From the NCBI RefSeq assembly GCF_000759025.1, contig NZ_JPOS01000012.1:310001-374000 (forward strand): a stretch of 64,000 bases of DNA, written 5' to 3'. Both the position numbers and the translations under genes were made by a program. The notes beneath the pieces are model-generated. The model saw nothing but the letters and a program-made list of their open reading frames with translations, was not told where the DNA came from and searched no databases. Source of the DNA: Phaeodactylibacter xiamenensis (GTDB lineage: Bacteria; Bacteroidota; Bacteroidia; Chitinophagales; Saprospiraceae). This document shows positions 1-64,000 of this stretch, piece after piece (position 1 is the first letter of the stretch; each line of letters starts with the position of its first letter).

Positions 1-332
1 TCATTGCCCAATTGCGGGAGGTGGAGTACGAGTCTATTGTCTATACCCTGGGCAGTAAGCTATTGCTGTTGCTGACCTATTTTGAGATGGGTGAGTTTCT
101 GGCCCTGGACTCTCTGCTCGACAGCTTCCGCATTTACCTTCGGCGTAACCGGGAAATCGCCCGCGATGTCAAGGAACAGTACGTGAACGTTATCCGGTTT
201 ACCCGCCGGCTGTCGAGGGTCGATCCGGGCGACGACAAGGCGCTGGACAAAATCGAGCAGCAGGTTCAGGCTTGTGACGCCCTCGCCTCCCGGCAGTGGC
301 TGCAGGAAAAAATTACAGAAATGCGGAATTGA
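1..332 (+). CDS. 3' end of an unrecognised gene (partial)
   Basis: The frame is already open at base 3 and ends with TGA at 330-332, so about the last 109 residues of a gene starting outside the window are present. The fragment is Leu-rich and looks helical, with runs of mixed charge such as SFRIYLRRNREIARDVKEQ. I see no catalytic motif, membrane segment or sorting signal. It stops three bases before the convergent transporter gene. I do not recognise the family; a helical-repeat protein is possible from composition alone. Confidence 0.6.
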   Translation, partial: IAQLREVEYESIVYTLGSKLLLLLTYFEMGEFLALDSLLDSFRIYLRRNREIARDVKEQYVNVIRFTRRLSRVDPGDDKALDKIEQQVQACDALASRQWLQEKITEMRN

Positions 333-335
333 TCA

Positions 336-1559
336 CTACTCTACTGCCTTCAAACGCCTGGCCAGGGCTACTGCGAGCAAACTCATTACAATGGCGATAT
401 AGCCAACGTACTCATAATCAACAAGCGAACCATCTGCATTTTCCTGCACAATCAGGCCCGCCACAAAAGAAGACAGCCCCATTGCCATTTGATTGATGGA
501 CGTGCGCACACTCATGAAACTGCCGCGGCTCTCAGGTCGCACTACTGAAGTCACCATCGTAGTAGCCGGCACATTCCGGCCGCTGGCCACCACAAAGAAG
601 CTGGACGTCACGCACAAGGCCAACGCGATGGAAGCCGTATCAAGATTGGTAATGGCATAAATGGACGCCAACGCGCCTAAACTGGCAAAGGTGAACACGC
701 GCGCATGCCCAAACCGGTCTGCCAGCCGCCCGAAGAACGGCAACAGAAATATAGTGAGCGCCCCGCCAACCGCATAAATATAGGTCACCTGATGGTCCGA
801 AAAGCCGATATTGAGCTGCATATACGGGGCAATGAAAGGGATAATGGTGAAGTGCCCCAGCATCAGGATAGTGGTAAACAACAGCGCCATTCGCTGATTG
901 CCATCTTTGAAGATATTGCCCATCACGCGGAAAGGGTTGCGCTGTATACCCTCTCCCTGCAGGTGCCGGTTGAGTGCCGGAATGAAGAAGAAGATCAGGA
1001 CCAGGACGACCGCAGCAATACCGCCAATCACGAAGAAGGTGGCCCTCCAGCTAAAAGATGCTGCCAGGTAAAGCCCCGCCGGCACGCCCACAACGGAGGC
1101 GGCAGAAAAAGCGGTCATTACAACGCCCATCGCCTGCCCGCGCCGCTTGAGCGGAACAGCATCGCCAATAATAGAAAGGACCAGAGCGGAAAGCACACCA
1201 CCAAAAGCGCCGGTGATGCTCCGTGCTGCCAGAAAAATGTAGTAATCATTGGCCAGCCCGCAGGCAAACGTCCCCAGCGTAAAGCCCAAATAAGTAAAAG
1301 CGAGTGCCTTTTTCCGGTCAAACCGGTCGATATACATAGCACTCAGAAAACCTACTGCGAAGGCACTCAGCGCGTAGGCAGATACGATCACACTGAACTG
1401 CTGCGGGCTAATATCAAACAGCTGCATAAACTGCTTGCCCAGCGGCATGATGATCATGAAGTCGATAATATGAGTGAATTGCACCATCGCCAGAAGAAAA
1501 AGCAGTAGCTTCTCGTTCATGACGGGTGTTTCGGGGGCATTCAGTGCAGTTTTGACCAT
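336..1559 (-). CDS. MFS transporter
   Basis: A 407-residue major facilitator superfamily permease of the inner membrane. Hydrophobic stretches are consistent with about 12 membrane helices. The loop after helix 2 carries a motif A-like DRFDRKK (residues 78-84), and the second half has the matching GRLADRFGHA loop, as expected of a duplicated MFS fold. The overall look is that of drug/sugar efflux (DHA1-like) members, but the substrate cannot be read from sequence. The N-terminal 13 residues are polar, so Met14 is an alternative start. It is a single gene convergent with the partial gene at the window edge. Confidence 0.85.
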   Translation of the reverse strand: MVKTALNAPETPVMNEKLLLFLLAMVQFTHIIDFMIIMPLGKQFMQLFDISPQQFSVIVSAYALSAFAVGFLSAMYIDRFDRKKALAFTYLGFTLGTFACGLANDYYIFLAARSITGAFGGVLSALVLSIIGDAVPLKRRGQAMGVVMTAFSAASVVGVPAGLYLAASFSWRATFFVIGGIAAVVLVLIFFFIPALNRHLQGEGIQRNPFRVMGNIFKDGNQRMALLFTTILMLGHFTIIPFIAPYMQLNIGFSDHQVTYIYAVGGALTIFLLPFFGRLADRFGHARVFTFASLGALASIYAITNLDTASIALALCVTSSFFVVASGRNVPATTMVTSVVRPESRGSFMSVRTSINQMAMGLSSFVAGLIVQENADGSLVDYEYVGYIAIVMSLLAVALARRLKAVE

Positions 1560-1629
1560 TTTTAGCAGCTTTCGAGTTCCAACACAAACCCTTAACGGCA
1601 GGCAATAGTTGCACCGGGGCTGCTAAAGA

Positions 1630-2847
1630 TCAGAACTTAATCTTGGGGTAACAGATATAGTATTTGCGCACGGCTTTGGATTGTATATCGTAGTCGGTGC
1701 TTTCTGACATGGGGCACACCTGCCCGTTTTTGCGGAGTATCTTGATCTCGTCTTTGCTTTTGCGATATGCCGCATTGGCTTCTGCTCCCTGTATAAAAAG
1801 GTATTCCAACGCACTGGGGTCCAGCTCGCTCCAGTCCAGTACGGCCTGTTTCACCCGGTCCAGATAAGCGGGATCGAGGGGCTCGTAACTGAACTCCAGC
1901 CGGAAAAGACGGCGATTGATAAGGCACTGCGACAGGTAAGCCAGCACCTTGTCTGAATGATGCTGCCAGTATTTGAAGGCCGTCATCACATCGTAATCGT
2001 CCAGAGCGGCAAAGCGTTGGAGCAGGGCACTGCGGTTCTCTTCAAAATCGGCAGCAGTGGGGGCGCCGTTGAGGAAAAAGCTTAGGGCCGGAGGGGCTTC
2101 CACCATTTCACCTTGTTTCACCAGGTCTTTGGCGCGTTTCAGCGCAACGATCATCATTTGCTCGGCTGAGAGGACCGTTTTGTGCAGGTATACCTGCCAG
2201 TACATGATGCGGCGGGCGATGAGGAATTTCTCAATGGAGTAAATGCCTTTTTCCTCCACCACCAGCTCACCGTCCCGCACTGCCAGCATTTTGATGATGC
2301 GGTCGTATCCGATCACGCCCTCGTGAACCCCGGTAAAAAAGCTGTCCCGGTTGAGGTAGTCCATGCGGTCCATATCCAATTGGCCGGAAACCAGCTGATG
2401 CAAAAAGTGCTTCGGGTATTCATCTCTGAAAATGGACATCGCCAGCTCCAGCCGGCCGCCAAAGGCTTCATTCAGCTCCTCCATAAAGTAGAGCGACAGG
2501 TCTTCGTGCGTGACCTGCATGAGGGTATGCTCCAGGGTGTGGGAAAAAGGGCCGTGCCCGATATCGTGGAGCAAAATAGCGATGCAAACGCCCTCGGCTT
2601 CTTCCTGCGTGATGTGCACGTCTTTGGAGCGCAGCACTTCTATAGCCTGCTGCATCAGGTGCAAAGCGCCCAGAGCATGATGGAAGCGGGTGTGCAAGGC
2701 CCCCGGATAAACCAAGTGCGTAAGGCTCGTCTGCTTGATGCGCCTCAATCGCTGAAAGTAGGGGTGCTCTACCAGGTTGAAGATGATGCCGTAGGGAATC
2801 CCAACGAAACCATAGACCGGGTCGTTGAGGATTTTTTTGTTCTTCAT
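1630..2847 (-). CDS. HD-domain phosphohydrolase (COG1078/dGTPase-like)
   Basis: A 405-residue cytoplasmic HD-superfamily metal-dependent phosphohydrolase. The N-terminal segment has the hallmarks of the family: HTRFHHALG (residues 52-60, first metal His), LLHDIGHGPFSH (92-103, the HD pair at H94-D95) and a later GQLDMDRMDYLNRD segment that supplies the last metal Asp. This arrangement matches the SAMHD1/YwfO-like branch, several members of which cleave dNTPs; the substrate here is an inference. It is separated from the MFS gene by about 70 bases and transcribed in the same direction. No accessory domain is evident in the C-terminal 150 residues. Confidence 0.85.
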   Translation of the reverse strand: MKNKKILNDPVYGFVGIPYGIIFNLVEHPYFQRLRRIKQTSLTHLVYPGALHTRFHHALGALHLMQQAIEVLRSKDVHITQEEAEGVCIAILLHDIGHGPFSHTLEHTLMQVTHEDLSLYFMEELNEAFGGRLELAMSIFRDEYPKHFLHQLVSGQLDMDRMDYLNRDSFFTGVHEGVIGYDRIIKMLAVRDGELVVEEKGIYSIEKFLIARRIMYWQVYLHKTVLSAEQMMIVALKRAKDLVKQGEMVEAPPALSFFLNGAPTAADFEENRSALLQRFAALDDYDVMTAFKYWQHHSDKVLAYLSQCLINRRLFRLEFSYEPLDPAYLDRVKQAVLDWSELDPSALEYLFIQGAEANAAYRKSKDEIKILRKNGQVCPMSESTDYDIQSKAVRKYYICYPKIKF

Positions 2848-2872
2848 TTGAGGTCTTTCTGCTGTTTGTCAG

Positions 2873-3145
2873 GTGAAACGGCTGGTTTTGGATAAAGTTA
2901 AATCAATTGAGACGGTCAATCTCTTAAATATGGTGATAATGCAAAATCACTCCCAGGTTAAGGCACCAAATATCATGATGCATGCAAGACGCTTGCTTTA
3001 TGACACTGATTCTGAGAGTGCAGACATTCACGCTCTGAATGAACAGGATAATCTGATTTTTGCCGCATTCTCAGATAAGCTGAAAAATAATGATCCTTCT
3101 GAGACAAATATTTTCTGGAAGGATCTGCTTTTAGCTATCTATTGA
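2873..3145 (+). CDS. Possible small protein, unrecognised
   Basis: An open frame of 90 codons from a GTG, or 71 from the ATG at 2930, in the gap between the HD gene and the AlbA_2 gene. The product would be mildly acidic and soluble, with no signal peptide or recognised motif. No consensus TAnnTTTG promoter lies in front of it. The region is AT-richer than its left neighbour, which lowers the chance of long stops-free frames and slightly favours a real gene, but nothing else supports it. Confidence 0.3.
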   Translation: MKRLVLDKVKSIETVNLLNMVIMQNHSQVKAPNIMMHARRLLYDTDSESADIHALNEQDNLIFAAFSDKLKNNDPSETNIFWKDLLLAIY

Positions 3146-3177
3146 CAAAGTATTAACAAAATGGTTTTTTTTCGGGC

Positions 3178-4815
3178 TTATTTGTCAATAAAATACTTAG
3201 TCCCTCTTTTCTCTCCTTTTTTTGATACACACCCGCTTTCTACTAATTGATTCATTTGATACCTTATTCTACGCAAGGGAATCTCTTTACCAATACGCTG
3301 GTGGATCTGACTAATAGCACTTTTTCCATATCGGGTTAAATCCTCAACAATCAAGGCATCTAAGCGGTGAGACGGAATATTTTTCAAGCTAGTTTGCCCC
3401 TTAAATTCGTGCTTCTTAAGCACAGAGGGCTCTACATAGTAAGTAGTTCCTTTGGTCCTGCCTTTTGATTTTAACAACTTCAAGTCCAGTAATCTACCTA
3501 ACCACGTGCGGATGGCTTCTTTTTCTTCCAAGCCAAGTATATTACCAAACTCTATGGCCGTAAGCGAAGTATTCTGAGCTATAAGCCCCAGGCTAATGAG
3601 CTCTTTCGATCGTAATTGATACTCATGATTTACCTTTTCAATAAATTGAATGACATGCTTATTGACAATTCGTTTACGCACCGTTACTTTTACCCGGTCA
3701 TACTCCTCGACAGGTTCTGGAAGGGGTTTTCCGCTAGAGAGCAGTAATTCGTATATCCGGTCATATCCTGACCCTTCTTTTTCCATAAGCTTTAGGTCAT
3801 AAAAAACTTTTGACAGATGTGGATTGCGTTGTACACTCTTATGCAGAATGTTCCTGGAAGTTACACCAAGCGGAAATAACCCCGGATTGTGAATCTCTAA
3901 GCGATCGGGAAATAAATTGATAAATATATCGCCCTTAGTCGTATACGGCCGATGAACTAATGCATTGGCCATCAACTCGCGAATTACAGATTCATCATAA
4001 TTGGAAATATTTTTTCGAAAGATACCATCTGCAATCTCTATACTTTCCTTCCAATCAGGAACTTCTTCAAGCACAGACTGAATGAGTTCCTGTGGGTTTT
4101 TACTGTAGTCGTCCCAAACCAATTTATTGACCTTTTGCTCCTGCTCATCGTACTTTATGAACTGAACGGAAGGTGCATAAAGCAAACGAGCGCGATGTTC
4201 ACGTTTTCCTATCCATAATATGCCAAGATTAGTGAGGTACTGCCCGGATTTGAAAAGATAATGCTCAATGAGCTCCTCCGGAGATTTATCTTTAACGAAG
4301 TCACTTACTCGATTAGATGCATGAATACCTGATAAAAACTGAGAAAGTTTTTCCAGATCATATGCTTTGCTGTTAACTTTCAAATGAGTTTGTACCTCCC
4401 ATAAATAAGCTCCCTTATCTGCTAATAAGCGGGCTAGCTCATCCGGCAGGATTGGTTTACAATCATCATTTACACGCATATAGTACCTACCATTTGAGGT
4501 AGAAGCTATAGCAGTTATATTACGCTGCACCAATAACTCTAAATATTCCCCTCCATTTGCAGCTATTTTCACCTGAGGAATCACGCTAACATTAATTGTC
4601 CTTCCCTGAATCTGCTTTTGCAACCTTGCAGGTAGGTTTTCAGGGATTTTTTGCCCCTCAGGAGGAAGATTATCCTTGTCTTCAATTCCAAAAATCAGAG
4701 AACCTCCCTGCGCGTTAGCAAAACTCACACAATCCTTAGCCAACTCACCCCAATTTGGGTTGGCCTTAGTTAACACACGTAATGACTTTTTATCCTGCAG
4801 GCTGTTTTCTTCCAT
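3178..4815 (-). CDS. AlbA_2 (Schlafen-type) domain and GHKL-ATPase-like protein
   Basis: 545 residues. Residues about 20-130 form an AlbA_2/Schlafen-type domain (CVSFANAQGG, then a YYMRVNDDCKPILPDELARL segment), usually annotated as putative DNA-binding. Residues about 270-370 match the HATPase_c_4 domain that commonly follows it (IRELMANALVHRPY, LEIHNPGLFP, MEKEGSGYDRI). The C-terminus holds winged-helix-like segments rich in Lys and Arg. Proteins of this layout are often labelled RecG-like but have no helicase motor. Function is uncertain; a DNA-binding regulator or defence factor are both possible. The gene is AT-rich (20 G/C of 60 bases at 3961-4020) against 35 of 60 at 6301-6360 in neighbouring porX, suggesting lateral acquisition. 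Confidence 0.8.
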   Translation of the reverse strand: MEENSLQDKKSLRVLTKANPNWGELAKDCVSFANAQGGSLIFGIEDKDNLPPEGQKIPENLPARLQKQIQGRTINVSVIPQVKIAANGGEYLELLVQRNITAIASTSNGRYYMRVNDDCKPILPDELARLLADKGAYLWEVQTHLKVNSKAYDLEKLSQFLSGIHASNRVSDFVKDKSPEELIEHYLFKSGQYLTNLGILWIGKREHRARLLYAPSVQFIKYDEQEQKVNKLVWDDYSKNPQELIQSVLEEVPDWKESIEIADGIFRKNISNYDESVIRELMANALVHRPYTTKGDIFINLFPDRLEIHNPGLFPLGVTSRNILHKSVQRNPHLSKVFYDLKLMEKEGSGYDRIYELLLSSGKPLPEPVEEYDRVKVTVRKRIVNKHVIQFIEKVNHEYQLRSKELISLGLIAQNTSLTAIEFGNILGLEEKEAIRTWLGRLLDLKLLKSKGRTKGTTYYVEPSVLKKHEFKGQTSLKNIPSHRLDALIVEDLTRYGKSAISQIHQRIGKEIPLRRIRYQMNQLVESGCVSKKGEKRGTKYFIDK

Positions 4816-5042
4816 CAGCTCTTAAATTTTTCAGACTTCGCTAAACCTTAAAATTATTATAAAAACTTTAACCCTAAAGTGATTCAGTACTTCAATTGGC
4901 TTTCTTGCTTCCTCAATAATTTCGCCTCATTCCGCAAACTTTCAACGTGGTCTGATATAATAAACCCACCGCCATACAACGTTTTCCTACAATATGCGCT
5001 TATTAAAACAGACCAAGGCGAAGAAACAGTCAAAAAAGCAAT

Positions 5043-6596
5043 ATGGAAAACATCACCATTCTCTGGGCAGACGACGAAATTGACCTGCTCAAACCTCAGC
5101 TTATGTTTTTGGAAAAGAAAGGCTACGAGGTCATTACCGTCACCAACGGGTACGACGCGCTGGAAGAGTGCGATGAACGCAATGACATCGACGTGGTCTT
5201 CCTGGACGAAAGCATGCCGGGCATTACCGGGCTGGAAACCCTCTCAAAAATCAAAGCGAAGCGGCAACACCTGCCCGTCGTGATGATTACCAAAAACGAG
5301 GCCGAGAATGTGATGGAGGAAGCGCTGGGCGCTCAGATTACCGACTACCTCATCAAGCCGGTCAATCCAAACCAAATCCTGCTGACCCTTAAGAAAATTG
5401 TGGACAACAAACGCCTGGTACGGGAAAAGACCTCCTCTGATTACCAACAGGAGTTCCGGCAGATTTTCATGGAAATCAATAGCGGGCTCAATTATGAAGA
5501 GTGGGTGGACATCTACCGCAAGATCATCAACTGGGAGATCAAGCTCGACGAATCCAATTCAAGTGGCATGTGGGACATCCTCTCTGATCAGAAGAGTGAA
5601 GCCAATGCCGCCTTCTCCAAATACATCGAAAAGAATTACCTGAGCTGGATCCGCGACAAGGACGGCCCGGTGATGTCCAACGACCTGCTTCGGTCTAAGG
5701 TCTTTCCAAAAATGGACAGCGATGCCCCTACCATTTTGCTGCTGCTAGACAACCTGCGCTACGATCAGTGGCGTATGCTGGAGCCTATCTTCAACGAATT
5801 TTACCGCACCGAAGAGGAGGACTATTTCTACAGCATCCTCCCCACCTCCACACAGTACAGCCGCAATGCGATCTTTGCCGGGCTCATGCCTTCAGAAATC
5901 GAGCAATACTACCCTACCTGGTGGAAAAACGATAATGACGAGGGCGGCAAAAACCTGCACGAGCACGATTTCCTCACAGAGCTCATCGGGCGCACCATCC
6001 GAAAAGAGCTGAAGTTTGACTACGTCAAGGTCACCAATGCCAACCACGCCAAACAGCTCAACGACAACATCCTCAACCACCTCAATAACGACTTCACGGT
6101 CATCGTCTACAACTTCATCGACATGCTGTCTCACGCTCGTACGGAGATGGAAGTCCTCAAGGAACTGGCAGGTGATGAGAAGGCCTATCGTTCGCTCACC
6201 CGCTCGTGGTTCCGCAACTCCCAATTATGGGAAGCACTACAGCAAGCCGCTGAAAAAGGGGCGCAGCTTTTCGTGACCACCGACCACGGCACCATCCGGG
6301 TAAAAACGCCAAGCCGGGTGATCGGCGACCGGGATACCACCACCAACCTACGCTACAAGGTGGGCAAAAACCTGCAGTACGACCGGAAAGATGTCCTCGA
6401 TGTGCGCGACCCCAAACACGCCAAGCTTCCGCGGCCCAATGTCAGCTCCACCTTCATTTTTGCGAAGGAGGACAAGTATTTCCTATACCCCAACAACTAC
6501 AATTACTACAACAACTACTACCGCAACACCTTCCAGCACGGCGGCATCAGCCTCGAGGAGATCATTTGCCCGGTGGTCAGGATGAGCCCGCGGTAA
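5043..6596 (+). CDS. porX: T9SS two-component response regulator PorX (receiver + PglZ domain)
   Basis: 517 residues with an N-terminal CheY-like receiver (acidic pair D10-D11, phospho-acceptor D55 in FLDESMPG, T83, K105-P106) followed by an effector of the PglZ/alkaline-phosphatase fold (metal-site segments LLLLDNLRYDQWRM and FVTTDHGTIRVK). This pairing is the signature of PorX, the regulator that acts with the PorY kinase and SigP to control T9SS genes. In Bacteroidota it is typically core and single-copy. The gene abuts, stop against stop, the convergent large outer-membrane protein gene. T9SS cargo with C-terminal sorting domains occurs at 10.8 kb and at the right edge, consistent with an active T9SS. 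Confidence 0.93.
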   Translation: MENITILWADDEIDLLKPQLMFLEKKGYEVITVTNGYDALEECDERNDIDVVFLDESMPGITGLETLSKIKAKRQHLPVVMITKNEAENVMEEALGAQITDYLIKPVNPNQILLTLKKIVDNKRLVREKTSSDYQQEFRQIFMEINSGLNYEEWVDIYRKIINWEIKLDESNSSGMWDILSDQKSEANAAFSKYIEKNYLSWIRDKDGPVMSNDLLRSKVFPKMDSDAPTILLLLDNLRYDQWRMLEPIFNEFYRTEEEDYFYSILPTSTQYSRNAIFAGLMPSEIEQYYPTWWKNDNDEGGKNLHEHDFLTELIGRTIRKELKFDYVKVTNANHAKQLNDNILNHLNNDFTVIVYNFIDMLSHARTEMEVLKELAGDEKAYRSLTRSWFRNSQLWEALQQAAEKGAQLFVTTDHGTIRVKTPSRVIGDRDTTTNLRYKVGKNLQYDRKDVLDVRDPKHAKLPRPNVSSTFIFAKEDKYFLYPNNYNYYNNYYRNTFQHGGISLEEIICPVVRMSPR

Positions 6597-9500
6597 TCAG
6601 AAGTTGGCCGCTACCTGCGCCCGGCCAGTGTGGACAACATTCGCCTCCCCCGTCTTCCGCCCTTCGTAGCTCAGGCGAAGCTGTATGTTTTTGGCCAGCT
6701 GTTGGTCAAGGGTCAGGCTCCACAGGAAATTGCGCCCATCCTGCAGGCCATTAAGGATGGCAAAACCCACCGGAGAATTTGCCGGCCCGTCAAAATCCAC
6801 AGCGACCAGAGAGGTACGGAGCTGAATGGACGTCTGAGTGGATTGATTGTACCGGGCTTCTGCCTCAAAGCTGTGCCGCTGGGCAAAGGCATTCCCATCC
6901 GGTAGCTGATCATCATCCTGACGGAACTCATACGACAGGGTGGCCCGAAAAGCCCGGGAGGGGATCAGCGTCACTTCAGGCCCCGCCTCGTAGTAGCGAA
7001 TATCGAAATCCTTATTATTGAAAAACTCAGAGTCATTGGTGCGCCGCCCCTGTGACAAGGCAAATTCCGTACTCACTGCCTTTGAGATGTTCCAGCGGCC
7101 CCGCAGGTACTGCTCGCTGTTGCGGCGGCTTTCGAAGCCTGAAGTCTGTACAAACTTATTCCGCACATCGCTCATCCCCACCTGCAAATCGTAAGTGGGG
7201 TCAGCCTGATTGAAAAAAAGTACATTCCGGATATTAGAGGTAACCGCCACCAGGGCCGTATCTGCTACATCCAGCTGAAACGGGTTCCAGGCCGCCACGC
7301 TTTCCGTGGCCTGAGTTTTCCGGTTGATGGTTAGGTTGGACAGCGTGGAAAAGCGGGCCAGCGTAGCCTTCCAGCCCTCCTCGTTGTACCACACGGCTTT
7401 GGGGGTGATGCGCAGGCTTTGGTTCAGGCGCACATCATCAATACGGATAAATTCATCGGTCACCGCCGTTACCCGCACATAATCGGCCAGGTCCTGAAAG
7501 GGGGCAATTTCCATTTCATTTTGCTGAATGACACCATCATTATTGTAGAGCGAATCCAGCCAGATGTAGGTCCCCTCGCCCGGCCGCACTTTCACGTAGG
7601 TGAATTCCACCTTGGCTTCCTGCCCGGAACCGACTTCATAAGTATTTGACGATTGCACCACACCCTTCAGGATGGTAAAGTTAAGGTCGCCCCGCCCCAG
7701 AAAAGTCTCTCCGGCCTCCTGATTGGTGGTTTCCGGGCGGCTGATGCCCAGGCGGCGGTAGGTGAAATTGCCGGCCATTTGCAAGCGGTTACGGGATTTT
7801 TGGTAACGCCACTGGCCATTGACATTCGCCTCGCTTGCCCGGGCACTTTGCAAAAAGCGCTCTCCTACCGGCGCGTAGTCAATCCGCTCGCTAAAGCTGC
7901 TGCCCCACTGCCAGTTGTCCTGCTCCGGGGACTCCAGGAAAAAGCGGTAGCGATTGTAGTAAAAACTACTGGCCTCAAGGGTATCAGCACCGGCGGTGAA
8001 TCTTGCATTGCGCTCCTGTTCGCCGTATGCCCCCAGGCGGGTTTGCCCCAGCCAGGGGATGGCGTAGGCGATAGTGCCACGTGGGCGCCGGAATCGTGTG
8101 CTTTGTTCAGTACTCTCCGTGCTGAGCAGGCTGCCATCCAGTTCCACCTGCCAGTCTTCGAGCTGTTCCCGCACTTGAAATCGGTGCTGCCATCCCTGAT
8201 AGAGGGTGTCTCTGCGAAAGCCACTCAGTTCGTAGCTCAGCTCCCCAACACCTCGCTTGCGCAGATCAAAGCCACCTCTTCCAATTTGCTCTTCTGCTTC
8301 CGGCACACTGCCCTGCCCCTGTACATTTGCCAGGCTCCAGTCTCGAAGGAACTCGGGGTTGCGGTAGGGATTGAGGGGTTCGAAATTGGCCTGCACCCAT
8401 TCGTAGCTCAACCGGGTATCCAGCTGCCATCCGCTGCTATCGCCCCCCGGGAGCAACCGGTGCTGCAACTCGGTATAGCCAGAAAAACCCAGGTCGTCTT
8501 CGCTGTCCAGGTCCGAAAAGCGGTTGAGGTCGTTGCGGCTCATGCCTACCTCTGCCTTTACTTTGGTATATTCAGAAAAATCATAGCTGCCTCCCAGGGT
8601 ATAGAGCTGCTGCTGCCGGGGGGGCGCCAGCTGAATTACCGGCGCAAAGTCCCCGGCAGGCTGACAATTCTCATTCAGCCCCACCCAACGATAGACGCGC
8701 TCATTGGCGGGCTGATTCGCATCCAGGATGTACTGCCCGTTGCCTTGCCCCACAAAGGAAAAGCGGGCGGTAAACAGGCTGTCCTGTGGCTCAGTGGTAA
8801 AAACAAGGTATTGTACCAGCGTATCCTGCAGCCCGCAGCTGATCAGGGTATCGACCTGCCGGTAAGCCACCCGTGACGGAGAGAACTCCCCCAGTGTATC
8901 CAGGCTTGGCAGCAAAGCTCCACCCTCCCGATCGCCCGCCTCTCTGAGCAAGCGTTTGTCCTCATCGGTAAGCTGCAATTCCCCGGTGGCATTTCTGCTG
9001 TCCTGCTGATTGAAGAGGTTGAAATTGAGCTTAAAGCGGTCCTTTTCATAGGCGGAGCCTACAGCATAAAGGGAGCGCACATAGTTTTGGTCGGCGTATT
9101 CAAACTCCACGACAATCCTGCTGTCTTTGGTAATCAGGCGCTTATTGGTAAAGGTGAGCTCGCCCCGGTTGTAGTCGATGATGTAATCTTCTTCCAGCCC
9201 CCGCACCAATAGTTCGCCATCCAGGAAGACCCGCTCTGTACCGGAAAGGACAATGATAAAACGCTCCCCTTCCCCACCCCGGAGTTTGTAGGGCCCCTGA
9301 TTGCCTTCAATAGCATCAATAAAATTGCGGGTAAACTGCCCCCGGCTGATGGCCACACTCGCTTGTGACGATAACCGTCCGCCATTTTCAAAGGTGGAGA
9401 CATTGGAAAAAGTCGCGCCCTGCAGTTTTTTGAAGTAATTCATAAAATAGCTGTCTGGCCGCTGCAATTCATAGTCCCCTGCTGTGAGCTGATTCTGCCC

Positions 9501-10166
9501 TTTGCGCAACTGAATAAAAATGCGGTCAAACTCCCGGAGCTGCTGCGTGTTGCCTTCCGGCTGAATGGGGATATTCTCGTCTGTAATGGCCGCCAGGATC
9601 TCCACCCCGTCGCCAAGCTCCCCGGCCAGTTGCAGGTTGAAACTGGAATTGAGGACCAGGTCCTGATTGTTGCCGAAGGAAATGCCCCGGGTGAAGTTGC
9701 CGTTGTAGTTGAGCCCCCGGAAGTCGAGTAGCTGCTCATCGCGCTCGTAGGGATTGTACGCCAGTCCGATGCCCCCGTCATCCAGGGGCTTGGCCAGGCT
9801 GGTATCCAGGCGTTGCTGCCCGGCACCCAGCGCAAAGGGCAGTACACGGTAAGAGAGCCGCACCTTGGGGTACTGCAAAATTGAAGAATCAAACCTAATC
9901 TGCCGGTCCACCACCCTAAACCAGGCTTTGGGAAGCCGTTCCCCGAGCGTATCTGTAGCCACAAGGCTGCCAGGCACGATAGTCAGCGAGTCCGGCCATA
10001 ATAAGGAAGGCTCCGGAGTATAGTCAACTGTGCGTAAATTGCTGGCAGGTGTCACCTGAGCAGACAGACTGGCAAACGGGGACAGGAACCAGCATAAGGC
10101 CATCGCCTGGCAGGCCATACTTCCCCATGCATCGATCCATTCCCATATCCTGACTGCCTTTGGCAT
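6597..10166 (-). CDS. Large outer-membrane beta-barrel protein, unnamed Bacteroidota family
   Basis: 1189 residues. A signal-peptide-like N-terminus (hydrophobic AMALCWFLSPFASLSA, likely cleaved near residue 36) has an unusually long Trp-rich lead, so Met17 (base 10118) is an alternative start. The rest is dense in alternating Tyr/Phe/polar strands, and the protein ends in Phe (RAQVAANF), the usual C-terminus of outer-membrane barrels. A conserved-looking block, residues 184-230, contains DENIPIQPEGNTQQL and QLTAGDYELQRP, reminiscent of segments in SprA-like proteins, although SprA (about 2400 residues) is twice as long. A role in secretion or surface assembly is an inference from this resemblance and from neighbouring porX. 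Confidence 0.75.
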   Translation of the reverse strand: MPKAVRIWEWIDAWGSMACQAMALCWFLSPFASLSAQVTPASNLRTVDYTPEPSLLWPDSLTIVPGSLVATDTLGERLPKAWFRVVDRQIRFDSSILQYPKVRLSYRVLPFALGAGQQRLDTSLAKPLDDGGIGLAYNPYERDEQLLDFRGLNYNGNFTRGISFGNNQDLVLNSSFNLQLAGELGDGVEILAAITDENIPIQPEGNTQQLREFDRIFIQLRKGQNQLTAGDYELQRPDSYFMNYFKKLQGATFSNVSTFENGGRLSSQASVAISRGQFTRNFIDAIEGNQGPYKLRGGEGERFIIVLSGTERVFLDGELLVRGLEEDYIIDYNRGELTFTNKRLITKDSRIVVEFEYADQNYVRSLYAVGSAYEKDRFKLNFNLFNQQDSRNATGELQLTDEDKRLLREAGDREGGALLPSLDTLGEFSPSRVAYRQVDTLISCGLQDTLVQYLVFTTEPQDSLFTARFSFVGQGNGQYILDANQPANERVYRWVGLNENCQPAGDFAPVIQLAPPRQQQLYTLGGSYDFSEYTKVKAEVGMSRNDLNRFSDLDSEDDLGFSGYTELQHRLLPGGDSSGWQLDTRLSYEWVQANFEPLNPYRNPEFLRDWSLANVQGQGSVPEAEEQIGRGGFDLRKRGVGELSYELSGFRRDTLYQGWQHRFQVREQLEDWQVELDGSLLSTESTEQSTRFRRPRGTIAYAIPWLGQTRLGAYGEQERNARFTAGADTLEASSFYYNRYRFFLESPEQDNWQWGSSFSERIDYAPVGERFLQSARASEANVNGQWRYQKSRNRLQMAGNFTYRRLGISRPETTNQEAGETFLGRGDLNFTILKGVVQSSNTYEVGSGQEAKVEFTYVKVRPGEGTYIWLDSLYNNDGVIQQNEMEIAPFQDLADYVRVTAVTDEFIRIDDVRLNQSLRITPKAVWYNEEGWKATLARFSTLSNLTINRKTQATESVAAWNPFQLDVADTALVAVTSNIRNVLFFNQADPTYDLQVGMSDVRNKFVQTSGFESRRNSEQYLRGRWNISKAVSTEFALSQGRRTNDSEFFNNKDFDIRYYEAGPEVTLIPSRAFRATLSYEFRQDDDQLPDGNAFAQRHSFEAEARYNQSTQTSIQLRTSLVAVDFDGPANSPVGFAILNGLQDGRNFLWSLTLDQQLAKNIQLRLSYEGRKTGEANVVHTGRAQVAANF

Positions 10167-10827
10167 GCGTGTTTACTTGCGTTGCGTTTCCCGAAATAAC
10201 GAAATAAAAGCAGTTGGCGTACACCGCGGCGGAGGGGATGTCCGGGTAAAGTCAAAAACGAAAGGGCAACAAAAGCTGCCCTTTCTTCAAGAAATCACCC
10301 GACTGTTGTATGGCTATTGAGTGTAAGGCACTCTTGCCATACCACTCATTAGCCGTAGCGGTTGTTAAACCGATTTTGGTCAGGATTTATTCGCTAAGCA
10401 GGAAATTCGGTTGTGTAAATTAATACAATTTAACATTTCAGTGAAAAATCACGGCAAAAAAGCCGCCGCTATCACAACAGAGTTGATCTAATTCTGTTTT
10501 TAACCAAATTCAGACATACAATCTGAAGGCAAGAGGTGGAGATATCTAAAATATTTAGTTATTTTCGTCTCAGATTGCAACAGTCTAAAAATCCCCCTCG
10601 TAAACTATATTGAATAAGCCTTAACAGGAGGCTAAATCAAAGTACAGCGTACAGAGCTTTGTTGCGTTGACTCGTCTGCATACCAAAACAAATAAGTCTG
10701 GTCATCTACCCAAAACAGGTTACAGCTCCCTTAAATTTTGGCAGTAACTGAAATTTTGTGTTATTGATTCATTGTTACTTTGACAGAGGTATAAGTCATA
10801 AATACCCATGAGCTAAACTATCGCACT
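10167..10827. other. 661-base gap with divergent start regions
   Basis: The gap lies between the divergently transcribed barrel gene and the peroxidase gene. It holds a 9-bp hairpin at 10260-10285, an interrupted repeat GAGTG/CACTC near 10320, and a near-consensus -7 element (TTACTTTG, 10775-10782) 46 bases before the peroxidase start. I see no protein-coding frame, tRNA or known riboswitch in it. Its length leaves room for a small RNA. Confidence 0.5.
10260..10285. terminator. Hairpin, possible terminator or RNA element
   Basis: Arms GAAAGGGCA and TGCCCTTTC pair perfectly around an 8-base loop. There is only a short mixed TTC run after it on the plus strand and no annotated gene reads into it, so what it would terminate is unknown. 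Confidence 0.4.
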
Positions 10828-13722
10828 ATGCAAAGACGATCTTTACAATTAATGCTACTTGGAGTCCTGGTCTCAACGGCACTATTCGCGCAGCCGCTGA
10901 ACGTGGACCTTTATCGTACCTACGATGGCTCCTTCAACAACCCGAATAACGCGGACTGGGGGCAGGCACACACCAATCTGCTCATTTCCGGCGATCAGGT
11001 TGCCTATGAAAACCTTATTGACGAGCCGGCGGGGCCTAACCGACCCAATCCACGGCGGGTCAGTAATTCGCTTTTTTCTCAGGGTGCTCCCCTCTTCGAC
11101 CCTTTCGAACTGAGCGATTTTGTCTGGGCTTTCGGCCAGTTTCTTGACCACGATTTTGGGCTCACCCCAGACGGGACAGAGCCTATGAACATCAGCGTAC
11201 CTCAGGGCGACCCTATGTTTGACCCCTTCAACACCGGTCAGGCTATTATACCAATGGTCCGCAATGTATTTGATCCTTCCACCGGCACCAATACCTTCAA
11301 CCCACGCCGCCATCCAAACGAAATCACTGCGTTTATTGATGGTTCCGGTGTTTACGGATCTGATGAATTCCGGGCGAACTGGTTGCGGAGCTTTGAAAAG
11401 GGCAAACTGAAGGTGTCTTCTGGCAACCTCCCACCTTTCAATACTTTCAACGGCGAATACGACGCTCCTATCGACCCGAACACGCCACATATGGACAACC
11501 CTGTTGGCCTGACAGAGAGAGTCTTTGTATGTGGTGACCCCCGTGCCGGCGAGAACCCATTGCTGCTCGCCTTCCATGCGCTCTTTGTAAGAGAGCACAA
11601 CCGGCTGTGCGACGAACTGGCACAGGAGCATCCGGACTGGAACGATGAGCAGCTCTATCAGCATGCCCGCAAGCTGGTGGGCGGCTTGATTCAGTCCATC
11701 GTTTATGACGAATGGCTGCCTGCTATGGGCGTTCAACTGGAACCTTATCAGGGCTATGATGAAACCGTGCACCCACAGTTGTTCAATGTCTTCACCGCTG
11801 CTGCTTTCCGACTTGGGCATACCCTGCTCAACAGTCAGTTGCTGCGCGTAGATGAGAACGGCAATGAGATTCCTGAAGGCCATATGCTGCTTCGCGATGC
11901 CTTCTTCAATCCTTATCCCGTAATGGAGCTTGGACTGGAGCCTTTCTTCCAGGGTATGGGCGAACAGAAGATGCAGAACTTTGACTCCAAGGTAGTCGAC
12001 GACGTCCGCAACTTCCTGTTTGGCCCTCCGGGCTCAGGTGGACTTGACCTTGTATCCATCAATATACAGCGGGCCCGGGAGCGTGGCGTGGCCGACTTCA
12101 ACACCATCCGCCAAAACTTTGGGCTCAACCGCTACTCTTTCTTCCAGCAGATCAACAACGATCAGGAAGTGTATGCACGGCTAATCGGCTTGTATGGGAA
12201 CATTGATGAGCTCGACCCATGGGTCGGCATGCTGGCAGAAGAGCCTGCACCCGGGTCCATCCTTGGACAAACACTCAATCGTGTTCTCCAGGTACAATTC
12301 ACTAACCTGCGGGACGGAGACCGTTTTTATTACGAAAACGACCCCGTTCTAACCGATGCTGAAAAGGACTGGATCAAAAATACCACCCTGCACGATGTGC
12401 TGATGAAGAATACCACCATCAAGCTGATGCAGGACAAGGTGTTCGAAGCTATGAGCCACGATGAGATTTGTGACCACATGACTTCTGATATTACCGGCGA
12501 GGTAGTCACAGAGTCCGGCGAGGCTGTTCCTTCCGTGATGGTGAATGTCATCAACACCACCGGCCCGATGAACCTCATGACCAATGACGAAGGCCGCTTT
12601 GACTTCTGGGGCGTACCGGCATGTGATGTAACGATGATCGGCATGGAACGGGACGATGACCTCACCAACGGTGTGTCTACAGCGGACCTTATCCGTATTC
12701 AGCAGCACATCCTTGGTGTCATTAACCTGGACAGCCCGTACAAGCAAATTGCCGCAGACGTTAACCGTAGCGGCACCATTACAGTACTGGACCAAATTTA
12801 CATCCGCCGGGTCATCCTGGGACAAGCTAACTTCTTCCCCAACAACTTCTCCTGGCGTTTTGTAGATGCCAAATATGAATTCCAGACGGACGAGCCGCAG
12901 GGGGAAGACTTCCCGGAAACCATTACAGTAGAGGATGTCCTCTCTGAAGATATGGCCCTGCAGTTCATTGCGGTTAAAGTTGCGGACGTTACCGGCGATG
13001 CCATTCCTAATGGTTTCCACTCCGGTGAAGTGGGTGAGCGTAGCCTGACTCTCTTCCAAATGCAAAATATGAAGCTTGAAGCCGGGCAGGTTTATGACAT
13101 CCCGGTCACCTCAGCCGCTATTGCCAACCTGGAAGGCTACCAGTTCGGTTTCGACTTTGATACGGACATGCTGGACTTTCAGGGTATGAAACCTGGCAGC
13201 CTGACTAACCTCACCGAAGACCACTTTGGCATCTTCGAAGAGGAAGGCCAAATCACCAACAGTTGGGTAAAACCTTCCGGCTTTGAAGCAGAAGCGGATG
13301 AACCTTTGTTCTTCCTCACCTTCCAGGCCAAGCGCCAGGTACAACTGAGCGAAGCACTGGCACTGAGCGAGCAGAAGGTAAAGGCAGAGGCTTACAGCAA
13401 TGGCTTACAGGTATCTAATCTCGGCTTAGTATTCGAGCAAGGCACCGGCGCTGATGCGAGCGGCTTTGCCCTGCAGCAGAACCAGCCCAACCCATTCCGG
13501 GAGTCCACCCTCATCAACTTCCGCATGCCGGAGGCTGGCTGGGCACGGCTGACGGTGACGGACATCAGCGGCAAGGTCCTCCTGGTACAGGAAAACGACT
13601 ACGATGCCGGCGAGCAGCAGTGGCAGCTCAACCGTACCGACCTGAAAGGCAGCGGCGTCCTGTTCTACACCGTGGAGACAGCTAACGATCGCGCCACACA
13701 GCGCATGATTGTGGTGGATTAA
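10828..13722 (+). CDS. Secreted animal-type haem peroxidase with dockerin-like, cohesin-like and T9SS sorting domains
   Basis: 964 residues. Signal peptide 1-21 (ends ALFAQ). Residues about 25-545 are an animal haem peroxidase: GQFLDHDFG (Q104, D107, distal H108), calcium-loop FIDGSGVYGSD (169-179), GDPRAGEN with R239 and E242, REHNRL, and proximal His in AFRLGHTLL (H331). Then a carboxypeptidase-regulatory-like beta domain (554-610), a dockerin-like pair (STADLIRIQQHILG; DVNRSGTITVLDQIYIRRVI, 617-665), a cohesin-like beta domain (about 745-865), and a T9SS type A sorting domain (about 879-964, with NQPNPF). It should be exported, anchored or released by T9SS, and oxidise halides or organics; the substrate is unknown. 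A terminator follows at 13751. Confidence 0.9.
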   Translation: MQRRSLQLMLLGVLVSTALFAQPLNVDLYRTYDGSFNNPNNADWGQAHTNLLISGDQVAYENLIDEPAGPNRPNPRRVSNSLFSQGAPLFDPFELSDFVWAFGQFLDHDFGLTPDGTEPMNISVPQGDPMFDPFNTGQAIIPMVRNVFDPSTGTNTFNPRRHPNEITAFIDGSGVYGSDEFRANWLRSFEKGKLKVSSGNLPPFNTFNGEYDAPIDPNTPHMDNPVGLTERVFVCGDPRAGENPLLLAFHALFVREHNRLCDELAQEHPDWNDEQLYQHARKLVGGLIQSIVYDEWLPAMGVQLEPYQGYDETVHPQLFNVFTAAAFRLGHTLLNSQLLRVDENGNEIPEGHMLLRDAFFNPYPVMELGLEPFFQGMGEQKMQNFDSKVVDDVRNFLFGPPGSGGLDLVSINIQRARERGVADFNTIRQNFGLNRYSFFQQINNDQEVYARLIGLYGNIDELDPWVGMLAEEPAPGSILGQTLNRVLQVQFTNLRDGDRFYYENDPVLTDAEKDWIKNTTLHDVLMKNTTIKLMQDKVFEAMSHDEICDHMTSDITGEVVTESGEAVPSVMVNVINTTGPMNLMTNDEGRFDFWGVPACDVTMIGMERDDDLTNGVSTADLIRIQQHILGVINLDSPYKQIAADVNRSGTITVLDQIYIRRVILGQANFFPNNFSWRFVDAKYEFQTDEPQGEDFPETITVEDVLSEDMALQFIAVKVADVTGDAIPNGFHSGEVGERSLTLFQMQNMKLEAGQVYDIPVTSAAIANLEGYQFGFDFDTDMLDFQGMKPGSLTNLTEDHFGIFEEEGQITNSWVKPSGFEAEADEPLFFLTFQAKRQVQLSEALALSEQKVKAEAYSNGLQVSNLGLVFEQGTGADASGFALQQNQPNPFRESTLINFRMPEAGWARLTVTDISGKVLLVQENDYDAGEQQWQLNRTDLKGSGVLFYTVETANDRATQRMIVVD

Positions 13723-13750
13723 ATCCACAATTGAGATATAAAGTGACAGG

Positions 13751-13787
13751 AGCGGATTCGCGTGGGCGGGTCCGCTCTTGTTGTTTT
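13751..13787 (+). terminator. Intrinsic terminator after the peroxidase gene
   Basis: An 11-bp stem with two G-U pairs (13751-13761 with 13766-13776), a 4-base loop and a T-rich tail CTTGTTGTTTT. It sits 29 bases after the peroxidase stop codon. Confidence 0.7.
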
Positions 13788-14259
13788 AGGGGAGGTTTGG
13801 AGAGGGGAAGGTGGCTTTGTAGAGGAGTTCGGGATCTATACTGAAGGGATGAAAACGAAGTATGCCTTCGAAGTCCCGAATTTGCTTCCCGTGAGAGGGC
13901 CAGGTCAACGTCCCGTTCCGGACTTTGAAGGACCGGAATAAAATGGGATCCTCAAGTAGTGCCTTTTCCAGCGGTCGGAACTCATCAAGAAAGTGCCGGA
14001 AGTCGATTTCGCCTTTCACCCCTCCATCAAACTCAAGAAGCAAAGAGAACGCTCCGGTAAGCCGGGCTTTGACGACTTTGGGGAACAGCGGCAACTTCAT
14101 CGCTGCTGCAATGCATTCAAAGTTTTGCAGATTCGGGCGGGCCTTTTGCAGCTTCAGAGCTTTCAGCAACACCTCAATCTGTTGACCGGCAGGTAGCGCA
14201 CTTAGATGATGGCGAACATATTTTGCATCTGGCATGGTTTTGTTATTTTTGGAACTCAT
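13786..14259 (-). CDS. DUF2442 protein
   Basis: 157 residues. The C-terminal half matches the DUF2442 pattern: VKARLTGAFSLLLEFDGGV, DFRHFLDEFRPLEKALLEDP, then FRSFKVRNGTLTWPSHG. The N-terminal 60 residues are an extra helical segment. Starting at 14259 it overlaps the DUF4160 gene by 17 bases; starting at Met9 (14235) there is a 7-base gap. DUF2442 and DUF4160 genes commonly occur as adjacent pairs and some have been listed as toxin-antitoxin-like, without firm biochemistry that I can cite. It is the distal gene of this pair. Confidence 0.8.
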   Translation of the reverse strand: MSSKNNKTMPDAKYVRHHLSALPAGQQIEVLLKALKLQKARPNLQNFECIAAAMKLPLFPKVVKARLTGAFSLLLEFDGGVKGEIDFRHFLDEFRPLEKALLEDPILFRSFKVRNGTLTWPSHGKQIRDFEGILRFHPFSIDPELLYKATFPSPNLP

Positions 14260-14497
14260 CCCACTGATCTTCCAGGAAGGATCGGTTTTCTTCAGCCCAC
14301 TTTTTCACTTTCTTACTTTTCTTTGGGCTGATTTTCCCTTTAATGGTATTACCCTCAAAATCATAAACTGCTTCATCACTGCCATCTTTAGCATGAAAAT
14401 GCGGCGGATTATGATCCTTAAAATACATATAAACTGCAACTCCTGCAACCGTTGCTATAGCAGGAGAAAGCACATAAATCGCTATTGTTAAAAGCAT
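14243..14497 (-). CDS. DUF4160 protein
   Basis: 84 residues. The core VAVYMYFKDHNPPHFHAKDG followed by a short beta segment and a helix ending FLEDQWDEFQK is the DUF4160 signature (DHxPPHFHA). The N-terminus before it is hydrophobic (LLTIAIYVLSPAIATVAGV), longer than I expect for the family, so the start could be internal but no Met is available. It is the promoter-proximal gene of the DUF4160/DUF2442 pair and is transcribed away from the Xre regulator gene at 14661. Molecular function is unknown. Confidence 0.8.
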   Translation of the reverse strand: MLLTIAIYVLSPAIATVAGVAVYMYFKDHNPPHFHAKDGSDEAVYDFEGNTIKGKISPKKSKKVKKWAEENRSFLEDQWDEFQK

Positions 14498-14573
14498 GAG
14501 GGTGAGTTTTAGGTTCTTTTATGCACTTGAAACTTTCAATTGAGGGGTTACTTTTTGTAAAAGCAACACATTG

Positions 14574-14588
14574 TTGCCTTCAAGGCAA
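14574..14588. promoter_or_regulatory. Perfect palindrome, candidate operator
   Basis: TTGCCTT-C-AAGGCAA, two perfect 7-base arms around one base, lies in the 163-base divergent region between the DUF4160 gene and the Xre regulator gene, 73 bases upstream of the regulator start. Its size suits a dimeric helix-turn-helix protein; that the adjacent regulator binds it is an inference. Confidence 0.45.
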
Positions 14589-14660
14589 TAAAAGTGCGTT
14601 TAAAACAACAAATTGCTTTGCTTTCTCCAGAATTCGTAGGAGTTATGTATCTATGTTACT

Positions 14661-14873
14661 ATGCGCAAGTATAATAGGATACGTGTCGTTCTCGCAGAGC
14701 AGGACAAAAACAGTACCTGGCTGGCAGACCAACTGGGATACAACAGGTCTACTGTCTCCCGGTGGTGTTCCAATACAATGCAGCCGACCATGGAGTCGCT
14801 CTTCAAAATAGCGGAAGTACTGGATGTAGATGTGCGGGAGTTATTGCGGAGCACAAAGGAAGAAAAACCTTAG
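14661..14873 (+). CDS. Xre/Cro-CI family transcriptional regulator
   Basis: 70 residues, essentially a lone helix-turn-helix domain (STWLADQLGYNRSTVSRWCS is the recognition region, then QPTMESLFKIAEVLDVDVRELL). Such single-domain proteins next to restriction genes act as controller proteins that delay or tune restriction expression; here it precedes res by 58 bases in the same direction. It is also the only HTH protein in the island that could play the HipB role for the downstream HipA-like pair. A palindrome upstream at 14574 may be its operator. Both roles are inferences from position. Confidence 0.85.
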   Translation: MRKYNRIRVVLAEQDKNSTWLADQLGYNRSTVSRWCSNTMQPTMESLFKIAEVLDVDVRELLRSTKEEKP

Positions 14874-14931
14874 TGCCGTACCCTTTTGACCTGTGTTTTA
14901 CTATCGTTTTCTTTTGTCTCAACCCTGGACT

Positions 14932-17622
14932 ATGCCAAATAATGAGCCATTTATCAAACGCGCGCCCGACCAACGATGGGCTCCAACACAATCACAGCTT
15001 GACGCTTTCAATAATGCGCAGGAAAAACTGCTCCCTCCGCTGGTACACAGCGTGCGCGTGAAAATTGCAGAATGGAGAGAAAACAATTACCTCGGCGCAT
15101 CGAGCACTTCAAAAGCACTATTAGAACACTGGTTTGAAACCGAACACCAAAAAGCTGGACAAGACACTCCATTTCAATTTTACTTTGCACAACGCGAAGC
15201 GGTTGAGTCTGTCATATATCTTTATGAAGTAGCAAACTATAAAGACAAATACGACCTGCTCCGCCTCGACGAATCCGGCCGGGTAAGCCCGGGCATGTTC
15301 CCGGAAAACTGGACGCGCTATATCGTCAAAATGGCCACCGGTACCGGTAAGACCAAAGTCCTAGGGCTGGTTCTAGTCTGGTCTTTCTTTCATGCGCTAT
15401 ATGAAAAAGATAGCCCGCTATCTAAAAACTTCCTCCTTATTGCGCCAAATATCATCGTCCTCAACCGCCTGCGTAAAGACTTTGAGGGCCTAAAGTATTT
15501 CTTTGAAGACCCTTTCCTGCCCGACGATGGTTTTCGAGACCGAAACTGGCGACAAGATTTCCAATTGACCCTGCACATTCAGGACGAACTCAAGCCGATT
15601 TCTGATCATGGCAATATTTTCCTGACGAATGTGCACCGTATCTTCATGCCGGAAGAGCAGGAAATGTCTTTTGAGGACATGTTCCTGGGAAGCAAGCCTA
15701 AAGCCGATGCCGATACCAAACGAGATACCGACCTGGGGAAAATCCTCCGCAGTGACCGTATCAAAGACCTCGTTGTACTCAATGATGAGGCACACCACAT
15801 CCACGATGAAAAGCTGGCCTGGTTTCAGGCGATACAGGACATCAATGACAAGCTGAAACTGAAAACCGGTAAAGGCCTCGCTTTGCAGTGTGATGTCACT
15901 GCTACGCCGAAACACAACGATGGCAGTATTTTCGTCCAAACGATAGCCGACTACCCATTGGTAGAAGCTATTCAGCATGGCGTGGTAAAGACCCCCGTAC
16001 TGCCCGATAAAGAATCCCGGCTGAAAGTCACCGAAAAAGACAGCGATGACTTTGTGGAACGCTACCGCGACCACCTTCAACTGGGCTACATAGAGTGGGA
16101 AAAGCAATTTCAGGACCTCAATCACGTCGGTACACCTTTGCTTTTTGTGATGGCGATGACGACCAAGGAAGCCGATGCCGCTGCGGAGTTTCTGGAGCAA
16201 AACTATCCGCTCATGCGGGGTAAGGTGCTGAGCATCCACACCAACCGAAGTGGAGAAATCAAAGAAACAGCTACCAGCAAAAAAGACAAGGAAGAACTCG
16301 AAAGGCTTCGCAAAGCTGCCGACGAGGTAGATGCCGAACACTCGCCTTACCGGGCCATTTGCTCCGTGCTTATGCTGCGGGAAGGATGGGACGTACGCAA
16401 TGTGACCACTATCGTTGGCTTGCGCCCCTTTAGTGCCAAGTCAAAAATCCTGCCTGAGCAGGCTATAGGCCGGGGCTTGCGCAAAATGTTCCCGCTTGAT
16501 GTGGATGAAACGCTGGTTGTGGTGGGCACCGCGGCTTTCGTTAACTTCATCGAAGAACTCAAAGATCAGGGGGTCGAGTTTAAATATTCGCCTATGGGAC
16601 AGCGCGGCGGTCGGGCACAGTCGCCCCTCGTTATTGAGATTGATACCGAAAAGACCGAGGAAGAGCTCCACGAGCTGGATATCCCACTGCCTATCCTCCA
16701 ACCAAGGGTTGTACGCGACTACAGGAGGCTGCGGGAACTTGATGTGGAAGGGCTCAACCACCCGATTGCTCAATTGCAGGATTTTCCGGGCGATACCAAA
16801 GAGATCGTCTTCAACAATATCCACGGCGACTTTGACCACATCACCGAAGTCGAAGAATTTACCCCGGAATGGCGCAATGTACTGCGCTTCTACACTGGAG
16901 GTATCCTAAAAAGCAACCGATTGGCGCACGGCTTTGACGAGCTTTATCCAAAAGTAGAAGCCTTTGTCCGGCACCGGCTGTTTGGGAGAACCGTCAGCCC
17001 TGAGGATGAGACCGTTTTGAAAAACCTCAGCACCCCGGGCGTGCGCAAAATCATCTACGATGTCTTCCAGCGCGCCATCACCAAACTGACTATACGCGAT
17101 GTAAAGACCACTGAACTGCGTGGGTACCGCAGCCTGATGGAGGCCCGCCCTTCCCCCAAGTCCAATCAGCAATTCGTGAAAGCCAAAAAGTCGGTCTTCA
17201 ACCTCATCATTGGCGACAATGATATGGAGCTGGCTTTCGCCGGTAAGTGCGAGCATCAATTTAAGGATGTACAGGCTTTCGCCAAAAATACCGAAGGGCA
17301 GGGCGGCGTGCGCTTCCACATCGAGTACCAAAATGCAAGGGGCAGCATCAGCCAGTTTTACCCCGACTTTTTCGTCAAACTGACCAATGGCATCATCTAC
17401 GTAGTGGAGACCAAAGGCCGGGAGGACAAAAACGACCGCCGGAAAATCGCCCGCCTCGTACGCTGGTGCCGCGATGTGAACCGCCTGCAGACAGACTACC
17501 GCTACGAGCCCCTGTACATTACCTACGAGGACTGGACCAAACACAGCGATCATGCTCGTTCCTTTAAAGACCTGATCGATCTCTATCAGACCGATACTTA
17601 TGCGCACGCACCCGAAAACTGA
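14932..17622 (+). CDS. res: Type III restriction enzyme, Res subunit
   Basis: 896 residues from the ATG at 14932 (a GTG at 14893 would add 13 residues of poor quality). Superfamily 2 helicase motifs are clear: Walker A MATGTGKTKV (about 134-143), motif II NDEAHH (284-289), DVTATPK, and REGWDVRNV / EQAIGRGLRK in the second RecA domain. The C-terminus carries a PD-(D/E)XK nuclease: YPDFF (D812) and VVETKG (E826-K828). This is the ATP-dependent DNA-translocating and cleaving subunit, which works in complex with Mod from the next gene, 27 bases downstream. Length is typical of the family. All key residues are present. Confidence 0.92.
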   Translation: MPNNEPFIKRAPDQRWAPTQSQLDAFNNAQEKLLPPLVHSVRVKIAEWRENNYLGASSTSKALLEHWFETEHQKAGQDTPFQFYFAQREAVESVIYLYEVANYKDKYDLLRLDESGRVSPGMFPENWTRYIVKMATGTGKTKVLGLVLVWSFFHALYEKDSPLSKNFLLIAPNIIVLNRLRKDFEGLKYFFEDPFLPDDGFRDRNWRQDFQLTLHIQDELKPISDHGNIFLTNVHRIFMPEEQEMSFEDMFLGSKPKADADTKRDTDLGKILRSDRIKDLVVLNDEAHHIHDEKLAWFQAIQDINDKLKLKTGKGLALQCDVTATPKHNDGSIFVQTIADYPLVEAIQHGVVKTPVLPDKESRLKVTEKDSDDFVERYRDHLQLGYIEWEKQFQDLNHVGTPLLFVMAMTTKEADAAAEFLEQNYPLMRGKVLSIHTNRSGEIKETATSKKDKEELERLRKAADEVDAEHSPYRAICSVLMLREGWDVRNVTTIVGLRPFSAKSKILPEQAIGRGLRKMFPLDVDETLVVVGTAAFVNFIEELKDQGVEFKYSPMGQRGGRAQSPLVIEIDTEKTEEELHELDIPLPILQPRVVRDYRRLRELDVEGLNHPIAQLQDFPGDTKEIVFNNIHGDFDHITEVEEFTPEWRNVLRFYTGGILKSNRLAHGFDELYPKVEAFVRHRLFGRTVSPEDETVLKNLSTPGVRKIIYDVFQRAITKLTIRDVKTTELRGYRSLMEARPSPKSNQQFVKAKKSVFNLIIGDNDMELAFAGKCEHQFKDVQAFAKNTEGQGGVRFHIEYQNARGSISQFYPDFFVKLTNGIIYVVETKGREDKNDRRKIARLVRWCRDVNRLQTDYRYEPLYITYEDWTKHSDHARSFKDLIDLYQTDTYAHAPEN

Positions 17623-17649
17623 TTTTTGAACTTTCACTAGCTTTGCTTC

Positions 17650-19866
17650 ATGGATAAACTATCACAAGCCGATAAAGACCGTATCATACAGCTCATTCAG
17701 GAAGGGCAGCCCCTGCCTAAGGAGGACATCTACAAGCTGACCGCCGATGAGGAGGACGTTTTCCTGTTCTGGAATGGCCGCTCGGAGACGACCACCAATG
17801 CCGTCCTCCCCTTCCACCACATCGAGCACATCGACGAGCCCCGGCAGGAGGTGCAGGAGGAAGGGACGATGTTCTCTATGTTTGACACCAAAGGGCGGCA
17901 AAAGACCGGCTGGCACAACAAACTCATCTGGGGCGATAATAAGCTGATCTTATCGAGCCTGCTGCACGGGCCCCTGCGCCAGGAAATTGAAGCCGAGGGC
18001 GGGCTAAAGCTCATCTACATCGACCCGCCCTTTGCCGTGGGGGCTGACTTTAGCCACACCATAGAGATCAACGGCGAAAGCGCCACCAAGAGTCAATCAG
18101 TACTGGAAGAAATCGCCTACCGCGATACCTGGCAGCGGGGCATCTCCTCCTACCTGAGTATGATGTACGAGCGGCTCAAGCTCATGCACAGCCTGCTGGC
18201 GGAGGATGGGAGTATTTATGTGCATTGTGATTGGAGGGTAAGTAGTTTTTTGAGAATCATACTAGGGGATATTTTTTCAAATGAATATTACAGAAATGAG
18301 ATCATTTGGAAGCGGTCGACTGCCCACAGTGATAGTAGTGGTTTTGGAAATTTGCATGATACAATAATTTATTTTACAAAATCTCCAAGCTACTCGTTCA
18401 CCACCCAATATGAACCATATTCAAAGGAATACATCAAAACATATTACCGCCATTCTGACAATAAAGGAAGGTTTTTGGATCGAGACTTAAGTGCAAAGGG
18501 TCTCCAAGGTGGAGGATATAAATACAAATGGAAAGAAAAGGAAGGGCTATGGAGATGTCCAAAAGAAACAATGGAACGCTATGAAAAAGAAGGAAGAATT
18601 TATTACACCAAAACTGGAACTCCTAGGTATAAGCAGTATTTAGAAGAAATGCCTGGTGTCCCGTGCCAAGACATTTGGACTGATATATATGCCGTTAATT
18701 CTCAAGCTTCGGAACGCATAGGCTACCCCACTCAAAAGCCCGAAGCCCTGTTAGAACGCATCATCCAAGCCAGCAGCAACGAAGGCGACCTGGTGGCCGA
18801 TTTCTTCTGCGGCAGCGGCACCACGGCCGCAGTCGCCGAAAAACTCAACCGCAAGTGGCTGGCCACCGACCTGGGCCGATTTGCCATCCACACCACCCGC
18901 AAGCGCATGATACAGGTACAGCGGGAGCTGCAGGAAAAAGGGCAGGACTTCCGGGCATTTGAAATCCTCAACCTGGGCAAATACGAGCGGCAGTTTTTCC
19001 TGCAGGAGCTCAATGAGGCACAGCAGCGCAGCCGGCAGGCCGCTTATCTTGACCTCATCCTGCGCGCCTACAAGGCACAACCTGCTGAGGGCCACACGCA
19101 GCTACACGGGCGCCGGGGCGAGCGCATGGTACACGTAGGCCCGCTCGATGTGCCCGTCACCCAAACGCGGGTGCAGGCGGTATTCGAGGAGTGCCAAAGC
19201 CTGGGCTACAGTCAGGTGGATGTGCTGGGTTTTGAGTTTGAGATGGGGCTGGTGCCCCGCGTCATACAGGAATATGCCGATGCGGGCGTACGGGTGCGCC
19301 TGCGCTATATCCCCAAGGAGGTCTTCGACCCCCGCGCGGTAAATAAAGGGCAGGTCAAATTCTACGATGTCAGCTACCTGCGCGCCACGGCAGAAAAAGA
19401 CAAGGACGGTAAAGTCATCGTCACCCTGCGCGACTTCGTCACCAACTATACACAGGATGATTTAGATGCCGTGGAAGACAAACTCCGCAAAGGCGGCAGT
19501 CAGGTCGTCATCGAAAACGGGCAAATCATCAAAGTCAGCAAAGACAAAAACGGCGTACAAAAGCGGGAGCCCCTCACCACCGAGTGGCACGACTGGATCG
19601 ACTACTGGAGCGTGGACTTTGACTACGACAGCAAGAAAGAGATCATCCGCCTGCAAGCTGAGGACGGCACCGTAGAGGAGAAGTGGACGGGCAACTACAT
19701 TTTCGAGAATGAGTGGCAGAGCTTCCGCACCAAGCAGGACCGGACGCTGGAGTTCACCTCAGCACCCCGCGTGTATGAAAAGCCGGGCAAGTACCGTATC
19801 ATGGTAAAGGTGGTGGATATTTTGGGAGTGGATACTAGTCAGTTGTTGGAGGTGGAGGTGAGGTGA
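17650..19866 (+). CDS. mod: Type III modification methyltransferase, Mod subunit
   Basis: 738 residues, a beta-class amino-methyltransferase: catalytic motif IV LIYIDPPF (DPPF 125-128) precedes the SAM-binding motif DFFCGSGTT (384-392), with a target-recognition segment (about 195-350) between them. It should methylate adenine in an asymmetric site and guide Res. The long C-terminal part (about 430-738) is typical of the larger Mod proteins; its last 100 residues look like a beta-sandwich. The target-recognition stretch, bases about 18230-18710, is far more AT-rich than both flanks, as if swapped in from another source. Its stop is 4 bases before the HipA-like gene, so the genes are probably co-transcribed. 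Confidence 0.9.
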   Translation: MDKLSQADKDRIIQLIQEGQPLPKEDIYKLTADEEDVFLFWNGRSETTTNAVLPFHHIEHIDEPRQEVQEEGTMFSMFDTKGRQKTGWHNKLIWGDNKLILSSLLHGPLRQEIEAEGGLKLIYIDPPFAVGADFSHTIEINGESATKSQSVLEEIAYRDTWQRGISSYLSMMYERLKLMHSLLAEDGSIYVHCDWRVSSFLRIILGDIFSNEYYRNEIIWKRSTAHSDSSGFGNLHDTIIYFTKSPSYSFTTQYEPYSKEYIKTYYRHSDNKGRFLDRDLSAKGLQGGGYKYKWKEKEGLWRCPKETMERYEKEGRIYYTKTGTPRYKQYLEEMPGVPCQDIWTDIYAVNSQASERIGYPTQKPEALLERIIQASSNEGDLVADFFCGSGTTAAVAEKLNRKWLATDLGRFAIHTTRKRMIQVQRELQEKGQDFRAFEILNLGKYERQFFLQELNEAQQRSRQAAYLDLILRAYKAQPAEGHTQLHGRRGERMVHVGPLDVPVTQTRVQAVFEECQSLGYSQVDVLGFEFEMGLVPRVIQEYADAGVRVRLRYIPKEVFDPRAVNKGQVKFYDVSYLRATAEKDKDGKVIVTLRDFVTNYTQDDLDAVEDKLRKGGSQVVIENGQIIKVSKDKNGVQKREPLTTEWHDWIDYWSVDFDYDSKKEIIRLQAEDGTVEEKWTGNYIFENEWQSFRTKQDRTLEFTSAPRVYEKPGKYRIMVKVVDILGVDTSQLLEVEVR
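18230..18710 (+). other. AT-rich target-recognition segment inside mod
   Basis: Hand count: 19 G/C of 60 bases at 18361-18420, against 41 of 60 at 18781-18840. The change is abrupt on both sides and coincides with the region between motif IV and motif I where beta-class Mod proteins hold the target-recognition domain. Confidence 0.75.
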
Positions 19867-19870
19867 GGCT

Positions 19871-20897
19871 ATGCAGTACGCTCAAAAGATACAAGAGAAA
19901 CTAAGGGTTGAACAATCTCAAAATTGTTCTGGGGTCATCTTCAATGAACAAAGAATCCCCTGGCTTAAAGAGACTCATTATTTGGTAGAGGATTACGATT
20001 TGGACGGTGACGCACCAAAGCAGTTTATTAGAGTATACCGATACATTCGGGATGGTAGCGTTCGTAAAAATAAACCTAAAACCTGGATTCCCTATATTGC
20101 AAAAACAGGGGCGAAATGGTATCCACATGAATCCGTGATCGAATACCTAATCAATAGAATCGGTCAGGTTTTAGGTATTGAGATGAATGAGGTAAGACTC
20201 TATCGAATCAATGATCAAATCCGGTTTCTGAGTCAGTACTTTCTGGAACAGAATGAAACTTTGATCCACGGAGCTGAAATATGTGGAGACTACCTCGAAG
20301 ACCAAGCGTTTGCAGAAGAAATAGCAAATGATAAAACCACAGCACGAGAGCTATTTACGTTCGAGTTCATCGAAGAGGCGATTTTAGACGTGTTTCCAAC
20401 TCATGGGCAGGACCTTTTAAGGAAGTTGGTTTACATTTTAACCTTTGATGCAATAGTCGGTAATAATGACAGGCATTTTTTACAATTGGGCAGTGATACG
20501 ATCCTTGTCAAAACCAGGTCCGCCCCCACGAATTGCTCCGGTTTATGACTCCTCCAGAGGACTATTTTGGAATTTTGATGAAGAGAAAATCAGCAGTTTT
20601 CTTCGACAAACAGCTGATCCATCTTTCAAAAAGTTTTTCAAATATTTAGAGAATGCATGTCCCAGAATAAGCATTGAGTCAGATAAAGCGATCAACCATT
20701 TCAAACTTATTTCGTATCTTTCTAGTTACAATAGTGATTATGAGAAAATCGTTATAAGTATATCTAGCGACCAAAATGAGAAAAAAGTCATCCAACTGCT
20801 TGATAAGGAATTTAAATTCTTATTTTCTGAAGACAGGTATGAGTTGACGAAAATGCTACTCAGGAAAAGGTTTGAAATTGTTCGTTCCCAAGTATAA
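19871..20897 (+). pseudogene. HipA-like (HipT-type) Ser/Thr kinase, interrupted by a frameshift
   Basis: Two overlapping frames make one protein. Frame 1 (19871-20548) gives the N-lobe and start of the catalytic loop: YIAKTGAKWYPHE (ATP-site Lys), then DAIVGNNDRHF, a HipA_C catalytic motif. Frame 2 (20466-20897) resumes exactly there with YNWAVI, then APVYDSSRGLFWNFDEEKIS, the metal-binding Asp region. Removing one T from the run of six at 20476-20481 restores about 341 residues, the size of HipT kinases, which lack the N-terminal HipA subdomain. As written, translation ends 23 residues past the break, without the metal-binding Asp. It follows mod by 4 bases and precedes a HipS-like gene by 8. 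Sequencing error, mutation and slippage are all possible. Confidence 0.75.
20476..20481 (+). other. T6 homopolymer at the frameshift point
   Basis: Six T residues after codons for NNDRH. With five the kinase frame is continuous; with six it is broken. Short homopolymers are both common sequencing-error sites and possible slippage sites. Confidence 0.6.
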
Positions 20898-20905
20898 AAG
20901 ATTCG

Positions 20906-21301
20906 ATGTTAAGTAAGCTGCGCAAACTATTCCAAAAGGACCAGTCCACCGGTTCTAACCTCCACCTCCCTGATGAGGAAGAGCAGCGCTTTACCCTTTA
21001 TTTAAAAGACTTAAAAGTAGGAGAACTGAGCTGCGAGGAAGGAATATGGACTTTTTCCTACAGTGATGAATTCAAAGCCCGATCTGACGAATTCTACCCC
21101 ATCGTAGGTTTTCCAAAGCTAGACAAGGTATATAAGAGCAAGTCTCTCTGGCCGTTCTTCCTTATCCGCATTCCCGGTTTGGGACAGCCTCGTGTCCGGG
21201 AAATTATCAAAGCGGAGCACCTGGATATCAACAATGAAGCCCAACTGCTCCGCCGATTCGGCCGGAAAACCATCGCCAATCCTTATGAGCTAACCGTGTA
21301 G
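20906..21301 (+). CDS. HipS-like protein (HipA N-terminal subdomain)
   Basis: 131 residues. Residues about 27-105 resemble the N-terminal 'couple_hipA' subdomain of HipA: LKDLKVGELSCEEGIWTFSY, then SDEFYPIVGFPKL and LWPFFLIRIPGLGQPRV. In HipBST systems this subdomain is a separate protein, HipS, that neutralises the HipT kinase, and the kinase lacks it, exactly as in the preceding gene. The order here (kinase first, small protein second) is the reverse of the described hipB-hipS-hipT order, and no hipB is adjacent. A role as antitoxin or kinase partner is inferred. It ends 4 bases before the convergent amylase gene. Confidence 0.7.
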   Translation: MLSKLRKLFQKDQSTGSNLHLPDEEEQRFTLYLKDLKVGELSCEEGIWTFSYSDEFKARSDEFYPIVGFPKLDKVYKSKSLWPFFLIRIPGLGQPRVREIIKAEHLDINNEAQLLRRFGRKTIANPYELTV

Positions 21302-21305
21302 GGGA

Positions 21306-23171
21306 TTACTCGATTTCCAGGATCATAGCTGATTTACCGGGCACATTGATGGTTCCCGAAGTTTTGTACGCTTTTCCGGTCATTATGTCCTTGCCTTGCT
21401 TGGTACCGCCCAGCATTTCTGCAAAGCGGTCGAGCTGTAGGGGCGTGGCTTCCTCGTTTTTATTAAGAATGGTCATGACTTTGCTGGTATCGGTATAGCG
21501 GAAGGTGACGTAGAAGCCGCCGTCCGGCACAAACTGCATAAGCTTGCCATGGTGAATCGCCTCGCTGGTTTTGCGCCAGTTGAGCAGTTTTTTAATGTAG
21601 GCTTTGGCTTCTTTCTGGTCCTCGGTGAGGCCTTTGCCGGTAAAGCCGTTGACCTCATCGCCTGCCCAGCCGCCGGGGAAGTCGGTGCGGATGATACCAT
21701 GGTCGCCCGGATAGCCTTCATTGTCCATTAGTATCTCGGTGCCGTAGTACAGCTGAGGCGTTCCGCGCAGGGTCAGGATGTAGGCAACGCCCATTTTGAA
21801 GAGGTCGAGGTCTTCGTTCACCTGCGTGTAGAAGCGATCCATATCGTGATTGTCAGGGAAGGTCACAAGGCTGTAGGGGTCTGCATAGAGGAAGTCCTGC
21901 GTCAGCATTTTATACAGCTCGATGAGCCCGCTGCCGTATTGCTTTTCCTCCTGTACCAGCCCTTGTGTAAGCGCAAACTGAATGGGAAAGTCCATCAGGC
22001 TCGGCAGGCAGGAGGTGTAGTCATCGTGGTTGTCTTTGCCTTCCTGCCAGTAGGATACAATAGCCGGATTAGTCACCCACTCCTCACCCACGGTGTTGAA
22101 ATTGGGGTATTCAGCACGCAGGGCACAAGTCCATTCTGTCATAAAGTCTTTATCCGGATAAGGGTAGGTGTCCATTCGGATGCCAGACAGGCCCGAATAT
22201 TCAATCCACCAAATGGTATTCTGTATGAGGTAGGTGGCCAGCAGCGGATTGCGCTGATTCATATCGGGCATGGTTTCCACAAACCAGCCATCAGAGAACA
22301 TGCGCTTGTCGTACTCGGAAGCGTGGATGTCCTGCACGGTATTCCGGCGGTGGGAGGTGTTGACGTATTCCCCTCCGAAGTTGATCCAGTCATCCGTGGG
22401 CATATCCTTTACGAACCAATGCTCAGAGCCACAGTGGTTGAGGATCATATCCATGATGATCTTGATATCCTTATCTTTTGCCCGCTGAATGAGGTCGAGG
22501 TACTCTTCATTGCTGCCAAAGCGCTGATCCACTTTGTAGAAGTCCGTGGCTGCGTAGCCGTGGTAGGAGTAGTCAGGCATATCGTTTTCCAAAACCGGAT
22601 TGAGCCAGATCGCCGTGAAGCCCATATCGTCAATATAATCCAGCTGATCGATGATGCCCTGAATGTCGCCCCCGTGGCGCCCACCTTTGAAGTCACGGTC
22701 AGGCTTTTCCATCATGCCCGCCACCGCATCGTTATCAGGGTTGCCGTTGGCGAAGCGGTCTGGAGTAATGAGGTACATGACATCTGCCGGCGTAAAACTC
22801 TCGCGCAGGGCAGATCCCGGTTCGCGTTCCCGCAGTTCATAATCGTAGGAGGCCACGACATCTTTGCCATCCAGCAGCTGCACCTGAAAAATGCCCGGCT
22901 CCACGCCCTCGGCCAGTTCCAGGTTGACAAAGAGGTAGTTGGGGTTTTGCACCCGCACCGTAGAGGTGATTTTCACACCCTTGTAGTCGCTCAGGGCAGC
23001 TTTGTATTGCGCCAGATTGTCTCCGTAGAGCAGGAGTTCGAGCTCAGGGTTATGCATCCCAGCCCACCAGTTGGGCGGCTCTACGCGCTGCAGGGGAGAT
23101 TGGGCGAAAAGAGCGGCACTCCAAATAGTCAGGAGCGCCAGGATTGTCAGACGTTGCATGTAATCGGTCAT
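21306..23171 (-). CDS. Exported GH13 alpha-amylase / neopullulanase-like enzyme
   Basis: About 621 residues from the ATG at 23171. An open frame reaches 23234, but that would overlap the upstream esterase gene, and the signal peptide MQRLTILALLTIWSAALFAQ begins only at 23159. An N-terminal beta domain is followed by a GH13 barrel: DMILNHCGSEHW, nucleophile Asp in SGIRMDTYPYP, acid/base Glu in TVGEEW, and FPDNHDMDRF with the third catalytic Asp. A C-terminal beta domain ends the protein. The layout matches cyclomaltodextrinase/neopullulanase (SusA/SusG-like) enzymes acting in the periplasm on malto-oligosaccharides. It lies 43 bases behind the esterase and is probably co-transcribed. Confidence 0.9.
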   Translation of the reverse strand: MTDYMQRLTILALLTIWSAALFAQSPLQRVEPPNWWAGMHNPELELLLYGDNLAQYKAALSDYKGVKITSTVRVQNPNYLFVNLELAEGVEPGIFQVQLLDGKDVVASYDYELREREPGSALRESFTPADVMYLITPDRFANGNPDNDAVAGMMEKPDRDFKGGRHGGDIQGIIDQLDYIDDMGFTAIWLNPVLENDMPDYSYHGYAATDFYKVDQRFGSNEEYLDLIQRAKDKDIKIIMDMILNHCGSEHWFVKDMPTDDWINFGGEYVNTSHRRNTVQDIHASEYDKRMFSDGWFVETMPDMNQRNPLLATYLIQNTIWWIEYSGLSGIRMDTYPYPDKDFMTEWTCALRAEYPNFNTVGEEWVTNPAIVSYWQEGKDNHDDYTSCLPSLMDFPIQFALTQGLVQEEKQYGSGLIELYKMLTQDFLYADPYSLVTFPDNHDMDRFYTQVNEDLDLFKMGVAYILTLRGTPQLYYGTEILMDNEGYPGDHGIIRTDFPGGWAGDEVNGFTGKGLTEDQKEAKAYIKKLLNWRKTSEAIHHGKLMQFVPDGGFYVTFRYTDTSKVMTILNKNEEATPLQLDRFAEMLGGTKQGKDIMTGKAYKTSGTINVPGKSAMILEIE

Positions 23172-23214
23172 TAGTAGTTTGATTTTGGGAAAAATAGGCA
23201 TTTTTTGCAGAATT

Positions 23215-24096
23215 TCACTCCTGAATAACACCACGCAACCCCAAATGCACCCGCTCCCGCCAGTAGCGCTCGTTATGGTCGTGACCGGGGTAAGCCTGTG
23301 TCATCCAGTTTTGCCCCGCCTGATAGCCCTGCGCCTGCAGGATGGAGTCTACCTGTTGCTGATAGGGCGCATAGAATTGGTCCAGCCCCTCTGTGCCGTA
23401 GTCGAAGTACCAGCGCTTGCCTTTCGGCAAATGAGCGGCAAAGTAGTCAATAATGGCCTGAGCCACTTCCGGAGTGTCATCCTGCAGGGAAACCGGCCAA
23501 TGCGTAGACAGGCAGAGGGCACCGGCGAAGACATCCGGGTACTCGCAAACTGCATACATGGATATCAGCCCGCCCATACTTGAGCCACCGATGTAGGTAT
23601 GCCCCTTACCTGGTTTGGTACGGTAAGTGCGATCGACGTAAGGCTTCAGCTCCTGTGTGAGAAACTTCAGGTAAGCATCAGAAAAGGCGGTGCCGCCCAC
23701 CCGCGCTTCAAGCAAGCTATCGAAGCAGGCCGCAGGCTTTTCAGGAAGGTACTCCTGAAAACGTTTTTCTCTGGCGTGGTTGACCCCAACGATAATGACT
23801 TCAGGCATTTGCCCTGCTGAGGAGAGGCTGTCTGTAGTGCGGTGTATCTGCCAGGCTGCACCACCGTAGGCCAGGCTGTCAAAGAAGAGGTTCTGCTGAT
23901 CCATCATGTAGAGCACCGGGTACTGCCGCAGCGTATCTGTGAAGTAGGAAGGAGGTAGGTACACCTGCCCGCTTTTCGATTCGGTCAGCTCAGAACTCTT
24001 GTAAGTGAATGGCTCAAAGCGGGAAGGTTCAACGGGAGGCTTCTCCCCGCAGCTAAAGAGCAACAAGATCAGCGAAGAAAGGAGTACGTATCGCAT
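23215..24096 (-). CDS. Alpha/beta-hydrolase esterase lipoprotein
   Basis: 293 residues with a lipoprotein signal (SLILLLFSC, Cys16 the likely lipidated residue). The body is a putative-esterase (esterase D/IroE-like) alpha/beta hydrolase: VYLPPSYF, VLYMMDQQNLF, nucleophile elbow GGSSMGG (Ser173), and a late YPGHDHNERYW supplying the His. The family removes acyl groups from esters such as feruloyl or siderophore esters; the substrate here is unknown. It is located upstream of the exported amylase, so a role in polysaccharide processing at the cell surface is a reasonable inference. The SDR gene is directly upstream, 10 bases away. Confidence 0.82.
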   Translation of the reverse strand: MRYVLLSSLILLLFSCGEKPPVEPSRFEPFTYKSSELTESKSGQVYLPPSYFTDTLRQYPVLYMMDQQNLFFDSLAYGGAAWQIHRTTDSLSSAGQMPEVIIVGVNHAREKRFQEYLPEKPAACFDSLLEARVGGTAFSDAYLKFLTQELKPYVDRTYRTKPGKGHTYIGGSSMGGLISMYAVCEYPDVFAGALCLSTHWPVSLQDDTPEVAQAIIDYFAAHLPKGKRWYFDYGTEGLDQFYAPYQQQVDSILQAQGYQAGQNWMTQAYPGHDHNERYWRERVHLGLRGVIQE

Positions 24097-24106
24097 GAAG
24101 AAGTTT

Positions 24107-24892
24107 TTACATGTTTCTCAATCTCCCGCCGTCTACCGCCAGAGCTACCCCCGTGATATAGGCGGCTGCAGGTGTAGCCAGAAAAGCAATGGCAGCGCCG
24201 ATTTCTCCGGGCTCTGCGAAGCGCTGCAGGGGGATACTGCTCTGCATGGCAGCCGTCACATCCTCTACAGGCTTTCCGGTTGCGAGGGCCTTTTTTTCAA
24301 TGATTTCCTGCAGGCGGCCAGTGTTGGTGGCTCCGGGGAGGATGTTATTAACAGTGATGCCATCTGCCCCCACTTCATTGGCGAGGGTCTTAGCCCAGTT
24401 GCCCACGGCTCCACGTACTGTATTGCTCACGCCTAAGCCAGGCAATGGTGCCTTTACGGAAGTGGAAATCACATTGATAATGCGGCCGTAGCCTTCCTTG
24501 CGCATGCCAGGGAGTACAGCTTTCGCCAAAAGGTGGTTGCAGATGAGGTGTGTAGTGAAGGCTTTGGTGAATTCCTCCAGTTCTGCCTCCGTAATCGGCC
24601 CGCCTGGAGGACCACCGGTATTGTTGACCAGGATGTGGATAGGCTTGGTGGCGGTGAGCCCCCGGACCTTCTTTCGCAGGTCAGCGGTATCGGTAAAATC
24701 GGCTGCAAGAAAGTCATGCTGCTGCCCTTTGACCCGTGCCATTTCCTTGGTGATGGCTGCCATCTTATCAGCAGAACGGGAAACCAGGGTTACGTTAGCG
24801 CCCAACTCTGCCAGTTCAAAAGCGGCGGCTTTTCCAATTCCTTTACTGCTGCCACAGACGAGCGCATTTTTCCCTCTCAAGTCTAAGTTCAT
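24107..24892 (-). CDS. SDR-family oxidoreductase, atypical active site
   Basis: 261 residues with a classical Rossmann start (ALVCGSSKGIGKAAAFELAE) and the NNTGG motif that replaces NNAG. The C-terminus YITGVALAVDGG is typical of FabG-like short-chain dehydrogenases. Where the catalytic YxxxK should be, the sequence reads GLGVSNTVRGAVGNWAK: Ser and Arg stand in for Tyr and Lys. A group of SDR proteins with this SNxxR pattern exists, so this is a lineage feature, but the chemistry of the group is not clear to me. It may not catalyse standard alcohol/ketone exchange. It is the first gene of a minus-strand run with the esterase and amylase. Confidence 0.88.
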   Translation of the reverse strand: MNLDLRGKNALVCGSSKGIGKAAAFELAELGANVTLVSRSADKMAAITKEMARVKGQQHDFLAADFTDTADLRKKVRGLTATKPIHILVNNTGGPPGGPITEAELEEFTKAFTTHLICNHLLAKAVLPGMRKEGYGRIINVISTSVKAPLPGLGVSNTVRGAVGNWAKTLANEVGADGITVNNILPGATNTGRLQEIIEKKALATGKPVEDVTAAMQSSIPLQRFAEPGEIGAAIAFLATPAAAYITGVALAVDGGRLRNM

Positions 24893-24949
24893 GGAGTGTG
24901 TTTTGTATATTCCGGCTAAATTTAAAGAATTTCATACAAAACTTAATTT

Positions 24950-25468
24950 ATGCCATTAGCCAAACCTTTCAACCTTCAGCAATGGGTAGATGACAACCGC
25001 CATCTCCTTAAGCCTCCTGTGGGCAACAAGCAAGTGTACCAAGGCAACGATGACTACATTGTCATGGTCGTAGGCGGGCCAAACGGGCGTAAGGATTATC
25101 ATTGGGAAGAAGGGGAAGAACTCTTCTATCAAATTGAGGGCGACATCACCCTGAAGATCATCAATGAAGCCGGAGAGCCAGAGGATATTCCTATCAAAGA
25201 AGGCGAAATGTTCCTGCTGCCACCGCGTATCCCACACTCTCCGCAACGTCCTTCGAATACGATTGGGCTCGTCATTGAGCGCTACCGCCGGGAGGGCGAG
25301 ATGGACAAGCTGATGTGGTTCTGTGAAAATTGCAACCATAAATTGCACGAGGAGTCTTTTCCGCTTGAGGATATCGTTGCTCAGTTGAAGGCGGCTATTC
25401 AGAACTTCATGGGCTCGGAGGAGCTGCGGACTTGTGATAATTGTGGGACGGTTATGGAGAAGCAGTAG
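24950..25468 (+). CDS. nbaC: 3-hydroxyanthranilate 3,4-dioxygenase
   Basis: 172 residues. A cupin iron enzyme that opens the ring of 3-hydroxyanthranilate in the kynurenine pathway from tryptophan. Metal ligands fall at the same numbers as in characterised bacterial enzymes: H51 and E57 (DYHWEEGEELFYQ) and H95 (PPRIPHSPQRP). The C-terminal rubredoxin-like iron site of the bacterial type is complete (CENC about 125-128 and CDNC about 162-165). No other kynurenine-pathway gene is in the window. The gene is divergent from the SDR gene across 57 bases. A repeat array begins shortly after its stop. Confidence 0.95.
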   Translation: MPLAKPFNLQQWVDDNRHLLKPPVGNKQVYQGNDDYIVMVVGGPNGRKDYHWEEGEELFYQIEGDITLKIINEAGEPEDIPIKEGEMFLLPPRIPHSPQRPSNTIGLVIERYRREGEMDKLMWFCENCNHKLHEESFPLEDIVAQLKAAIQNFMGSEELRTCDNCGTVMEKQ

Positions 25469-25485
25469 GGGGTTGGGGCGTTTTT

Positions 25486-25683
25486 TAGTGGGGAGTGGGG
25501 GAGTTCTTTAGTCGGCAGTTCTTTAGTCGGCAGTTTTTTAGTCGGCAGTGGGCAGTTCTTTAGTCGGCAGTTTTTTAGTCGGCAGTGGGCAGTGGGGAGT
25601 CGGCAGTCGGCAGTGGGGAGTCGGCAGTGGGCAGTGGGCAGTTCTTTAGTCGGCAGTCGGCAGTCGGGGCAGTTGGGGAGTTT
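25486..25683. repeat. Array of 7-8-base AGT-ending repeats upstream of lpxH
   Basis: About 27 consecutive units, each ending in AGT. Most are CGGCAGT or GGGCAGT (7 bases), interspersed with TCTTTAGT and TTTTTAGT (8 bases) and GGGGAGT. It fills nearly the whole gap between nbaC and lpxH and stops just before the lpxH promoter -7 element. The unit type resembles the short heptameric tandem repeats of filamentous cyanobacteria. It is not a CRISPR array: units are too short and lack unique spacers. Confidence 0.9.
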
Positions 25684-25688
25684 TACTT

Positions 25689-25696
25689 ACTTTTGT
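25689..25696 (+). promoter_or_regulatory. Promoter -7 element for lpxH
   Basis: TACTTTTG fits the Bacteroidota consensus TAnnTTTG and lies 19 bases before the lpxH start codon. The only nearby TTG for a -33 element (25673) is too close, so upstream contacts would fall in the repeat array. Confidence 0.6.
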
Positions 25697-25714
25697 GGGG
25701 GTAGATGATAGCCT

Positions 25715-26488
25715 ATGCAAAAAGTATACTTTGCTTCTGATTTTCACTTAGGTATTGATGGCCGTTTGACGAGTGGTGAGCGGGAAAAGCAGATTGTCCG
25801 CTGGCTGGAGTATATCCGTGAGGATGCGGCAGCGATTTACCTGGTGGGGGATGTATTTGATTTTTGGTTTGAGTACACGACGGTAGTGCCTAAAGGGTAT
25901 GTGCGGCTCTTGGGAAAATTGGCAGAGCTGCGCGATGAGGGTATCCCCATTTACTTTTTTACCGGTAACCACGACATGTGGGTTTTCCGCTACTTTGAAG
26001 AAGAAATGGGTATTCCAACCTACCGCAAACCGATCCGCCGGGAGATCATGGGCAAACAGTTCCTGATTGGGCACGGTGACGGGCTGGGACCTGGTGATTA
26101 TGGCTATAAGCGCATTAAGAAAGTCTTTGCTAATCCGGCGTGCCAATGGCTGTTTGAGCGTATACATCCAAACTTTGGAATTGGGCTGGCTAATTTCTGG
26201 TCACAACGCAGCCGGGCAGCGGACCACCCCGAAGAAAAAGATTTTCTGGGCGAGGATCGGGAATGGCTGATCACCTACGCTAACCGCAAGCTGGAAACGG
26301 AGCCTATCGACTACTTCGTGTTCGGGCACCGGCATCTTCCTATCGAATACACGCTAAAGAACGGGTACAGCCGTTATATTAATCTGGGGGAATGGCTCTT
26401 CAGTAATTCTTACGCTGTCTTCGATGGTGATTCTGTCAATTTAGCTTTTTTTGAAAATGAAGAAGGTCGGATTTTTGGTGGTGGGTAG
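25715..26488 (+). CDS. lpxH: UDP-2,3-diacylglucosamine hydrolase (LpxH family)
   Basis: 257 residues of the calcineurin-like metallophosphoesterase fold, with every metal motif present: SDFHLG (D9, H11), GDVFDFWFE, GNHDMW, GHGDGLGPGD and GHRHLP. The sequence matches the LpxH branch, which releases lipid X from UDP-diacylglucosamine at the inner membrane during lipid A synthesis. The last residues (EEGRIFGGG) and the TAG stop run into the first GGGTAGT unit of the downstream repeat array, so the array has defined or replaced the 3' end. The gene overlaps the next one by about 32 bases in another frame. Confidence 0.92.
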   Translation: MQKVYFASDFHLGIDGRLTSGEREKQIVRWLEYIREDAAAIYLVGDVFDFWFEYTTVVPKGYVRLLGKLAELRDEGIPIYFFTGNHDMWVFRYFEEEMGIPTYRKPIRREIMGKQFLIGHGDGLGPGDYGYKRIKKVFANPACQWLFERIHPNFGIGLANFWSQRSRAADHPEEKDFLGEDREWLITYANRKLETEPIDYFVFGHRHLPIEYTLKNGYSRYINLGEWLFSNSYAVFDGDSVNLAFFENEEGRIFGGG

Positions 26489-27407
26489 TTTTCTGGTGGG
26501 TAGTTGGGCAGTGGGGCAGTGGGCAGTGGGCAGTGGGGCAGTGGGCAGTGGGGCAGTGGGCAGTGAGGCAGTGGGGCAGTGGGGAGGTTTTGAGTCGGCA
26601 GTGGGCAGTGAGGCAGTGAGGCAGTGGGCAGTGGGCAGTGAGGGAGTGGGTGTTCTTGATACGGGGCGCATTCAAAGGCACTTGCATACTTTGCCAACGC
26701 CTTGTCGGGACTTTACTACTGATAAGTTACAGAATGTTTATGTAGTTGATAAAAATAACCGAGTGCATAAATACGGGCCGGATGGGCGGGAGCAATTCCA
26801 TTTTAATAATAACACCCGGGGCACTTTACAATATATTGACCCTACTGATCCTTTTAATCTGCTTTTGTTTTATCCGGAGCTGCAAGTGGTGGCAACCTTA
26901 GACCGCACCATGAATGAAACCGCAGTACTCGAACTCTTCACCGCGGGGATTTTTAATGCTACGGCGATCGGGCTGGCTACGGACAACAACATTTGGGTTT
27001 ATGATCAGGCAGCGTTCCGTTTGAAAAAGGTGGGCCAAAATGGCGAAGTGCTGATCCAAAGCGACAACCTGAGCTCGCTGCTTGATGCTCCTCCAATAGC
27101 GACACAACTACTAGCCAATAACAATATCGTGTACCTCAACTGTCCAGGGCAGGGTGTTTATGTCTTTGATAATTTCGGTCAGTTCCATCAACTCCTCCCC
27201 TACCCGGATGTAGTGTCCCTGCAACTACAAGATGGGAAATTGGTCCTGTACAGCGACCACCGTGTCCGTGCCTACAATCCGGAAACCCTACAGGAACAGG
27301 TATTGAGAGGGGATATCAATTCAGATGTACAGGTCCGGTATCAGGGAAACAGGGTTTATGAAAAAGAAGCGGATGACTTGGTCAGGGTGTTTTCGAGGAC
27401 ACCATAG
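26457..27407 (+). CDS. Beta-propeller-like protein with a repeat-encoded N-terminus
   Basis: 316 residues from the ATG at 26457 (a TTG at 26451 adds two). The N-terminus MKKVGFLVVGSFLVGSWAVG looks like a signal peptide, and the following VGQWAVGSGAVGS-type stretch is the direct translation of the AGT-repeat array up to about residue 65. The rest looks like an NHL/beta-propeller protein (DKLQNVYVVDKNNRVHKYGP, TDNNIWVYDQAAFRLKKV, GVYVFDNFGQFHQLL), ending VFSRTP. Proteins of this look exist in Bacteroidota as exported proteins of unknown function. The repeat-encoded segment may have replaced an original signal peptide, or the true start may lie after the array. Confidence 0.65.
   Translation: MKKVGFLVVGSFLVGSWAVGQWAVGSGAVGSGAVGSEAVGQWGGFESAVGSEAVRQWAVGSEGVGVLDTGRIQRHLHTLPTPCRDFTTDKLQNVYVVDKNNRVHKYGPDGREQFHFNNNTRGTLQYIDPTDPFNLLLFYPELQVVATLDRTMNETAVLELFTAGIFNATAIGLATDNNIWVYDQAAFRLKKVGQNGEVLIQSDNLSSLLDAPPIATQLLANNNIVYLNCPGQGVYVFDNFGQFHQLLPYPDVVSLQLQDGKLVLYSDHRVRAYNPETLQEQVLRGDINSDVQVRYQGNRVYEKEADDLVRVFSRTP
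26481..26650. repeat. Second array of AGT-ending repeats, inside a coding region
   Basis: About 20 units such as GGGCAGT, GGGGCAGT and GAGGCAGT. It begins in the last codons of lpxH and is read through in frame by the following gene. Together with the array at 25486 it brackets lpxH. T-rich units, common in the first array, are nearly absent here, which would be expected if stop codons were selected against. Confidence 0.88.
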
Positions 27408-27416
27408 CAGCTCTGC

Positions 27417-27456
27417 CAAAAAAGATGACCACGGCAGGAAAATACCCTCCGTGGCC
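27417..27456 (-). terminator. Terminator for the 27487 gene (minus strand)
   Basis: Arms CCACGG and CCGTGG (27429-27434, 27449-27454), followed on the minus strand by a run of T (A7 on the plus strand at 27417-27423). It is about 30 bases after the minus-strand stop. Confidence 0.6.
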
Positions 27457-27486
27457 AAGCCAAAATTCTAAAACAGGAAATGTATT

Positions 27487-28251
27487 TTATAACTTATTGA
27501 AGTAGAAGTCTTTTCTACCCGTGGCAAAGGCCGGGTCTTCACAGCGGAGTACATGTTGCAGCACCAACTCGTCTAACTGAAGGTACTTCAGCGCTACCAC
27601 AGTGATGCAACTGTTATCAAATTGCAACAGCACATAATGCCCATCATCGCTGACCAAATACGAGCCCGCTTCCTTTAACTTCCGGTTGCCATTGCCGAGT
27701 TTACGCACAAAAGTACCATCTTCAGAAAACTGGTATTGCAGATAAGCATCTTCCATATCAGGCGCTTTGCGGCGGGAGACTTCAAAGGGGTAAGTGGTGT
27801 TGCCCCATGCGCCGCTAAGCAGTTGTCTGTGTTTTTCTCCATCCCCGGCTTTAATCTGTTTCAGGGAATGCGCTGAAAAATCTGTAGCGATTAGCTGTAT
27901 TTGATTGCATTCCACATCTACGCCATAGTTATAGGTGGTACCGGACGCCTGATCCGTCATTTGCAAAAACGCACAGCCGCCAACGCCTGGGATAACCTCC
28001 CAGCTATACAAGGCAACCGCAGGAGCCTGACCGGTGCCTTCGTTCCACTGTGCGACCCCATTTTCATAAAAGACGACGGAAAGCTTTTGTCCGTCCGCGC
28101 TTGTCCCTAACCAAACACCATTAGGCAGGTGCTTTGCAAGCACGGGCGCTACAAGGCAGGATTCCGGTTTAGCGGGCGAAGGGTCAGCGGATGCTAATGC
28201 CATAAAGCTTAACCCCAGGTACAGGGTTGTCAGGAATAGGGTTTTCATCAT
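27487..28251 (-). CDS. Exported protein of unknown function
   Basis: 254 residues with a signal peptide (LFLTTLYLGLSFMALASA, cleaved near residue 22); Met2 is an equally good start. The mature part appears to be two similar beta-rich halves: LPNGVWLGTSADGQKLSVVF and later LLSGAWGNTTYPFEV, each followed by strands ending in a VxxLKY- or IQLI-type segment. This layout recalls lipocalin-like periplasmic proteins that measure 'expression' of a fold, but I cannot assign a named family. Five Cys residues in the mature part may form disulfides. It is a single gene with its own terminator. Confidence 0.7.
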   Translation of the reverse strand: MMKTLFLTTLYLGLSFMALASADPSPAKPESCLVAPVLAKHLPNGVWLGTSADGQKLSVVFYENGVAQWNEGTGQAPAVALYSWEVIPGVGGCAFLQMTDQASGTTYNYGVDVECNQIQLIATDFSAHSLKQIKAGDGEKHRQLLSGAWGNTTYPFEVSRRKAPDMEDAYLQYQFSEDGTFVRKLGNGNRKLKEAGSYLVSDDGHYVLLQFDNSCITVVALKYLQLDELVLQHVLRCEDPAFATGRKDFYFNKL

Positions 28252-28347
28252 TTTCTTTTTAGTCGGGTTGAATCACAACAACGGGTGAGGCTGTTGCTTT
28301 TCTATATAGACGAAGGTAAGCCCGGAAGGTTGCACCAGTCCAGTTAG

Positions 28348-29133
28348 ATGGATGAGCCCGGATGGTTTTTCGATGAATTGGTGTACATTACCACAAAAAC
28401 AGAAAAAGTGCTGATTAAAACCCGGGGCATTGTTTTCAGGTCGATAAAATACAGCGAGTCAAGCGTAATAGTGGATATTTTCACGGAGGAGCGGGGCATG
28501 CGCAGTTATCTCGTTCCAGGCGTAAGGCGAAAAAATGCCCGGATCAGCCCGGGGCTGCTGCAGGTCATGTCGCTAGTTGATATGGTAGCTTACGAGAAAA
28601 GTGAAAAAGGGCTCAACCGGATCCGGGAGATCAAAAGCGCAGTGGTGTACCAGTCATTGCCCTTCGAGGTCCACAAAAGTGCTGTGGGTCTGTTCATCGC
28701 AGAGGTTGCTCGTAAGTCGATCCGGGAACCCGAGGAGAACCCGCGGCTGTTTGAGTTCCTGTTCCGCACCTTTCAGTTTTTGGACCAGACCGCTTTGCCC
28801 ATCGCCAATCTACATCTTCATTTCCTGTTGGAACTGAGCTTTCACCTGGGCTTTGTCCCTGGAGGAGCATGGTCAGAGGAAACGCCATACTTTGACCTGC
28901 AGGAAGGCTTGTTCACCAGCAGCAAAACAGCCAGCCATCAGTACCTTGATACCGTCACCAGCCAGGTGCTTTACCAATTGCTGCGGTGCGACTATGCCCA
29001 GTGCCATGAAGTCAGGATCGGCCGGCAGATGCGCCAGGATTTGCTCGACAAACTGCTGACCTTCTACCGCTATCATATTGACAACTTTCCGGAGATCAAC
29101 GCCCATAGCATCCTGAAGACGGTTCTTTCCTAA
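28348..29133 (+). CDS. recO: DNA repair protein RecO
   Basis: 261 residues from the ATG at 28348; family members usually begin within a few residues of KTRGIVFRSIKYSESS, so the GTG at 28408 (241 residues) is a good alternative. The N-terminal OB fold (VIVDIFTEERGMRSYLVPGVRR) and helical C-terminal part match RecO, which works with RecF and RecR to load RecA on SSB-coated gaps. The four-Cys zinc site seen in many RecO proteins is absent, as is common in Bacteroidota. A terminator follows directly. Confidence 0.88.
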   Translation: MDEPGWFFDELVYITTKTEKVLIKTRGIVFRSIKYSESSVIVDIFTEERGMRSYLVPGVRRKNARISPGLLQVMSLVDMVAYEKSEKGLNRIREIKSAVVYQSLPFEVHKSAVGLFIAEVARKSIREPEENPRLFEFLFRTFQFLDQTALPIANLHLHFLLELSFHLGFVPGGAWSEETPYFDLQEGLFTSSKTASHQYLDTVTSQVLYQLLRCDYAQCHEVRIGRQMRQDLLDKLLTFYRYHIDNFPEINAHSILKTVLS

Positions 29134-29138
29134 ACAGC

Positions 29139-29185
29139 AACAGGCTACGCACGTCAAGGAGTACGCAGCCTGTTCTGTTTGCAAT
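29139..29185 (+). terminator. Terminator after recO
   Basis: Eleven-base arms with one mismatch (29139-29149 with 29164-29174), followed by a T-rich stretch. It lies between the convergent recO and LysM genes. Confidence 0.6.
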
Positions 29186-29197
29186 TTTCACCGCACC

Positions 29198-29581
29198 TTA
29201 AGCCGGGAAAGGAATGGTCAGCTCCTGATCCGGATGGATGAGGTTAGGGTCTTTCAGCTGGTCCGTATTCGCATTGAAGATCACCATGTACTTAGACGCA
29301 TCGCCGTAGTAGTGCTTCGCGATTTTAGAAAGGCTGTCCCCACCTTTCACAGTATGCTTGTGGAAATAGTCTTCAGTGGCAATTTTGATGTCCGCCTGAA
29401 TATCAGAAGGATTTTCGCCGCCAATTTCCTTGATTTTATCCCAAAGCAGGTTTTTATGGTACTGAGTGCTTGCTGTACCGCCTACCTTGAGCACGCCATC
29501 CAGCTCCTCAACGTAGCCATCCTGAATATTGAGCTCTTCGCCGAGGTCGAGTACGGGTTGGTATTTCGCCTTTACAGACAT
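29198..29581 (-). CDS. LysM-domain protein (Kbp/YgaU-like)
   Basis: 127 residues. The C-terminal 50 residues are a LysM domain (HTVKGGDSLSKIAKHYYGDA through NLIHPDQELTIPF). The N-terminal part (residues 5-70) looks like a BON-type alpha/beta domain, giving the layout of E. coli Kbp/YgaU, a small cytoplasmic potassium-binding protein. There is no signal peptide, which agrees with a cytoplasmic role rather than cell-wall binding. The functional parallel is an inference from domain order. Confidence 0.85.
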   Translation of the reverse strand: MSVKAKYQPVLDLGEELNIQDGYVEELDGVLKVGGTASTQYHKNLLWDKIKEIGGENPSDIQADIKIATEDYFHKHTVKGGDSLSKIAKHYYGDASKYMVIFNANTDQLKDPNLIHPDQELTIPFPA

Positions 29582-29639
29582 AATGCAATTGTTTTATGGA
29601 TTTTGATAAAATAATGAGTGTGCTTCATTTTGACGGGAG

Positions 29640-29877
29640 ATGCAAAAGAAGTAACAATATACGCTAAAGATAGCGTTCTTAAATAACACACCCCTGCGTT
29701 TGTCCCGAAAACGTATTTTCCCGCCAGATTCCTATTGCTTTATGCAATTATACCAGGGAGGCAGACGTTTATCCAACACCTGTTAAGAACGCAATTCCAC
29801 CACAAAAGTGGTGTAACTTTTTATCATGGGATTCTAATTGTATGTCAAGTGCCTCCGTCGTCGCGGGGGCATTTTTT
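29640..29877 (+). ncRNA. Possible small RNA ending at a plus-strand terminator
   Basis: The gap 29582-29875 lies between two minus-strand genes, yet carries a plus-strand intrinsic terminator at 29850-29877. Upstream of it is a small hairpin CACCAC-AAAA-GTGGTG near 29797. No coding frame reads into the terminator, so a short plus-strand transcript is possible. Its 5' end is not defined by a clear promoter. Confidence 0.25.
29850..29877 (+). terminator. Intrinsic terminator, plus strand
   Basis: TGCCTCCG pairs with CGGGGGCA (one G-U pair) around a 6-base loop, followed by six T. Its T tract partly overlaps the stop codon of the minus-strand aldolase-like gene. Confidence 0.7.
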
Positions 29878-30469
29878 ATAAGTAGGCTTTCAGAACGGTC
29901 ATTGCTTCTGCAAGGTCCTTCCCAAAAGTAAAAATACCTTCCTCGTGTCCTTCCATCACAAAGATTTTACATGCTTTCAGGTCGGCCTCCACCAGTAACC
30001 TACGAATACTTTCCACCATTTCCGGAGAGCCATAGGGTGCGGAGGCCTCAGTAGTAGGCACCTTGTGCATCAGGCTTTTCCAAAGATGGAAGTCATGGAC
30101 ATGGATCACGCCGTTCACATCGGGGCACTCTTCATAGATCACAGCATGGCTCATAGACTCGGAAGACGCAATGATTGGACCGGTACAGCTGAGGCGGTTT
30201 TCGGGAGCCCCCACATCAGTGACCAAAGCGTAGTGGCGGCTATCCAACTCTGCGAAGTTGCCCGTTTTTGAACCCGAAATATAGAACAATCCCCCATTTT
30301 CCGCCCTGCAACTGATATTCCCGAAACCAATACCATTCTCATAAGCCCCAATCAGTCCCATTTCGTAAAGCTCTTGCCGAAAGGCATTAAGCTGTGCGGT
30401 TGCTGCTGCCGGAAAAGGCGGTGCATGCTGCCAATCAGCCGAAAATTTGATGTAGCCTTCGTCTGTCAT
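29876..30469 (-). CDS. Class II aldolase/adducin-family protein
   Basis: 197 residues from the ATG at 30469. A longer open frame reaches 30619, but a promoter (TTG at 30509, TAATTTTG at 30481) falls inside it, and the extra 50 residues do not resemble the family. Zinc ligands of class II aldolases are visible: VIHVHDFHLW (H123, H125) and VMEGHEEG (H175), with GNISCR near residue 50 as the phosphate loop. Members include fuculose-phosphate aldolase, ribulose-phosphate epimerase and methylthioribulose-phosphate dehydratase. The substrate cannot be told. It is a single gene divergent from the DksA-like gene. Confidence 0.85.
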   Translation of the reverse strand: MTDEGYIKFSADWQHAPPFPAAATAQLNAFRQELYEMGLIGAYENGIGFGNISCRAENGGLFYISGSKTGNFAELDSRHYALVTDVGAPENRLSCTGPIIASSESMSHAVIYEECPDVNGVIHVHDFHLWKSLMHKVPTTEASAPYGSPEMVESIRRLLVEADLKACKIFVMEGHEEGIFTFGKDLAEAMTVLKAYL

Positions 30470-30480
30470 ATTATTTTTGA

Positions 30481-30511
30481 CAAAATTACGATACTGGAAA
30501 AAGTGCTGCAA
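30481..30511 (-). promoter_or_regulatory. Promoter of the aldolase-like gene (minus strand)
   Basis: Reading the minus strand: TTG (30511-30509), 20 bases, then TAATTTTG (30488-30481), an exact Bacteroidota -33/-7 pair. It ends 12 bases before the ATG at 30469, which fixes the start and implies a very short leader. Confidence 0.7.
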
Positions 30512-30652
30512 ACTTTGTATGTTAAGCGTACATTTAGAATAACGCGGGGCTATAATTCGATAATAATGCTTGATTATTTCAAAAGAATACTTCAGATTGC
30601 ACCCGCAAAATAAAGGCAAAACGGTTATCCCTAATCAGCAAACCTTAGAATA

Positions 30653-31333
30653 ATGGCTAATACAGTTGTAAGATACTCCGATGCTGAGCTTGAAGAATTC
30701 AAAGTACTCATTGAGTCCAAGCTCGAAAAAGCACAAATTCAGCTGAGCTCCCTGCAGGAGCAAATACTGGAAATTGCCGAAAACTCCGGTGATGATCACG
30801 GTGTGGACTGGATGGATGACAGCAGCACCGGCAGCGATGTCGAAATGCTTAATAATATGGCCATCCGTCAGCGCCGGTATATTCAGGACCTGCAAAATGC
30901 GCTGATCCGAATTCGAAATAAAGTCTACGGCATTTGCACCGTCACCGGCGAGCTTATCGATAAAAAGCGGTTGCGGGCGGTACCAACCACTACGAAAAGC
31001 CTGGCGGCTAAAACCCAGCCTCCGGTGTCTACCCGTCCGCTAAGTACGTCTGAAGACGATGAAGACGAAGAGCCAAAGCGCAAAACACCTAAACCTCCGA
31101 AAAACAAGGTGATTACCCGCGTGATCCGGAAATCAACTGCCGCCAAACCAGTCCGGCCCGTTGACCTGGACGATGAAGATGATTTTGACGTGGATGGTGT
31201 GTATGATGATGATATCGATGTCGATGATATTGACAGCGATATGATCAGCCTTGAAGGCATGCAGGATGACGACGATACGGATGTCGATGAGCAGGACCTG
31301 CGCCTGCAAGATGACGAGGAGGACGAAGATTAA
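30653..31333 (+). CDS. DksA/TraR-like protein with incomplete zinc finger and acidic tail
   Basis: 226 residues. The first 120 resemble the TraR/DksA family as seen in Bacteroidota: a coiled-coil hairpin (ELEEFKVLIESKLEKAQIQL, then RQRRYIQDLQNALIRI) and the finger remnant VYGICTVTGELIDKKRLRAV. Only one Cys (C95) exists in the whole protein, so the four-Cys zinc site is missing. From residue about 130 comes a linker rich in Lys and Pro, then a strongly acidic tail from about 170 (runs of D and E to the end). DksA acts in the RNA polymerase secondary channel; here the role is inferred. Confidence 0.8.
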   Translation: MANTVVRYSDAELEEFKVLIESKLEKAQIQLSSLQEQILEIAENSGDDHGVDWMDDSSTGSDVEMLNNMAIRQRRYIQDLQNALIRIRNKVYGICTVTGELIDKKRLRAVPTTTKSLAAKTQPPVSTRPLSTSEDDEDEEPKRKTPKPPKNKVITRVIRKSTAAKPVRPVDLDDEDDFDVDGVYDDDIDVDDIDSDMISLEGMQDDDDTDVDEQDLRLQDDEEDED

Positions 31334-31423
31334 TCTTAACGCCCCCCAATACTTAAGTGATCAAAAGCGCTTTTCGCACCTTACAACGTGCGGTCATTAA
31401 GCACACTTTCAGGAATCTTTTAC

Positions 31424-31452
31424 GCACCGTGCACCATATTCCCGCACGGTGC
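31424..31452 (+). terminator. Strong hairpin after the DksA-like gene
   Basis: GCACCGTGC and GCACGGTGC are perfect 9-base arms around 11 bases, 90 bases after the stop. No T tract follows at once (AACCCCTTTT), so a terminator call is tentative. Confidence 0.4.
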
Positions 31453-32151
31453 AACCCCTTTTCGCTCTCAATGGGACGGATTCAGTCCCAAAATATCCAG
31501 TATTTTTCTTATCTTGTGAATCACTAATGGAGCTTAGAGGGTTCATTCCCTGTCCTTAGCATTTCAAAACACCATTCATGCGAATCTCAACGCTGCATGT
31601 CTTTGCAGCCGGTGACCGTTTGTGCTTTTCCAGCGCCTCGAAACTAGTCTGCCACCTGCATGAAGCCGAATGTTAGGGCATCAACAGGGTATCGTATTAT
31701 ATCGCCTCCAGGCTCCTTCCGCTACAGCAACAGCCTATAGGATAATTTGCTGAATAAGTGCCTGGTACGACTAGCCTAAATTAACTGCTAGTTTTTGCCT
31801 GCGGAGTCTTTGCTATTGCCTTCCGACAGCTATCGGGGTTAACTGATCATGCAGTTGCGGCCCCATCCACCAGGCCCTTGCCCCAAGCAAACAAAAAGCA
31901 TCGGTGAACCTGCCTGGCAGGCCTCACTGGCTTAATGCATGTTGTCAAATGAGCAAATTAAGCAACAGCGTATACCCTTTTCTGAACACCATAAACAAAT
32001 CGCGTATGATGCATTCCAAAACCAGACTCTTTTACCTGCTAAGCCGTCATTGTACATGGGGCGGACAAAAATTCATGTACATCCCTCCAGAATAACCGGC
32101 TCCCCAATATCCTACTATCCTGATTCAACCCTTTGTACCACCTATAAATTT

Positions 32152-32157
32152 AAGGAG
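32152..32157 (+). promoter_or_regulatory. AAGGAG ribosome-binding-type sequence
   Basis: A classic purine-rich Shine-Dalgarno string, unusual for Bacteroidota, two bases before the ATG of the KamA-like gene. The spacing is tighter than normal. Confidence 0.4.
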
Positions 32158-32159
32158 CC

Positions 32160-33530
32160 ATGGAAAAATACAGCGCTTATACTTTACGGAACTTCCGGGA
32201 AATCCCTCAGTTGCAACAACACCTTTCCGAAGAAGAGCTATTCGATATCGAGGTCGTGGGCAATGTCCTGCCTTTTAAAGCCAATAATTATGTTGTTGAG
32301 CAACTGATTGACTGGAACAATTACCAGGAGGATCCTATTTATATTTTGACGTTCCCGCAAAGGGACATGCTGCAACCCCAACACTACAAAGAAATGGCGA
32401 GCGCCATCCGCGCCGGTGCACGCAAACCTGAACTCAAGCTGATCGCTAACAAAATAAGAATGGAGCTGAACCCGCACCCGGCCGGGCAACGCTCTCAAAA
32501 TATGCCGCAGATTGATGGCACTGAGCTCACCGGTGTACAGCATAAATACCGGGAGACGATGCTCTTCTTCCCCAGTCAGGGGCAGACCTGCCATGCCTAC
32601 TGCACGTTTTGCTTCCGCTGGCCACAGTTTGTAGGCATGAACGATTTGAAGTTTGCTATGCGGGACACTGAGCTGGTCATTAAGTACCTGCGTGCTCATC
32701 CGCGTGTGACGGACATCCTGTTCACAGGGGGCGACCCGCTCATCATGAAGACCAAAATCATCAGTGCCTACATTGATGCGCTGATTGAGGCAAAGCTGCC
32801 CAACCTCCGCACCATCCGCTTTGGCACCAAGGCGCTCGGCTACTGGCCGCAGCGTTTCACACAGGACAATGATGCGGATGAGCTGCTGCGTGTTTTTGAG
32901 AAAGCCAAAAAGGCAGGCCTGCATATTGCCTTCATGGGCCACTTCAATGCGCCCGCAGAACTGCGCACCGATGAAGTAAAGACCGCGATTGACCGCATCC
33001 TCAATACCGGTGCCGTGATCCGCACACAATCGCCCGTCATGCGAAAAATCAATGACAACTCGGATGCCTGGGCTGAAATGTGGCAGGAGCAGGTGGAACT
33101 GGGTTGTGTGCCGTATTACTTCTTTGTCGCCCGGGATACTGGCGCTCAGGACTACTTCGCGGTGTCACTTGAACGCGCCTGGCGCATTTTCCGGGGAGCG
33201 TATCAGCGGGTCAGTGGCGTTGCACGGACCGTGCGCGGGCCGTCGATGTCGGCAGGCCCCGGCAAAGTACACATCGTAGGCGTGAGCGAGGTGGCTGGAG
33301 AGCGCGTCTTTACCCTACAGTTTTTGCAGGGGCGCAATCCGGACTGGGTGGCGCGGCCATTCTTTGCCAAATACGACCCTAAAGCGATTTGGCTGGACGA
33401 CCTCTACCCTGCTTTTGGTAAGGAACGGTTCTTCTTTGAGGAAGAATATCCGATCATTCGGCCAGCAAAATCCACTAAGCCGTCTAAAAGCATTTCAAAT
33501 GGCATAGCGCAGGGCGCCGCACTGAACTAA
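32160..33530 (+). CDS. KamA-family radical SAM protein (lysine 2,3-aminomutase-like)
   Basis: 456 residues. The radical-SAM cluster motif is CHAYCTFC (C144, C148, C151) followed by FRWP; TGGDPLIMK is the SAM-contacting motif. The sequence matches lysine 2,3-aminomutase relatives; GPSMSAGPGKVHIVG (about residues 360-375) would carry the PLP Lys. The enzyme is longer at the C-terminus than classic KamA and its substrate is unknown; beta-amino acid formation or an epimerase-like reaction are both possible. An aminotransferase gene follows after a terminator. Confidence 0.85.
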   Translation: MEKYSAYTLRNFREIPQLQQHLSEEELFDIEVVGNVLPFKANNYVVEQLIDWNNYQEDPIYILTFPQRDMLQPQHYKEMASAIRAGARKPELKLIANKIRMELNPHPAGQRSQNMPQIDGTELTGVQHKYRETMLFFPSQGQTCHAYCTFCFRWPQFVGMNDLKFAMRDTELVIKYLRAHPRVTDILFTGGDPLIMKTKIISAYIDALIEAKLPNLRTIRFGTKALGYWPQRFTQDNDADELLRVFEKAKKAGLHIAFMGHFNAPAELRTDEVKTAIDRILNTGAVIRTQSPVMRKINDNSDAWAEMWQEQVELGCVPYYFFVARDTGAQDYFAVSLERAWRIFRGAYQRVSGVARTVRGPSMSAGPGKVHIVGVSEVAGERVFTLQFLQGRNPDWVARPFFAKYDPKAIWLDDLYPAFGKERFFFEEEYPIIRPAKSTKPSKSISNGIAQGAALN

Positions 33531-33551
33531 ATAAGCCAGACAGCCAATGAT

Positions 33552-33595
33552 GCCCCTGAAGTGTGGATAGAACGACGCTTCAGGGGCTCTTTATT
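33552..33595 (+). terminator. Terminator after the KamA-like gene
   Basis: GCCCCTGAAG pairs perfectly with CTTCAGGGGC around 16 bases, followed by TCTTTATTT. It lies between this gene and the aminotransferase. Confidence 0.75.
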
Positions 33596-33641
33596 TCAAT
33601 ATTTTGATAACTTGAACCTTATAAACCAATAACAACGCATC

Positions 33642-34937
33642 GTGGCAAAACGGCAAAATGTCCGCATCGACCTCAACCTCAATATCCGGGGGCTGAAGAA
33701 ATCCGCAACCTTAGCCATCAACGAAAAGTCCCGCGAACTGCAGGAGCAGGGGCGGCAAGTGTACAAACTGGGCTTTGGGCAGTCCCCTTTCCCGGTACCG
33801 GACCCCGTAGTGGAAAGCCTGCGGCAGCACGCCCATGAGAAGGACTACCTTCCGGTAAAAGGCTTACCGGCTCTACGGCAGGCTATTGCCGGCTTTTACG
33901 AGCGGCAGCAGGGCATAAAGCGGACCGCCGAGGATGTGCTCATCGGGCCAGGCTCAAAGGAACTGCTCTTCATTCTCCAACTCGCTTATTACGGCGACCT
34001 GGTTATTCCGACACCCAGCTGGGTCTCTTATTCTCCACAGGCTATCATTCTGGGGCGGCGGGTCAATTGGGTAAAAACCCATCAGGAAAATGACTGGCGC
34101 CTGACACCGGAGGAACTGGAGAGCATCTGTGAGACTGACCCTGAGCGCCCGCGCATTGTCATTCTCAACTACCCGGCCAACCCCACCGGTGCCACGTACA
34201 CCGCAGACCGGCTAAAGAAAATCGCAGAGGTGGCACGAAAATACAAGGTTATCCTGCTGTCTGATGAAATCTACGGGGAACTCCACCACTCCGGCCAGCA
34301 CGTCAGTATAGCCAGGTACTACCCCGAGGGCACCATCATCAGCAGCGGGCTTTCGAAGTGGTGTGGCGCAGGTGGCTGGCGGCTGGGCATGTTTGTATTT
34401 CCGGAAGAACTCCGGTGGCTGCTTGATGCCATGGCTATTGTGGCCAGCGAAACCTTTACCTCTACCAGTGCACCCATACAGTATGCGGCGGTGGAAGCGT
34501 TCCGCCCCCACGAGGAAATTGACCGGTATCTTCGGGATGCACAGCGCATCCTCAGGAGTGTAGGCCGGCACTTCCACAGCCGCCTGACTCAAATGCGGGT
34601 ATTTGCACCCAAGCCGGCAGGCGGTTTTTATCTGTTCCCCAATTTTGCGTTTTACCAAAGCAACCTGAGTAATAAAGGGATCAGCAACAGCGGGCAGCTC
34701 TGTGAGCGCCTTTTGGAAGATACCGGCATCGCCCTGCTCCCGAGTTATGACTTTGGCCGCCCTTCTGAAGAACTGACGGCCAGACTGTCGTACGTAGACT
34801 TCGATGGCGCGATGGCCCTTCAGCTCGCCCGCACTACCTACAAAGACAAACCCCTCGATGAAGGATTCGTCAGAGCCTGCTGCCCGGAAATGAATACAGC
34901 CTTCGATCAGCTTCAGCAGTGGCTACAGCAGAAATAG
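33642..34937 (+). CDS. Class I/II PLP-dependent aminotransferase
   Basis: 431 residues from a GTG start. Fold-type I aminotransferase features: YPANPTGATY (residues 177-186), SDEIYGELHH with the Asp that contacts the pyridine nitrogen, and the PLP Lys in SSGLSKWCGAGGWRLG (K239, phosphate Arg R247). It resembles aspartate/aromatic aminotransferases, but the substrate cannot be assigned. A separate terminator precedes it, so it is not firmly in an operon with the KamA-like gene, though both act on amino acids. Confidence 0.88.
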   Translation: MAKRQNVRIDLNLNIRGLKKSATLAINEKSRELQEQGRQVYKLGFGQSPFPVPDPVVESLRQHAHEKDYLPVKGLPALRQAIAGFYERQQGIKRTAEDVLIGPGSKELLFILQLAYYGDLVIPTPSWVSYSPQAIILGRRVNWVKTHQENDWRLTPEELESICETDPERPRIVILNYPANPTGATYTADRLKKIAEVARKYKVILLSDEIYGELHHSGQHVSIARYYPEGTIISSGLSKWCGAGGWRLGMFVFPEELRWLLDAMAIVASETFTSTSAPIQYAAVEAFRPHEEIDRYLRDAQRILRSVGRHFHSRLTQMRVFAPKPAGGFYLFPNFAFYQSNLSNKGISNSGQLCERLLEDTGIALLPSYDFGRPSEELTARLSYVDFDGAMALQLARTTYKDKPLDEGFVRACCPEMNTAFDQLQQWLQQK

Positions 34938-34947
34938 CCGGCGGGAT

Positions 34948-34986
34948 AAAAAAATCAGGTGCGCAGCTCAATGCCACACACCTGAT
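34948..34986 (-). terminator. Terminator for the 35022 gene (minus strand)
   Basis: ATCAGGTG and CACCTGAT arms (34954-34961, 34979-34986). On the minus strand the hairpin is followed by T7. It lies 36 bases past the minus-strand stop. Confidence 0.7.
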
Positions 34987-35021
34987 CGACTAAACCAAAC
35001 TAATATTTTGAAAGCACCGTG

Positions 35022-35312
35022 TCAATAAGACCGTGGCCGGAATTGATAGACATTCCTGTTTTCCAATGCTTCATCAGCGATATCCTCAAAGTGAAATTCA
35101 AGTTGTTCGCGGTCGAAGATGTCGAAGAACTGATCCCATTCCAGGTCAGACTCATCGGGGTATTCCTCTCCCGGAAAACGGAACCGGACCCGGTCGTTAA
35201 TTTTCTCCCCATCGAAGTTGCGCACCTCGACTGGCCGGGCTTCCCGGGCTTCTGCCCATGACAGGATATCTTCGTGTTCGTGAGTTGATATGCGACTTCC
35301 GTCCCTTTTCAT
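35022..35312 (-). CDS. Small conserved protein, function unknown
   Basis: 96 residues from the ATG at 35312 (an earlier Met at 35348 adds 12 poorly fitting residues). The pattern STHEHEDILSWAEAREARPV, RFRFPGE and LEWDQFFDIFDREQLEFHFE belongs to a small, widespread family that is often mislabelled '1,4-alpha-glucan branching enzyme' in databases although far too short. The product is acidic and cytoplasmic. It has its own terminator and no operon partner. Function is unknown. Confidence 0.7.
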   Translation of the reverse strand: MKRDGSRISTHEHEDILSWAEAREARPVEVRNFDGEKINDRVRFRFPGEEYPDESDLEWDQFFDIFDREQLEFHFEDIADEALENRNVYQFRPRSY

Positions 35313-35487
35313 ATTTAACTTTTTGATTTTCAGTAATTTATTATACAACGGATTTTAGGGTCATATGCTCATTGCATCTCCCATTTTTCCGAAACCTCCG
35401 CCTAAGAATGTTAATTTTTGAGCATCAGGAAGCGAATTGCGCTCAAAAAGGCTCTACGAAAGGAACCGATTATCGAGAAAACGACCT

Positions 35488-36135
35488 ATGATATTCAACC
35501 GCGCCCCTATAATGTTGCTTTTGATGGCTTTCTGGGCATGCAGCAAAGATGCGCCACTGTCTGAGCCGTTACCAACGCTACCGCCATCTGTACCTGCTAA
35601 TCAGTACTTGCAGCTTAGCCCGGGCAATGCATGGGTTTATCAAAGCCGGAACATCAATTTACAAACCGGTGACACCCTTTCGCTTTCCAAACTGGACAGT
35701 ATTCGTGTCGCCTCCGATACCTTCATTGACCGGGCACTCTACCACGTGCAAAAAGGCACCCGTCTGGGCGCGGCTTTCGAGTCCGTTCTCCGGGTTTCCG
35801 GCCCTGAAGCCGTAGACACCTCCGGCCAGCTTTACTTCTCCACTCAAATCAACAAGAGCAACTTCAGCGTGCCCCACAGCCTACTTCCTGAAAACGCACA
35901 ATCTGCAACCGGCAGCATTGATGAGGGGCCGGTATTGACCACGGCCTATGGCACTTATGCCACCCGGGCCTACTCAATGGAAGTGGCTCTGTATACGCCT
36001 GACGGAGATAACCCCGAGATCCGTTACGATACGCTTTTCTTTGCGCAGGACGTGGGCTTGCTGCGCTACGTACAGCATCATCCAAGCCATGATCTGCGTG
36101 TGGAAATGGATTTACTCAGAGCCTACCTTCGATAA
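35488..36135 (+). CDS. Predicted lipoprotein, unknown function
   Basis: 215 residues from the ATG at 35488 (an upstream TTG at 35437 adds 17 basic residues). Signal sequence APIMLLLMAFWACS has a lipobox ending at Cys18, so the product is likely lipid-anchored. The mature part is beta-rich (LQLSPGNAWVYQSRNI, LLRYVQHHPSHDLRVEMDLL), similar to Bacteroidota lipoproteins that read as 'G-x-W-x-Y' beta-sandwiches. I do not recognise a named family. It sits alone between the divergent small gene and the TauE/SafE gene. Confidence 0.65.
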   Translation: MIFNRAPIMLLLMAFWACSKDAPLSEPLPTLPPSVPANQYLQLSPGNAWVYQSRNINLQTGDTLSLSKLDSIRVASDTFIDRALYHVQKGTRLGAAFESVLRVSGPEAVDTSGQLYFSTQINKSNFSVPHSLLPENAQSATGSIDEGPVLTTAYGTYATRAYSMEVALYTPDGDNPEIRYDTLFFAQDVGLLRYVQHHPSHDLRVEMDLLRAYLR

Positions 36136-36289
36136 GTAGTGGGCCAATCCAGATAATTATCGGGATCAATTGCTCTGGTAGCTTTTACATTAAGAAGTCC
36201 CCACCCGTACGATGGTTGGTTTTGTGCCTCCTCAAAGCAAAACCCAATTGGAAAACTGATTTTTCGAGAAGCCCTAAGCCGGAAACCGC

Positions 36290-36297
36290 TACCTTTG
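36290..36297 (+). promoter_or_regulatory. Promoter -7 element for the TauE/SafE gene
   Basis: TACCTTTG, an exact TAnnTTTG match, ends 6 bases before the ATG at 36304. Transcription would start at or beside the start codon, so the mRNA may be leaderless. Confidence 0.55.
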
Positions 36298-36303
36298 GCA
36301 GCT

Positions 36304-37080
36304 ATGGATATTTCATGGCAACACCTCCTTATCGTTTTTTTTGGCAGTGCTCTGGCTGGCAGCATCAACACGCTGGCGGGCAATGGCTCAGCTATTACGC
36401 TCACCATTCTGACTGAGCTGCTGGGGCTGCCTGGCAATCTTGCCAATGGCACCAACCGCGTGGGCATCTTTACACAGAGTGCAGCGGGCTCCTATGCCTT
36501 TTTCAGGGGTGGGAAACTCGACCTATTGCGCAGCCGCTGGCCAATCCTGTTTACCATTATTGGAGCAATAGGGGGCGTAGCGGTGGCCGTGAATGTGAGC
36601 AATGAAGCCTTCCGCAGCGTCTTCCGTTTCCTGATGATTCTCATGCTTATCGTTATTCTCGTAAAGCCAAAACGCTGGCTGCGGGAATCTGACCTGAGCA
36701 AACAGACCAACCCCTGGATTGCTGTACCACTCTACCTCGCGCTGGGATTCTACGGCGGCTTCATTCAGATGGGCATGGGTGTTTTTTTTCTGGCCGTGAT
36801 GGTGTTGTATGCACGGTACAGCCTGGTTGATGCTAATGCCGTTAAGGTCTTTGTCGTGGGCGCTTACACCTTTCTCGTCATCCTGATCTTCCAATGGCAG
36901 GGGCTCATCGACTGGAAAGTGGGGCTGCTCATGGCGGTGGGGCAAACGATTGGGGGCTTTTTTACTGCACACTACGCAGCGACCTACCCTCAGGCTAATG
37001 TATGGGCGCACCGCCTGCTGGTAGCCGTGGTTTTACTGGCTATTGTGAAGCTGTTTGACTTGCATCTGCTGCTCTTTTAA
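36304..37080 (+). CDS. TauE/SafE (TSUP) family permease
   Basis: 258 residues from the ATG at 36304; a TTG at 36295 lies inside the -7 element and is unlikely. About eight membrane helices. Repeated small-residue turns fit the TSUP family, e.g. GSALAGSINTLAGNGSAITL near the start and GFYGGFIQMGMGVFFLAVMV in the second half. The family exports or takes up organosulfur anions such as sulfite or sulfoacetate; the substrate here is unknown. MarC follows 90 bases later with its own promoter. Confidence 0.88.
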   Translation: MDISWQHLLIVFFGSALAGSINTLAGNGSAITLTILTELLGLPGNLANGTNRVGIFTQSAAGSYAFFRGGKLDLLRSRWPILFTIIGAIGGVAVAVNVSNEAFRSVFRFLMILMLIVILVKPKRWLRESDLSKQTNPWIAVPLYLALGFYGGFIQMGMGVFFLAVMVLYARYSLVDANAVKVFVVGAYTFLVILIFQWQGLIDWKVGLLMAVGQTIGGFFTAHYAATYPQANVWAHRLLVAVVLLAIVKLFDLHLLLF

Positions 37081-37143
37081 ATCAGCGAAAATCTTAACCC
37101 ACAATTAATCCTGCCGGGGTTTACTTTTTCAAAATTTCGGGCA

Positions 37144-37151
37144 TACCTTTG
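37144..37151 (+). promoter_or_regulatory. Promoter -7 element for the MarC gene
   Basis: TACCTTTG, exact consensus, 19 bases before the ATG at 37171. Confidence 0.65.
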
Positions 37152-37170
37152 CGCGCTTTTTTGAGAAACC

Positions 37171-37797
37171 ATGAACACAACATCCGACATGATTAATCCA
37201 AAAGACCTCATTTCTGTATCTCTGATCCTGTTTTCTGTTATCGATATTATCGGTTCCATCCCTCTGATTATCGATATGAAGAAGCGGGGCGTGAAGATTG
37301 AATCGGCTAAAGCGTCCGTGATAGCTATGGTGCTGATGCTGTTATTCCTGTTAACCGGCCGCCCTTTGCTGAGCCTATTTGGCGTGGACGTGGAGTCCTT
37401 TGCCGTAGCGGGCTCTATTATCATCTTTTTGCTAGGCATTGAGATGGTGCTGGGCATTACGTTGTTCCGGGATGACCACCTGGAGGAAAAAACCGGAACG
37501 ATTGTGCCTATTGCCTTCCCCCTGCTGGCCGGCGCCGGTACCATGACCACTATTCTGACCCTGAAAGCCAAATACGCCCCAATTGATATTGCCCTGGGCA
37601 TTGTCCTCAATACTCTGATTGTCTTCCTGGTACTGCGCAGTAGCGACTGGATCAGCAAAAAGCTGGGCGAGAGCGGTGCCAACGTGCTCCGCAAAGTTTT
37701 TGGCATCATCCTGCTGGCGATTGCCATCAAAATTTTCCGGGAAAACTTCCACCTCATGACGAAGGTGGACCTTGCGGAACTGACGAAGCAGCTTTAA
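37171..37797 (+). CDS. MarC-family integral membrane protein
   Basis: 208 residues with about six membrane helices. The order of features matches MarC (UPF0056): SVLILFSVIDIIGSIPLII-like first helices, GSIIIFLLGIEMVLG, then AFPLLAGAGTMTTILTL (the PLLaGpG motif) and SDWISKKLGESG before the last helix. MarC was named after the mar locus, but its transport role was not confirmed; the function is unknown. It is transcribed from its own promoter upstream of the O-methyltransferase gene 38 bases away. Confidence 0.88.
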   Translation: MNTTSDMINPKDLISVSLILFSVIDIIGSIPLIIDMKKRGVKIESAKASVIAMVLMLLFLLTGRPLLSLFGVDVESFAVAGSIIIFLLGIEMVLGITLFRDDHLEEKTGTIVPIAFPLLAGAGTMTTILTLKAKYAPIDIALGIVLNTLIVFLVLRSSDWISKKLGESGANVLRKVFGIILLAIAIKIFRENFHLMTKVDLAELTKQL

Positions 37798-37835
37798 CCC
37801 TTCAACCTCTGGCCTAATTAAGCGTTGATTCGAGT

Positions 37836-38477
37836 ATGCAACGATTAGACGCTACTATTTTCGACTACTGCGAGCAATGGTCTGCACCTCCCGACCCGGT
37901 GCTGTATGAACTGGAACGGGAGACACACCTCAGGACCCTCGCCCCGCAGATGCTTTCCGGTGCCCTGCAGGGCCAGCTGCTTAAATTGTTCAGCCAACTG
38001 CAGCGACCAAAGTCTGTACTGGAAATTGGCACTTTCACCGGCTACGCCACGATCTGCCTGGCGCAGGGGCTCGTGGAGGAGGGCCGGGTGCGTACCATTG
38101 AAGCAAATCCGGAGCTGGAGTATATTATCCGGAAGTACCTGAAAAAAGCGGGACTGGAAGACAAGGTAGAAGTCCATATTGGGGATGCCATGCAGGTCAT
38201 TCCCACTCTGCCCGGCACCTTCGACCTGGTGTTCATTGATGCCGGCAAACAGTACTATCAGGCCTATTATGACCTCATCATTGACCGGGTGGAATCCGGC
38301 GGGCTGATTATTGCCGATAACGTCCTCTGGAGTGGCAAAGTGGCTACCGGTCTCCGGGAAACCGATGCCGACACGAAGCAGCTGCACGCCTTTAATGTAG
38401 CGCTGCAGGAAGACGAGCGGGTGGACAATCTGCTGCTGCCGATCCGTGATGGGCTTTTGGTGGCCCGTAAGCGGTAA
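37836..38477 (+). CDS. SAM-dependent O-methyltransferase (CCoAOMT-like)
   Basis: 213 residues. Class I methyltransferase fold with LEIGTFTGYATICLAQGL (SAM motif I), RTIEANPELE (motif II acidic residue), FDLVFIDAGKQYYQAYYDL (metal Asp and post-motif II) and IIADNVLWSGKV, the metal-site DN pair. This is the cation-dependent caffeoyl-CoA O-methyltransferase-like family, which in bacteria methylates catechols and other hydroxy groups. Substrate unknown. It may be co-transcribed with MarC, 38 bases upstream. Confidence 0.9.
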   Translation: MQRLDATIFDYCEQWSAPPDPVLYELERETHLRTLAPQMLSGALQGQLLKLFSQLQRPKSVLEIGTFTGYATICLAQGLVEEGRVRTIEANPELEYIIRKYLKKAGLEDKVEVHIGDAMQVIPTLPGTFDLVFIDAGKQYYQAYYDLIIDRVESGGLIIADNVLWSGKVATGLRETDADTKQLHAFNVALQEDERVDNLLLPIRDGLLVARKR

Positions 38478-38548
38478 GGGGGAACGTTTGGTGTAGAAAA
38501 GTTGTATATTTATAGTTAGATCTTCATCACTTCTCAAAGCTTATCGAT

Positions 38549-38782
38549 ATGGTTTCCTCTTTAGAAAATATTGAGCTTGAATACATAACGGATGATTCCG
38601 GTGCAACAACTGCCGTTAAAATACAACTCGAAGACTGGCTGAAGTTAAAAGAAGATTTGCTGAAGCTTGAAAAGATGAGCGCTGTAAACACTCCTTTGAG
38701 AAAGGCCTATGCAGAAGTGGCGCAAATGATCAAGGGGGAAGTGCCTAAAGAAGAGGCTCGGTCTTTTATTGAAGCGCTTTAA
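38549..38782 (+). CDS. Putative antitoxin of a type II toxin-antitoxin pair
   Basis: 77 residues, acidic and mostly helical (DWLKLKEDLLKLEKMSAV), with a beta-strand start ENIELEYITDDSGATTAVKI. No known DNA-binding motif is clear. Identification rests on position: it is 11 bases upstream of a RelE/ParE-like toxin gene and has the typical antitoxin size and charge. A near-consensus -7 string (TATATTTA) lies about 35 bases upstream. Confidence 0.7.
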   Translation: MVSSLENIELEYITDDSGATTAVKIQLEDWLKLKEDLLKLEKMSAVNTPLRKAYAEVAQMIKGEVPKEEARSFIEAL

Positions 38783-38793
38783 TCTTTGCCCCG

Positions 38794-39165
38794 ATGGTTG
38801 TAGTTTACCTGACCTCCACGTTCAAAAAGACAGCCAAGCGGTTGAGCAAAAAATATAGGTCATTAAAAAAGGATTTACTAGGGCTGATTACAGAGCTGGA
38901 GGAGAACCCTGTAAAAGGGATCAAAATTGGCGAAAACACTTACAAGATAAGGCTAGCTGTAAAAAGCAAAGGAAAAGGCAAAAGTGGCGGCCTGCGAGTT
39001 ATCACTTTCCTTTACAGCAGAATAGCAGATACCGAAAGCCAAGAAGTTTACTTACTTGACCTTTTCGACAAATCAGACTTAGATAATTTGCCAAAGTCCT
39101 ATATCCAAAACCTTGTAGCTCTACTGGAACAGGAGCTTACGGAACAAACGCAGGAAGAAGAATAA
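38794..39165 (+). CDS. RelE/ParE-family toxin
   Basis: 123 residues, strongly basic in its first 80. The features fit the RelE/ParE fold: TSTFKKTAKRLSKKYRSLKK, LEENPVKGIKIGENTYKIRL, SKGKGKSGGLRVITFLYS and YLLDLFDKSDLDNL. Toxins of this fold are ribosome-dependent mRNA interferases (RelE) or gyrase inhibitors (ParE); which applies cannot be told. The acidic C-terminal tail (EQELTEQTQEEE) is longer than usual. It is partnered with the preceding antitoxin-like gene, and uvrB begins 13 bases after it. Confidence 0.85.
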   Translation: MVVVYLTSTFKKTAKRLSKKYRSLKKDLLGLITELEENPVKGIKIGENTYKIRLAVKSKGKGKSGGLRVITFLYSRIADTESQEVYLLDLFDKSDLDNLPKSYIQNLVALLEQELTEQTQEEE

Positions 39166-39178
39166 ATAACAAATTTCT

Positions 39179-41203
39179 ATGCCCTTCAATCTCCAATCCC
39201 CCTTCAGCCCCACCGGCGATCAGCCACAGGCCATTGAGCAGCTCATTCAGGGTGTGGAAGGGGGAGAACAGGCGCAGGTACTGCTCGGCGTAACCGGCTC
39301 CGGTAAGACCTTTACCATGGCCAACGCCATTGCCCGCCTGAACCGCCCGACCCTTATTCTCACCCACAATAAAACCCTGACTGCACAGCTCTACGGCGAA
39401 TTCAAGGAATTTTTCCCCGATAATGCGGTGGAGTACTTTGTCTCCTACTACGATTACTATCAGCCGGAAGCCTACATTTCCACTACCGATACCTTTATTG
39501 AGAAAGACCTTGCCATCAACGAAGAAGTGGATAAGCTGCGGCTCAGGGCGACCTCCTCGCTCCTGTCGGGGCGGCGCGACATCATCATCGTGGCCTCTGT
39601 GTCCTGCATCTATGGTATGGGCAACCCGGAAGACTACAAAAGCAGCATTATCCGGATCAAAGTGGGACAGACAATCTCCCGGAACAACTTCCTGTACAGC
39701 CTTGTGAACAGCCTGTATTCGCGCACCGAGACTGACTTCCGGCGGGCGACCTTCCGCGTGAAGGGCGATACCGTTGACATCAACCTGCCCTATGTTGACT
39801 TCGGCTACCGGGTAGTTTTCTTCGGGGACGAGATTGAGTCCATTGACCGCATTGAGATTGAAACCGGCAAGCGGATTGAAGGCATGGAAACCGCGGCGAT
39901 TTTCCCTGCCAACCTGTACATCGCCCCCAAAGACCGCATGAATCAGATCATCCGGGACATTGAGGATGAACTGCACGAACAGGAGAAATACTTTGAGCGC
40001 GAACTCCGCTTCCTCGAAGCCAAGCGCATCAAGGAGCGGACTACCTTCGACCTGGAGATGATCCGGGAACTGGGCTATTGCAACGGCGTCGAAAACTACT
40101 CCCGTTTCTTTGATGGCCGCCGCCCGGGCACCCGCCCCTTCTGCCTGCTCGATTACTTCCCGGACGACTACCTCATGATTATTGATGAGAGCCACGTGAC
40201 GGTGCCTCAGGTCCGGGGTATGTACGGAGGCGACCGCGCCCGAAAGCTGAGCCTGGTAGACAATGGCTTCCGCCTGCCCTCGGCCATGGACAACCGCCCG
40301 CTGAATTTCTCTGAATTTGAATCCCTCATCAATCAGGTCGTCTTCGTGAGTGCGACGCCGGGCGACTACGAGCTGGAAAAAACCGGAGGTGAACTGGTGG
40401 AGCAAATCATTCGCCCCACCGGCCTGCTCGACCCGCCCATTGAAGTGCGTCCGAGTATGAATCAGATTGATGACCTCATGGAAGAAATTCAAAAGCGTAT
40501 CGAACGGGAGGAGCGTGTACTGGTCACCACCCTCACCAAGCGAATGGCCGAGGAACTGACCAAATACCTGCAGCAGATGAATATCAAGGTCCGCTACATC
40601 CACAGTGAGGTGGACACGATGGAGCGGGTGGAAATCCTGCGTGACCTCCGCCTGGGTGAATTTGATGTGCTTGTTGGGGTCAACCTTCTGCGGGAAGGGC
40701 TCGACTTGCCGGAAGTGTCTCTTGTTGCCATTATCGATGCTGACAAGGAAGGATTCCTGCGCAACAACCGCTCCCTGACCCAGACCGCCGGACGGGCAGC
40801 CCGAAACTCTAATGGCCTAGTCATCTTCTACGCCGACAAGATCACCGATGCCATGCAAAGCACCATCGACGAGACCAACCGCCGGCGTTCCATACAGACA
40901 GCGTACAACGAGGAGCACGGCATCACCCCACAGACTGTCCGCAAGAGCCGGGACGAAATTATGGCCAAGAAGTCCATTCTCGACATCCGGGGCAATCAGA
41001 AGCGTGCCTATGTGGAGCCTGAAGAACCCAGCCTCGCTGCTGATCCGGTGCTACAATACATGAGCCGCGACAAGGTGGAGAAGATGATCGAAGATACCGA
41101 GCGTAAGATGAAAAAGGCAGCCAAGGAACTGGATTTCATCTCAGCTGCACAATTCCGGGACGAGCTCTTTGCGCTGAAGAAAAAGCTGAAGGAAGTGGCC
41201 TAA
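39179..41203 (+). CDS. uvrB: Excinuclease ABC subunit B
   Basis: 674 residues, standard size. UvrB of nucleotide excision repair: it verifies damage handed over by UvrA and recruits UvrC. Walker A LLGVTGSGKT (K43), beta-hairpin YYDYYQPEAYI, SSLLSGRRDIIIVASVSCIYG, helicase motif LDYFPDDYLMIIDESH, and the C-terminal UVR domain AAKELDFISAAQFRDEL that binds UvrC. All parts are complete. It follows the toxin-antitoxin genes at 13 bases but is probably independently expressed. A strong hairpin lies just after it. Confidence 0.97.
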   Translation: MPFNLQSPFSPTGDQPQAIEQLIQGVEGGEQAQVLLGVTGSGKTFTMANAIARLNRPTLILTHNKTLTAQLYGEFKEFFPDNAVEYFVSYYDYYQPEAYISTTDTFIEKDLAINEEVDKLRLRATSSLLSGRRDIIIVASVSCIYGMGNPEDYKSSIIRIKVGQTISRNNFLYSLVNSLYSRTETDFRRATFRVKGDTVDINLPYVDFGYRVVFFGDEIESIDRIEIETGKRIEGMETAAIFPANLYIAPKDRMNQIIRDIEDELHEQEKYFERELRFLEAKRIKERTTFDLEMIRELGYCNGVENYSRFFDGRRPGTRPFCLLDYFPDDYLMIIDESHVTVPQVRGMYGGDRARKLSLVDNGFRLPSAMDNRPLNFSEFESLINQVVFVSATPGDYELEKTGGELVEQIIRPTGLLDPPIEVRPSMNQIDDLMEEIQKRIEREERVLVTTLTKRMAEELTKYLQQMNIKVRYIHSEVDTMERVEILRDLRLGEFDVLVGVNLLREGLDLPEVSLVAIIDADKEGFLRNNRSLTQTAGRAARNSNGLVIFYADKITDAMQSTIDETNRRRSIQTAYNEEHGITPQTVRKSRDEIMAKKSILDIRGNQKRAYVEPEEPSLAADPVLQYMSRDKVEKMIEDTERKMKKAAKELDFISAAQFRDELFALKKKLKEVA

Positions 41204-41212
41204 AAGTACAAA

Positions 41213-41250
41213 GGCAGGTGCTGATCATGCTCAACACCTGCCCGGTATTT
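41213..41250. terminator. Shared terminator between uvrB and argJ
   Basis: GGCAGGTG (41213-41220) pairs with CACCTGCC (41235-41242). T-rich sequence follows on both strands (CGGTATTTCTTT to the right; TTTGTACTTTTA on the minus strand), so it can serve both convergent genes. Confidence 0.65.
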
Positions 41251-41268
41251 CTTTCCGTAACAGACCAA

Positions 41269-42498
41269 TCAGGTTGTATAAACCGAGTTGAACATTACAT
41301 AATCCGTTGTCAGGTCAGCTCCCCAGCCAACGCCCTGCCCGTCGCCGGCATTCATATCCAGCCGGATGCGCAGGTGAGACTCCCGAAGCAGCCGCTTGAC
41401 GTGGTTGCGGTCGAAGTCTGCGGGCTTTCCTTTGTCCAGTACCTGTATCAAAGTCTCATTATCGCCCAGATGCAGATCGACATTAGCGTAGTCGAATGGC
41501 ACACCGGCATTGCCCGCCGCACAAACAATACGCCCCCAGTTAGGATCACGCCCGAACATGGCAGCCTTCACCAGGGTGGAGTCCGAAATTTCGCGGACCA
41601 GCGTGCGCGCCACTTTGTCAGAGGGTGCACCGACAACCTGATACTCAATGAACTTGGACGCCCCTTCCCCATCGGAGATGATCAGCTTTGCGAGGTGGAC
41701 CATCATTTCCTCCAGTCGATTGCGGAACAGCTGATACCCTTCATCCTTTTCTGACTTGATCATTTCATTCCCGGCCATGCCGTTGCAGAGTACAGCCACC
41801 ATGTCATTGGTAGAGGTATCCCCATCTACCGTGATCATATTAAAAGACAGGTCGACACACTCTTTTACCGCTTTGTTCAGCAGCTTAGGCTCGATGGCCA
41901 GGTCGCAGACGATAAAGCCGAGCATAGTCGCCATATTGGGGTGGATCATACCCGACCCTTTAGAGATACCCGCAATATTAATGGTGGTGCCATTCAGGTC
42001 GAAATCCATGAAGCCCTCTTTGGCGAAGGTGTCGGTGGTCAGGATGGCGTTGGCCGCAAAAGAGCCGGCTTTAGCATCATTGGAAAGCTTCGCCATATTC
42101 TCGCGAATGCCTGAGACGACATCCTCAGTTGGGAAAGGCTCACCGATCAGACCGGTAGAGGCTACAATGACCAGCTCTTTTTCGATACCTAGTTCTTCGG
42201 CAGCCGACTGCGCCATGGCTTCAGCTGCCAGGCGGCCCTGCTCGCCGGTACAGGCATTAGCATTGCCGGCATTACAAACGATGAGCTGGGCTTTCCCGCT
42301 TTTGATGTGCTCCCGGGAAAGCTTGACCGGTTCGGCCACCACTTCGTTCTGAGTGAAAGTACAAGCCGCACTGGCAGGCACTTCCGAGTAAATAAGCGCC
42401 AGGTCACGCCGCATCGACTTGATACCAATGTGTGCGCCCCAGCATTTGATGCCCCGGACCGTGGTAAGGTTTCTTATCATTTTGTTGTTGGTGTTCAT
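41269..42498 (-). CDS. argJ: Glutamate N-acetyltransferase / acetylornithine transferase ArgJ
   Basis: 409 residues. ArgJ moves the acetyl group from N-acetylornithine back to glutamate, giving ornithine and recycling the acetyl group. The self-cleavage site that creates the nucleophile is intact: HPNMATMLGF, with T191 as the new N-terminus of the beta chain; the family's GSGMIHP precedes it. It is the last gene of a seven-gene operon, 14 bases after argC. With argB, argC and argD it completes glutamate to ornithine. No carbamoyltransferase or argG/argH is present in the window. Confidence 0.95.
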   Translation of the reverse strand: MNTNNKMIRNLTTVRGIKCWGAHIGIKSMRRDLALIYSEVPASAACTFTQNEVVAEPVKLSREHIKSGKAQLIVCNAGNANACTGEQGRLAAEAMAQSAAEELGIEKELVIVASTGLIGEPFPTEDVVSGIRENMAKLSNDAKAGSFAANAILTTDTFAKEGFMDFDLNGTTINIAGISKGSGMIHPNMATMLGFIVCDLAIEPKLLNKAVKECVDLSFNMITVDGDTSTNDMVAVLCNGMAGNEMIKSEKDEGYQLFRNRLEEMMVHLAKLIISDGEGASKFIEYQVVGAPSDKVARTLVREISDSTLVKAAMFGRDPNWGRIVCAAGNAGVPFDYANVDLHLGDNETLIQVLDKGKPADFDRNHVKRLLRESHLRIRLDMNAGDGQGVGWGADLTTDYVMFNSVYTT

Positions 42499-42512
42499 GC
42501 AGTATATAGGGT

Positions 42513-43547
42513 TTATGGGTTGAGTGGCAAGGATACAAAGCCACGGGTTTCGGGTAAGCCAAATTGCAGATTCATATTCTGCATAGCCTGGCCTGCCGCA
42601 CCTTTTACCAAATTATCGATGGCAGCCAAAGTGATGATCCGGTTGGTACGCTCGTCGTAAGTCGTGAAGATATCGCAGAAGTTGGAGCTCCGCACGTCCT
42701 TCAGGGTAGGTGGTGTTTTGCGCAAACGCACAAAAGGAGCATCTGCGTAGAAGTCTTCGTACAGCTTCCTAAGCGCCTGATCGCTCACCTCCTCCCGAAT
42801 GGGGGTGGTGTAAATGGTGGACAGAATACCCCGGTCAACCGGCAGCAAATGGGGTGTAAACTGTACTTGAAGAGGCTCCGGCCGCAGACCGGACAGCTGC
42901 TCCTGTATTTCCACAGTGTGGCGATGAGACTTCAGCCCGTAGGCTTTAAAATTATCGCTGACGTTGGAGTAGTGCGTAGTCGGTTTTGCCTTAATACCCG
43001 CACCGGTTATGCCTGACTTGGAGTCTACAATCACGTGCGCCGGATCTACCCAGCCTGCCTCTATCAGCGGTGCGAGCCCCAGAATAGCGCTCGTAGGATA
43101 GCAGCCGGGGTTAGCAACTAATGAGGATTTTTCAATGGCAGCGCTATGCAGTTCAGGCAACCCATAAACGGCATCTTCGAAGCCTTTGGGGTGGGTGTGG
43201 TCTTTTTTGTACCAGGCTTCGTAGACTTCAGGGGAAGAAAGCCGGAAATCCCCGGACAGGTCGACAACATTAAACTTTGCCGATTGGTACCCCTTCACGT
43301 AGTCCATGGAAACACCATGCGGGAGCGCCAGAAATACCATATCCAGCTCTGTCTCCAGAACAGCCGAAGCCGGCTGCAGGACATGATCGACCAACCCCTC
43401 AAAGTGCGGGTGGACGGCCGAAAAGGGCTCTCCTTTACGGCTTTCCGAAGTGATCATTTGAATTTCCACATCCGGGTGGTTGTACAACAGACGCACAAGC
43501 TCAGACCCGGTGTAGCCCGTAGCGCCAACAATTGCTGTTTTGATCAT
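42513..43547 (-). CDS. argC: N-acetyl-gamma-glutamyl-phosphate reductase
   Basis: 344 residues. It reduces N-acetylglutamyl phosphate to the semialdehyde with NADPH. The N-terminal Rossmann motif is VGATGYTGSE (residues 7-16), and the thiol nucleophile is Cys149 in VANPGCYPTSAI. PLPHG-like and SKSGITGAGIKAKPTTHYSN segments also match the long type 1 ArgC. It lies 34 bases behind argD and 14 before argJ in the minus-strand operon. Confidence 0.96.
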   Translation of the reverse strand: MIKTAIVGATGYTGSELVRLLYNHPDVEIQMITSESRKGEPFSAVHPHFEGLVDHVLQPASAVLETELDMVFLALPHGVSMDYVKGYQSAKFNVVDLSGDFRLSSPEVYEAWYKKDHTHPKGFEDAVYGLPELHSAAIEKSSLVANPGCYPTSAILGLAPLIEAGWVDPAHVIVDSKSGITGAGIKAKPTTHYSNVSDNFKAYGLKSHRHTVEIQEQLSGLRPEPLQVQFTPHLLPVDRGILSTIYTTPIREEVSDQALRKLYEDFYADAPFVRLRKTPPTLKDVRSSNFCDIFTTYDERTNRIITLAAIDNLVKGAAGQAMQNMNLQFGLPETRGFVSLPLNP

Positions 43548-43581
43548 CTATATGTAGGTGTCATTGTTTTTTTGGGTGGTT

Positions 43582-44799
43582 TTACAACTCGCCGCGCGAT
43601 TCCAGTGCATTGATGCAGGTAACGATGGTGTCTGCCAGGCGCTCCAGCTCTTCGTAGGAAATCACGAGTGGGGGCACCATGCGCAGCACGTTGTCGGCTG
43701 TGGCATTAGCGAGAACACCATGCTTTAGCATTTCCAGCACGAGCGGTTTGGTTTGAAAGTCGAACTCCACGCCAATCATCAGCCCGAGCCCGCGAATCTG
43801 ACGTAGCTTCGGGTGGGTACCCAGGCGGTCGTCCAGCATTTCCTTCAGCCAGAAACCTTTGCGCTGGGTTTGCTGCAGGATGTTTTCCTGGTCCATGGCT
43901 TCCAAAACGGCCAATCCGGCAGCACAAGCCATAGGGTTGCCTCCAAAAGTCGTTCCGTGGTCACCAAATTCGATGGTACTACTTACTTTCTCATTGCTCA
44001 GGATGGCCCCAACCGGTAATCCATTGCCCAGTCCTTTCGCCAGCGTCATAATATCCGGCTGTACTTCATAATGGTCCTTGGCAAAAAGTTCGCCGGTACG
44101 CCCGACTCCGCACTGAATCTCATCGAAAATCAGCACGATGTTTTCCTTATCGCAAAGCTCGCGCAAAGCACGCAGGTAGCAAGGCTTGGCTACATTAATG
44201 CCGCCCTCGCCCTGTACAGGCTCTACGATGATGGCCGCCACCTCTTCGGTAATCGCGGCGCGCACCGCTTCAATATCATTGAAAGGCACTTTCTGGAAGC
44301 CGGAAGGCATAGGGCCGAAGCCCTTCTGCATTTTCTTTTTCCCGGTAGCAATCGTAGCTAGTGTACGCCCGTGGAAGGACTTTTGCATAGAAATAATGGT
44401 GCCCCCCCTCCCGTTCGAGTGGGCATACTTACGGGCAATTTTGATAGCGCCTTCCACTGATTCTGCGCCGCTGTTGGAGAAAAACACCCGGTCCAGACCT
44501 GACCGCTTCACTAGTTGCTCCGACAGTTCTACCTGCGGCTCGCTTACGAAAAAATTAGAAATATGCATCAACTTGGCAGCCTGCTCCTGCAGCTTCTTCA
44601 CGACGTGCGGGTGGCAGTGCCCCAAATTGCAAACAGCGATGCCTGCCAGGGCGTCAAGGTATTCGTTGCCTTCCACGTCCCAGAGCTTAGCGCCCTCACC
44701 ACGGCTGAACGCCAGCGGCATACGGTTAAAAGTGGGCAGGTAATATTGTTTATCTACCTGATGTAAGGTGGCATTTGTGGTTTGTTCCTCTACAAGCAT
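43582..44799 (-). CDS. argD: Acetylornithine aminotransferase
   Basis: 405 residues, class III PLP aminotransferase. GSGAESVEGA-like phosphate loop (SNSGAESVEGAIKIAR), IFDEIQCGVGRTGELFA and the PLP Lys K255 in MTLAKGLGNGLPVGA are all present. In the operon it converts N-acetylglutamate semialdehyde to N-acetylornithine. Members of this family can also act on ornithine, succinylornithine or diaminopimelate precursors, so substrate is set by context. Its start overlaps the stop of argB by 10 bases, implying translational coupling. Confidence 0.94.
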   Translation of the reverse strand: MLVEEQTTNATLHQVDKQYYLPTFNRMPLAFSRGEGAKLWDVEGNEYLDALAGIAVCNLGHCHPHVVKKLQEQAAKLMHISNFFVSEPQVELSEQLVKRSGLDRVFFSNSGAESVEGAIKIARKYAHSNGRGGTIISMQKSFHGRTLATIATGKKKMQKGFGPMPSGFQKVPFNDIEAVRAAITEEVAAIIVEPVQGEGGINVAKPCYLRALRELCDKENIVLIFDEIQCGVGRTGELFAKDHYEVQPDIMTLAKGLGNGLPVGAILSNEKVSSTIEFGDHGTTFGGNPMACAAGLAVLEAMDQENILQQTQRKGFWLKEMLDDRLGTHPKLRQIRGLGLMIGVEFDFQTKPLVLEMLKHGVLANATADNVLRMVPPLVISYEELERLADTIVTCINALESRGEL

Positions 44800-45617
44800 A
44801 TTTCTGTTCCTATTGAGTGGTTATCGGATTGCACGACTTCAGCGATGGTGTCTGGCTTCGTGCCATTTATAATGCGGGCATGCCGGGCACCGTGCTCCAG
44901 GGCAATTTGACAGGATTCCAACTTGGGGATCATGCCGCCTTTGATCACACTGCCATAAAGCCCGGGCAATTCTTCAAGCGTTAGCCGCTGAATGAGCGAA
45001 GACGGGTCCTCAATATCCCTGAGCAGCCCGTCTACATCGGTCAGTACCAGGTAATCCTGTGCCTTCAGGGCACCAGCCAGAGCACCGGCGAACATGTCGG
45101 CGTTCACGTTGTAGTCCTGCCCCGCTTCATCGGAAGCAATACAGGTAACAACAGGCACAAAGTTATTCGAAAGCAACGTCTTCAAAAGCCGGGTGTCTAC
45201 TTTAGTGACATCGCCAACCTGACCGAGGTCGAAACGCTCAGTCTGCCCGTTTTCGGTTACTTCGTGGTAACGCTTTACCGCGGTGACCATTCGCCCGTCC
45301 TTACCAGACAAGCCTACCGCACGCATTCCTGCTTTATTTAACAAATGAACCAGGCTGCTGTTGACTTCGCCCTTGAGCGCCATCTCAATGTACTTCAGTG
45401 CCTCCGGTGTCGTCTTGCGGTGGCCGCCGATAAATTCGGACTCAATGCCCACCGTTTTAAGGATATTTTTGATGAACGGGCCACCGCCGTGCACCAACAC
45501 CACCTTTGTACCTGACTCCTGTAATTTTTTGATATTGGCGACCACAGCAGACTTCAGCTCGTCGTTGAGCATGGCGTTGCCGCCGTACTTGATTAATACT
45601 ATAGGTTCCTGCTCCAT
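44790..45617 (-). CDS. argB: Acetylglutamate kinase
   Basis: 275 residues, amino-acid kinase fold: LIKYGGNAM at the start (phosphate Lys), VLVHGGGPFI, NVNADMFAGALAGAL (substrate/ATP segment) and VIKGGMIPKLESC. It phosphorylates N-acetylglutamate, the second step to ornithine and usually the feedback-controlled one. The arginine-sensing N-terminal helix of inhibited enzymes is absent (the sheet starts at residue 8), so control may differ, an inference. It is 8 bases from the racemase gene. Confidence 0.94.
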   Translation of the reverse strand: MEQEPIVLIKYGGNAMLNDELKSAVVANIKKLQESGTKVVLVHGGGPFIKNILKTVGIESEFIGGHRKTTPEALKYIEMALKGEVNSSLVHLLNKAGMRAVGLSGKDGRMVTAVKRYHEVTENGQTERFDLGQVGDVTKVDTRLLKTLLSNNFVPVVTCIASDEAGQDYNVNADMFAGALAGALKAQDYLVLTDVDGLLRDIEDPSSLIQRLTLEELPGLYGSVIKGGMIPKLESCQIALEHGARHARIINGTKPDTIAEVVQSDNHSIGTEICL

Positions 45618-45625
45618 AAATTCTT

Positions 45626-46825
45626 CTATCGGACAATTTTTCGGGGAATAGCAGTGGGCAAACGGCTCAGCATCTCATTGTTCAGCAACTGCGTATAATT
45701 GGTAAATGAACTGACGTTGATGGTGTTGTTCTTCTGCTTGCCCAGCAGTACCACCTCGTCCCCTGTATTCACGTTTGGGATGTCGCCAATGTCCACCATA
45801 AATAAGTTCATATTGATCAGACCTGTGATCCGGGCTTTCCGGCCGTTTATCAGCACATAGCCCCGGTTGGACTGCCCGCGGGGGTAACCATTGCAGTAAC
45901 CCACCGGGATGACGGCAATATCCATATCGTGCGTAGCCTGAAAAGCCGTACCGTAGCCAATGAAGTCTCCTTTTGGTACATGCTTGATATCCATGATATC
46001 CGACTTCCAGGTGATGATGCGGCTCATGGGAGTATCCTTCATCTTACTCACGGACTGCAGGTGCTGATAGTAAACATCCGGGCTTGGCCAGAAGCCATAA
46101 GTTGCCACGCCAACCCGGACCATATCATAATGGGTTTCGGGCATCACTAAAGCGGAGGCGGAGCAGGCGATATGCCGGGTTACAGGCATATACTTTCGCT
46201 TCTTACATTCTGCCAGATAGTTTTTGTACCGTTCTTTCTGTTGTTCCGTCCGGAAGGTACTGCTTAGAGACTCAGCCCCTCCAAGATGTGTGCACAGCCC
46301 CTGAAAAGTGATGTGCTCGTTGTTTCGCTTGAGGAAGGTAAGCGCTTTTTTGAAGTATTCCTCTGTCATTCCGGTACGGTTGGTGCCCGTTTCCACTTCG
46401 ATATGCACCTTAGCCTTGCGATTTAGCTTTTTGGCTTTTTCCAACACCAGTTTCAGCCGCTCGTAATTGAACACATAAAATTCAATATCATGCGCAATGG
46501 CCCATTCGATATCATTATCATACAGAATGCCCATGATCATAATATCTGTACCTGCTTTCCGGAACTCAAGTACCTCTTCCGCTTCGTAAGCTGAGGCCAC
46601 AGAAATGTGGTCAACACCAACCTTGCCCAACATAGTCACGATTTGCGGTATACCGTGCCCGTAGGCATTAGCTTTTACCACACAGGACAGGCGCGTGCCC
46701 TCAGATAGTTTCTTCCGAATAAAGTTGATATTCTTCTTTAGCCCGGACTGACTGAGCTCAATGCGGGAGGTGTGCTTAACATTCCGTACGAAAGGCTCAA
46801 AGTGCCCAATTTGCTTCTTTGTCAT
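45626..46825 (-). CDS. Alanine racemase-family PLP enzyme
   Basis: 399 residues. Fold-type III racemase: PLP Lys K51 in VVKANAYGHG, catalytic Tyr Y291 in FIGYGTAFQA, and MVRVGVATYGFWPS. The usual SMDQ of alanine racemases reads NMNL here (INMNLFMVDIGD), and the N-terminal 20 residues are extra. Alanine, broad-specificity and lysine/ornithine racemases share this fold, so the substrate is open; D-alanine for the cell wall is the default. Its position between an unknown protein gene and argB, with gaps of 12 and 8 bases, makes ornithine or an acetylornithine product a candidate, by inference. Confidence 0.85.
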   Translation of the reverse strand: MTKKQIGHFEPFVRNVKHTSRIELSQSGLKKNINFIRKKLSEGTRLSCVVKANAYGHGIPQIVTMLGKVGVDHISVASAYEAEEVLEFRKAGTDIMIMGILYDNDIEWAIAHDIEFYVFNYERLKLVLEKAKKLNRKAKVHIEVETGTNRTGMTEEYFKKALTFLKRNNEHITFQGLCTHLGGAESLSSTFRTEQQKERYKNYLAECKKRKYMPVTRHIACSASALVMPETHYDMVRVGVATYGFWPSPDVYYQHLQSVSKMKDTPMSRIITWKSDIMDIKHVPKGDFIGYGTAFQATHDMDIAVIPVGYCNGYPRGQSNRGYVLINGRKARITGLINMNLFMVDIGDIPNVNTGDEVVLLGKQKNNTINVSSFTNYTQLLNNEMLSRLPTAIPRKIVR

Positions 46826-46837
46826 AATTATTTTTCA

Positions 46838-48817
46838 TTAAATCCACCGGTACTTACGCCCCCAGCTTTCCTTCGATAGCCTGGTCACTTTGGCTACTGT
46901 TTCGACCGGCACCTGATGGTGTTTGTCCTCCAGGCGGAGCTCATTGAAATGGAAAGCGTAAACCCGGGAGACGAACTCATCCACCGGAAGCGAAGACTCG
47001 CCGTGGCGCTCTCCGTTGTCCCAAACCGTTGGCTCAATGCCCTGTCCCCAGTCCTGCTTACCCTGACTGTTGGGATTGAAGAAGTACGCCCGCCACGCTT
47101 CCGTTTCGGGCACTTTTTCAATTCGTAACAGGGAAATGGCATGGTAGCCCAACATCTGAGCCGAGGAGTCGGTGATGAAAATCCCTGTTGGCACCGGATA
47201 AATCAGATGGTGGCCGCCGTTGTAATCCGGATGGAAGGAAGCGTAGAAAATACGCACAAACTCATCGTACTTTTCAACGGCATGCAGTGCAGGATTGTAC
47301 ACCGAACGGAAGCCGGTTTGAATCCAATGCCCGTAAAAGGCAGGGTTTACAGACGCATGGGGATCTTTGCCAAAGTGCTTTAGCCCGGCGCGCTTCATCA
47401 TTTCGTTGTACACCTTATCCAGCAGCGGGACCAAAACAATGGAAACCGGATCCAGCTGAAAGTCGAACTGCTGCGTCAAACCCTCCGTGACATCCTGCGA
47501 TTTTATCTGATCACCTTCGTAGCGGAAGACTACATTATTGGTAGTTGCAGCATCAATCATCATATTGATGAGCTTGGCCGGTGCGTAGCGGCTCCACATA
47601 CTAATGCCTCTTGCAGATTGGCAAGTAGGGTTGTTGCCCTGACGGACGCCGAGCGGCAGCCCCAGCACACAGAGTATCCCCCCGATAAGTGACTGTATGG
47701 GAGACAAATCAAACCGGGTCAGGTTACCTTGTTCAAGCCGCTTTGCAACCTCAGGGTGCACCTTGATTTTCACCAACCGGTTGATGGCATGCCAGGCTGT
47801 TTTTTGGGAAAAGATGTTGCGCTGCAGTACTCTCGCCAGCCCATACACCGCTTGTTTGTTGCCGGGAACAATAAAATCCTGAATTATCTGATGTACAAAA
47901 TCCTGATGCCGCTCGTAATCTGCCCGGCCATGAGCGTTCAGGGCCAGCACTTCAGGTATCATATCCGTATGATACTTGCGCACAAATTGCAACAGCACCA
48001 ACTGATGTTCCGAAACCAGCCCGGTATCCACCATCATTTTGCCTACTTCCTGACACTCCTGCCGCAAGGCATCTGCATCCAGGTTTTCCAGGGCGGTCTC
48101 GTACTGCCCGGGAGATTTATACTTGCGGGCAAGCTCTGTAGGACCGAAGAGGGTGTTGATAAAATAGCTCAGCCGGCGGTCCTGCTTTTCACTCAGGTCA
48201 AGTGTAAGCTCCCGGCTGATTACGCTTAAAATCCGCTTAATACGGGTAACGACAACAGGGCGGTGCGCTACAATAACCTCAATTTTTTCCAGCAAATGAG
48301 GTTTAATTTGCTGCAGGTCAACCCGCTCCCGGACTATACCGAAGAGCATTCTGATCTTTTTCAGCTCTCCATCTGCATACCGGGCGCTCCACCCTTCGTG
48401 CTCAAAATCCTCAAAGGCCAGCTCAAAGGTATTCACCAGCATACTGTAGATGAAGCCCCTTGCCTGTTCAGCCGAAAAATCAGGGTGGCTGATCCTGCCT
48501 TCGCTGATATTGAGTATTCGAAATTCGTTTAGCATTTCGATCGTACTCGTGGGCGAGCCCGCAAGCAGTGTCCCTCTTACCAGTCCGGGTATGAGATTGT
48601 TAGGATTTTCCCATACCGTCCCGTTAAAAAATCCGGATTCGTCCAGCTCGGGAAGCCGGTGATACAGGAGTTGCCCTCCCTCTTCATTTCGGCTAAGTAA
48701 GTCGATCTGACTGATGAGCCGTTTCCGCTTGTCATCCTTACTAAAAGAAGGTGCTTCCTGAAAAGCTTGCAGGCTATGCAGGAAACGGTCTTCCAACTGA
48801 TCTAAGGTTAATGCCAT
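46838..48817 (-). CDS. Unrecognised 659-residue protein with a papain-like C-terminal half
   Basis: No family recognised. Residues 1-350 look helical. The C-terminal half has what resembles a papain-like catalytic set: Cys399 in GNNPTCQSARGISMW, His559 in MLGYHAISLLRIEKV and Asn581 in AYFFNPNSQGKQDWG, in the order and spacing of transglutaminase- and protease-like folds (His on a strand, then Asn/Asp before a turn). A second His pair is at GGHHLIYPVPTG. No signal peptide, so it acts in the cytoplasm. It is tightly coupled to the ATP-grasp gene (7 bases) and racemase gene (12 bases), suggesting peptide or amide bond chemistry. The fold is an inference. Confidence 0.7.
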   Translation of the reverse strand: MALTLDQLEDRFLHSLQAFQEAPSFSKDDKRKRLISQIDLLSRNEEGGQLLYHRLPELDESGFFNGTVWENPNNLIPGLVRGTLLAGSPTSTIEMLNEFRILNISEGRISHPDFSAEQARGFIYSMLVNTFELAFEDFEHEGWSARYADGELKKIRMLFGIVRERVDLQQIKPHLLEKIEVIVAHRPVVVTRIKRILSVISRELTLDLSEKQDRRLSYFINTLFGPTELARKYKSPGQYETALENLDADALRQECQEVGKMMVDTGLVSEHQLVLLQFVRKYHTDMIPEVLALNAHGRADYERHQDFVHQIIQDFIVPGNKQAVYGLARVLQRNIFSQKTAWHAINRLVKIKVHPEVAKRLEQGNLTRFDLSPIQSLIGGILCVLGLPLGVRQGNNPTCQSARGISMWSRYAPAKLINMMIDAATTNNVVFRYEGDQIKSQDVTEGLTQQFDFQLDPVSIVLVPLLDKVYNEMMKRAGLKHFGKDPHASVNPAFYGHWIQTGFRSVYNPALHAVEKYDEFVRIFYASFHPDYNGGHHLIYPVPTGIFITDSSAQMLGYHAISLLRIEKVPETEAWRAYFFNPNSQGKQDWGQGIEPTVWDNGERHGESSLPVDEFVSRVYAFHFNELRLEDKHHQVPVETVAKVTRLSKESWGRKYRWI

Positions 48818-48824
48818 ATACTAA

Positions 48825-50048
48825 TTATACGTAAAAGGGTACATCCTCGTAATGCTTCAACAATTCCCGCATGCGTACAGGATCTTCACCGGCGAAGTTA
48901 ACGGTGCCAAAGTGATTACCAAAACCGCTGCGTTCTGTAATCTTCTGTGGCCCCAGTGGTTCTACAAGATTGTTATCAAGGTAGTAAGGCTCTTCCAGCA
49001 GTTCTTCCGGGATTTCCAAACGGGAAATTTGCCCGGGCTTGGGGAATACCATAACGTTGCCGTACTTTTTCTCTGGCATATAGCCCTTTGATGGGAAATA
49101 TTTGTCCAGTTCCTCCTCCGATATATTGGGGTCGTGGCTGACTACAAAAGCGAGCAGTGCGTCGAAGCCATAAGCTTGCCCACAGAGATCCAAAATATGA
49201 CCACCGGGAATCCGGCAGGCGACCTCGCCGAAATTAATGGTCTTGCCATCATCACTGACAAACCACTCCGGGTGGACCATTCCGAACTCTATGCCGAAGA
49301 TGTCCACCATTTTCTGCACTTCATTGTGAATCAGCTCCCGCTTAGCTTCCAGCTCAGGGCCTGCGGGGATGAAGTTGGAATAGCCCAGCTTTACGTATTC
49401 TGTTATATTGAGAAAGCGGATCTTTCCTTTGTGAATAAAAGCTTCACAGGAAAATTCTTTGCCGCTCAGGTGGCTTTCCACCAGGCAGGGAAAATCCTTA
49501 ACCGTCATCTTACGGTCTATATCATCACGGGACCGGACAAAGTGATGCCCAACCGTACCCGCTGCTGCAAATGGTTTGGCGTGGAACCAGGCATCTTCCT
49601 CGCCGGGCAACTGTAGTTCTGCTTCATTGAGGCGATCAAGGAACTTATGGACATGCTCTCTGTCATAGACCTCTTCGAACAGCCCTACCTTCAGGCCGCC
49701 CAGCAGCGCCTTACGTTTCATCATTGCCTTATTTCGAAAAAGGAAGGCCCGGTTGAGCACGCGGGGGGCATCACGATAGATCGAGTTCAGTGCTCCTGCC
49801 CATTCCACAGTTTCTTCGTACAGGGGCACTGCTACATCAGCATTAAAAGGCTTGAGCAATTCTACTAATTCCAGAGAATTGGAATGCGAACCAAACTCAT
49901 CCAGTTTGTATCCGACAAACGGGATATTATGCTCTTTGGCATAAGCGCCAAATTCAGGAAATGAAACAACAACGTAAGGGAGACCAGATTTTTGTACACT
50001 CTCAATCACGGGCAGGCTCCAGCCCATGAGTGCAAAACAGTTAGCCAT
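48825..50048 (-). CDS. ATP-grasp ligase
   Basis: 407 residues. An N-terminal pre-ATP-grasp domain (residues 1-95) is followed by ATP-grasp: LFRNKAMMKRKALLGGLKVG, HAKPFAAAGTVGHHFV (nucleotide-binding loop) and FLNITEY, ending with metal ligands GMVHPEWFVSDDGKTINF / FGEVACRIPGGHI. Such enzymes form amide bonds between a phosphorylated carboxylate and an amine (dipeptide and L-amino-acid ligases, carbamoyl-phosphate synthase-like ligases). The partners are unknown. It is the first gene of the operon that continues through an unknown protein, a racemase and argB-argD-argC-argJ. Confidence 0.85.
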   Translation of the reverse strand: MANCFALMGWSLPVIESVQKSGLPYVVVSFPEFGAYAKEHNIPFVGYKLDEFGSHSNSLELVELLKPFNADVAVPLYEETVEWAGALNSIYRDAPRVLNRAFLFRNKAMMKRKALLGGLKVGLFEEVYDREHVHKFLDRLNEAELQLPGEEDAWFHAKPFAAAGTVGHHFVRSRDDIDRKMTVKDFPCLVESHLSGKEFSCEAFIHKGKIRFLNITEYVKLGYSNFIPAGPELEAKRELIHNEVQKMVDIFGIEFGMVHPEWFVSDDGKTINFGEVACRIPGGHILDLCGQAYGFDALLAFVVSHDPNISEEELDKYFPSKGYMPEKKYGNVMVFPKPGQISRLEIPEELLEEPYYLDNNLVEPLGPQKITERSGFGNHFGTVNFAGEDPVRMRELLKHYEDVPFYV

Positions 50049-50249
50049 AAATATTTAAGGGTTTTATGATTTCAGTTCACCGGGCTTCTCCGGGACCACA
50101 TTTTATATGAATGAAATTTTCGGGAATTCCAAATTTTTTCACTTTTTATCACTTCAAAAGGGCATTTTGACCTTTAAGTTATTTTTTTGGGTAACAAACT
50201 ACTACTTCAGCTTCGATAATCTCTAAAATCGATCAAATAATTACCAAAA

Positions 50250-50277
50250 CAAAGATAACACCCTCATAAACGTGCAA
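50250..50277 (-). promoter_or_regulatory. Candidate promoter of the seven-gene operon
   Basis: On the minus strand, TTG (50277-50275), 17 bases, then TATCTTTG (50257-50250), an exact -7 match. It lies about 200 bases upstream of the ATP-grasp start codon. Confidence 0.5.
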
Positions 50278-50324
50278 AATATTAACAAAACGAACCTCAG
50301 GTTTGTGCTATCGAATACTCAGAT

Positions 50325-50356
50325 TTGCAAACTTCTTTTTTTTGGCGGTATCTTTG
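50325..50356 (+). promoter_or_regulatory. Promoter of the cysQ-like gene
   Basis: TTG (50325-50327), 21 bases, TATCTTTG (50349-50356). The -7 element ends 4 bases before the ATG at 50361, so a leaderless transcript is predicted unless translation starts further in. Confidence 0.6.
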
Positions 50357-50360
50357 AGCT

Positions 50361-51173
50361 ATGAACGCAACACACGTCCTCAATTTTCTTAAGCGGATCG
50401 CCCGGGAAGCCGGATCTATAATGATGGAACGGATTGACGGGCAATACAAAGTCTACGAGAAGCCCGACCATTCAAGGGTAACGGATGTAGACCTGGCCAT
50501 CTCTAAGCTACTGCAGGCTCAGGTGGAAGCAGAACTCAATGGGATCGAGCTATACAGCGAAGAGTCTCCCAAGTCGGCGATCGACCGCAGCAGGCCTTAC
50601 ATTATAGCCGATGAGCTTGACGGCACGAGCTACTACATAGACCTTAAAAAAGGGTTTTCGCATCAATCAGCCTACTATCATCCCGAGCATGGGCTGTGCG
50701 TAGGCCTGGTTTATTATCCCCGGATTGACACGCTGATTTACGCAATTAAGGGACAAGGGGCCTACATTGAAGAAGGAGGAGCCGCACCACAACGGATCAC
50801 CCCTCCTGCTCCTAAGCCGGTCGAAGCCCTTACTTTCGCACATCCATTGCGCTACCGGGGCGAACGTTACAACAACCTTTACCGCAAACTGGGCGCTGAT
50901 GACGACCGGATACTCCGGACAGATGCCCGGCGTACCCTCATGATGGCGAAGGGCGAACTTGACGTTAATATATTCCTGTCCCCCCGAATCCCTTACTGGG
51001 ACTTAAGCGGAGAGAAAGTTATTGTTGAAGAGCTGGGGTACAGCCACAGTTACCTCAACCGGCAGCCGGTAGAATTTGGGAAGCCGCCTCCCAAACCCAA
51101 CCTTGGCTACCTGATCTGCCCGGAAGAATGGAAAGAAAAATTCTTTACGGAAACACCACGGCTGATTGCATGA
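50361..51173 (+). CDS. Inositol monophosphatase-family (CysQ-like) phosphatase
   Basis: 270 residues. The metal-binding motifs of the IMPase family are present: YSEES (Glu), ADELDGTSYYI (DxLDGT) and YWDLSGEKVIVEELG (WDxxxG). This gives a lithium-sensitive, magnesium-dependent phosphatase for inositol phosphates or 3'-phosphoadenosine 5'-phosphate (CysQ). Substrate not assignable. It is followed by a kinase gene whose ATG overlaps its TGA stop, so translation is coupled. Confidence 0.88.
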   Translation: MNATHVLNFLKRIAREAGSIMMERIDGQYKVYEKPDHSRVTDVDLAISKLLQAQVEAELNGIELYSEESPKSAIDRSRPYIIADELDGTSYYIDLKKGFSHQSAYYHPEHGLCVGLVYYPRIDTLIYAIKGQGAYIEEGGAAPQRITPPAPKPVEALTFAHPLRYRGERYNNLYRKLGADDDRILRTDARRTLMMAKGELDVNIFLSPRIPYWDLSGEKVIVEELGYSHSYLNRQPVEFGKPPPKPNLGYLICPEEWKEKFFTETPRLIA

Positions 51174-52072
51174 GTACCGCCCGTACGCCCGGAAAACTGC
51201 TCCTTTTTGGTGAATACACCGTCTTGCTGGGCAGCACAGCTCTGGCACTGCCCCTACCCCACCTTTTTGGAGAATGGGCAACCGGTTCTACCCCACCGAG
51301 CCATGACCTGTTACCTTTTGCAGCGCACCTCCATTTCCTGGATCAGGAGGGGCGACTATTGGCTCCCCTTGACACTCAACGGTTCCTTCAGGAGGTAAAA
51401 TCTGGCCTGTACTTCCATTCCAACATCCCGGTGGGATATGGTGCCGGCAGCTCTGGCGCACTTTGCGCAGCTGTTTATGAACGCTATGCTAATCCGGCAA
51501 TCGCAAAAGACAATACCACCGCCCTTTCTACGCTGCAGCAACAGCTGGCACAACTGGAGAGCTACTTCCACGGGGAAAGCTCCGGGGCAGACCCCCTGAT
51601 CTGCTATCTGCAGCACCCCCTGCTAATTGAGCAAAATACTATCCGGCCGGTCTCTGTAGCCCAAAGCTCCGGAGACAGCGGCCTGTTTTTCCTTATAGAT
51701 ACAGGGATTAGCCGGCGAACAGGGCCCCTGGTTCAGCAATTCAAAGCCAAATGCGAGTCTGACCATTTCCGGGAACAGGCACTGCGCCAACTGGCTACGC
51801 CAACCACCGCTGCCACCCATGCCTATCTGGAACAAAATACAGCCCAGCTCGAACGCGCCTTACTTCAAATCGCGACAGCCCAGCTCAACCTGCTCAGGGA
51901 CTTTATTCCAGAGCTCTTCCGGCCAGTTTGGGAAGAGGGGCTGCAATCCCATCAGTTTTACCTGAAACTCTGTGGTGCCGGCGGCGGCGGTTTTCTGATT
52001 GGCTACAGCCCGAACAGACAATTGCCCGCATCAATTGAGGCGCAGCGGTTGCATCCTTTGCCGGAGGTGTAA
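51170..52072 (+). CDS. GHMP-family kinase (mevalonate kinase-like)
   Basis: 300 residues from the ATG at 51170, which overlaps the upstream TGA (ATGA). An earlier frame start at 51128 lies inside the neighbour and is unlikely. GHMP motifs: RTPGKLLLFGEYTVL, ATP loop IPVGYGAGSSGAL, and the C-terminal KLCGAGGGGFLIGY. This fits mevalonate kinase (mevalonate to 5-phosphomevalonate) in the isoprenoid pathway, known in several Bacteroidota, although galactokinase-like alternatives cannot be excluded. It ends before a strong terminator. Confidence 0.8.
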   Translation: MSTARTPGKLLLFGEYTVLLGSTALALPLPHLFGEWATGSTPPSHDLLPFAAHLHFLDQEGRLLAPLDTQRFLQEVKSGLYFHSNIPVGYGAGSSGALCAAVYERYANPAIAKDNTTALSTLQQQLAQLESYFHGESSGADPLICYLQHPLLIEQNTIRPVSVAQSSGDSGLFFLIDTGISRRTGPLVQQFKAKCESDHFREQALRQLATPTTAATHAYLEQNTAQLERALLQIATAQLNLLRDFIPELFRPVWEEGLQSHQFYLKLCGAGGGGFLIGYSPNRQLPASIEAQRLHPLPEV

Positions 52073-52108
52073 AATGAGAAAACGACTGAACTACCGGCGC
52101 AAAACAAA

Positions 52109-52146
52109 AGGCGGCTTCCATACGGAAGACCGCCTAATTATTTTTT
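52109..52146 (+). terminator. Terminator after the GHMP kinase gene
   Basis: GGCGG-C-TTCC, loop ATAC, GGAA-GA-CCGCC, followed by TAATTATTTTTT. It is 37 bases after the stop. Confidence 0.8.
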
Positions 52147-52545
52147 CATACTAATCCAACTAAACAAGTTGCAGAACCTGCAGCACTCAGGGCACCACAG
52201 TTTTCTTAATAACCGGGCGTAATAAAATAAGTAAAGATGAAATGCTAATTTGGAAAATCCACCAAAGCAATACGCTTTGAGATTATTTTTGATGCTGACA
52301 GACGAACGTGATTAATATCGCGTTGGCATAAAGTTAAGCATTTTATTTTGGAGAATCAGCAATCCGCCCCATTATTCCTTTTGCCACTTCCGATTTCCAA
52401 GCCGCTCCAATCGACCGACAGATTCAGGCATCAACCGCCTGCCACAACCATATTCGGTAATATAGTCGTATATTTGTACCCCGCAAGGTATTGAACCCCA
52501 TCTAATTATACCCAATCGCCGGTCGGCTGACCACCGTGAAGCCGG

Positions 52546-52553
52546 TACATTTG
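52546..52553 (+). promoter_or_regulatory. Promoter -7 element for the E1 gene
   Basis: TACATTTG, exact consensus, 24 bases before the TTG start codon at 52578. A second match, TATATTTG, is 77 bases further upstream. Confidence 0.5.
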
Positions 52554-52577
52554 TGAATCAAGCGACGCCAAAGTATT

Positions 52578-54965
52578 TTGAAAAAAACGACTGTTCAACA
52601 AGATGTTCTACCTATAGCGCCCGAGGAGGCGCTGCACGATTATTACATCTGCTGCCTCAGCCGTGAGGTTAGCCTGACGATAAGGCGGGAAGTACTCACC
52701 GGGAAGGCTAAATTCGGCGTTTCCGATGACGGCAAAGAGCTTTTTCAGGTGGCTATGGCCAAGGCGTTTCGAAAAGGGGATTTCAGATCAGACTATTACC
52801 GGGGGCATACTTTATTGCTGGCGCTCGAGCTGGCCACCCCTGAGGACTTGTTTGCACAACTCTATGCAGACGCCGACAACGACCCCTTTTCCGGCGGCCG
52901 TCAGATGAACAACCACCATGCCACTCCGCTGATCACACCTGAAGGCGACTGGCTCAATCACCGGGAGCGCTACAACCTCAGTTCCGATATTTCCACAACT
53001 GCCGGGCAGATGGCCCGTGGGATCGGCCTGGCCATGGCTTCCAAAAAGTACAGAGACCGGCCGGACCTGAAAGCAGAAAATTTCTCCGATAACGGGCAGG
53101 AGGTGGTCTTTTGCTGTATTGGAGATGCCTCGACTTCTGAAGGTGCTTTTTGGGAAACCATGAATGCCGCCGGGGTCCATCAATTGCCACTGGTAACGAC
53201 GGTAGCAGACGATGGCTATGGTATTTCCGTGCCCCGGGAGGTACAGACGACCAAAGACAGCATCAGTGAAGCCATGGCTGGTATGGAAGCCTCATCAGGC
53301 ACCAACGGTATTGGTATCTACAAGGTCAAAGGCTGGGACTATCCGGCTTTGTGCGAAGCCTATGAACAAAGCGCTTCCCAAGCCCGCCTTAACCACCGCC
53401 CTGCACTGGTTCACGTGGAGGAGCTGACGCAGCCACAGGGGCATTCCACCTCTGGCTCCCACGAGCGGTATAAGTCCAAAGCCCGCCTGAAATGGGAAGC
53501 CGAACACGATTGCAACCGTAAGTTTAAGCGCTGGCTGCTGGAGGAAGGCATCGCAAGCGAGCAGGAGCTCGAAGACTTGGAGCAAAAAGCCCAAAAAGCG
53601 GTAAAACAAGCACGTAGCCGGGCCTGGAAACGATACAACGAGCCCATTCAGCAGGTTTGGAAAACCCTAAAGGCTGATTTCGCCCAGCTGGCAACCGATG
53701 CGGGCACAGACCGTGCCCGCCGCATTGAGGATGCCCTAAAAGCTCTGATCAATCCGGTACGGGCGGATATCGTCAAGCTGATCCGGCAAATGCTTTTTGC
53801 CACCCGGCAACTCGACACGCCAGAGCGGCAGCGCCTGCAAGCTTTCCTTGAGGAGGTCAACCAGACCATGGAGCAGCGTTACCACACCCACCTCTACAGC
53901 CAAACGGACCGTGCAGCGCTAAAGGTACCGGTAAATCCACCCGTTTACAGCGACGATGCGCCAGTTTTGAACGGGTACGAAATTCTTAATCAGTTTTTCG
54001 ATCAGGCCATGAGCAGCCGGCCGGAGCTTTTTGCCTTCGGAGAGGATGTCGGTAAAATCGGCGATGTCAACCAGGGCTTTGCCGGGCTGCAGGAGAAGCA
54101 CGGCGCAGAACGCATCTTTGATACCGGCATCCGGGAGTGGACCATCATGGGCTATGCCCTGGGCATGGCGATGCGCGGGCTGCGCCCAATTGCGGAAATT
54201 CAGTACCTGGACTATCTGATTTACGGTCTTTCTCCGCTTTCTGATGACCTCGCCACACTCCGCTACCGCAGCAACAGCATCCAGGCTGCCCCGGCTATCA
54301 TACGTACCCGAGGCCACCGGCTGGAAGGCATTTGGCACTCTGGCTCTCCAATTAGCGTGTTGCTGGGCGCCTTGCGGGGCATCCACCTGCTGGTCCCCAG
54401 AAATATGGTGCAGGCGGCTGGGTTTTACAACACACTGCTACAGTCTGATGACCCCGGACTAATTATCGAATGCCTGAATGGCTACCGGCTAAAAGAACGG
54501 CTACCTGACAACCTCAATACCTTTACGGTACCCATTGGGGTGCCGGAAATACTCAGAGAAGGCGAAGACGTCACTTTGCTCACATATGGCTCTTGTGTAA
54601 GGGTTGCCGAAGCAGCCTGTGACCAACTGGAAGAAGAAGGGATTTCGGTGGAACTGATAGACGCCCAAAGCCTGTTGCCTTTCGATTTGGAGCACCTGAC
54701 CGTTGGCTCTCTTCAAAAGACCAACCGCCTGGTGGTGCTTGATGAAGATGTGCCCGGTGGCGCTTCTGCCTATCTGCTGCAACAGGTACTGGAACAACAG
54801 GGCGGCTACAGATGGCTGGACAGCAAGCCGGTGACCATTACCGCGACAGACCACCGGCCTCCTTACGGGACGGATGGCGATTACTACTCCAAACCCAATC
54901 CGGAGGATGTGTTTGAGCGCATTCTTGAAATGATGCAGGAAGCAGAGCCAGGGAGGTTTGCTTAG
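52578..54965 (+). CDS. 2-oxoacid dehydrogenase E1, fused alpha and beta subunits
   Basis: 795 residues from a TTG start; no in-frame ATG fits earlier. Residues about 1-370 are the thiamine-binding alpha part ([36 protein letters not shown]), and about 445-795 the beta part ([33 protein letters not shown]). The usual GDG of the thiamine motif reads GDA here. Such alpha-beta fusions are common in Bacteroidota for branched-chain 2-oxoacid dehydrogenases; E2 and E3 are not in the window. The complex feeds acyl-CoA synthesis. It ends 4 bases inside the convergent panD gene. Confidence 0.88.
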
Positions 54966-55312
54966 CCTGGCAACCGGTTATCATCTGTCGGGAAGACGAC
55001 CTTCGGCTGATAAGCTTTGGCTTCTTCCTCTGACATCCATGCGTAGGCTATAATGATGACGGTATCGCCCACCTGCGCCCGCCGGGCGGCTGCACCATTG
55101 AGGCAAATCACGCCGGAACCCCGCTCGCCTTCGATAACGTACGTTTCCAGGCGTTCGCCGTTATTATTGTTAACCACCTGCACTTTCTCACCATCAATCA
55201 GCCCCGCCGCATCCATTAAGTCGAGGTCGATTGTAATGCTGCCAACGTAGTTGAGGTCGGCTTGCGTGATAGTTGCGCGGTGTATCTTGGATTTGAATCT
55301 TTGAATCAGCAT
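54962..55312 (-). CDS. panD: Aspartate 1-decarboxylase
   Basis: 116 residues from the ATG at 55312 (an open frame to 55363 adds 17 unrelated residues). With this start the self-cleavage pair is Gly24-Ser25 in [10 protein letters not shown], the same numbers as in E. coli PanD, and Lys9 is at its usual place. PanD makes beta-alanine for pantothenate. The C-terminus ends near the E1 stop with a 4-base overlap. It is 155 bases downstream of panC in the same direction. Confidence 0.95.
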
Positions 55313-55467
55313 GATATATTCCGAAAGGAATGAAATTTTGTTCAGGTAATAGTTTTCAGGCACATTTAGATTATCTCGCCCTGAAAACGCCTCAATAACA
55401 ATACAAAATTACGTAAGGTTTATACTCCAGAGTCTTCACCACCTGCTTTTTTGAGGTGGACCCAAGG

Positions 55468-56322
55468 CTATCCCGGATAAATCACCCGGTTATCAATCAG
55501 GCGTACCTCCCCGGCGCGGGCAGCCACGCAGGCGATTACCTCCCGGCCCGCTTCAAAGGTATCGACCAGCTGCAGGTTTTCCGCATCAGCCAGCTTAAAA
55601 TATTCGGGTACCAGGCCTGCTTCACGAAGGGCATTCAGTGCTTTTTCCTGTATTTCGCCTGGAGACAAAGCTGCCGCCCAACTGCCTGCCTCGGCCAGTG
55701 TCTGGCTGATGGCCAGAGCCCGGCTGCGATCTTCCGGCGAAAGCCGCACATTGCGCGAGCTCATAGCCAGCCCGTCGGGCTCCCGAAGGGTAGGACAACC
55801 GACAAGCTCCACTTCCAGGCTCAATTGCCGGATCATTTCGCGGATGATGGTCAGCTGCTGATAATCCTTTTGCCCCATGAAAAGAAAATCCGGCTGTACC
55901 AGACTGAGCAGCCGCAGCACCACCTGCATCACCCCTTCAAAGTGCCCTGGCCGGTGCTCGCCTTCCATCACTTCTGCCAAATGGCCAAGCGCAACATCCG
56001 GCACCGGCACCTCATATTCCGCGGGGTACACCTCCTCCACCTCTGGCATAAACAAGATGTCGCACCCTGCGTTGTGCAGCAGATCAATGTCTCTGCCCGG
56101 CGTGCGGGGGTAATGTTGCAGGTCAGCAGATTCGTTGAACTGTGTGGGGTTGACGAAGATGCTGCAAACGGTAACGTGGGCCGTATCTTGGGAAGCGTGC
56201 AGCAGAGAGAGGTGGCCTTTGTGCAATGCGCCCATTGTGGGAACAAAGCCAATTTGCCGGTTTCTGGAGCGATAGTCCGCCAGAAAAGCCTGTAAGTCCG
56301 CTGATTTCTTGAATAAATACAT
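55468..56322 (-). CDS. panC: Pantothenate synthetase
   Basis: 284 residues from the ATG at 56322 (a longer frame to 56367 is unlikely). Nucleotidyltransferase-fold ligase that joins pantoate and beta-alanine. The HIGH-type motif is FVPTMGALHKGHLSLL, followed by FVNPTQFNES, FMGQKDYQQL and the KMSKS-like LAMSSRNVRLSPEDR. It is upstream of panD in the same orientation, so beta-alanine supply and use are neighbours. Confidence 0.95.
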   Translation of the reverse strand: MYLFKKSADLQAFLADYRSRNRQIGFVPTMGALHKGHLSLLHASQDTAHVTVCSIFVNPTQFNESADLQHYPRTPGRDIDLLHNAGCDILFMPEVEEVYPAEYEVPVPDVALGHLAEVMEGEHRPGHFEGVMQVVLRLLSLVQPDFLFMGQKDYQQLTIIREMIRQLSLEVELVGCPTLREPDGLAMSSRNVRLSPEDRSRALAISQTLAEAGSWAAALSPGEIQEKALNALREAGLVPEYFKLADAENLQLVDTFEAGREVIACVAARAGEVRLIDNRVIYPG

Positions 56323-56375
56323 CAGGTAAAGTTCAAAAATCAATGGCACGGCCAATAGGGCGGCCAATCAGGGCG

Positions 56376-56383
56376 CAAATATA
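56376..56383 (-). promoter_or_regulatory. Promoter -7 element for panC
   Basis: Minus-strand TATATTTG, exact consensus, 53 bases before the panC start. No good -33 TTG was found. Confidence 0.45.
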
Positions 56384-56445
56384 GACGTTTTTGTTAACAG
56401 CGCATTAAGAGCCAGACAAATACGGCAATAACAGCATTTTTTTGT

Positions 56446-56453
56446 TAAATTTG
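56446..56453 (+). promoter_or_regulatory. Promoter -7 element for the GT5 gene
   Basis: TAAATTTG, exact consensus, 57 bases before the ATG at 56511. Confidence 0.5.
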
Positions 56454-56510
56454 CAAACTTGTTCATTGAACCTTCGGTGACATCGTTATTTTTTTAAATT
56501 TTTACCGCTT

Positions 56511-57335
56511 ATGAGTAAGACAAGAGTGCTGATTGTTTCGCAGGAAATGCAGCCTTATACCGCTGCGTCAGAAATTGCCAATATAGCACGGAAGCTTCCG
56601 CAATATATACAGGAAAACGGAATGGAAATCAGGGTGCTTATGCCTCGTTTTGGCACGATTAACGAGCGCCGCCACAGACTGCACGAAGTCGTTCGCCTTT
56701 CTGGAATGAACATTATTGTGGATGACGACGACTACCCGCTAATTATAAAGGTCGCTTCACTGCCTGAGGCCCGGATGCAGGTTTACTTCCTGGACAACGA
56801 GGACTTCTTCAAGCGCAAACGCATCTTCACGGATGCTGACGACCAACCATTCGAAGACAACCCCGACCGCATGGTCTTTTTCTGCAAAGGCGTTATCGAG
56901 ACGGTCAAGAAGTTCGGCTGGGCTCCGGATGTGGTCTTTTGCAACGGCTGGATGACGAGCCTTATCCCATTATACCTAAAGACGGCGTACAAGAATGAGC
57001 CGCTTTTCCAGAATGCCAAAGTAGTCTATTCTATCTACAATGGCTCTCCGGAAAAAACTTTTTCAGACACTTTCATGGCTAAAGCCTCTATCAACAACCT
57101 GACAGAGGATGACCTGAGTGCCTATCAGAATGGCAAGGGGGTAACCCTGCATCACGGCGCAATCAACTTCGCCGATGCCCTGATTCAGGGTAGCGAGCAA
57201 ATTGAGGACGACGTTAAGAAAGCCCTTTCTGATACCGACAAGCCCGTCCTGGATTATCAGGGTGAAGAAGGCTTCGAAGCGCCAATCAAAGAGTTCTTCG
57301 AGACCCTCGTGACAGAGGAAGTGGAGGAAAGCTAG
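56511..57335 (+). CDS. Short GT5 glycogen/starch-synthase-like protein
   Basis: 274 residues. It matches the N-terminal catalytic domain of GT5 starch synthases (VLIVSQEMQPYTAASEIANI, VRLSGMNIIVDDDDY, FFCKGVIETVKKFGWAPDVVFCNGW). The C-terminal GT-B domain is absent; full GlgA is about 480 residues. The KxGG start is replaced by TAASEI. Such half-length proteins next to DUF4270 genes are common in Bacteroidota and their role is unknown. It may bind rather than polymerise glucan, an inference. Confidence 0.85.
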   Translation: MSKTRVLIVSQEMQPYTAASEIANIARKLPQYIQENGMEIRVLMPRFGTINERRHRLHEVVRLSGMNIIVDDDDYPLIIKVASLPEARMQVYFLDNEDFFKRKRIFTDADDQPFEDNPDRMVFFCKGVIETVKKFGWAPDVVFCNGWMTSLIPLYLKTAYKNEPLFQNAKVVYSIYNGSPEKTFSDTFMAKASINNLTEDDLSAYQNGKGVTLHHGAINFADALIQGSEQIEDDVKKALSDTDKPVLDYQGEEGFEAPIKEFFETLVTEEVEES

Positions 57336-57363
57336 TTCAAAGACTCTTTACCATAATACTATT

Positions 57364-57409
57364 TTCAGCCCTGCTGGCCCCAAACGGCTTAAGCAGGGCT
57401 GAATTTTTT
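57364..57409 (+). terminator. Terminator after the GT5 gene
   Basis: TTCAGCCCTGCT pairs perfectly with AGCAGGGCTGAA, followed by TTTTTT. Confidence 0.88.
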
Positions 57410-57470
57410 CTTCTGTATACAACGGGCCTATCTTTTTTTTTCTCTTTCCCCGTAGGTAACTACTTTTGCG

Positions 57471-57478
57471 TCTGAAAG
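57471..57478 (+). promoter_or_regulatory. Promoter -7 element for the DUF4270 gene
   Basis: TACTTTTG, exact consensus, about 100 bases before the ATG at 57577. Confidence 0.5.
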
Positions 57479-57576
57479 ACAAACCTGATCCATTGGTTGA
57501 AATGCTCCGGTAAAGTCTGGCGTTACAAAACAGGTGGAACCGTCCACGGCGCGCGAACTTCAGCAAAAAAAGAACT

Positions 57577-59010
57577 ATGAAACGGAATATATTCTGGGGG
57601 CTGGGAGCCCTTCTCGCTATTATGCTCATTAATGCCTGCTCTGACCCTACGCTTGTAGGAGGGGGACTGCTCGATGAAGACCGGGCAGAGGTCGGATTTA
57701 CGGACACCTTCACGCTACAAGTCGCTACCGAACTCAGCGACCCGCTTATGACCTATTCTCCTTTTCCCGTTTTGCAGGCAGACCGGTTTCTGTTCGGCGA
57801 TTTCCGGGACCCGGTGTTCGGGCAAGCCAAGTCGACGATCAATGTACAGTTGGTGCCTCCGCGCACGAACAGCGCCCCTGTGTTTCACCCTAACTTTGCC
57901 GACATCACCGGCGTGGACTCGGTCGTCCTGATCCTGCCTTACACGAGTGGCGGGTTCTATGGGAAAACGGAAGGCGAAACTTTTGGGATACGGGTTACAG
58001 AGCTGACCGAGGTTTTTAACGAAGACCGGGAGTACTTCTCTGATCACGAAGCGGGCATTGCCAGTGCCCCCCTGGCGGAAATTGAATTCGTCGCCACGCT
58101 CGATAGTATACCTTATATAAATTACCTGGATAATAATTCGCTGGCAGAGCCGGCAGAAGCCGACACGGTTAGCTTTCCGCATCTTCGCGTCCCGCTGCCT
58201 ACCGTTTGGGCAGACTCCCTGATCAGCTTTTATCTGGCGGATACGACCGTGTTCGATGAAAGCAACCGCTTTCTCGAACGCTTCCCGGGCTTTCAGCTGG
58301 AGCCCACCATGCCAACCGCCGGCATGCTCGCTTTTACGCTGCAGTCTATTCGGGCAGGAGTTCATATTTATTACCGGGACAGCACCGATTCTCCCCGTGA
58401 TTATCAGCTATTTTTCGAGAACGACCAGCTTGATCCGATCGTGCAATTCGCCACTTTTGAGCACAACTACGAAGACACTGATGCTATGCCGCTCCTCGAA
58501 AACGGGGAGGAGAATGACAGCCTGCTCTTTGTTCAGGGCATGGCCGGTTTACGCTCAAAGATTAAGCTTCCTGACCTCAGCGTATTTGAGAATGTTGCCA
58601 TCAACCAGGCCTTCCTTGATTTTTACGTTGCCAGAGGAGAAAGCCTTGACACCGCTAACTATCCTCTAGTCCGGCAAATAGCCGTGAAGGCAGAAAATGA
58701 CGCAGGGGAAGAGGTGTTCATCTCAGATATGATTGTTGCAGATAACGCACAGATACCTTTTGCCTCTGGTTTCGGGGGTGTTCCGGAATTTATTGAATCC
58801 AAGGGCGCTATACGATACCGAATGGCCATTTCCACTTACCTGCAGGAGGTACTGGAAGGCAGGATGTCCAATGAGTTCTACCTCATCCCCATTGAAAACA
58901 ACGACCTTACCGATGCGAAGCGGTCAGAGGTAGCGGAACGAGTGTTGTTCTACGGCGGAGAGCACCCACAATTTCCTGTCACCCTGAGCGTTACTTTCAC
59001 ACGGTTGTAA
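57577..59010 (+). CDS. DUF4270 lipoprotein
   Basis: 477 residues. Signal sequence LLAIMLINACSD has a lipobox with Cys21, so the protein is likely outer-membrane anchored. Features typical of DUF4270: DPTLVGGGLLDEDRAEVGFT, LFGDFRDPVFG and a beta-rich remainder ending in PVTLSVTFTRL. The family is Bacteroidota-specific and its function is unknown. It follows the short GT5 gene, a pairing often seen, after a terminator and with its own promoter. Confidence 0.85.
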   Translation: MKRNIFWGLGALLAIMLINACSDPTLVGGGLLDEDRAEVGFTDTFTLQVATELSDPLMTYSPFPVLQADRFLFGDFRDPVFGQAKSTINVQLVPPRTNSAPVFHPNFADITGVDSVVLILPYTSGGFYGKTEGETFGIRVTELTEVFNEDREYFSDHEAGIASAPLAEIEFVATLDSIPYINYLDNNSLAEPAEADTVSFPHLRVPLPTVWADSLISFYLADTTVFDESNRFLERFPGFQLEPTMPTAGMLAFTLQSIRAGVHIYYRDSTDSPRDYQLFFENDQLDPIVQFATFEHNYEDTDAMPLLENGEENDSLLFVQGMAGLRSKIKLPDLSVFENVAINQAFLDFYVARGESLDTANYPLVRQIAVKAENDAGEEVFISDMIVADNAQIPFASGFGGVPEFIESKGAIRYRMAISTYLQEVLEGRMSNEFYLIPIENNDLTDAKRSEVAERVLFYGGEHPQFPVTLSVTFTRL

Positions 59011-59402
59011 CATTGTAAAATGGAATATCTTATCAGAAGTGATGCGGGAATCCTCAAAAGTTTGTACTTTGCGGACCCGCGCCTGTTTCGGGAACAAACA
59101 AAGCTTCGGTAAAGCACTAAACAGCAAGTTGGTTTTCTGCTTTACCAGAACAACACTCGCACCATATTGAATCCTAATCCCATTAAATTCCAAGGCTGTT
59201 CATGGTTGATAAAGCCATTAATGAAATGAACCCAAAGTGCGTTCCCCGGGCTTTACGTTAGGAGTACCGAGCGACGCTCAAAATAAGTATGCGGCTATAC
59301 TACTGATTTTTTTACCAGGGTACAATTCTCCGGAAGACCAATCAGTAGCTGCCTGTACCCCAACACATCATAATCATTGTACAACTTTAAACCCAAAGAG
59401 CT
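59011..59402. other. 392-base gap before glmS
   Basis: Contains a near-consensus TACTTTG (59066-59072), a small inverted repeat TGTT/AACA near 59085, and no coding frame of note. I found no glmS ribozyme-like conserved core and no perfect -7 element close to the glmS start. Confidence 0.45.
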
Positions 59403-61241
59403 ATGTGCGGAATTGTTGCTTACATTGGGCCCCGCCAGGCAAGCCCCTTTCTCATTAACGGCCTGAAACTGCTGGAGTACCGCGGGTACGACAGTGCCGG
59501 CATTGCGGTATTGAACGGCGACCTGAAAGTCTTCAAGCGCAAAGGCAAAGTTGCAGAATTAGAAGCCTTCATTGAAGGGCAAGACCACAGCAGTACAGTC
59601 GGCCTGGGCCATACCCGCTGGGCTACCCACGGCGAGCCTACCGATATCAATGCCCACCCCCACCGATCCGGTAATGGCCGGCTGGTTATGGTCCACAACG
59701 GAATTATTGAAAACTACGGTTCTTTGAAGACAGCACTGCAAAAAGAAGGGCATGTTTTTGAGAGCCAAACCGATACGGAGGTGCTGGTGCACCTCATAGA
59801 AGAAATACAGGACCATGGCAATCTGCCACTCGAAGAGGCGGTACGCCTGGCGCTGGATCGTGTGGTAGGCGCCTATGCGATTGTGCTGATGGACCGGGAA
59901 CACCCCGACAAGCTCGTCGCCGCCCGAAAAGCCAGCCCCCTTGTTATCGGCGTTGGCGATGATGAATACTTCCTCGCTTCGGACGCAGCACCGCTCGCCG
60001 GGCACACCAAGCGGATCATTTACATGAATGATGAAGAGATTGCCGTAGTACACCGCAATGGGGACCTGCAGATCAAGAACATCCACAATAAAGTGCAGAC
60101 TCCTTTCATTCAGGAGTTTGACATGCAGGTCGAAGAACTGGAAAAAGGTGGATACGAACACTTCATGCTAAAGGAGATCCATCAGCAGCCTCAAACCCTT
60201 GCTGATTGTATGCGCGGGCGGCTGAGCCTTGAAGCCCCTTACGTCAAGCTGGGCGGGGTTGATGAATACGAAAAAACCATTTCCAACGCCAAGCGCTTCA
60301 TTATTGCCGCCTGTGGTACGTCCTGGCATGCCGGGCTGATTGGAGAGTATCTCTTTGAGGACCTTGCCCGCATACCGGTAGAGGTGGAGTACGCTTCAGA
60401 ATTGCGCTACCGCAATCCCATTATTCAGGAAGGCGACGTGGTGATTGCCCTTTCTCAGTCCGGAGAAACTGCAGATACCCTGGCCGCTCTGGAGCTGGCC
60501 AAAGACAAAGGTGCGATGCTTTATGGGGTGGTGAATGCTGTTGGCTCTTCCATCGCCCGCCTGACCGATGCCGGTTCCTACATCCACGCCGGGCCGGAAA
60601 TCGGGGTGGCCTCCACCAAAGCCTTTACCGGTCAGGTAGCACTCCTGACGATGATGGCCATCAGCCTGGGCTACAAAAGAGGGCGTATCCCCAACTCCTA
60701 TTTTCATAAATTAATCAGCGAATTGCACAATATTCCTGCAAAAATTGAGCGGGCATTACGGTGTGAAGAGCAAATTAAGTATATTGCAAAAGAAATAAAA
60801 GATCGCCAAAACGCCCTTTACCTCGGCAGAGGTTTCAACTTCCCCGTTGCACTGGAAGGCGCCCTTAAGCTTAAGGAAATTTCCTACATCCACGCAGAAG
60901 GCTATCCGGCAGCAGAAATGAAGCATGGCCCTATTGCTCTGATCGACGAGGAAATGCCGGTCATTGTGATTGCAACCAACCGGAGTGCCTACGACAAGGT
61001 AGTCAGCAACATCCAGGAAGTGAAAGCCCGTAAAGGCATGGTTATCGCCGTCGTCACTGAAGGTGAAAAAACCATTAGCGAAATGGCGGACTATACTATT
61101 GAAATACCAGATACGGAAGAGCCGCTGACGCCGTTGCTTTCCGTTATCCCGCTACAGTTGCTTTCGTACCACATTGCCGTTATGCGCGGCTGTAATGTGG
61201 ACCAGCCACGAAACCTGGCGAAGTCTGTAACTGTTGAGTAA
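59403..61241 (+). CDS. glmS: Glutamine-fructose-6-phosphate aminotransferase
   Basis: 612 residues. It makes glucosamine 6-phosphate for cell-wall and lipid A precursors. N-terminal nucleophile Cys2 in MCGIVAYIG, then ELLEYRGYDSAGI, GHTRWATHG; two SIS domains follow (ALSQSGETADTLAAL; GRGFNFPVALEGALKLKE) and the C-terminal DQPRNLAKSVTVE is exactly the conserved ending. Complete. It precedes the DUF4290 and murA genes, so three genes touching amino-sugar supply lie together. Confidence 0.97.
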   Translation: MCGIVAYIGPRQASPFLINGLKLLEYRGYDSAGIAVLNGDLKVFKRKGKVAELEAFIEGQDHSSTVGLGHTRWATHGEPTDINAHPHRSGNGRLVMVHNGIIENYGSLKTALQKEGHVFESQTDTEVLVHLIEEIQDHGNLPLEEAVRLALDRVVGAYAIVLMDREHPDKLVAARKASPLVIGVGDDEYFLASDAAPLAGHTKRIIYMNDEEIAVVHRNGDLQIKNIHNKVQTPFIQEFDMQVEELEKGGYEHFMLKEIHQQPQTLADCMRGRLSLEAPYVKLGGVDEYEKTISNAKRFIIAACGTSWHAGLIGEYLFEDLARIPVEVEYASELRYRNPIIQEGDVVIALSQSGETADTLAALELAKDKGAMLYGVVNAVGSSIARLTDAGSYIHAGPEIGVASTKAFTGQVALLTMMAISLGYKRGRIPNSYFHKLISELHNIPAKIERALRCEEQIKYIAKEIKDRQNALYLGRGFNFPVALEGALKLKEISYIHAEGYPAAEMKHGPIALIDEEMPVIVIATNRSAYDKVVSNIQEVKARKGMVIAVVTEGEKTISEMADYTIEIPDTEEPLTPLLSVIPLQLLSYHIAVMRGCNVDQPRNLAKSVTVE

Positions 61242-61261
61242 AACAACGTCAACGAATTTTT

Positions 61262-61990
61262 ATGAACGATCCGAACAAAATCGGGATGGAGTATAACTCT
61301 AACCGAGAGCACCTCATCATCCCGGAATACGGGCGTAATGTGCAGAAAATGATCCACTATGCGAAGGCATTAGAGGACAAAGCTGAGCGGCAGGCTCACA
61401 TCGAAAAGATCATCGACATGATGCAGATGATGCACCCGCAGAGCCGCAGTATCGAAGATTACCGCGAGCGCCTTTGGAAGCACGTCTACCGCATTGCAGA
61501 ATACGACCTTGATGTAGATTACCCCTACGGTGAGCCCCCTACTGAAGAGGAGCACCGCAAGCGCCCCGAACAGGTTCCTTACCCGGTTTGGGAAGCGCGC
61601 TACCGTCACTATGGCCATAACGTGCAGGAGCTCATCAAAAAAGCAAAGGAAATGCCGGAAGGCCCCAAGCGGGACGGCTTTGTCGCTACTATTGGTTCTT
61701 ACATGAAGCTGGCCTACCGCACCTGGAACAAGGAGCACTATGTTAGTGATGAAGTCATCAAGTCTGACCTTAAAGGTTTGTCTAAAGGCGAGCTGACCAT
61801 GGATGAGGACGAGAATATCGAAAACCTCGCTAAAGGCAGCAACAACAACATCACCAATAGTAATAACACCAACAACAACCGCCGCCGCTCCAACAACAAA
61901 CGGTCCGGTGGTGGCCGCTCCAGAGGCGGGCGTTCCGGTGGTGGCAGCTCCCGCGGAGGGCGCAGCAATTACCGCCGTAGCAAACGCTAG
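61262..61990 (+). CDS. DUF4290 protein with an Arg/Gly-rich tail
   Basis: 242 residues. Residues 1-185 are DUF4290 (LIIPEYGRNVQKMIHYAKAL, PYPVWEARYRHYGHNVQELI), a Bacteroidota family usually next to murA, as here. The C-terminus changes to an Asn run, then a tail of Gly, Arg and Ser (about residues 197-242: RSGGGRSRGGRSGGGS), an RGG-like low-complexity stretch that suggests nucleic-acid contact. Function unknown. It is 20 bases after glmS and ends before a hairpin and the murA promoter. Confidence 0.85.
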   Translation: MNDPNKIGMEYNSNREHLIIPEYGRNVQKMIHYAKALEDKAERQAHIEKIIDMMQMMHPQSRSIEDYRERLWKHVYRIAEYDLDVDYPYGEPPTEEEHRKRPEQVPYPVWEARYRHYGHNVQELIKKAKEMPEGPKRDGFVATIGSYMKLAYRTWNKEHYVSDEVIKSDLKGLSKGELTMDEDENIENLAKGSNNNITNSNNTNNNRRRSNNKRSGGGRSRGGRSGGGSSRGGRSNYRRSKR

Positions 61991-62002
61991 ATGACCTCGG
62001 TC

Positions 62003-62035
62003 CTGTTCCCGAAATGATTACTGTTTCGGGAACAG
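62003..62035 (+). terminator. Terminator-like hairpin after DUF4290
   Basis: CTGTTCCCGAAA (62003-62014) pairs perfectly with TTTCGGGAACAG (62024-62035), 12 bp, then TAATCTCTTCTT. Confidence 0.65.
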
Positions 62036-62074
62036 TAATCTCTTCTTACATTCGACTTTCCTCCTTTTTGGGCT

Positions 62075-62082
62075 TACCTTTG
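62075..62082 (+). promoter_or_regulatory. Promoter -7 element for murA
   Basis: TACCTTTG, exact consensus, 21 bases before the ATG at 62104. Confidence 0.65.
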
Positions 62083-62103
62083 CGGTAAAACCAAAACAAC
62101 GCT

Positions 62104-63423
62104 ATGTCTTTCGATGCCTTCGAAGTGCACGGTGGTTTGCCACTGAGCGGAAACATCACCCCACAGGGTGCCAAAAATGAAGCCCTTCAGGTGCTTTGTG
62201 CCACCCTCCTGACCACTGAACCGGTCACCCTTTCCAATCTCCCCAACATCCTTGATGTCAACCGCCTGCTCGACCTGCTGCGCGGGCTGGGCGTAAAGGT
62301 GGAACAAAAAAGCCCCCACTCCTATCAGCTTCAGGCCGATGCTATAGACCTTGGCTTCTTTGAAACACCGGAATTCCGCCGGGATGCCAGCCGCATCCGG
62401 GGCTCTGTCATGCTTATTGCGCCACTGCTGGCCCGGTACGGACAGGCTTTTCTCCCACAACCAGGCGGCGACAAAATCGGCCGACGCAGATTGGATACCC
62501 ACTTCGTTGGGCTCCAAAAGCTCGGTGCACATTTCGACTACGAATCCGACAAACGGCAGTACTCTGTTACCGCGCCGGAAGGGCTGAAAGGCACCTACTT
62601 GCTGATGGACGAGATTTCCGTCACGGGAACCGCCAACGTAGTGATGGCCGCCGTTCTCGCTACGGGCACCACGCAAATTTACAATGCCGCCTGCGAGCCC
62701 TATGTGCAGCAACTCTGCCGCATGCTGGTGCAAATGGGCGCCAAAATCGAAGGCATCGGCTCCAATCTACTGACGATAGAAGGGGTAAACGAACTAAAAG
62801 GCACCGAACACCGCCTCCTGCCCGATATGATTGAGATTGGCTCTTTCATCGGTCTGGCGGCCATGACCCAGTCAGACATCACCATCAAAGATGCCCGGAT
62901 AGATCAGCTGGGCATCATCCCCACTGCATTCGAGCGCATGGGCATCAAGCTCGACTTCGAAGGCGACAACATCCGCATCCCGCAGCAGGACACCTACGAG
63001 ATACAAACCTTTATCGATGGCTCCATCATGACCATCTACGATGCCCCCTGGCCCGGCTTTACGCCCGACCTGATGAGTATTATGCTGGTCATCGCCACAC
63101 AAGCCAAGGGCAGCGTGCTCATCCACCAAAAGATGTTTGAAAGCCGCCTGTTTTTTGTGGATAAACTCATCGACATGGGCGCACAGATCATTCTCTGCGA
63201 CCCGCACCGGGCTACCGTCATCGGGCTGGGGCGGAAAAACCAGCTCCGGGGCATCGAAATGTCCTCACCGGATATCCGTGCCGGGGTAGCCCTGCTGATT
63301 GCGGCCCTTTCGGCAAAGGGCAAGAGCGTTATCCACAACATCCATCAGATCGACCGGGGCTATGAGCAGATTGATGCGCGGCTGAGGGCGCTGGGTGCCC
63401 GGATTGAGCGGGTGGAGGGGTAA
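62104..63423 (+). CDS. murA: UDP-N-acetylglucosamine 1-carboxyvinyltransferase (MurA), Asp active-site variant
   Basis: 439 residues, the first committed step of peptidoglycan synthesis, transferring enolpyruvyl from PEP. GAKNEAL near the start (catalytic Lys), and the active-site loop QPGGDKIGRRRLDTHF, where the Cys115 of E. coli MurA is replaced by Asp123. The Cys is the residue alkylated by fosfomycin, and Asp variants are known to be active and resistant. The remaining motifs (ISVTGTANVVMAA, PDMIEIGSFI, RAGVALLIAAL) are intact. It has its own promoter. Confidence 0.95.
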   Translation: MSFDAFEVHGGLPLSGNITPQGAKNEALQVLCATLLTTEPVTLSNLPNILDVNRLLDLLRGLGVKVEQKSPHSYQLQADAIDLGFFETPEFRRDASRIRGSVMLIAPLLARYGQAFLPQPGGDKIGRRRLDTHFVGLQKLGAHFDYESDKRQYSVTAPEGLKGTYLLMDEISVTGTANVVMAAVLATGTTQIYNAACEPYVQQLCRMLVQMGAKIEGIGSNLLTIEGVNELKGTEHRLLPDMIEIGSFIGLAAMTQSDITIKDARIDQLGIIPTAFERMGIKLDFEGDNIRIPQQDTYEIQTFIDGSIMTIYDAPWPGFTPDLMSIMLVIATQAKGSVLIHQKMFESRLFFVDKLIDMGAQIILCDPHRATVIGLGRKNQLRGIEMSSPDIRAGVALLIAALSAKGKSVIHNIHQIDRGYEQIDARLRALGARIERVEG

Positions 63424-63469
63424 GGTACCTTCATAGCGCTAATTGGAGCCTTCGTTTTTCAGAAAAGCC

Positions 63470-64000
63470 CTACCGCTGTATCATTAGCGGAATAACGTTT
63501 TGCTCCCCTTCCGCCCGGAGGCTCAACTGATACCAACCTTCCGGTAAGTTGCCCAGTTGGAAGGTGGCATTGCCGCCGAAGAGCTCCAGGGTACGTTGCC
63601 ATACCGGTTGCCCAAGGGCATTAAAAAGTATGGCTTCTATCGAGCTGGCTTCCCTCCAGCCGGTTTGAAGATGGATAGCCTCCCCTGACGAAGGGTTGGG
63701 GAAAAGGGAAATGCCCTTCGCAGGAAGCAGTGTGTTGGAGCTATTAACAATACCAGGGTCACAGGGCTCACCGGGATTGTCAATGGACCCTAGGCGGTAG
63801 TTGGGGTAAATAGAGTTGGATACCTGCCGCATGCCAAAGGGCAACTGAATGGCGTTCTGCTCGAAGTTACAGTCTGTTCCTCCTTCGTCCGGATTATGGA
63901 TTACGTGGATCGTAGTGCAACTTGAGCAAAAGACATAAATTCTACAATCCGGTCCTAATTGCATATTTGAAAAGTGAGTAGGTATAGGGTCCGCGTACCC
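63470..64000 (-). CDS. C-terminal part of a T9SS-secreted protein (partial)
   Basis: The frame is open to the right edge (upstream of Met at 63964 it continues GYADPIPTHFSN), so only about the last 176 residues are present. A LGPDCRIYV / YPNYRLGSIDNPG region is typical of large secreted proteins of Lewinella-like bacteria. Residues after LPAKGISLFPNPSSGEAIHL form a T9SS type A sorting domain (ILFNALGQPVWQRTL, LGNLPEGWYQLSLRAEG). It is the second T9SS cargo in the window, expected to be secreted and surface-attached. What the missing N-terminal part does is unknown. Confidence 0.8.
   Translation of the reverse strand, partial: GYADPIPTHFSNMQLGPDCRIYVFCSSCTTIHVIHNPDEGGTDCNFEQNAIQLPFGMRQVSNSIYPNYRLGSIDNPGEPCDPGIVNSSNTLLPAKGISLFPNPSSGEAIHLQTGWREASSIEAILFNALGQPVWQRTLELFGGNATFQLGNLPEGWYQLSLRAEGEQNVIPLMIQR

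Follow-up and report, generated by a model that had tools for sequence, protein, structure and literature searches.

Why would a bacterium line up the genes for making ornithine behind an ATP-grasp ligase, a papain-like protein and a racemase? The question is raised by positions 41269-50048 of the window, by which we mean the whole 64,000-nucleotide stretch of Phaeodactylibacter xiamenensis DNA that was analysed, where seven minus-strand open reading frames follow one another in the order ATP-grasp, papain-like, racemase, argB, argD, argC, argJ (Table 1), with intergenic gaps of 7, 12, 8, -10, 34 and 14 bases. The initial annotation had described these genes and spacings, with the ligase at the operon head, and a re-check returned the same coordinates and gap values, and the same first gene.

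Table 1. Features of the seven-gene operon and its flanks (window coordinates).
Feature	Position	Strand	Remarks
ATP-grasp ligase, 407 aa	48825..50048	-	L-amino-acid-ligase fold; operon gene 1
Papain-like protein, 659 aa	46838..48817	-	Unnamed family; invariant C399, H559, N581
Alanine-racemase-family PLP enzyme, 399 aa	45626..46825	-	TIGR00492, 287 bits over 168; 37 aligned members
argB, N-acetylglutamate kinase	44790..45617	-	TIGR00761, 232 bits over 151, match from residue 7
argD, acetylornithine aminotransferase	43582..44799	-	TIGR00707, 499 bits over 410
argC, N-acetyl-gamma-glutamyl-phosphate reductase	42513..43547	-	TIGR01850, 435 bits over 234
argJ, ornithine acetyltransferase	41269..42498	-	NF003802, 462 bits over 351
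Terminator-like stem-loop 3' of argJ, 13 pairs	41212..41243	-	Consensus match
TATCTTTG, candidate Bacteroidota -7 element	50250..50257	-	About 200 bases before the ATP-grasp gene

Ornithine and arginine genes of the genome

The argB, argC and argJ products exceed the NCBIfam equivalog cut-offs, and the argD product exceeds the TIGR00707 subfamily cut-off; ArgB has no N-terminal extension, its kinase core beginning directly at the start. The family assignments support the earlier proposal that these genes make ornithine from glutamate, by the acetyl-recycling route, with which the block shares all four enzymes, each over its family cut-off. The argJ product is predicted to release free ornithine. 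The block differs from the acetyl-cycling pathway in lying in a genome without a detectable ornithine carbamoyltransferase, and in the duplication of argB and argC, both of which recur in a separate arginine operon of the same genome. Two copies of argC were found genome-wide (two PF22698 matches), and argJ is the sole copy found (one PF01960 match).

The separate operon (locus L121, on contig C20 of the source genome, G000) reads argG-argC-argF'-argB-argE-argH, with argH observed in the operon that also holds argG. Its carbamoyltransferase is of the N-acetylornithine type (NF003384, 298.7 bits, cut-off 288), and its argE-like deacylase scores under the ArgE equivalog cut-off. The genome-wide search for the carbamoyltransferase domain (PF00185) gave two matches, this N-acetylornithine carbamoyltransferase and pyrB, and found no ornithine carbamoyltransferase, so that free ornithine made by ArgJ would have no recognised carbamoyltransferase user. 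The feeding of ornithine to an ornithine carbamoyltransferase, which would mark an arginine operon, was not found in the source genome, where arginine most likely runs through acetylcitrulline. The window was correctly described as holding no carbamoyltransferase or argG gene: in the whole genome, the carbamoyltransferase domain and full-length argG were matched only on contigs other than that of the window. The argH gene, likewise described as missing from the window, was seen in the C20 operon. The C20 operon contains no argD, and the class-III aminotransferase next in score after the window argD is an ornithine aminotransferase, with five others scoring lower; the window argD may be shared with arginine synthesis.

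Distribution and linkage of the genes

Among 99 relatives, the papain-like gene was found in 11 and argJ in 12, that is, in the same 11 and in G035. The argJ gene is present in 11/11 genomes with the papain-like gene and in 1/88 without it (Fisher p 1e-13) or, counted per genus, in 7/7 against 1/80 (Fisher p 1e-9), both tests ignoring kinship. One group of argC sequences (E 5.5e-58 or better) occurs in exactly the 12 argJ genomes, the remaining argC matches having E-values of at least 2.6e-49. Because argJ is common in the wider phylum (155 of a 395-genome sample), its tie to the papain-like gene carries information within the order. In the phylum sample, argJ was matched in each of the four genuine carriers of the papain-like gene (the source genome, G199, G305 and G321), the match in G199 being weak. 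G125, a spurious match with 23% identity and seven stops, was dropped from the counts.

If the block served to complete arginine, the genomes that keep it would be expected to have argG. A full argG domain was found in G000, G003, G004, G005 and G035, and is missing from 7 of the 11 relatives with the papain-like gene (G001, G012, G013, G018, G025, G034 and G071), which gave no matches or short weak ones. The match in G034, for example, scores 27.3 bits, barely over the cut-off, and covers positions 1-122 of 162. Completeness is 97-100% in five of the seven genomes. Among the other genomes searched, argG is found in G006, G011, G199, G305 and G321, and is absent from G031 and G058, the only 2 of the 99 relatives with an ornithine carbamoyltransferase over the cut-off, both of which lack the papain-like gene.

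The neighbourhood of the first three genes (the trio) was compared in the best 80 of 88 loci, selected by likeness to the window ligase, with Phaeodactylibacter over-represented. In this sample, the papain-like gene lies directly downstream of the ligase in 78/80 loci, the contigs of the other two ending within 256 bases, and the racemase comes next in 68 of the 78 pair loci; the contig ends in eight, and in two, from the Bacteriovoracales, the space is present with no racemase in it. A block-type argC or argJ is nearby in 14/80 of the loci, and in 7/45 of those with ample flank, a count that excludes L019 (only argB, at a contig end) and nine Cyclobacterium loci, in which other arg genes (34-40% identity) lie divergently, about 2.5 kb off. 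The trio is thus often unlinked, contrary to the expectation that it would stay beside argBCDJ and as the initial annotation had named among the outcomes that would refute its proposal; it is whole-genome co-occurrence that rescues the tie between trio and block within the order.

Among the loci listed, the arg block follows the racemase in the Phaeodactylibacter group and in L042 (without an argB match), and follows the racemase and one extra gene in Marinoscillum. It precedes the ligase in Saprospirales L049 and L089 and in G321, whose locus L110 falls with Balneolaceae of the genus Fodinibius; in L034 and L081 it is divergent. The linked layouts occupy about five places on the ligase tree, which has 13 open forks and does not prove these to be independent events, the Marinoscillum and L049/L089 groups sharing one unresolved cluster. 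The unlinked genomes G034, G071 and G013 keep the block in the same gene order, and G305 matched only argJ, argC and argB. The operon of G003 is probably whole, since its two contigs both end inside argB.

The pair of ligase and papain-like genes occurs without adjacent racemase or arg genes in the Bacteriovoracales and on a megaplasmid of Halomonas (L196; 45% and 36% identity), and is therefore the core of the system. The three genes of the trio are found together in several other bacterial groups, and once these and the arg genes are set aside, every neighbour family is limited to at most 9 of 76 loci. Viral carriage was also considered, and the 19 pattern matches in viral contigs included no relative of the papain-like protein.

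The co-occurrence, the linked layouts, the separate arginine operon and the argG-less relatives, which keep both trio and block, support a role other than arginine synthesis for the ornithine block, and a tie between it and the trio, and strongly indicate that its ornithine is destined for the trio. The proposal of a biosynthetic cluster in the initial annotation is sustained in these two respects, but not in the constancy of physical linkage.

The ligase, papain-like protein and racemase

The alignments comprised 36 of 75 ligase, 47 of 70 papain-like and 36 of 66 racemase sequences, together with the window sequence in each case; those left out were near-duplicates and a few more. The ligase scores 25.0 against Pfam PF13535, slightly under the cut-off of 27, and has no match to PF07478 (D-Ala-D-Ala ligase). 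A RizA/BacD-type ATP-grasp fold spans its full chain, the closest solved fold being RizA. Residues E275, R279, G282 and G283, which we take to have a metal/phosphate catalytic role, are kept in 37/37 sequences and align to the corresponding motif of 4wd3. Identity to RizA (rhizocticin cluster), BL00235 and YwfE/BacD (bacilysin cluster) is only 14-18% in structural alignments and, unlike these enzymes, the ligase here has as its partners a papain-like protein and an ornithine pathway dedicated to it. By analogy of fold, it would be an L-amino-acid ligase joining two amino acids, one of which may be ornithine.

The papain-like protein has a helical N-terminal part (residues ~1-357) and a papain-like part (~358-631), in which C399, H559 and N581 stand in Cys-His-Asn order and are invariant in 48/48 aligned members. 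The alignment gives ranges only, and pairs residue 388 with staphopain residue 13, putting C399 near what is presumably the position of the staphopain catalytic cysteine. No Pfam or NCBIfam model matched the protein, and phmmer and profile searches against PDB and Pfam returned noise only; the original papain-like call nevertheless appears correct, on the basis of the papain-like alignment rather than any sequence model. By sequence, the family matches none of the known papain-like peptidases (calpain core, staphopain, cathepsin B, bleomycin hydrolase), from which it also differs in its large helical N-terminal part, its place in a biosynthetic operon and the lack of a signal peptide by eye. 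It probably acts on a peptide through a thioester at Cys399.

The racemase resembles the alanine and broad-specificity racemases in its TIGR00492 score and in the catalytic Lys51 and Tyr291 of fold-type III, kept in 37/37 sequences, but differs from them at putative substrate-pocket positions. Residue 383, the equivalent of Tyr354 of the C-terminal motif, which we take to be an alanine-type pocket residue, is Asn in 34 of the 37, Ala in two and Gln in one, and never Tyr; N338-M339-N340 is found in 37/37, as against the usual Met-Asp. Asparagine occupies the Tyr354 position in VanT serine racemases, and 4y2w, annotated as an alanine racemase, likewise has no Tyr354 (Gln there). The genome has a further Alr gene at another place, whose product partly matches the model for MurF-Alr fusions.

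Contig C29 carries a second locus, which encodes an ornithine-racemase-like protein (NF040742, 323 bits, under the cut-off of 480), next to a sibling of the operon racemase, an amidohydrolase of the M20 family and a sodium symporter. The C29 racemase and the operon racemase are 43% identical, and the operon racemase and C98 are 27% identical. The ornithine-racemase-like gene is present in 11/11 relatives with the papain-like gene and in 5/88 others, and at least one of the three C29-type neighbours adjoins it in 12 of 13 genomes inspected. The co-occurring M20 and AstE-like proteins give DoeB2- and DoeB-like matches, recalling the ectoine pathway, well below cut-off. The C29 locus has the look of a counterpart to the operon, serving uptake and degradation, and strengthens the idea of D-ornithine.

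Two other roles were considered and rejected. Van-type cell-wall resistance finds no D-Ala-D-Ala ligase match in the ligase and no Pfam match for the papain-like protein, and for anti-phage defence, PADLOC gives no match for the ATP-grasp, papain-like and racemase proteins.

Candidate products and operon signals

On balance, we favour the reading that the operon is dedicated to making free L-ornithine from glutamate and building it into a small non-ribosomal peptide. By family assignment, ArgJ, ArgB, ArgC and ArgD would form ornithine by the acetyl-recycling route. The ATP-grasp ligase would activate one amino acid as an acyl phosphate and couple it to a second, with ornithine as one partner, and the racemase would probably provide one of the two, ornithine or the other amino acid, in the D-form. 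The papain-like protein would probably load the dipeptide on Cys399 as a thioester, and then transfer, cyclise or trim it. Uptake and breakdown of the product probably fall to the C29 locus. Such a conserved biosynthetic system, in which comparative genomics ties an unnamed family of ~660-residue enzymes and a duplicated ornithine pathway to one function, would overturn the usual assignment of argBDCJ to arginine synthesis in these genomes, would explain the retention of ornithine genes in genomes without a recognisable argG, and would open a way, amenable to direct testing, towards a new small peptide that might be a new osmolyte.

This last possibility is decidedly more tentative. The product may be a new class of compatible solute, an ornithine-containing small peptide, probably with a D-residue, finished by a new family of papain-like acyltransferases and served by a separate locus for re-uptake and degradation, the pair of ligase and papain-like protein forming an osmoadaptation core in salt-adapted Bacteroidota, Balneolota, Gemmatimonadota, Bacteriovoracales and Halomonas. 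The suggestion arises from the habitats of the named host organisms, which we take to be mostly marine, saline or soda-lake, and from the apparently dedicated ornithine supply. The N-acetylglutaminylglutamine amide and ectoine osmolyte pathways are small gene sets for dedicated small solutes; the operon resembles them in this respect, although the enzymes differ.

The trio might instead modify a protein or cell-wall precursor, as a surface or peptide-tag system in which a macromolecule receives ornithine or a D-amino acid from the ligase and is then trimmed by the papain-like protein. The VanG/VanXY/VanT set has a similar logic of ligase, peptidase and racemase, and ATP-grasp ligases can tag proteins, but the ligase here lacks the PF07478 match and models on free-amino-acid ligases, and the loci share no further neighbour family at appreciable frequency, which makes this reading unlikely. 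The production of an inhibitory antimetabolite dipeptide, as in the bacilysin and rhizocticin L-amino-acid-ligase clusters, is suggested by the closeness to RizA, whose cluster makes such a compound. It appears improbable, given that the same neighbour counts show neither an exporter nor a self-resistance gene common to many loci and that a dedicated ornithine supply suggests an abundant product; the family assignments of the window operon include no phosphonate or anticapsin genes. A system that recycles or degrades ornithine-containing peptides, with the papain-like protein as peptidase and the argJ set serving another purpose, would agree with the typically hydrolytic papain fold and with the catabolic look of the symporter and M20 amidohydrolase locus, but is quite improbable for an operon headed by an ATP-grasp ligase closely packed with four biosynthetic arg genes. 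A plain arginine operon that three unrelated genes happen to have joined is very improbable: the four arg genes are standard arginine genes, the C20 operon could draw on the window argD, and the Cyclobacterium trio lies near ordinary-looking arg genes, but the C20 operon itself, the missing ornithine carbamoyltransferase, the argG-less relatives that keep block and trio, and the co-occurrence of argJ with the papain-like gene all oppose it.

No description of the gene set was found in the accessible part of the literature, mainly freely readable papers, including PMC9321006.

The upstream neighbour of the operon is a divergent gene (50361-51173, +). The -7 motif, presumed to be that of Bacteroidota, occurs at chance level across the whole window (38 matches, 34.7 expected), and Sigma-70-type promoters show no excess over chance (10 matches, 9.5 expected). 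The Rfam search of 40000-51500 gave zero RNA-element matches. Among the 19 terminator-like sites in 40500-51500 (shuffles give 12.2), the stem that follows argJ (41243-41212) is the longest.

Ligase and papain-like gene outside Bacteroidota

The pairing of the ATP-grasp ligase and the papain-like gene also occurs in a gammaproteobacterium and, as a two-gene pair alone, in Bacteriovoracales (Table). On the Halomonas megaplasmid, no match to the racemase or the arg genes of the window was found within about 10 kb of the pair, and the match to the papain-like protein (659 residues in the window) ends at residue 615, with the reading frame finishing in an unrelated tail. A gene judged by eye to be BCCT transporter-like lies about 2.4 kb from the L096 pair.

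Table. Coordinates of the features discussed (L numbers, loci fetched around matches)
Feature	Location	Strand	Remarks
Ligase + papain-like pair	L196:10705-14043		Halomonas sp. PA16-9 megaplasmid, NZ_CP040452.1, gammaproteobacterium
Two-gene pair alone	L095:9983-13182; L096:3383-6597		Bacteriovoracales
Sodium symporter, M20 amidohydrolase, second alanine-racemase-like gene, ornithine-racemase-like gene	G000:C29, L124:2783-8029		Window's own genome
Papain-like gene as two ORFs	L034:11487-13392		216 and 436 aa
Gene in racemase-argB interval	L092:14375-15217; L044:14449-15267		Marinoscillum; about 270-280 aa
Inositol-phosphatase/CysQ-like + mevalonate-kinase-like genes	Window 50361-52072	+	Divergent from operon
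2-oxoacid dehydrogenase	Window 52578-54965	+	Single 795-residue protein, E1 alpha + E1 beta parts
Small basic protein	Window 38794-39165	+	

Ornithine-racemase-like gene and the argBDCJ block

The ornithine-racemase-like gene is present in all 11 relatives that have the papain-like gene of the window; the M20 amidohydrolase on C29 has a DoeB2-like match, far below the cut-off. The ornithine-racemase-like gene is also present in the relative G035, which has the full argBDCJ block (L175, contig C67), and in which the genome search among relatives did not find the papain-like gene, reflecting either its loss or a different use of ornithine.

Irregular loci and neighboring genes

The split papain-like gene of L034 is an apparent frameshift or assembly error. 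In the ligase tree, the L042 sequence shares a near-zero branch with Marinoscillum pacificum, and its contig, titled Rickettsiales, is probably mislabelled or mis-binned. The Marinoscillum interval gene has a probable membrane segment, as judged by eye from its sequence.

The inositol-phosphatase/CysQ-like and mevalonate-kinase-like genes overlap by 46 bases, and likewise adjoin the operon in P. luteus (L020). The small basic protein, inspected by eye, may be a RelE/ParE-like toxin.
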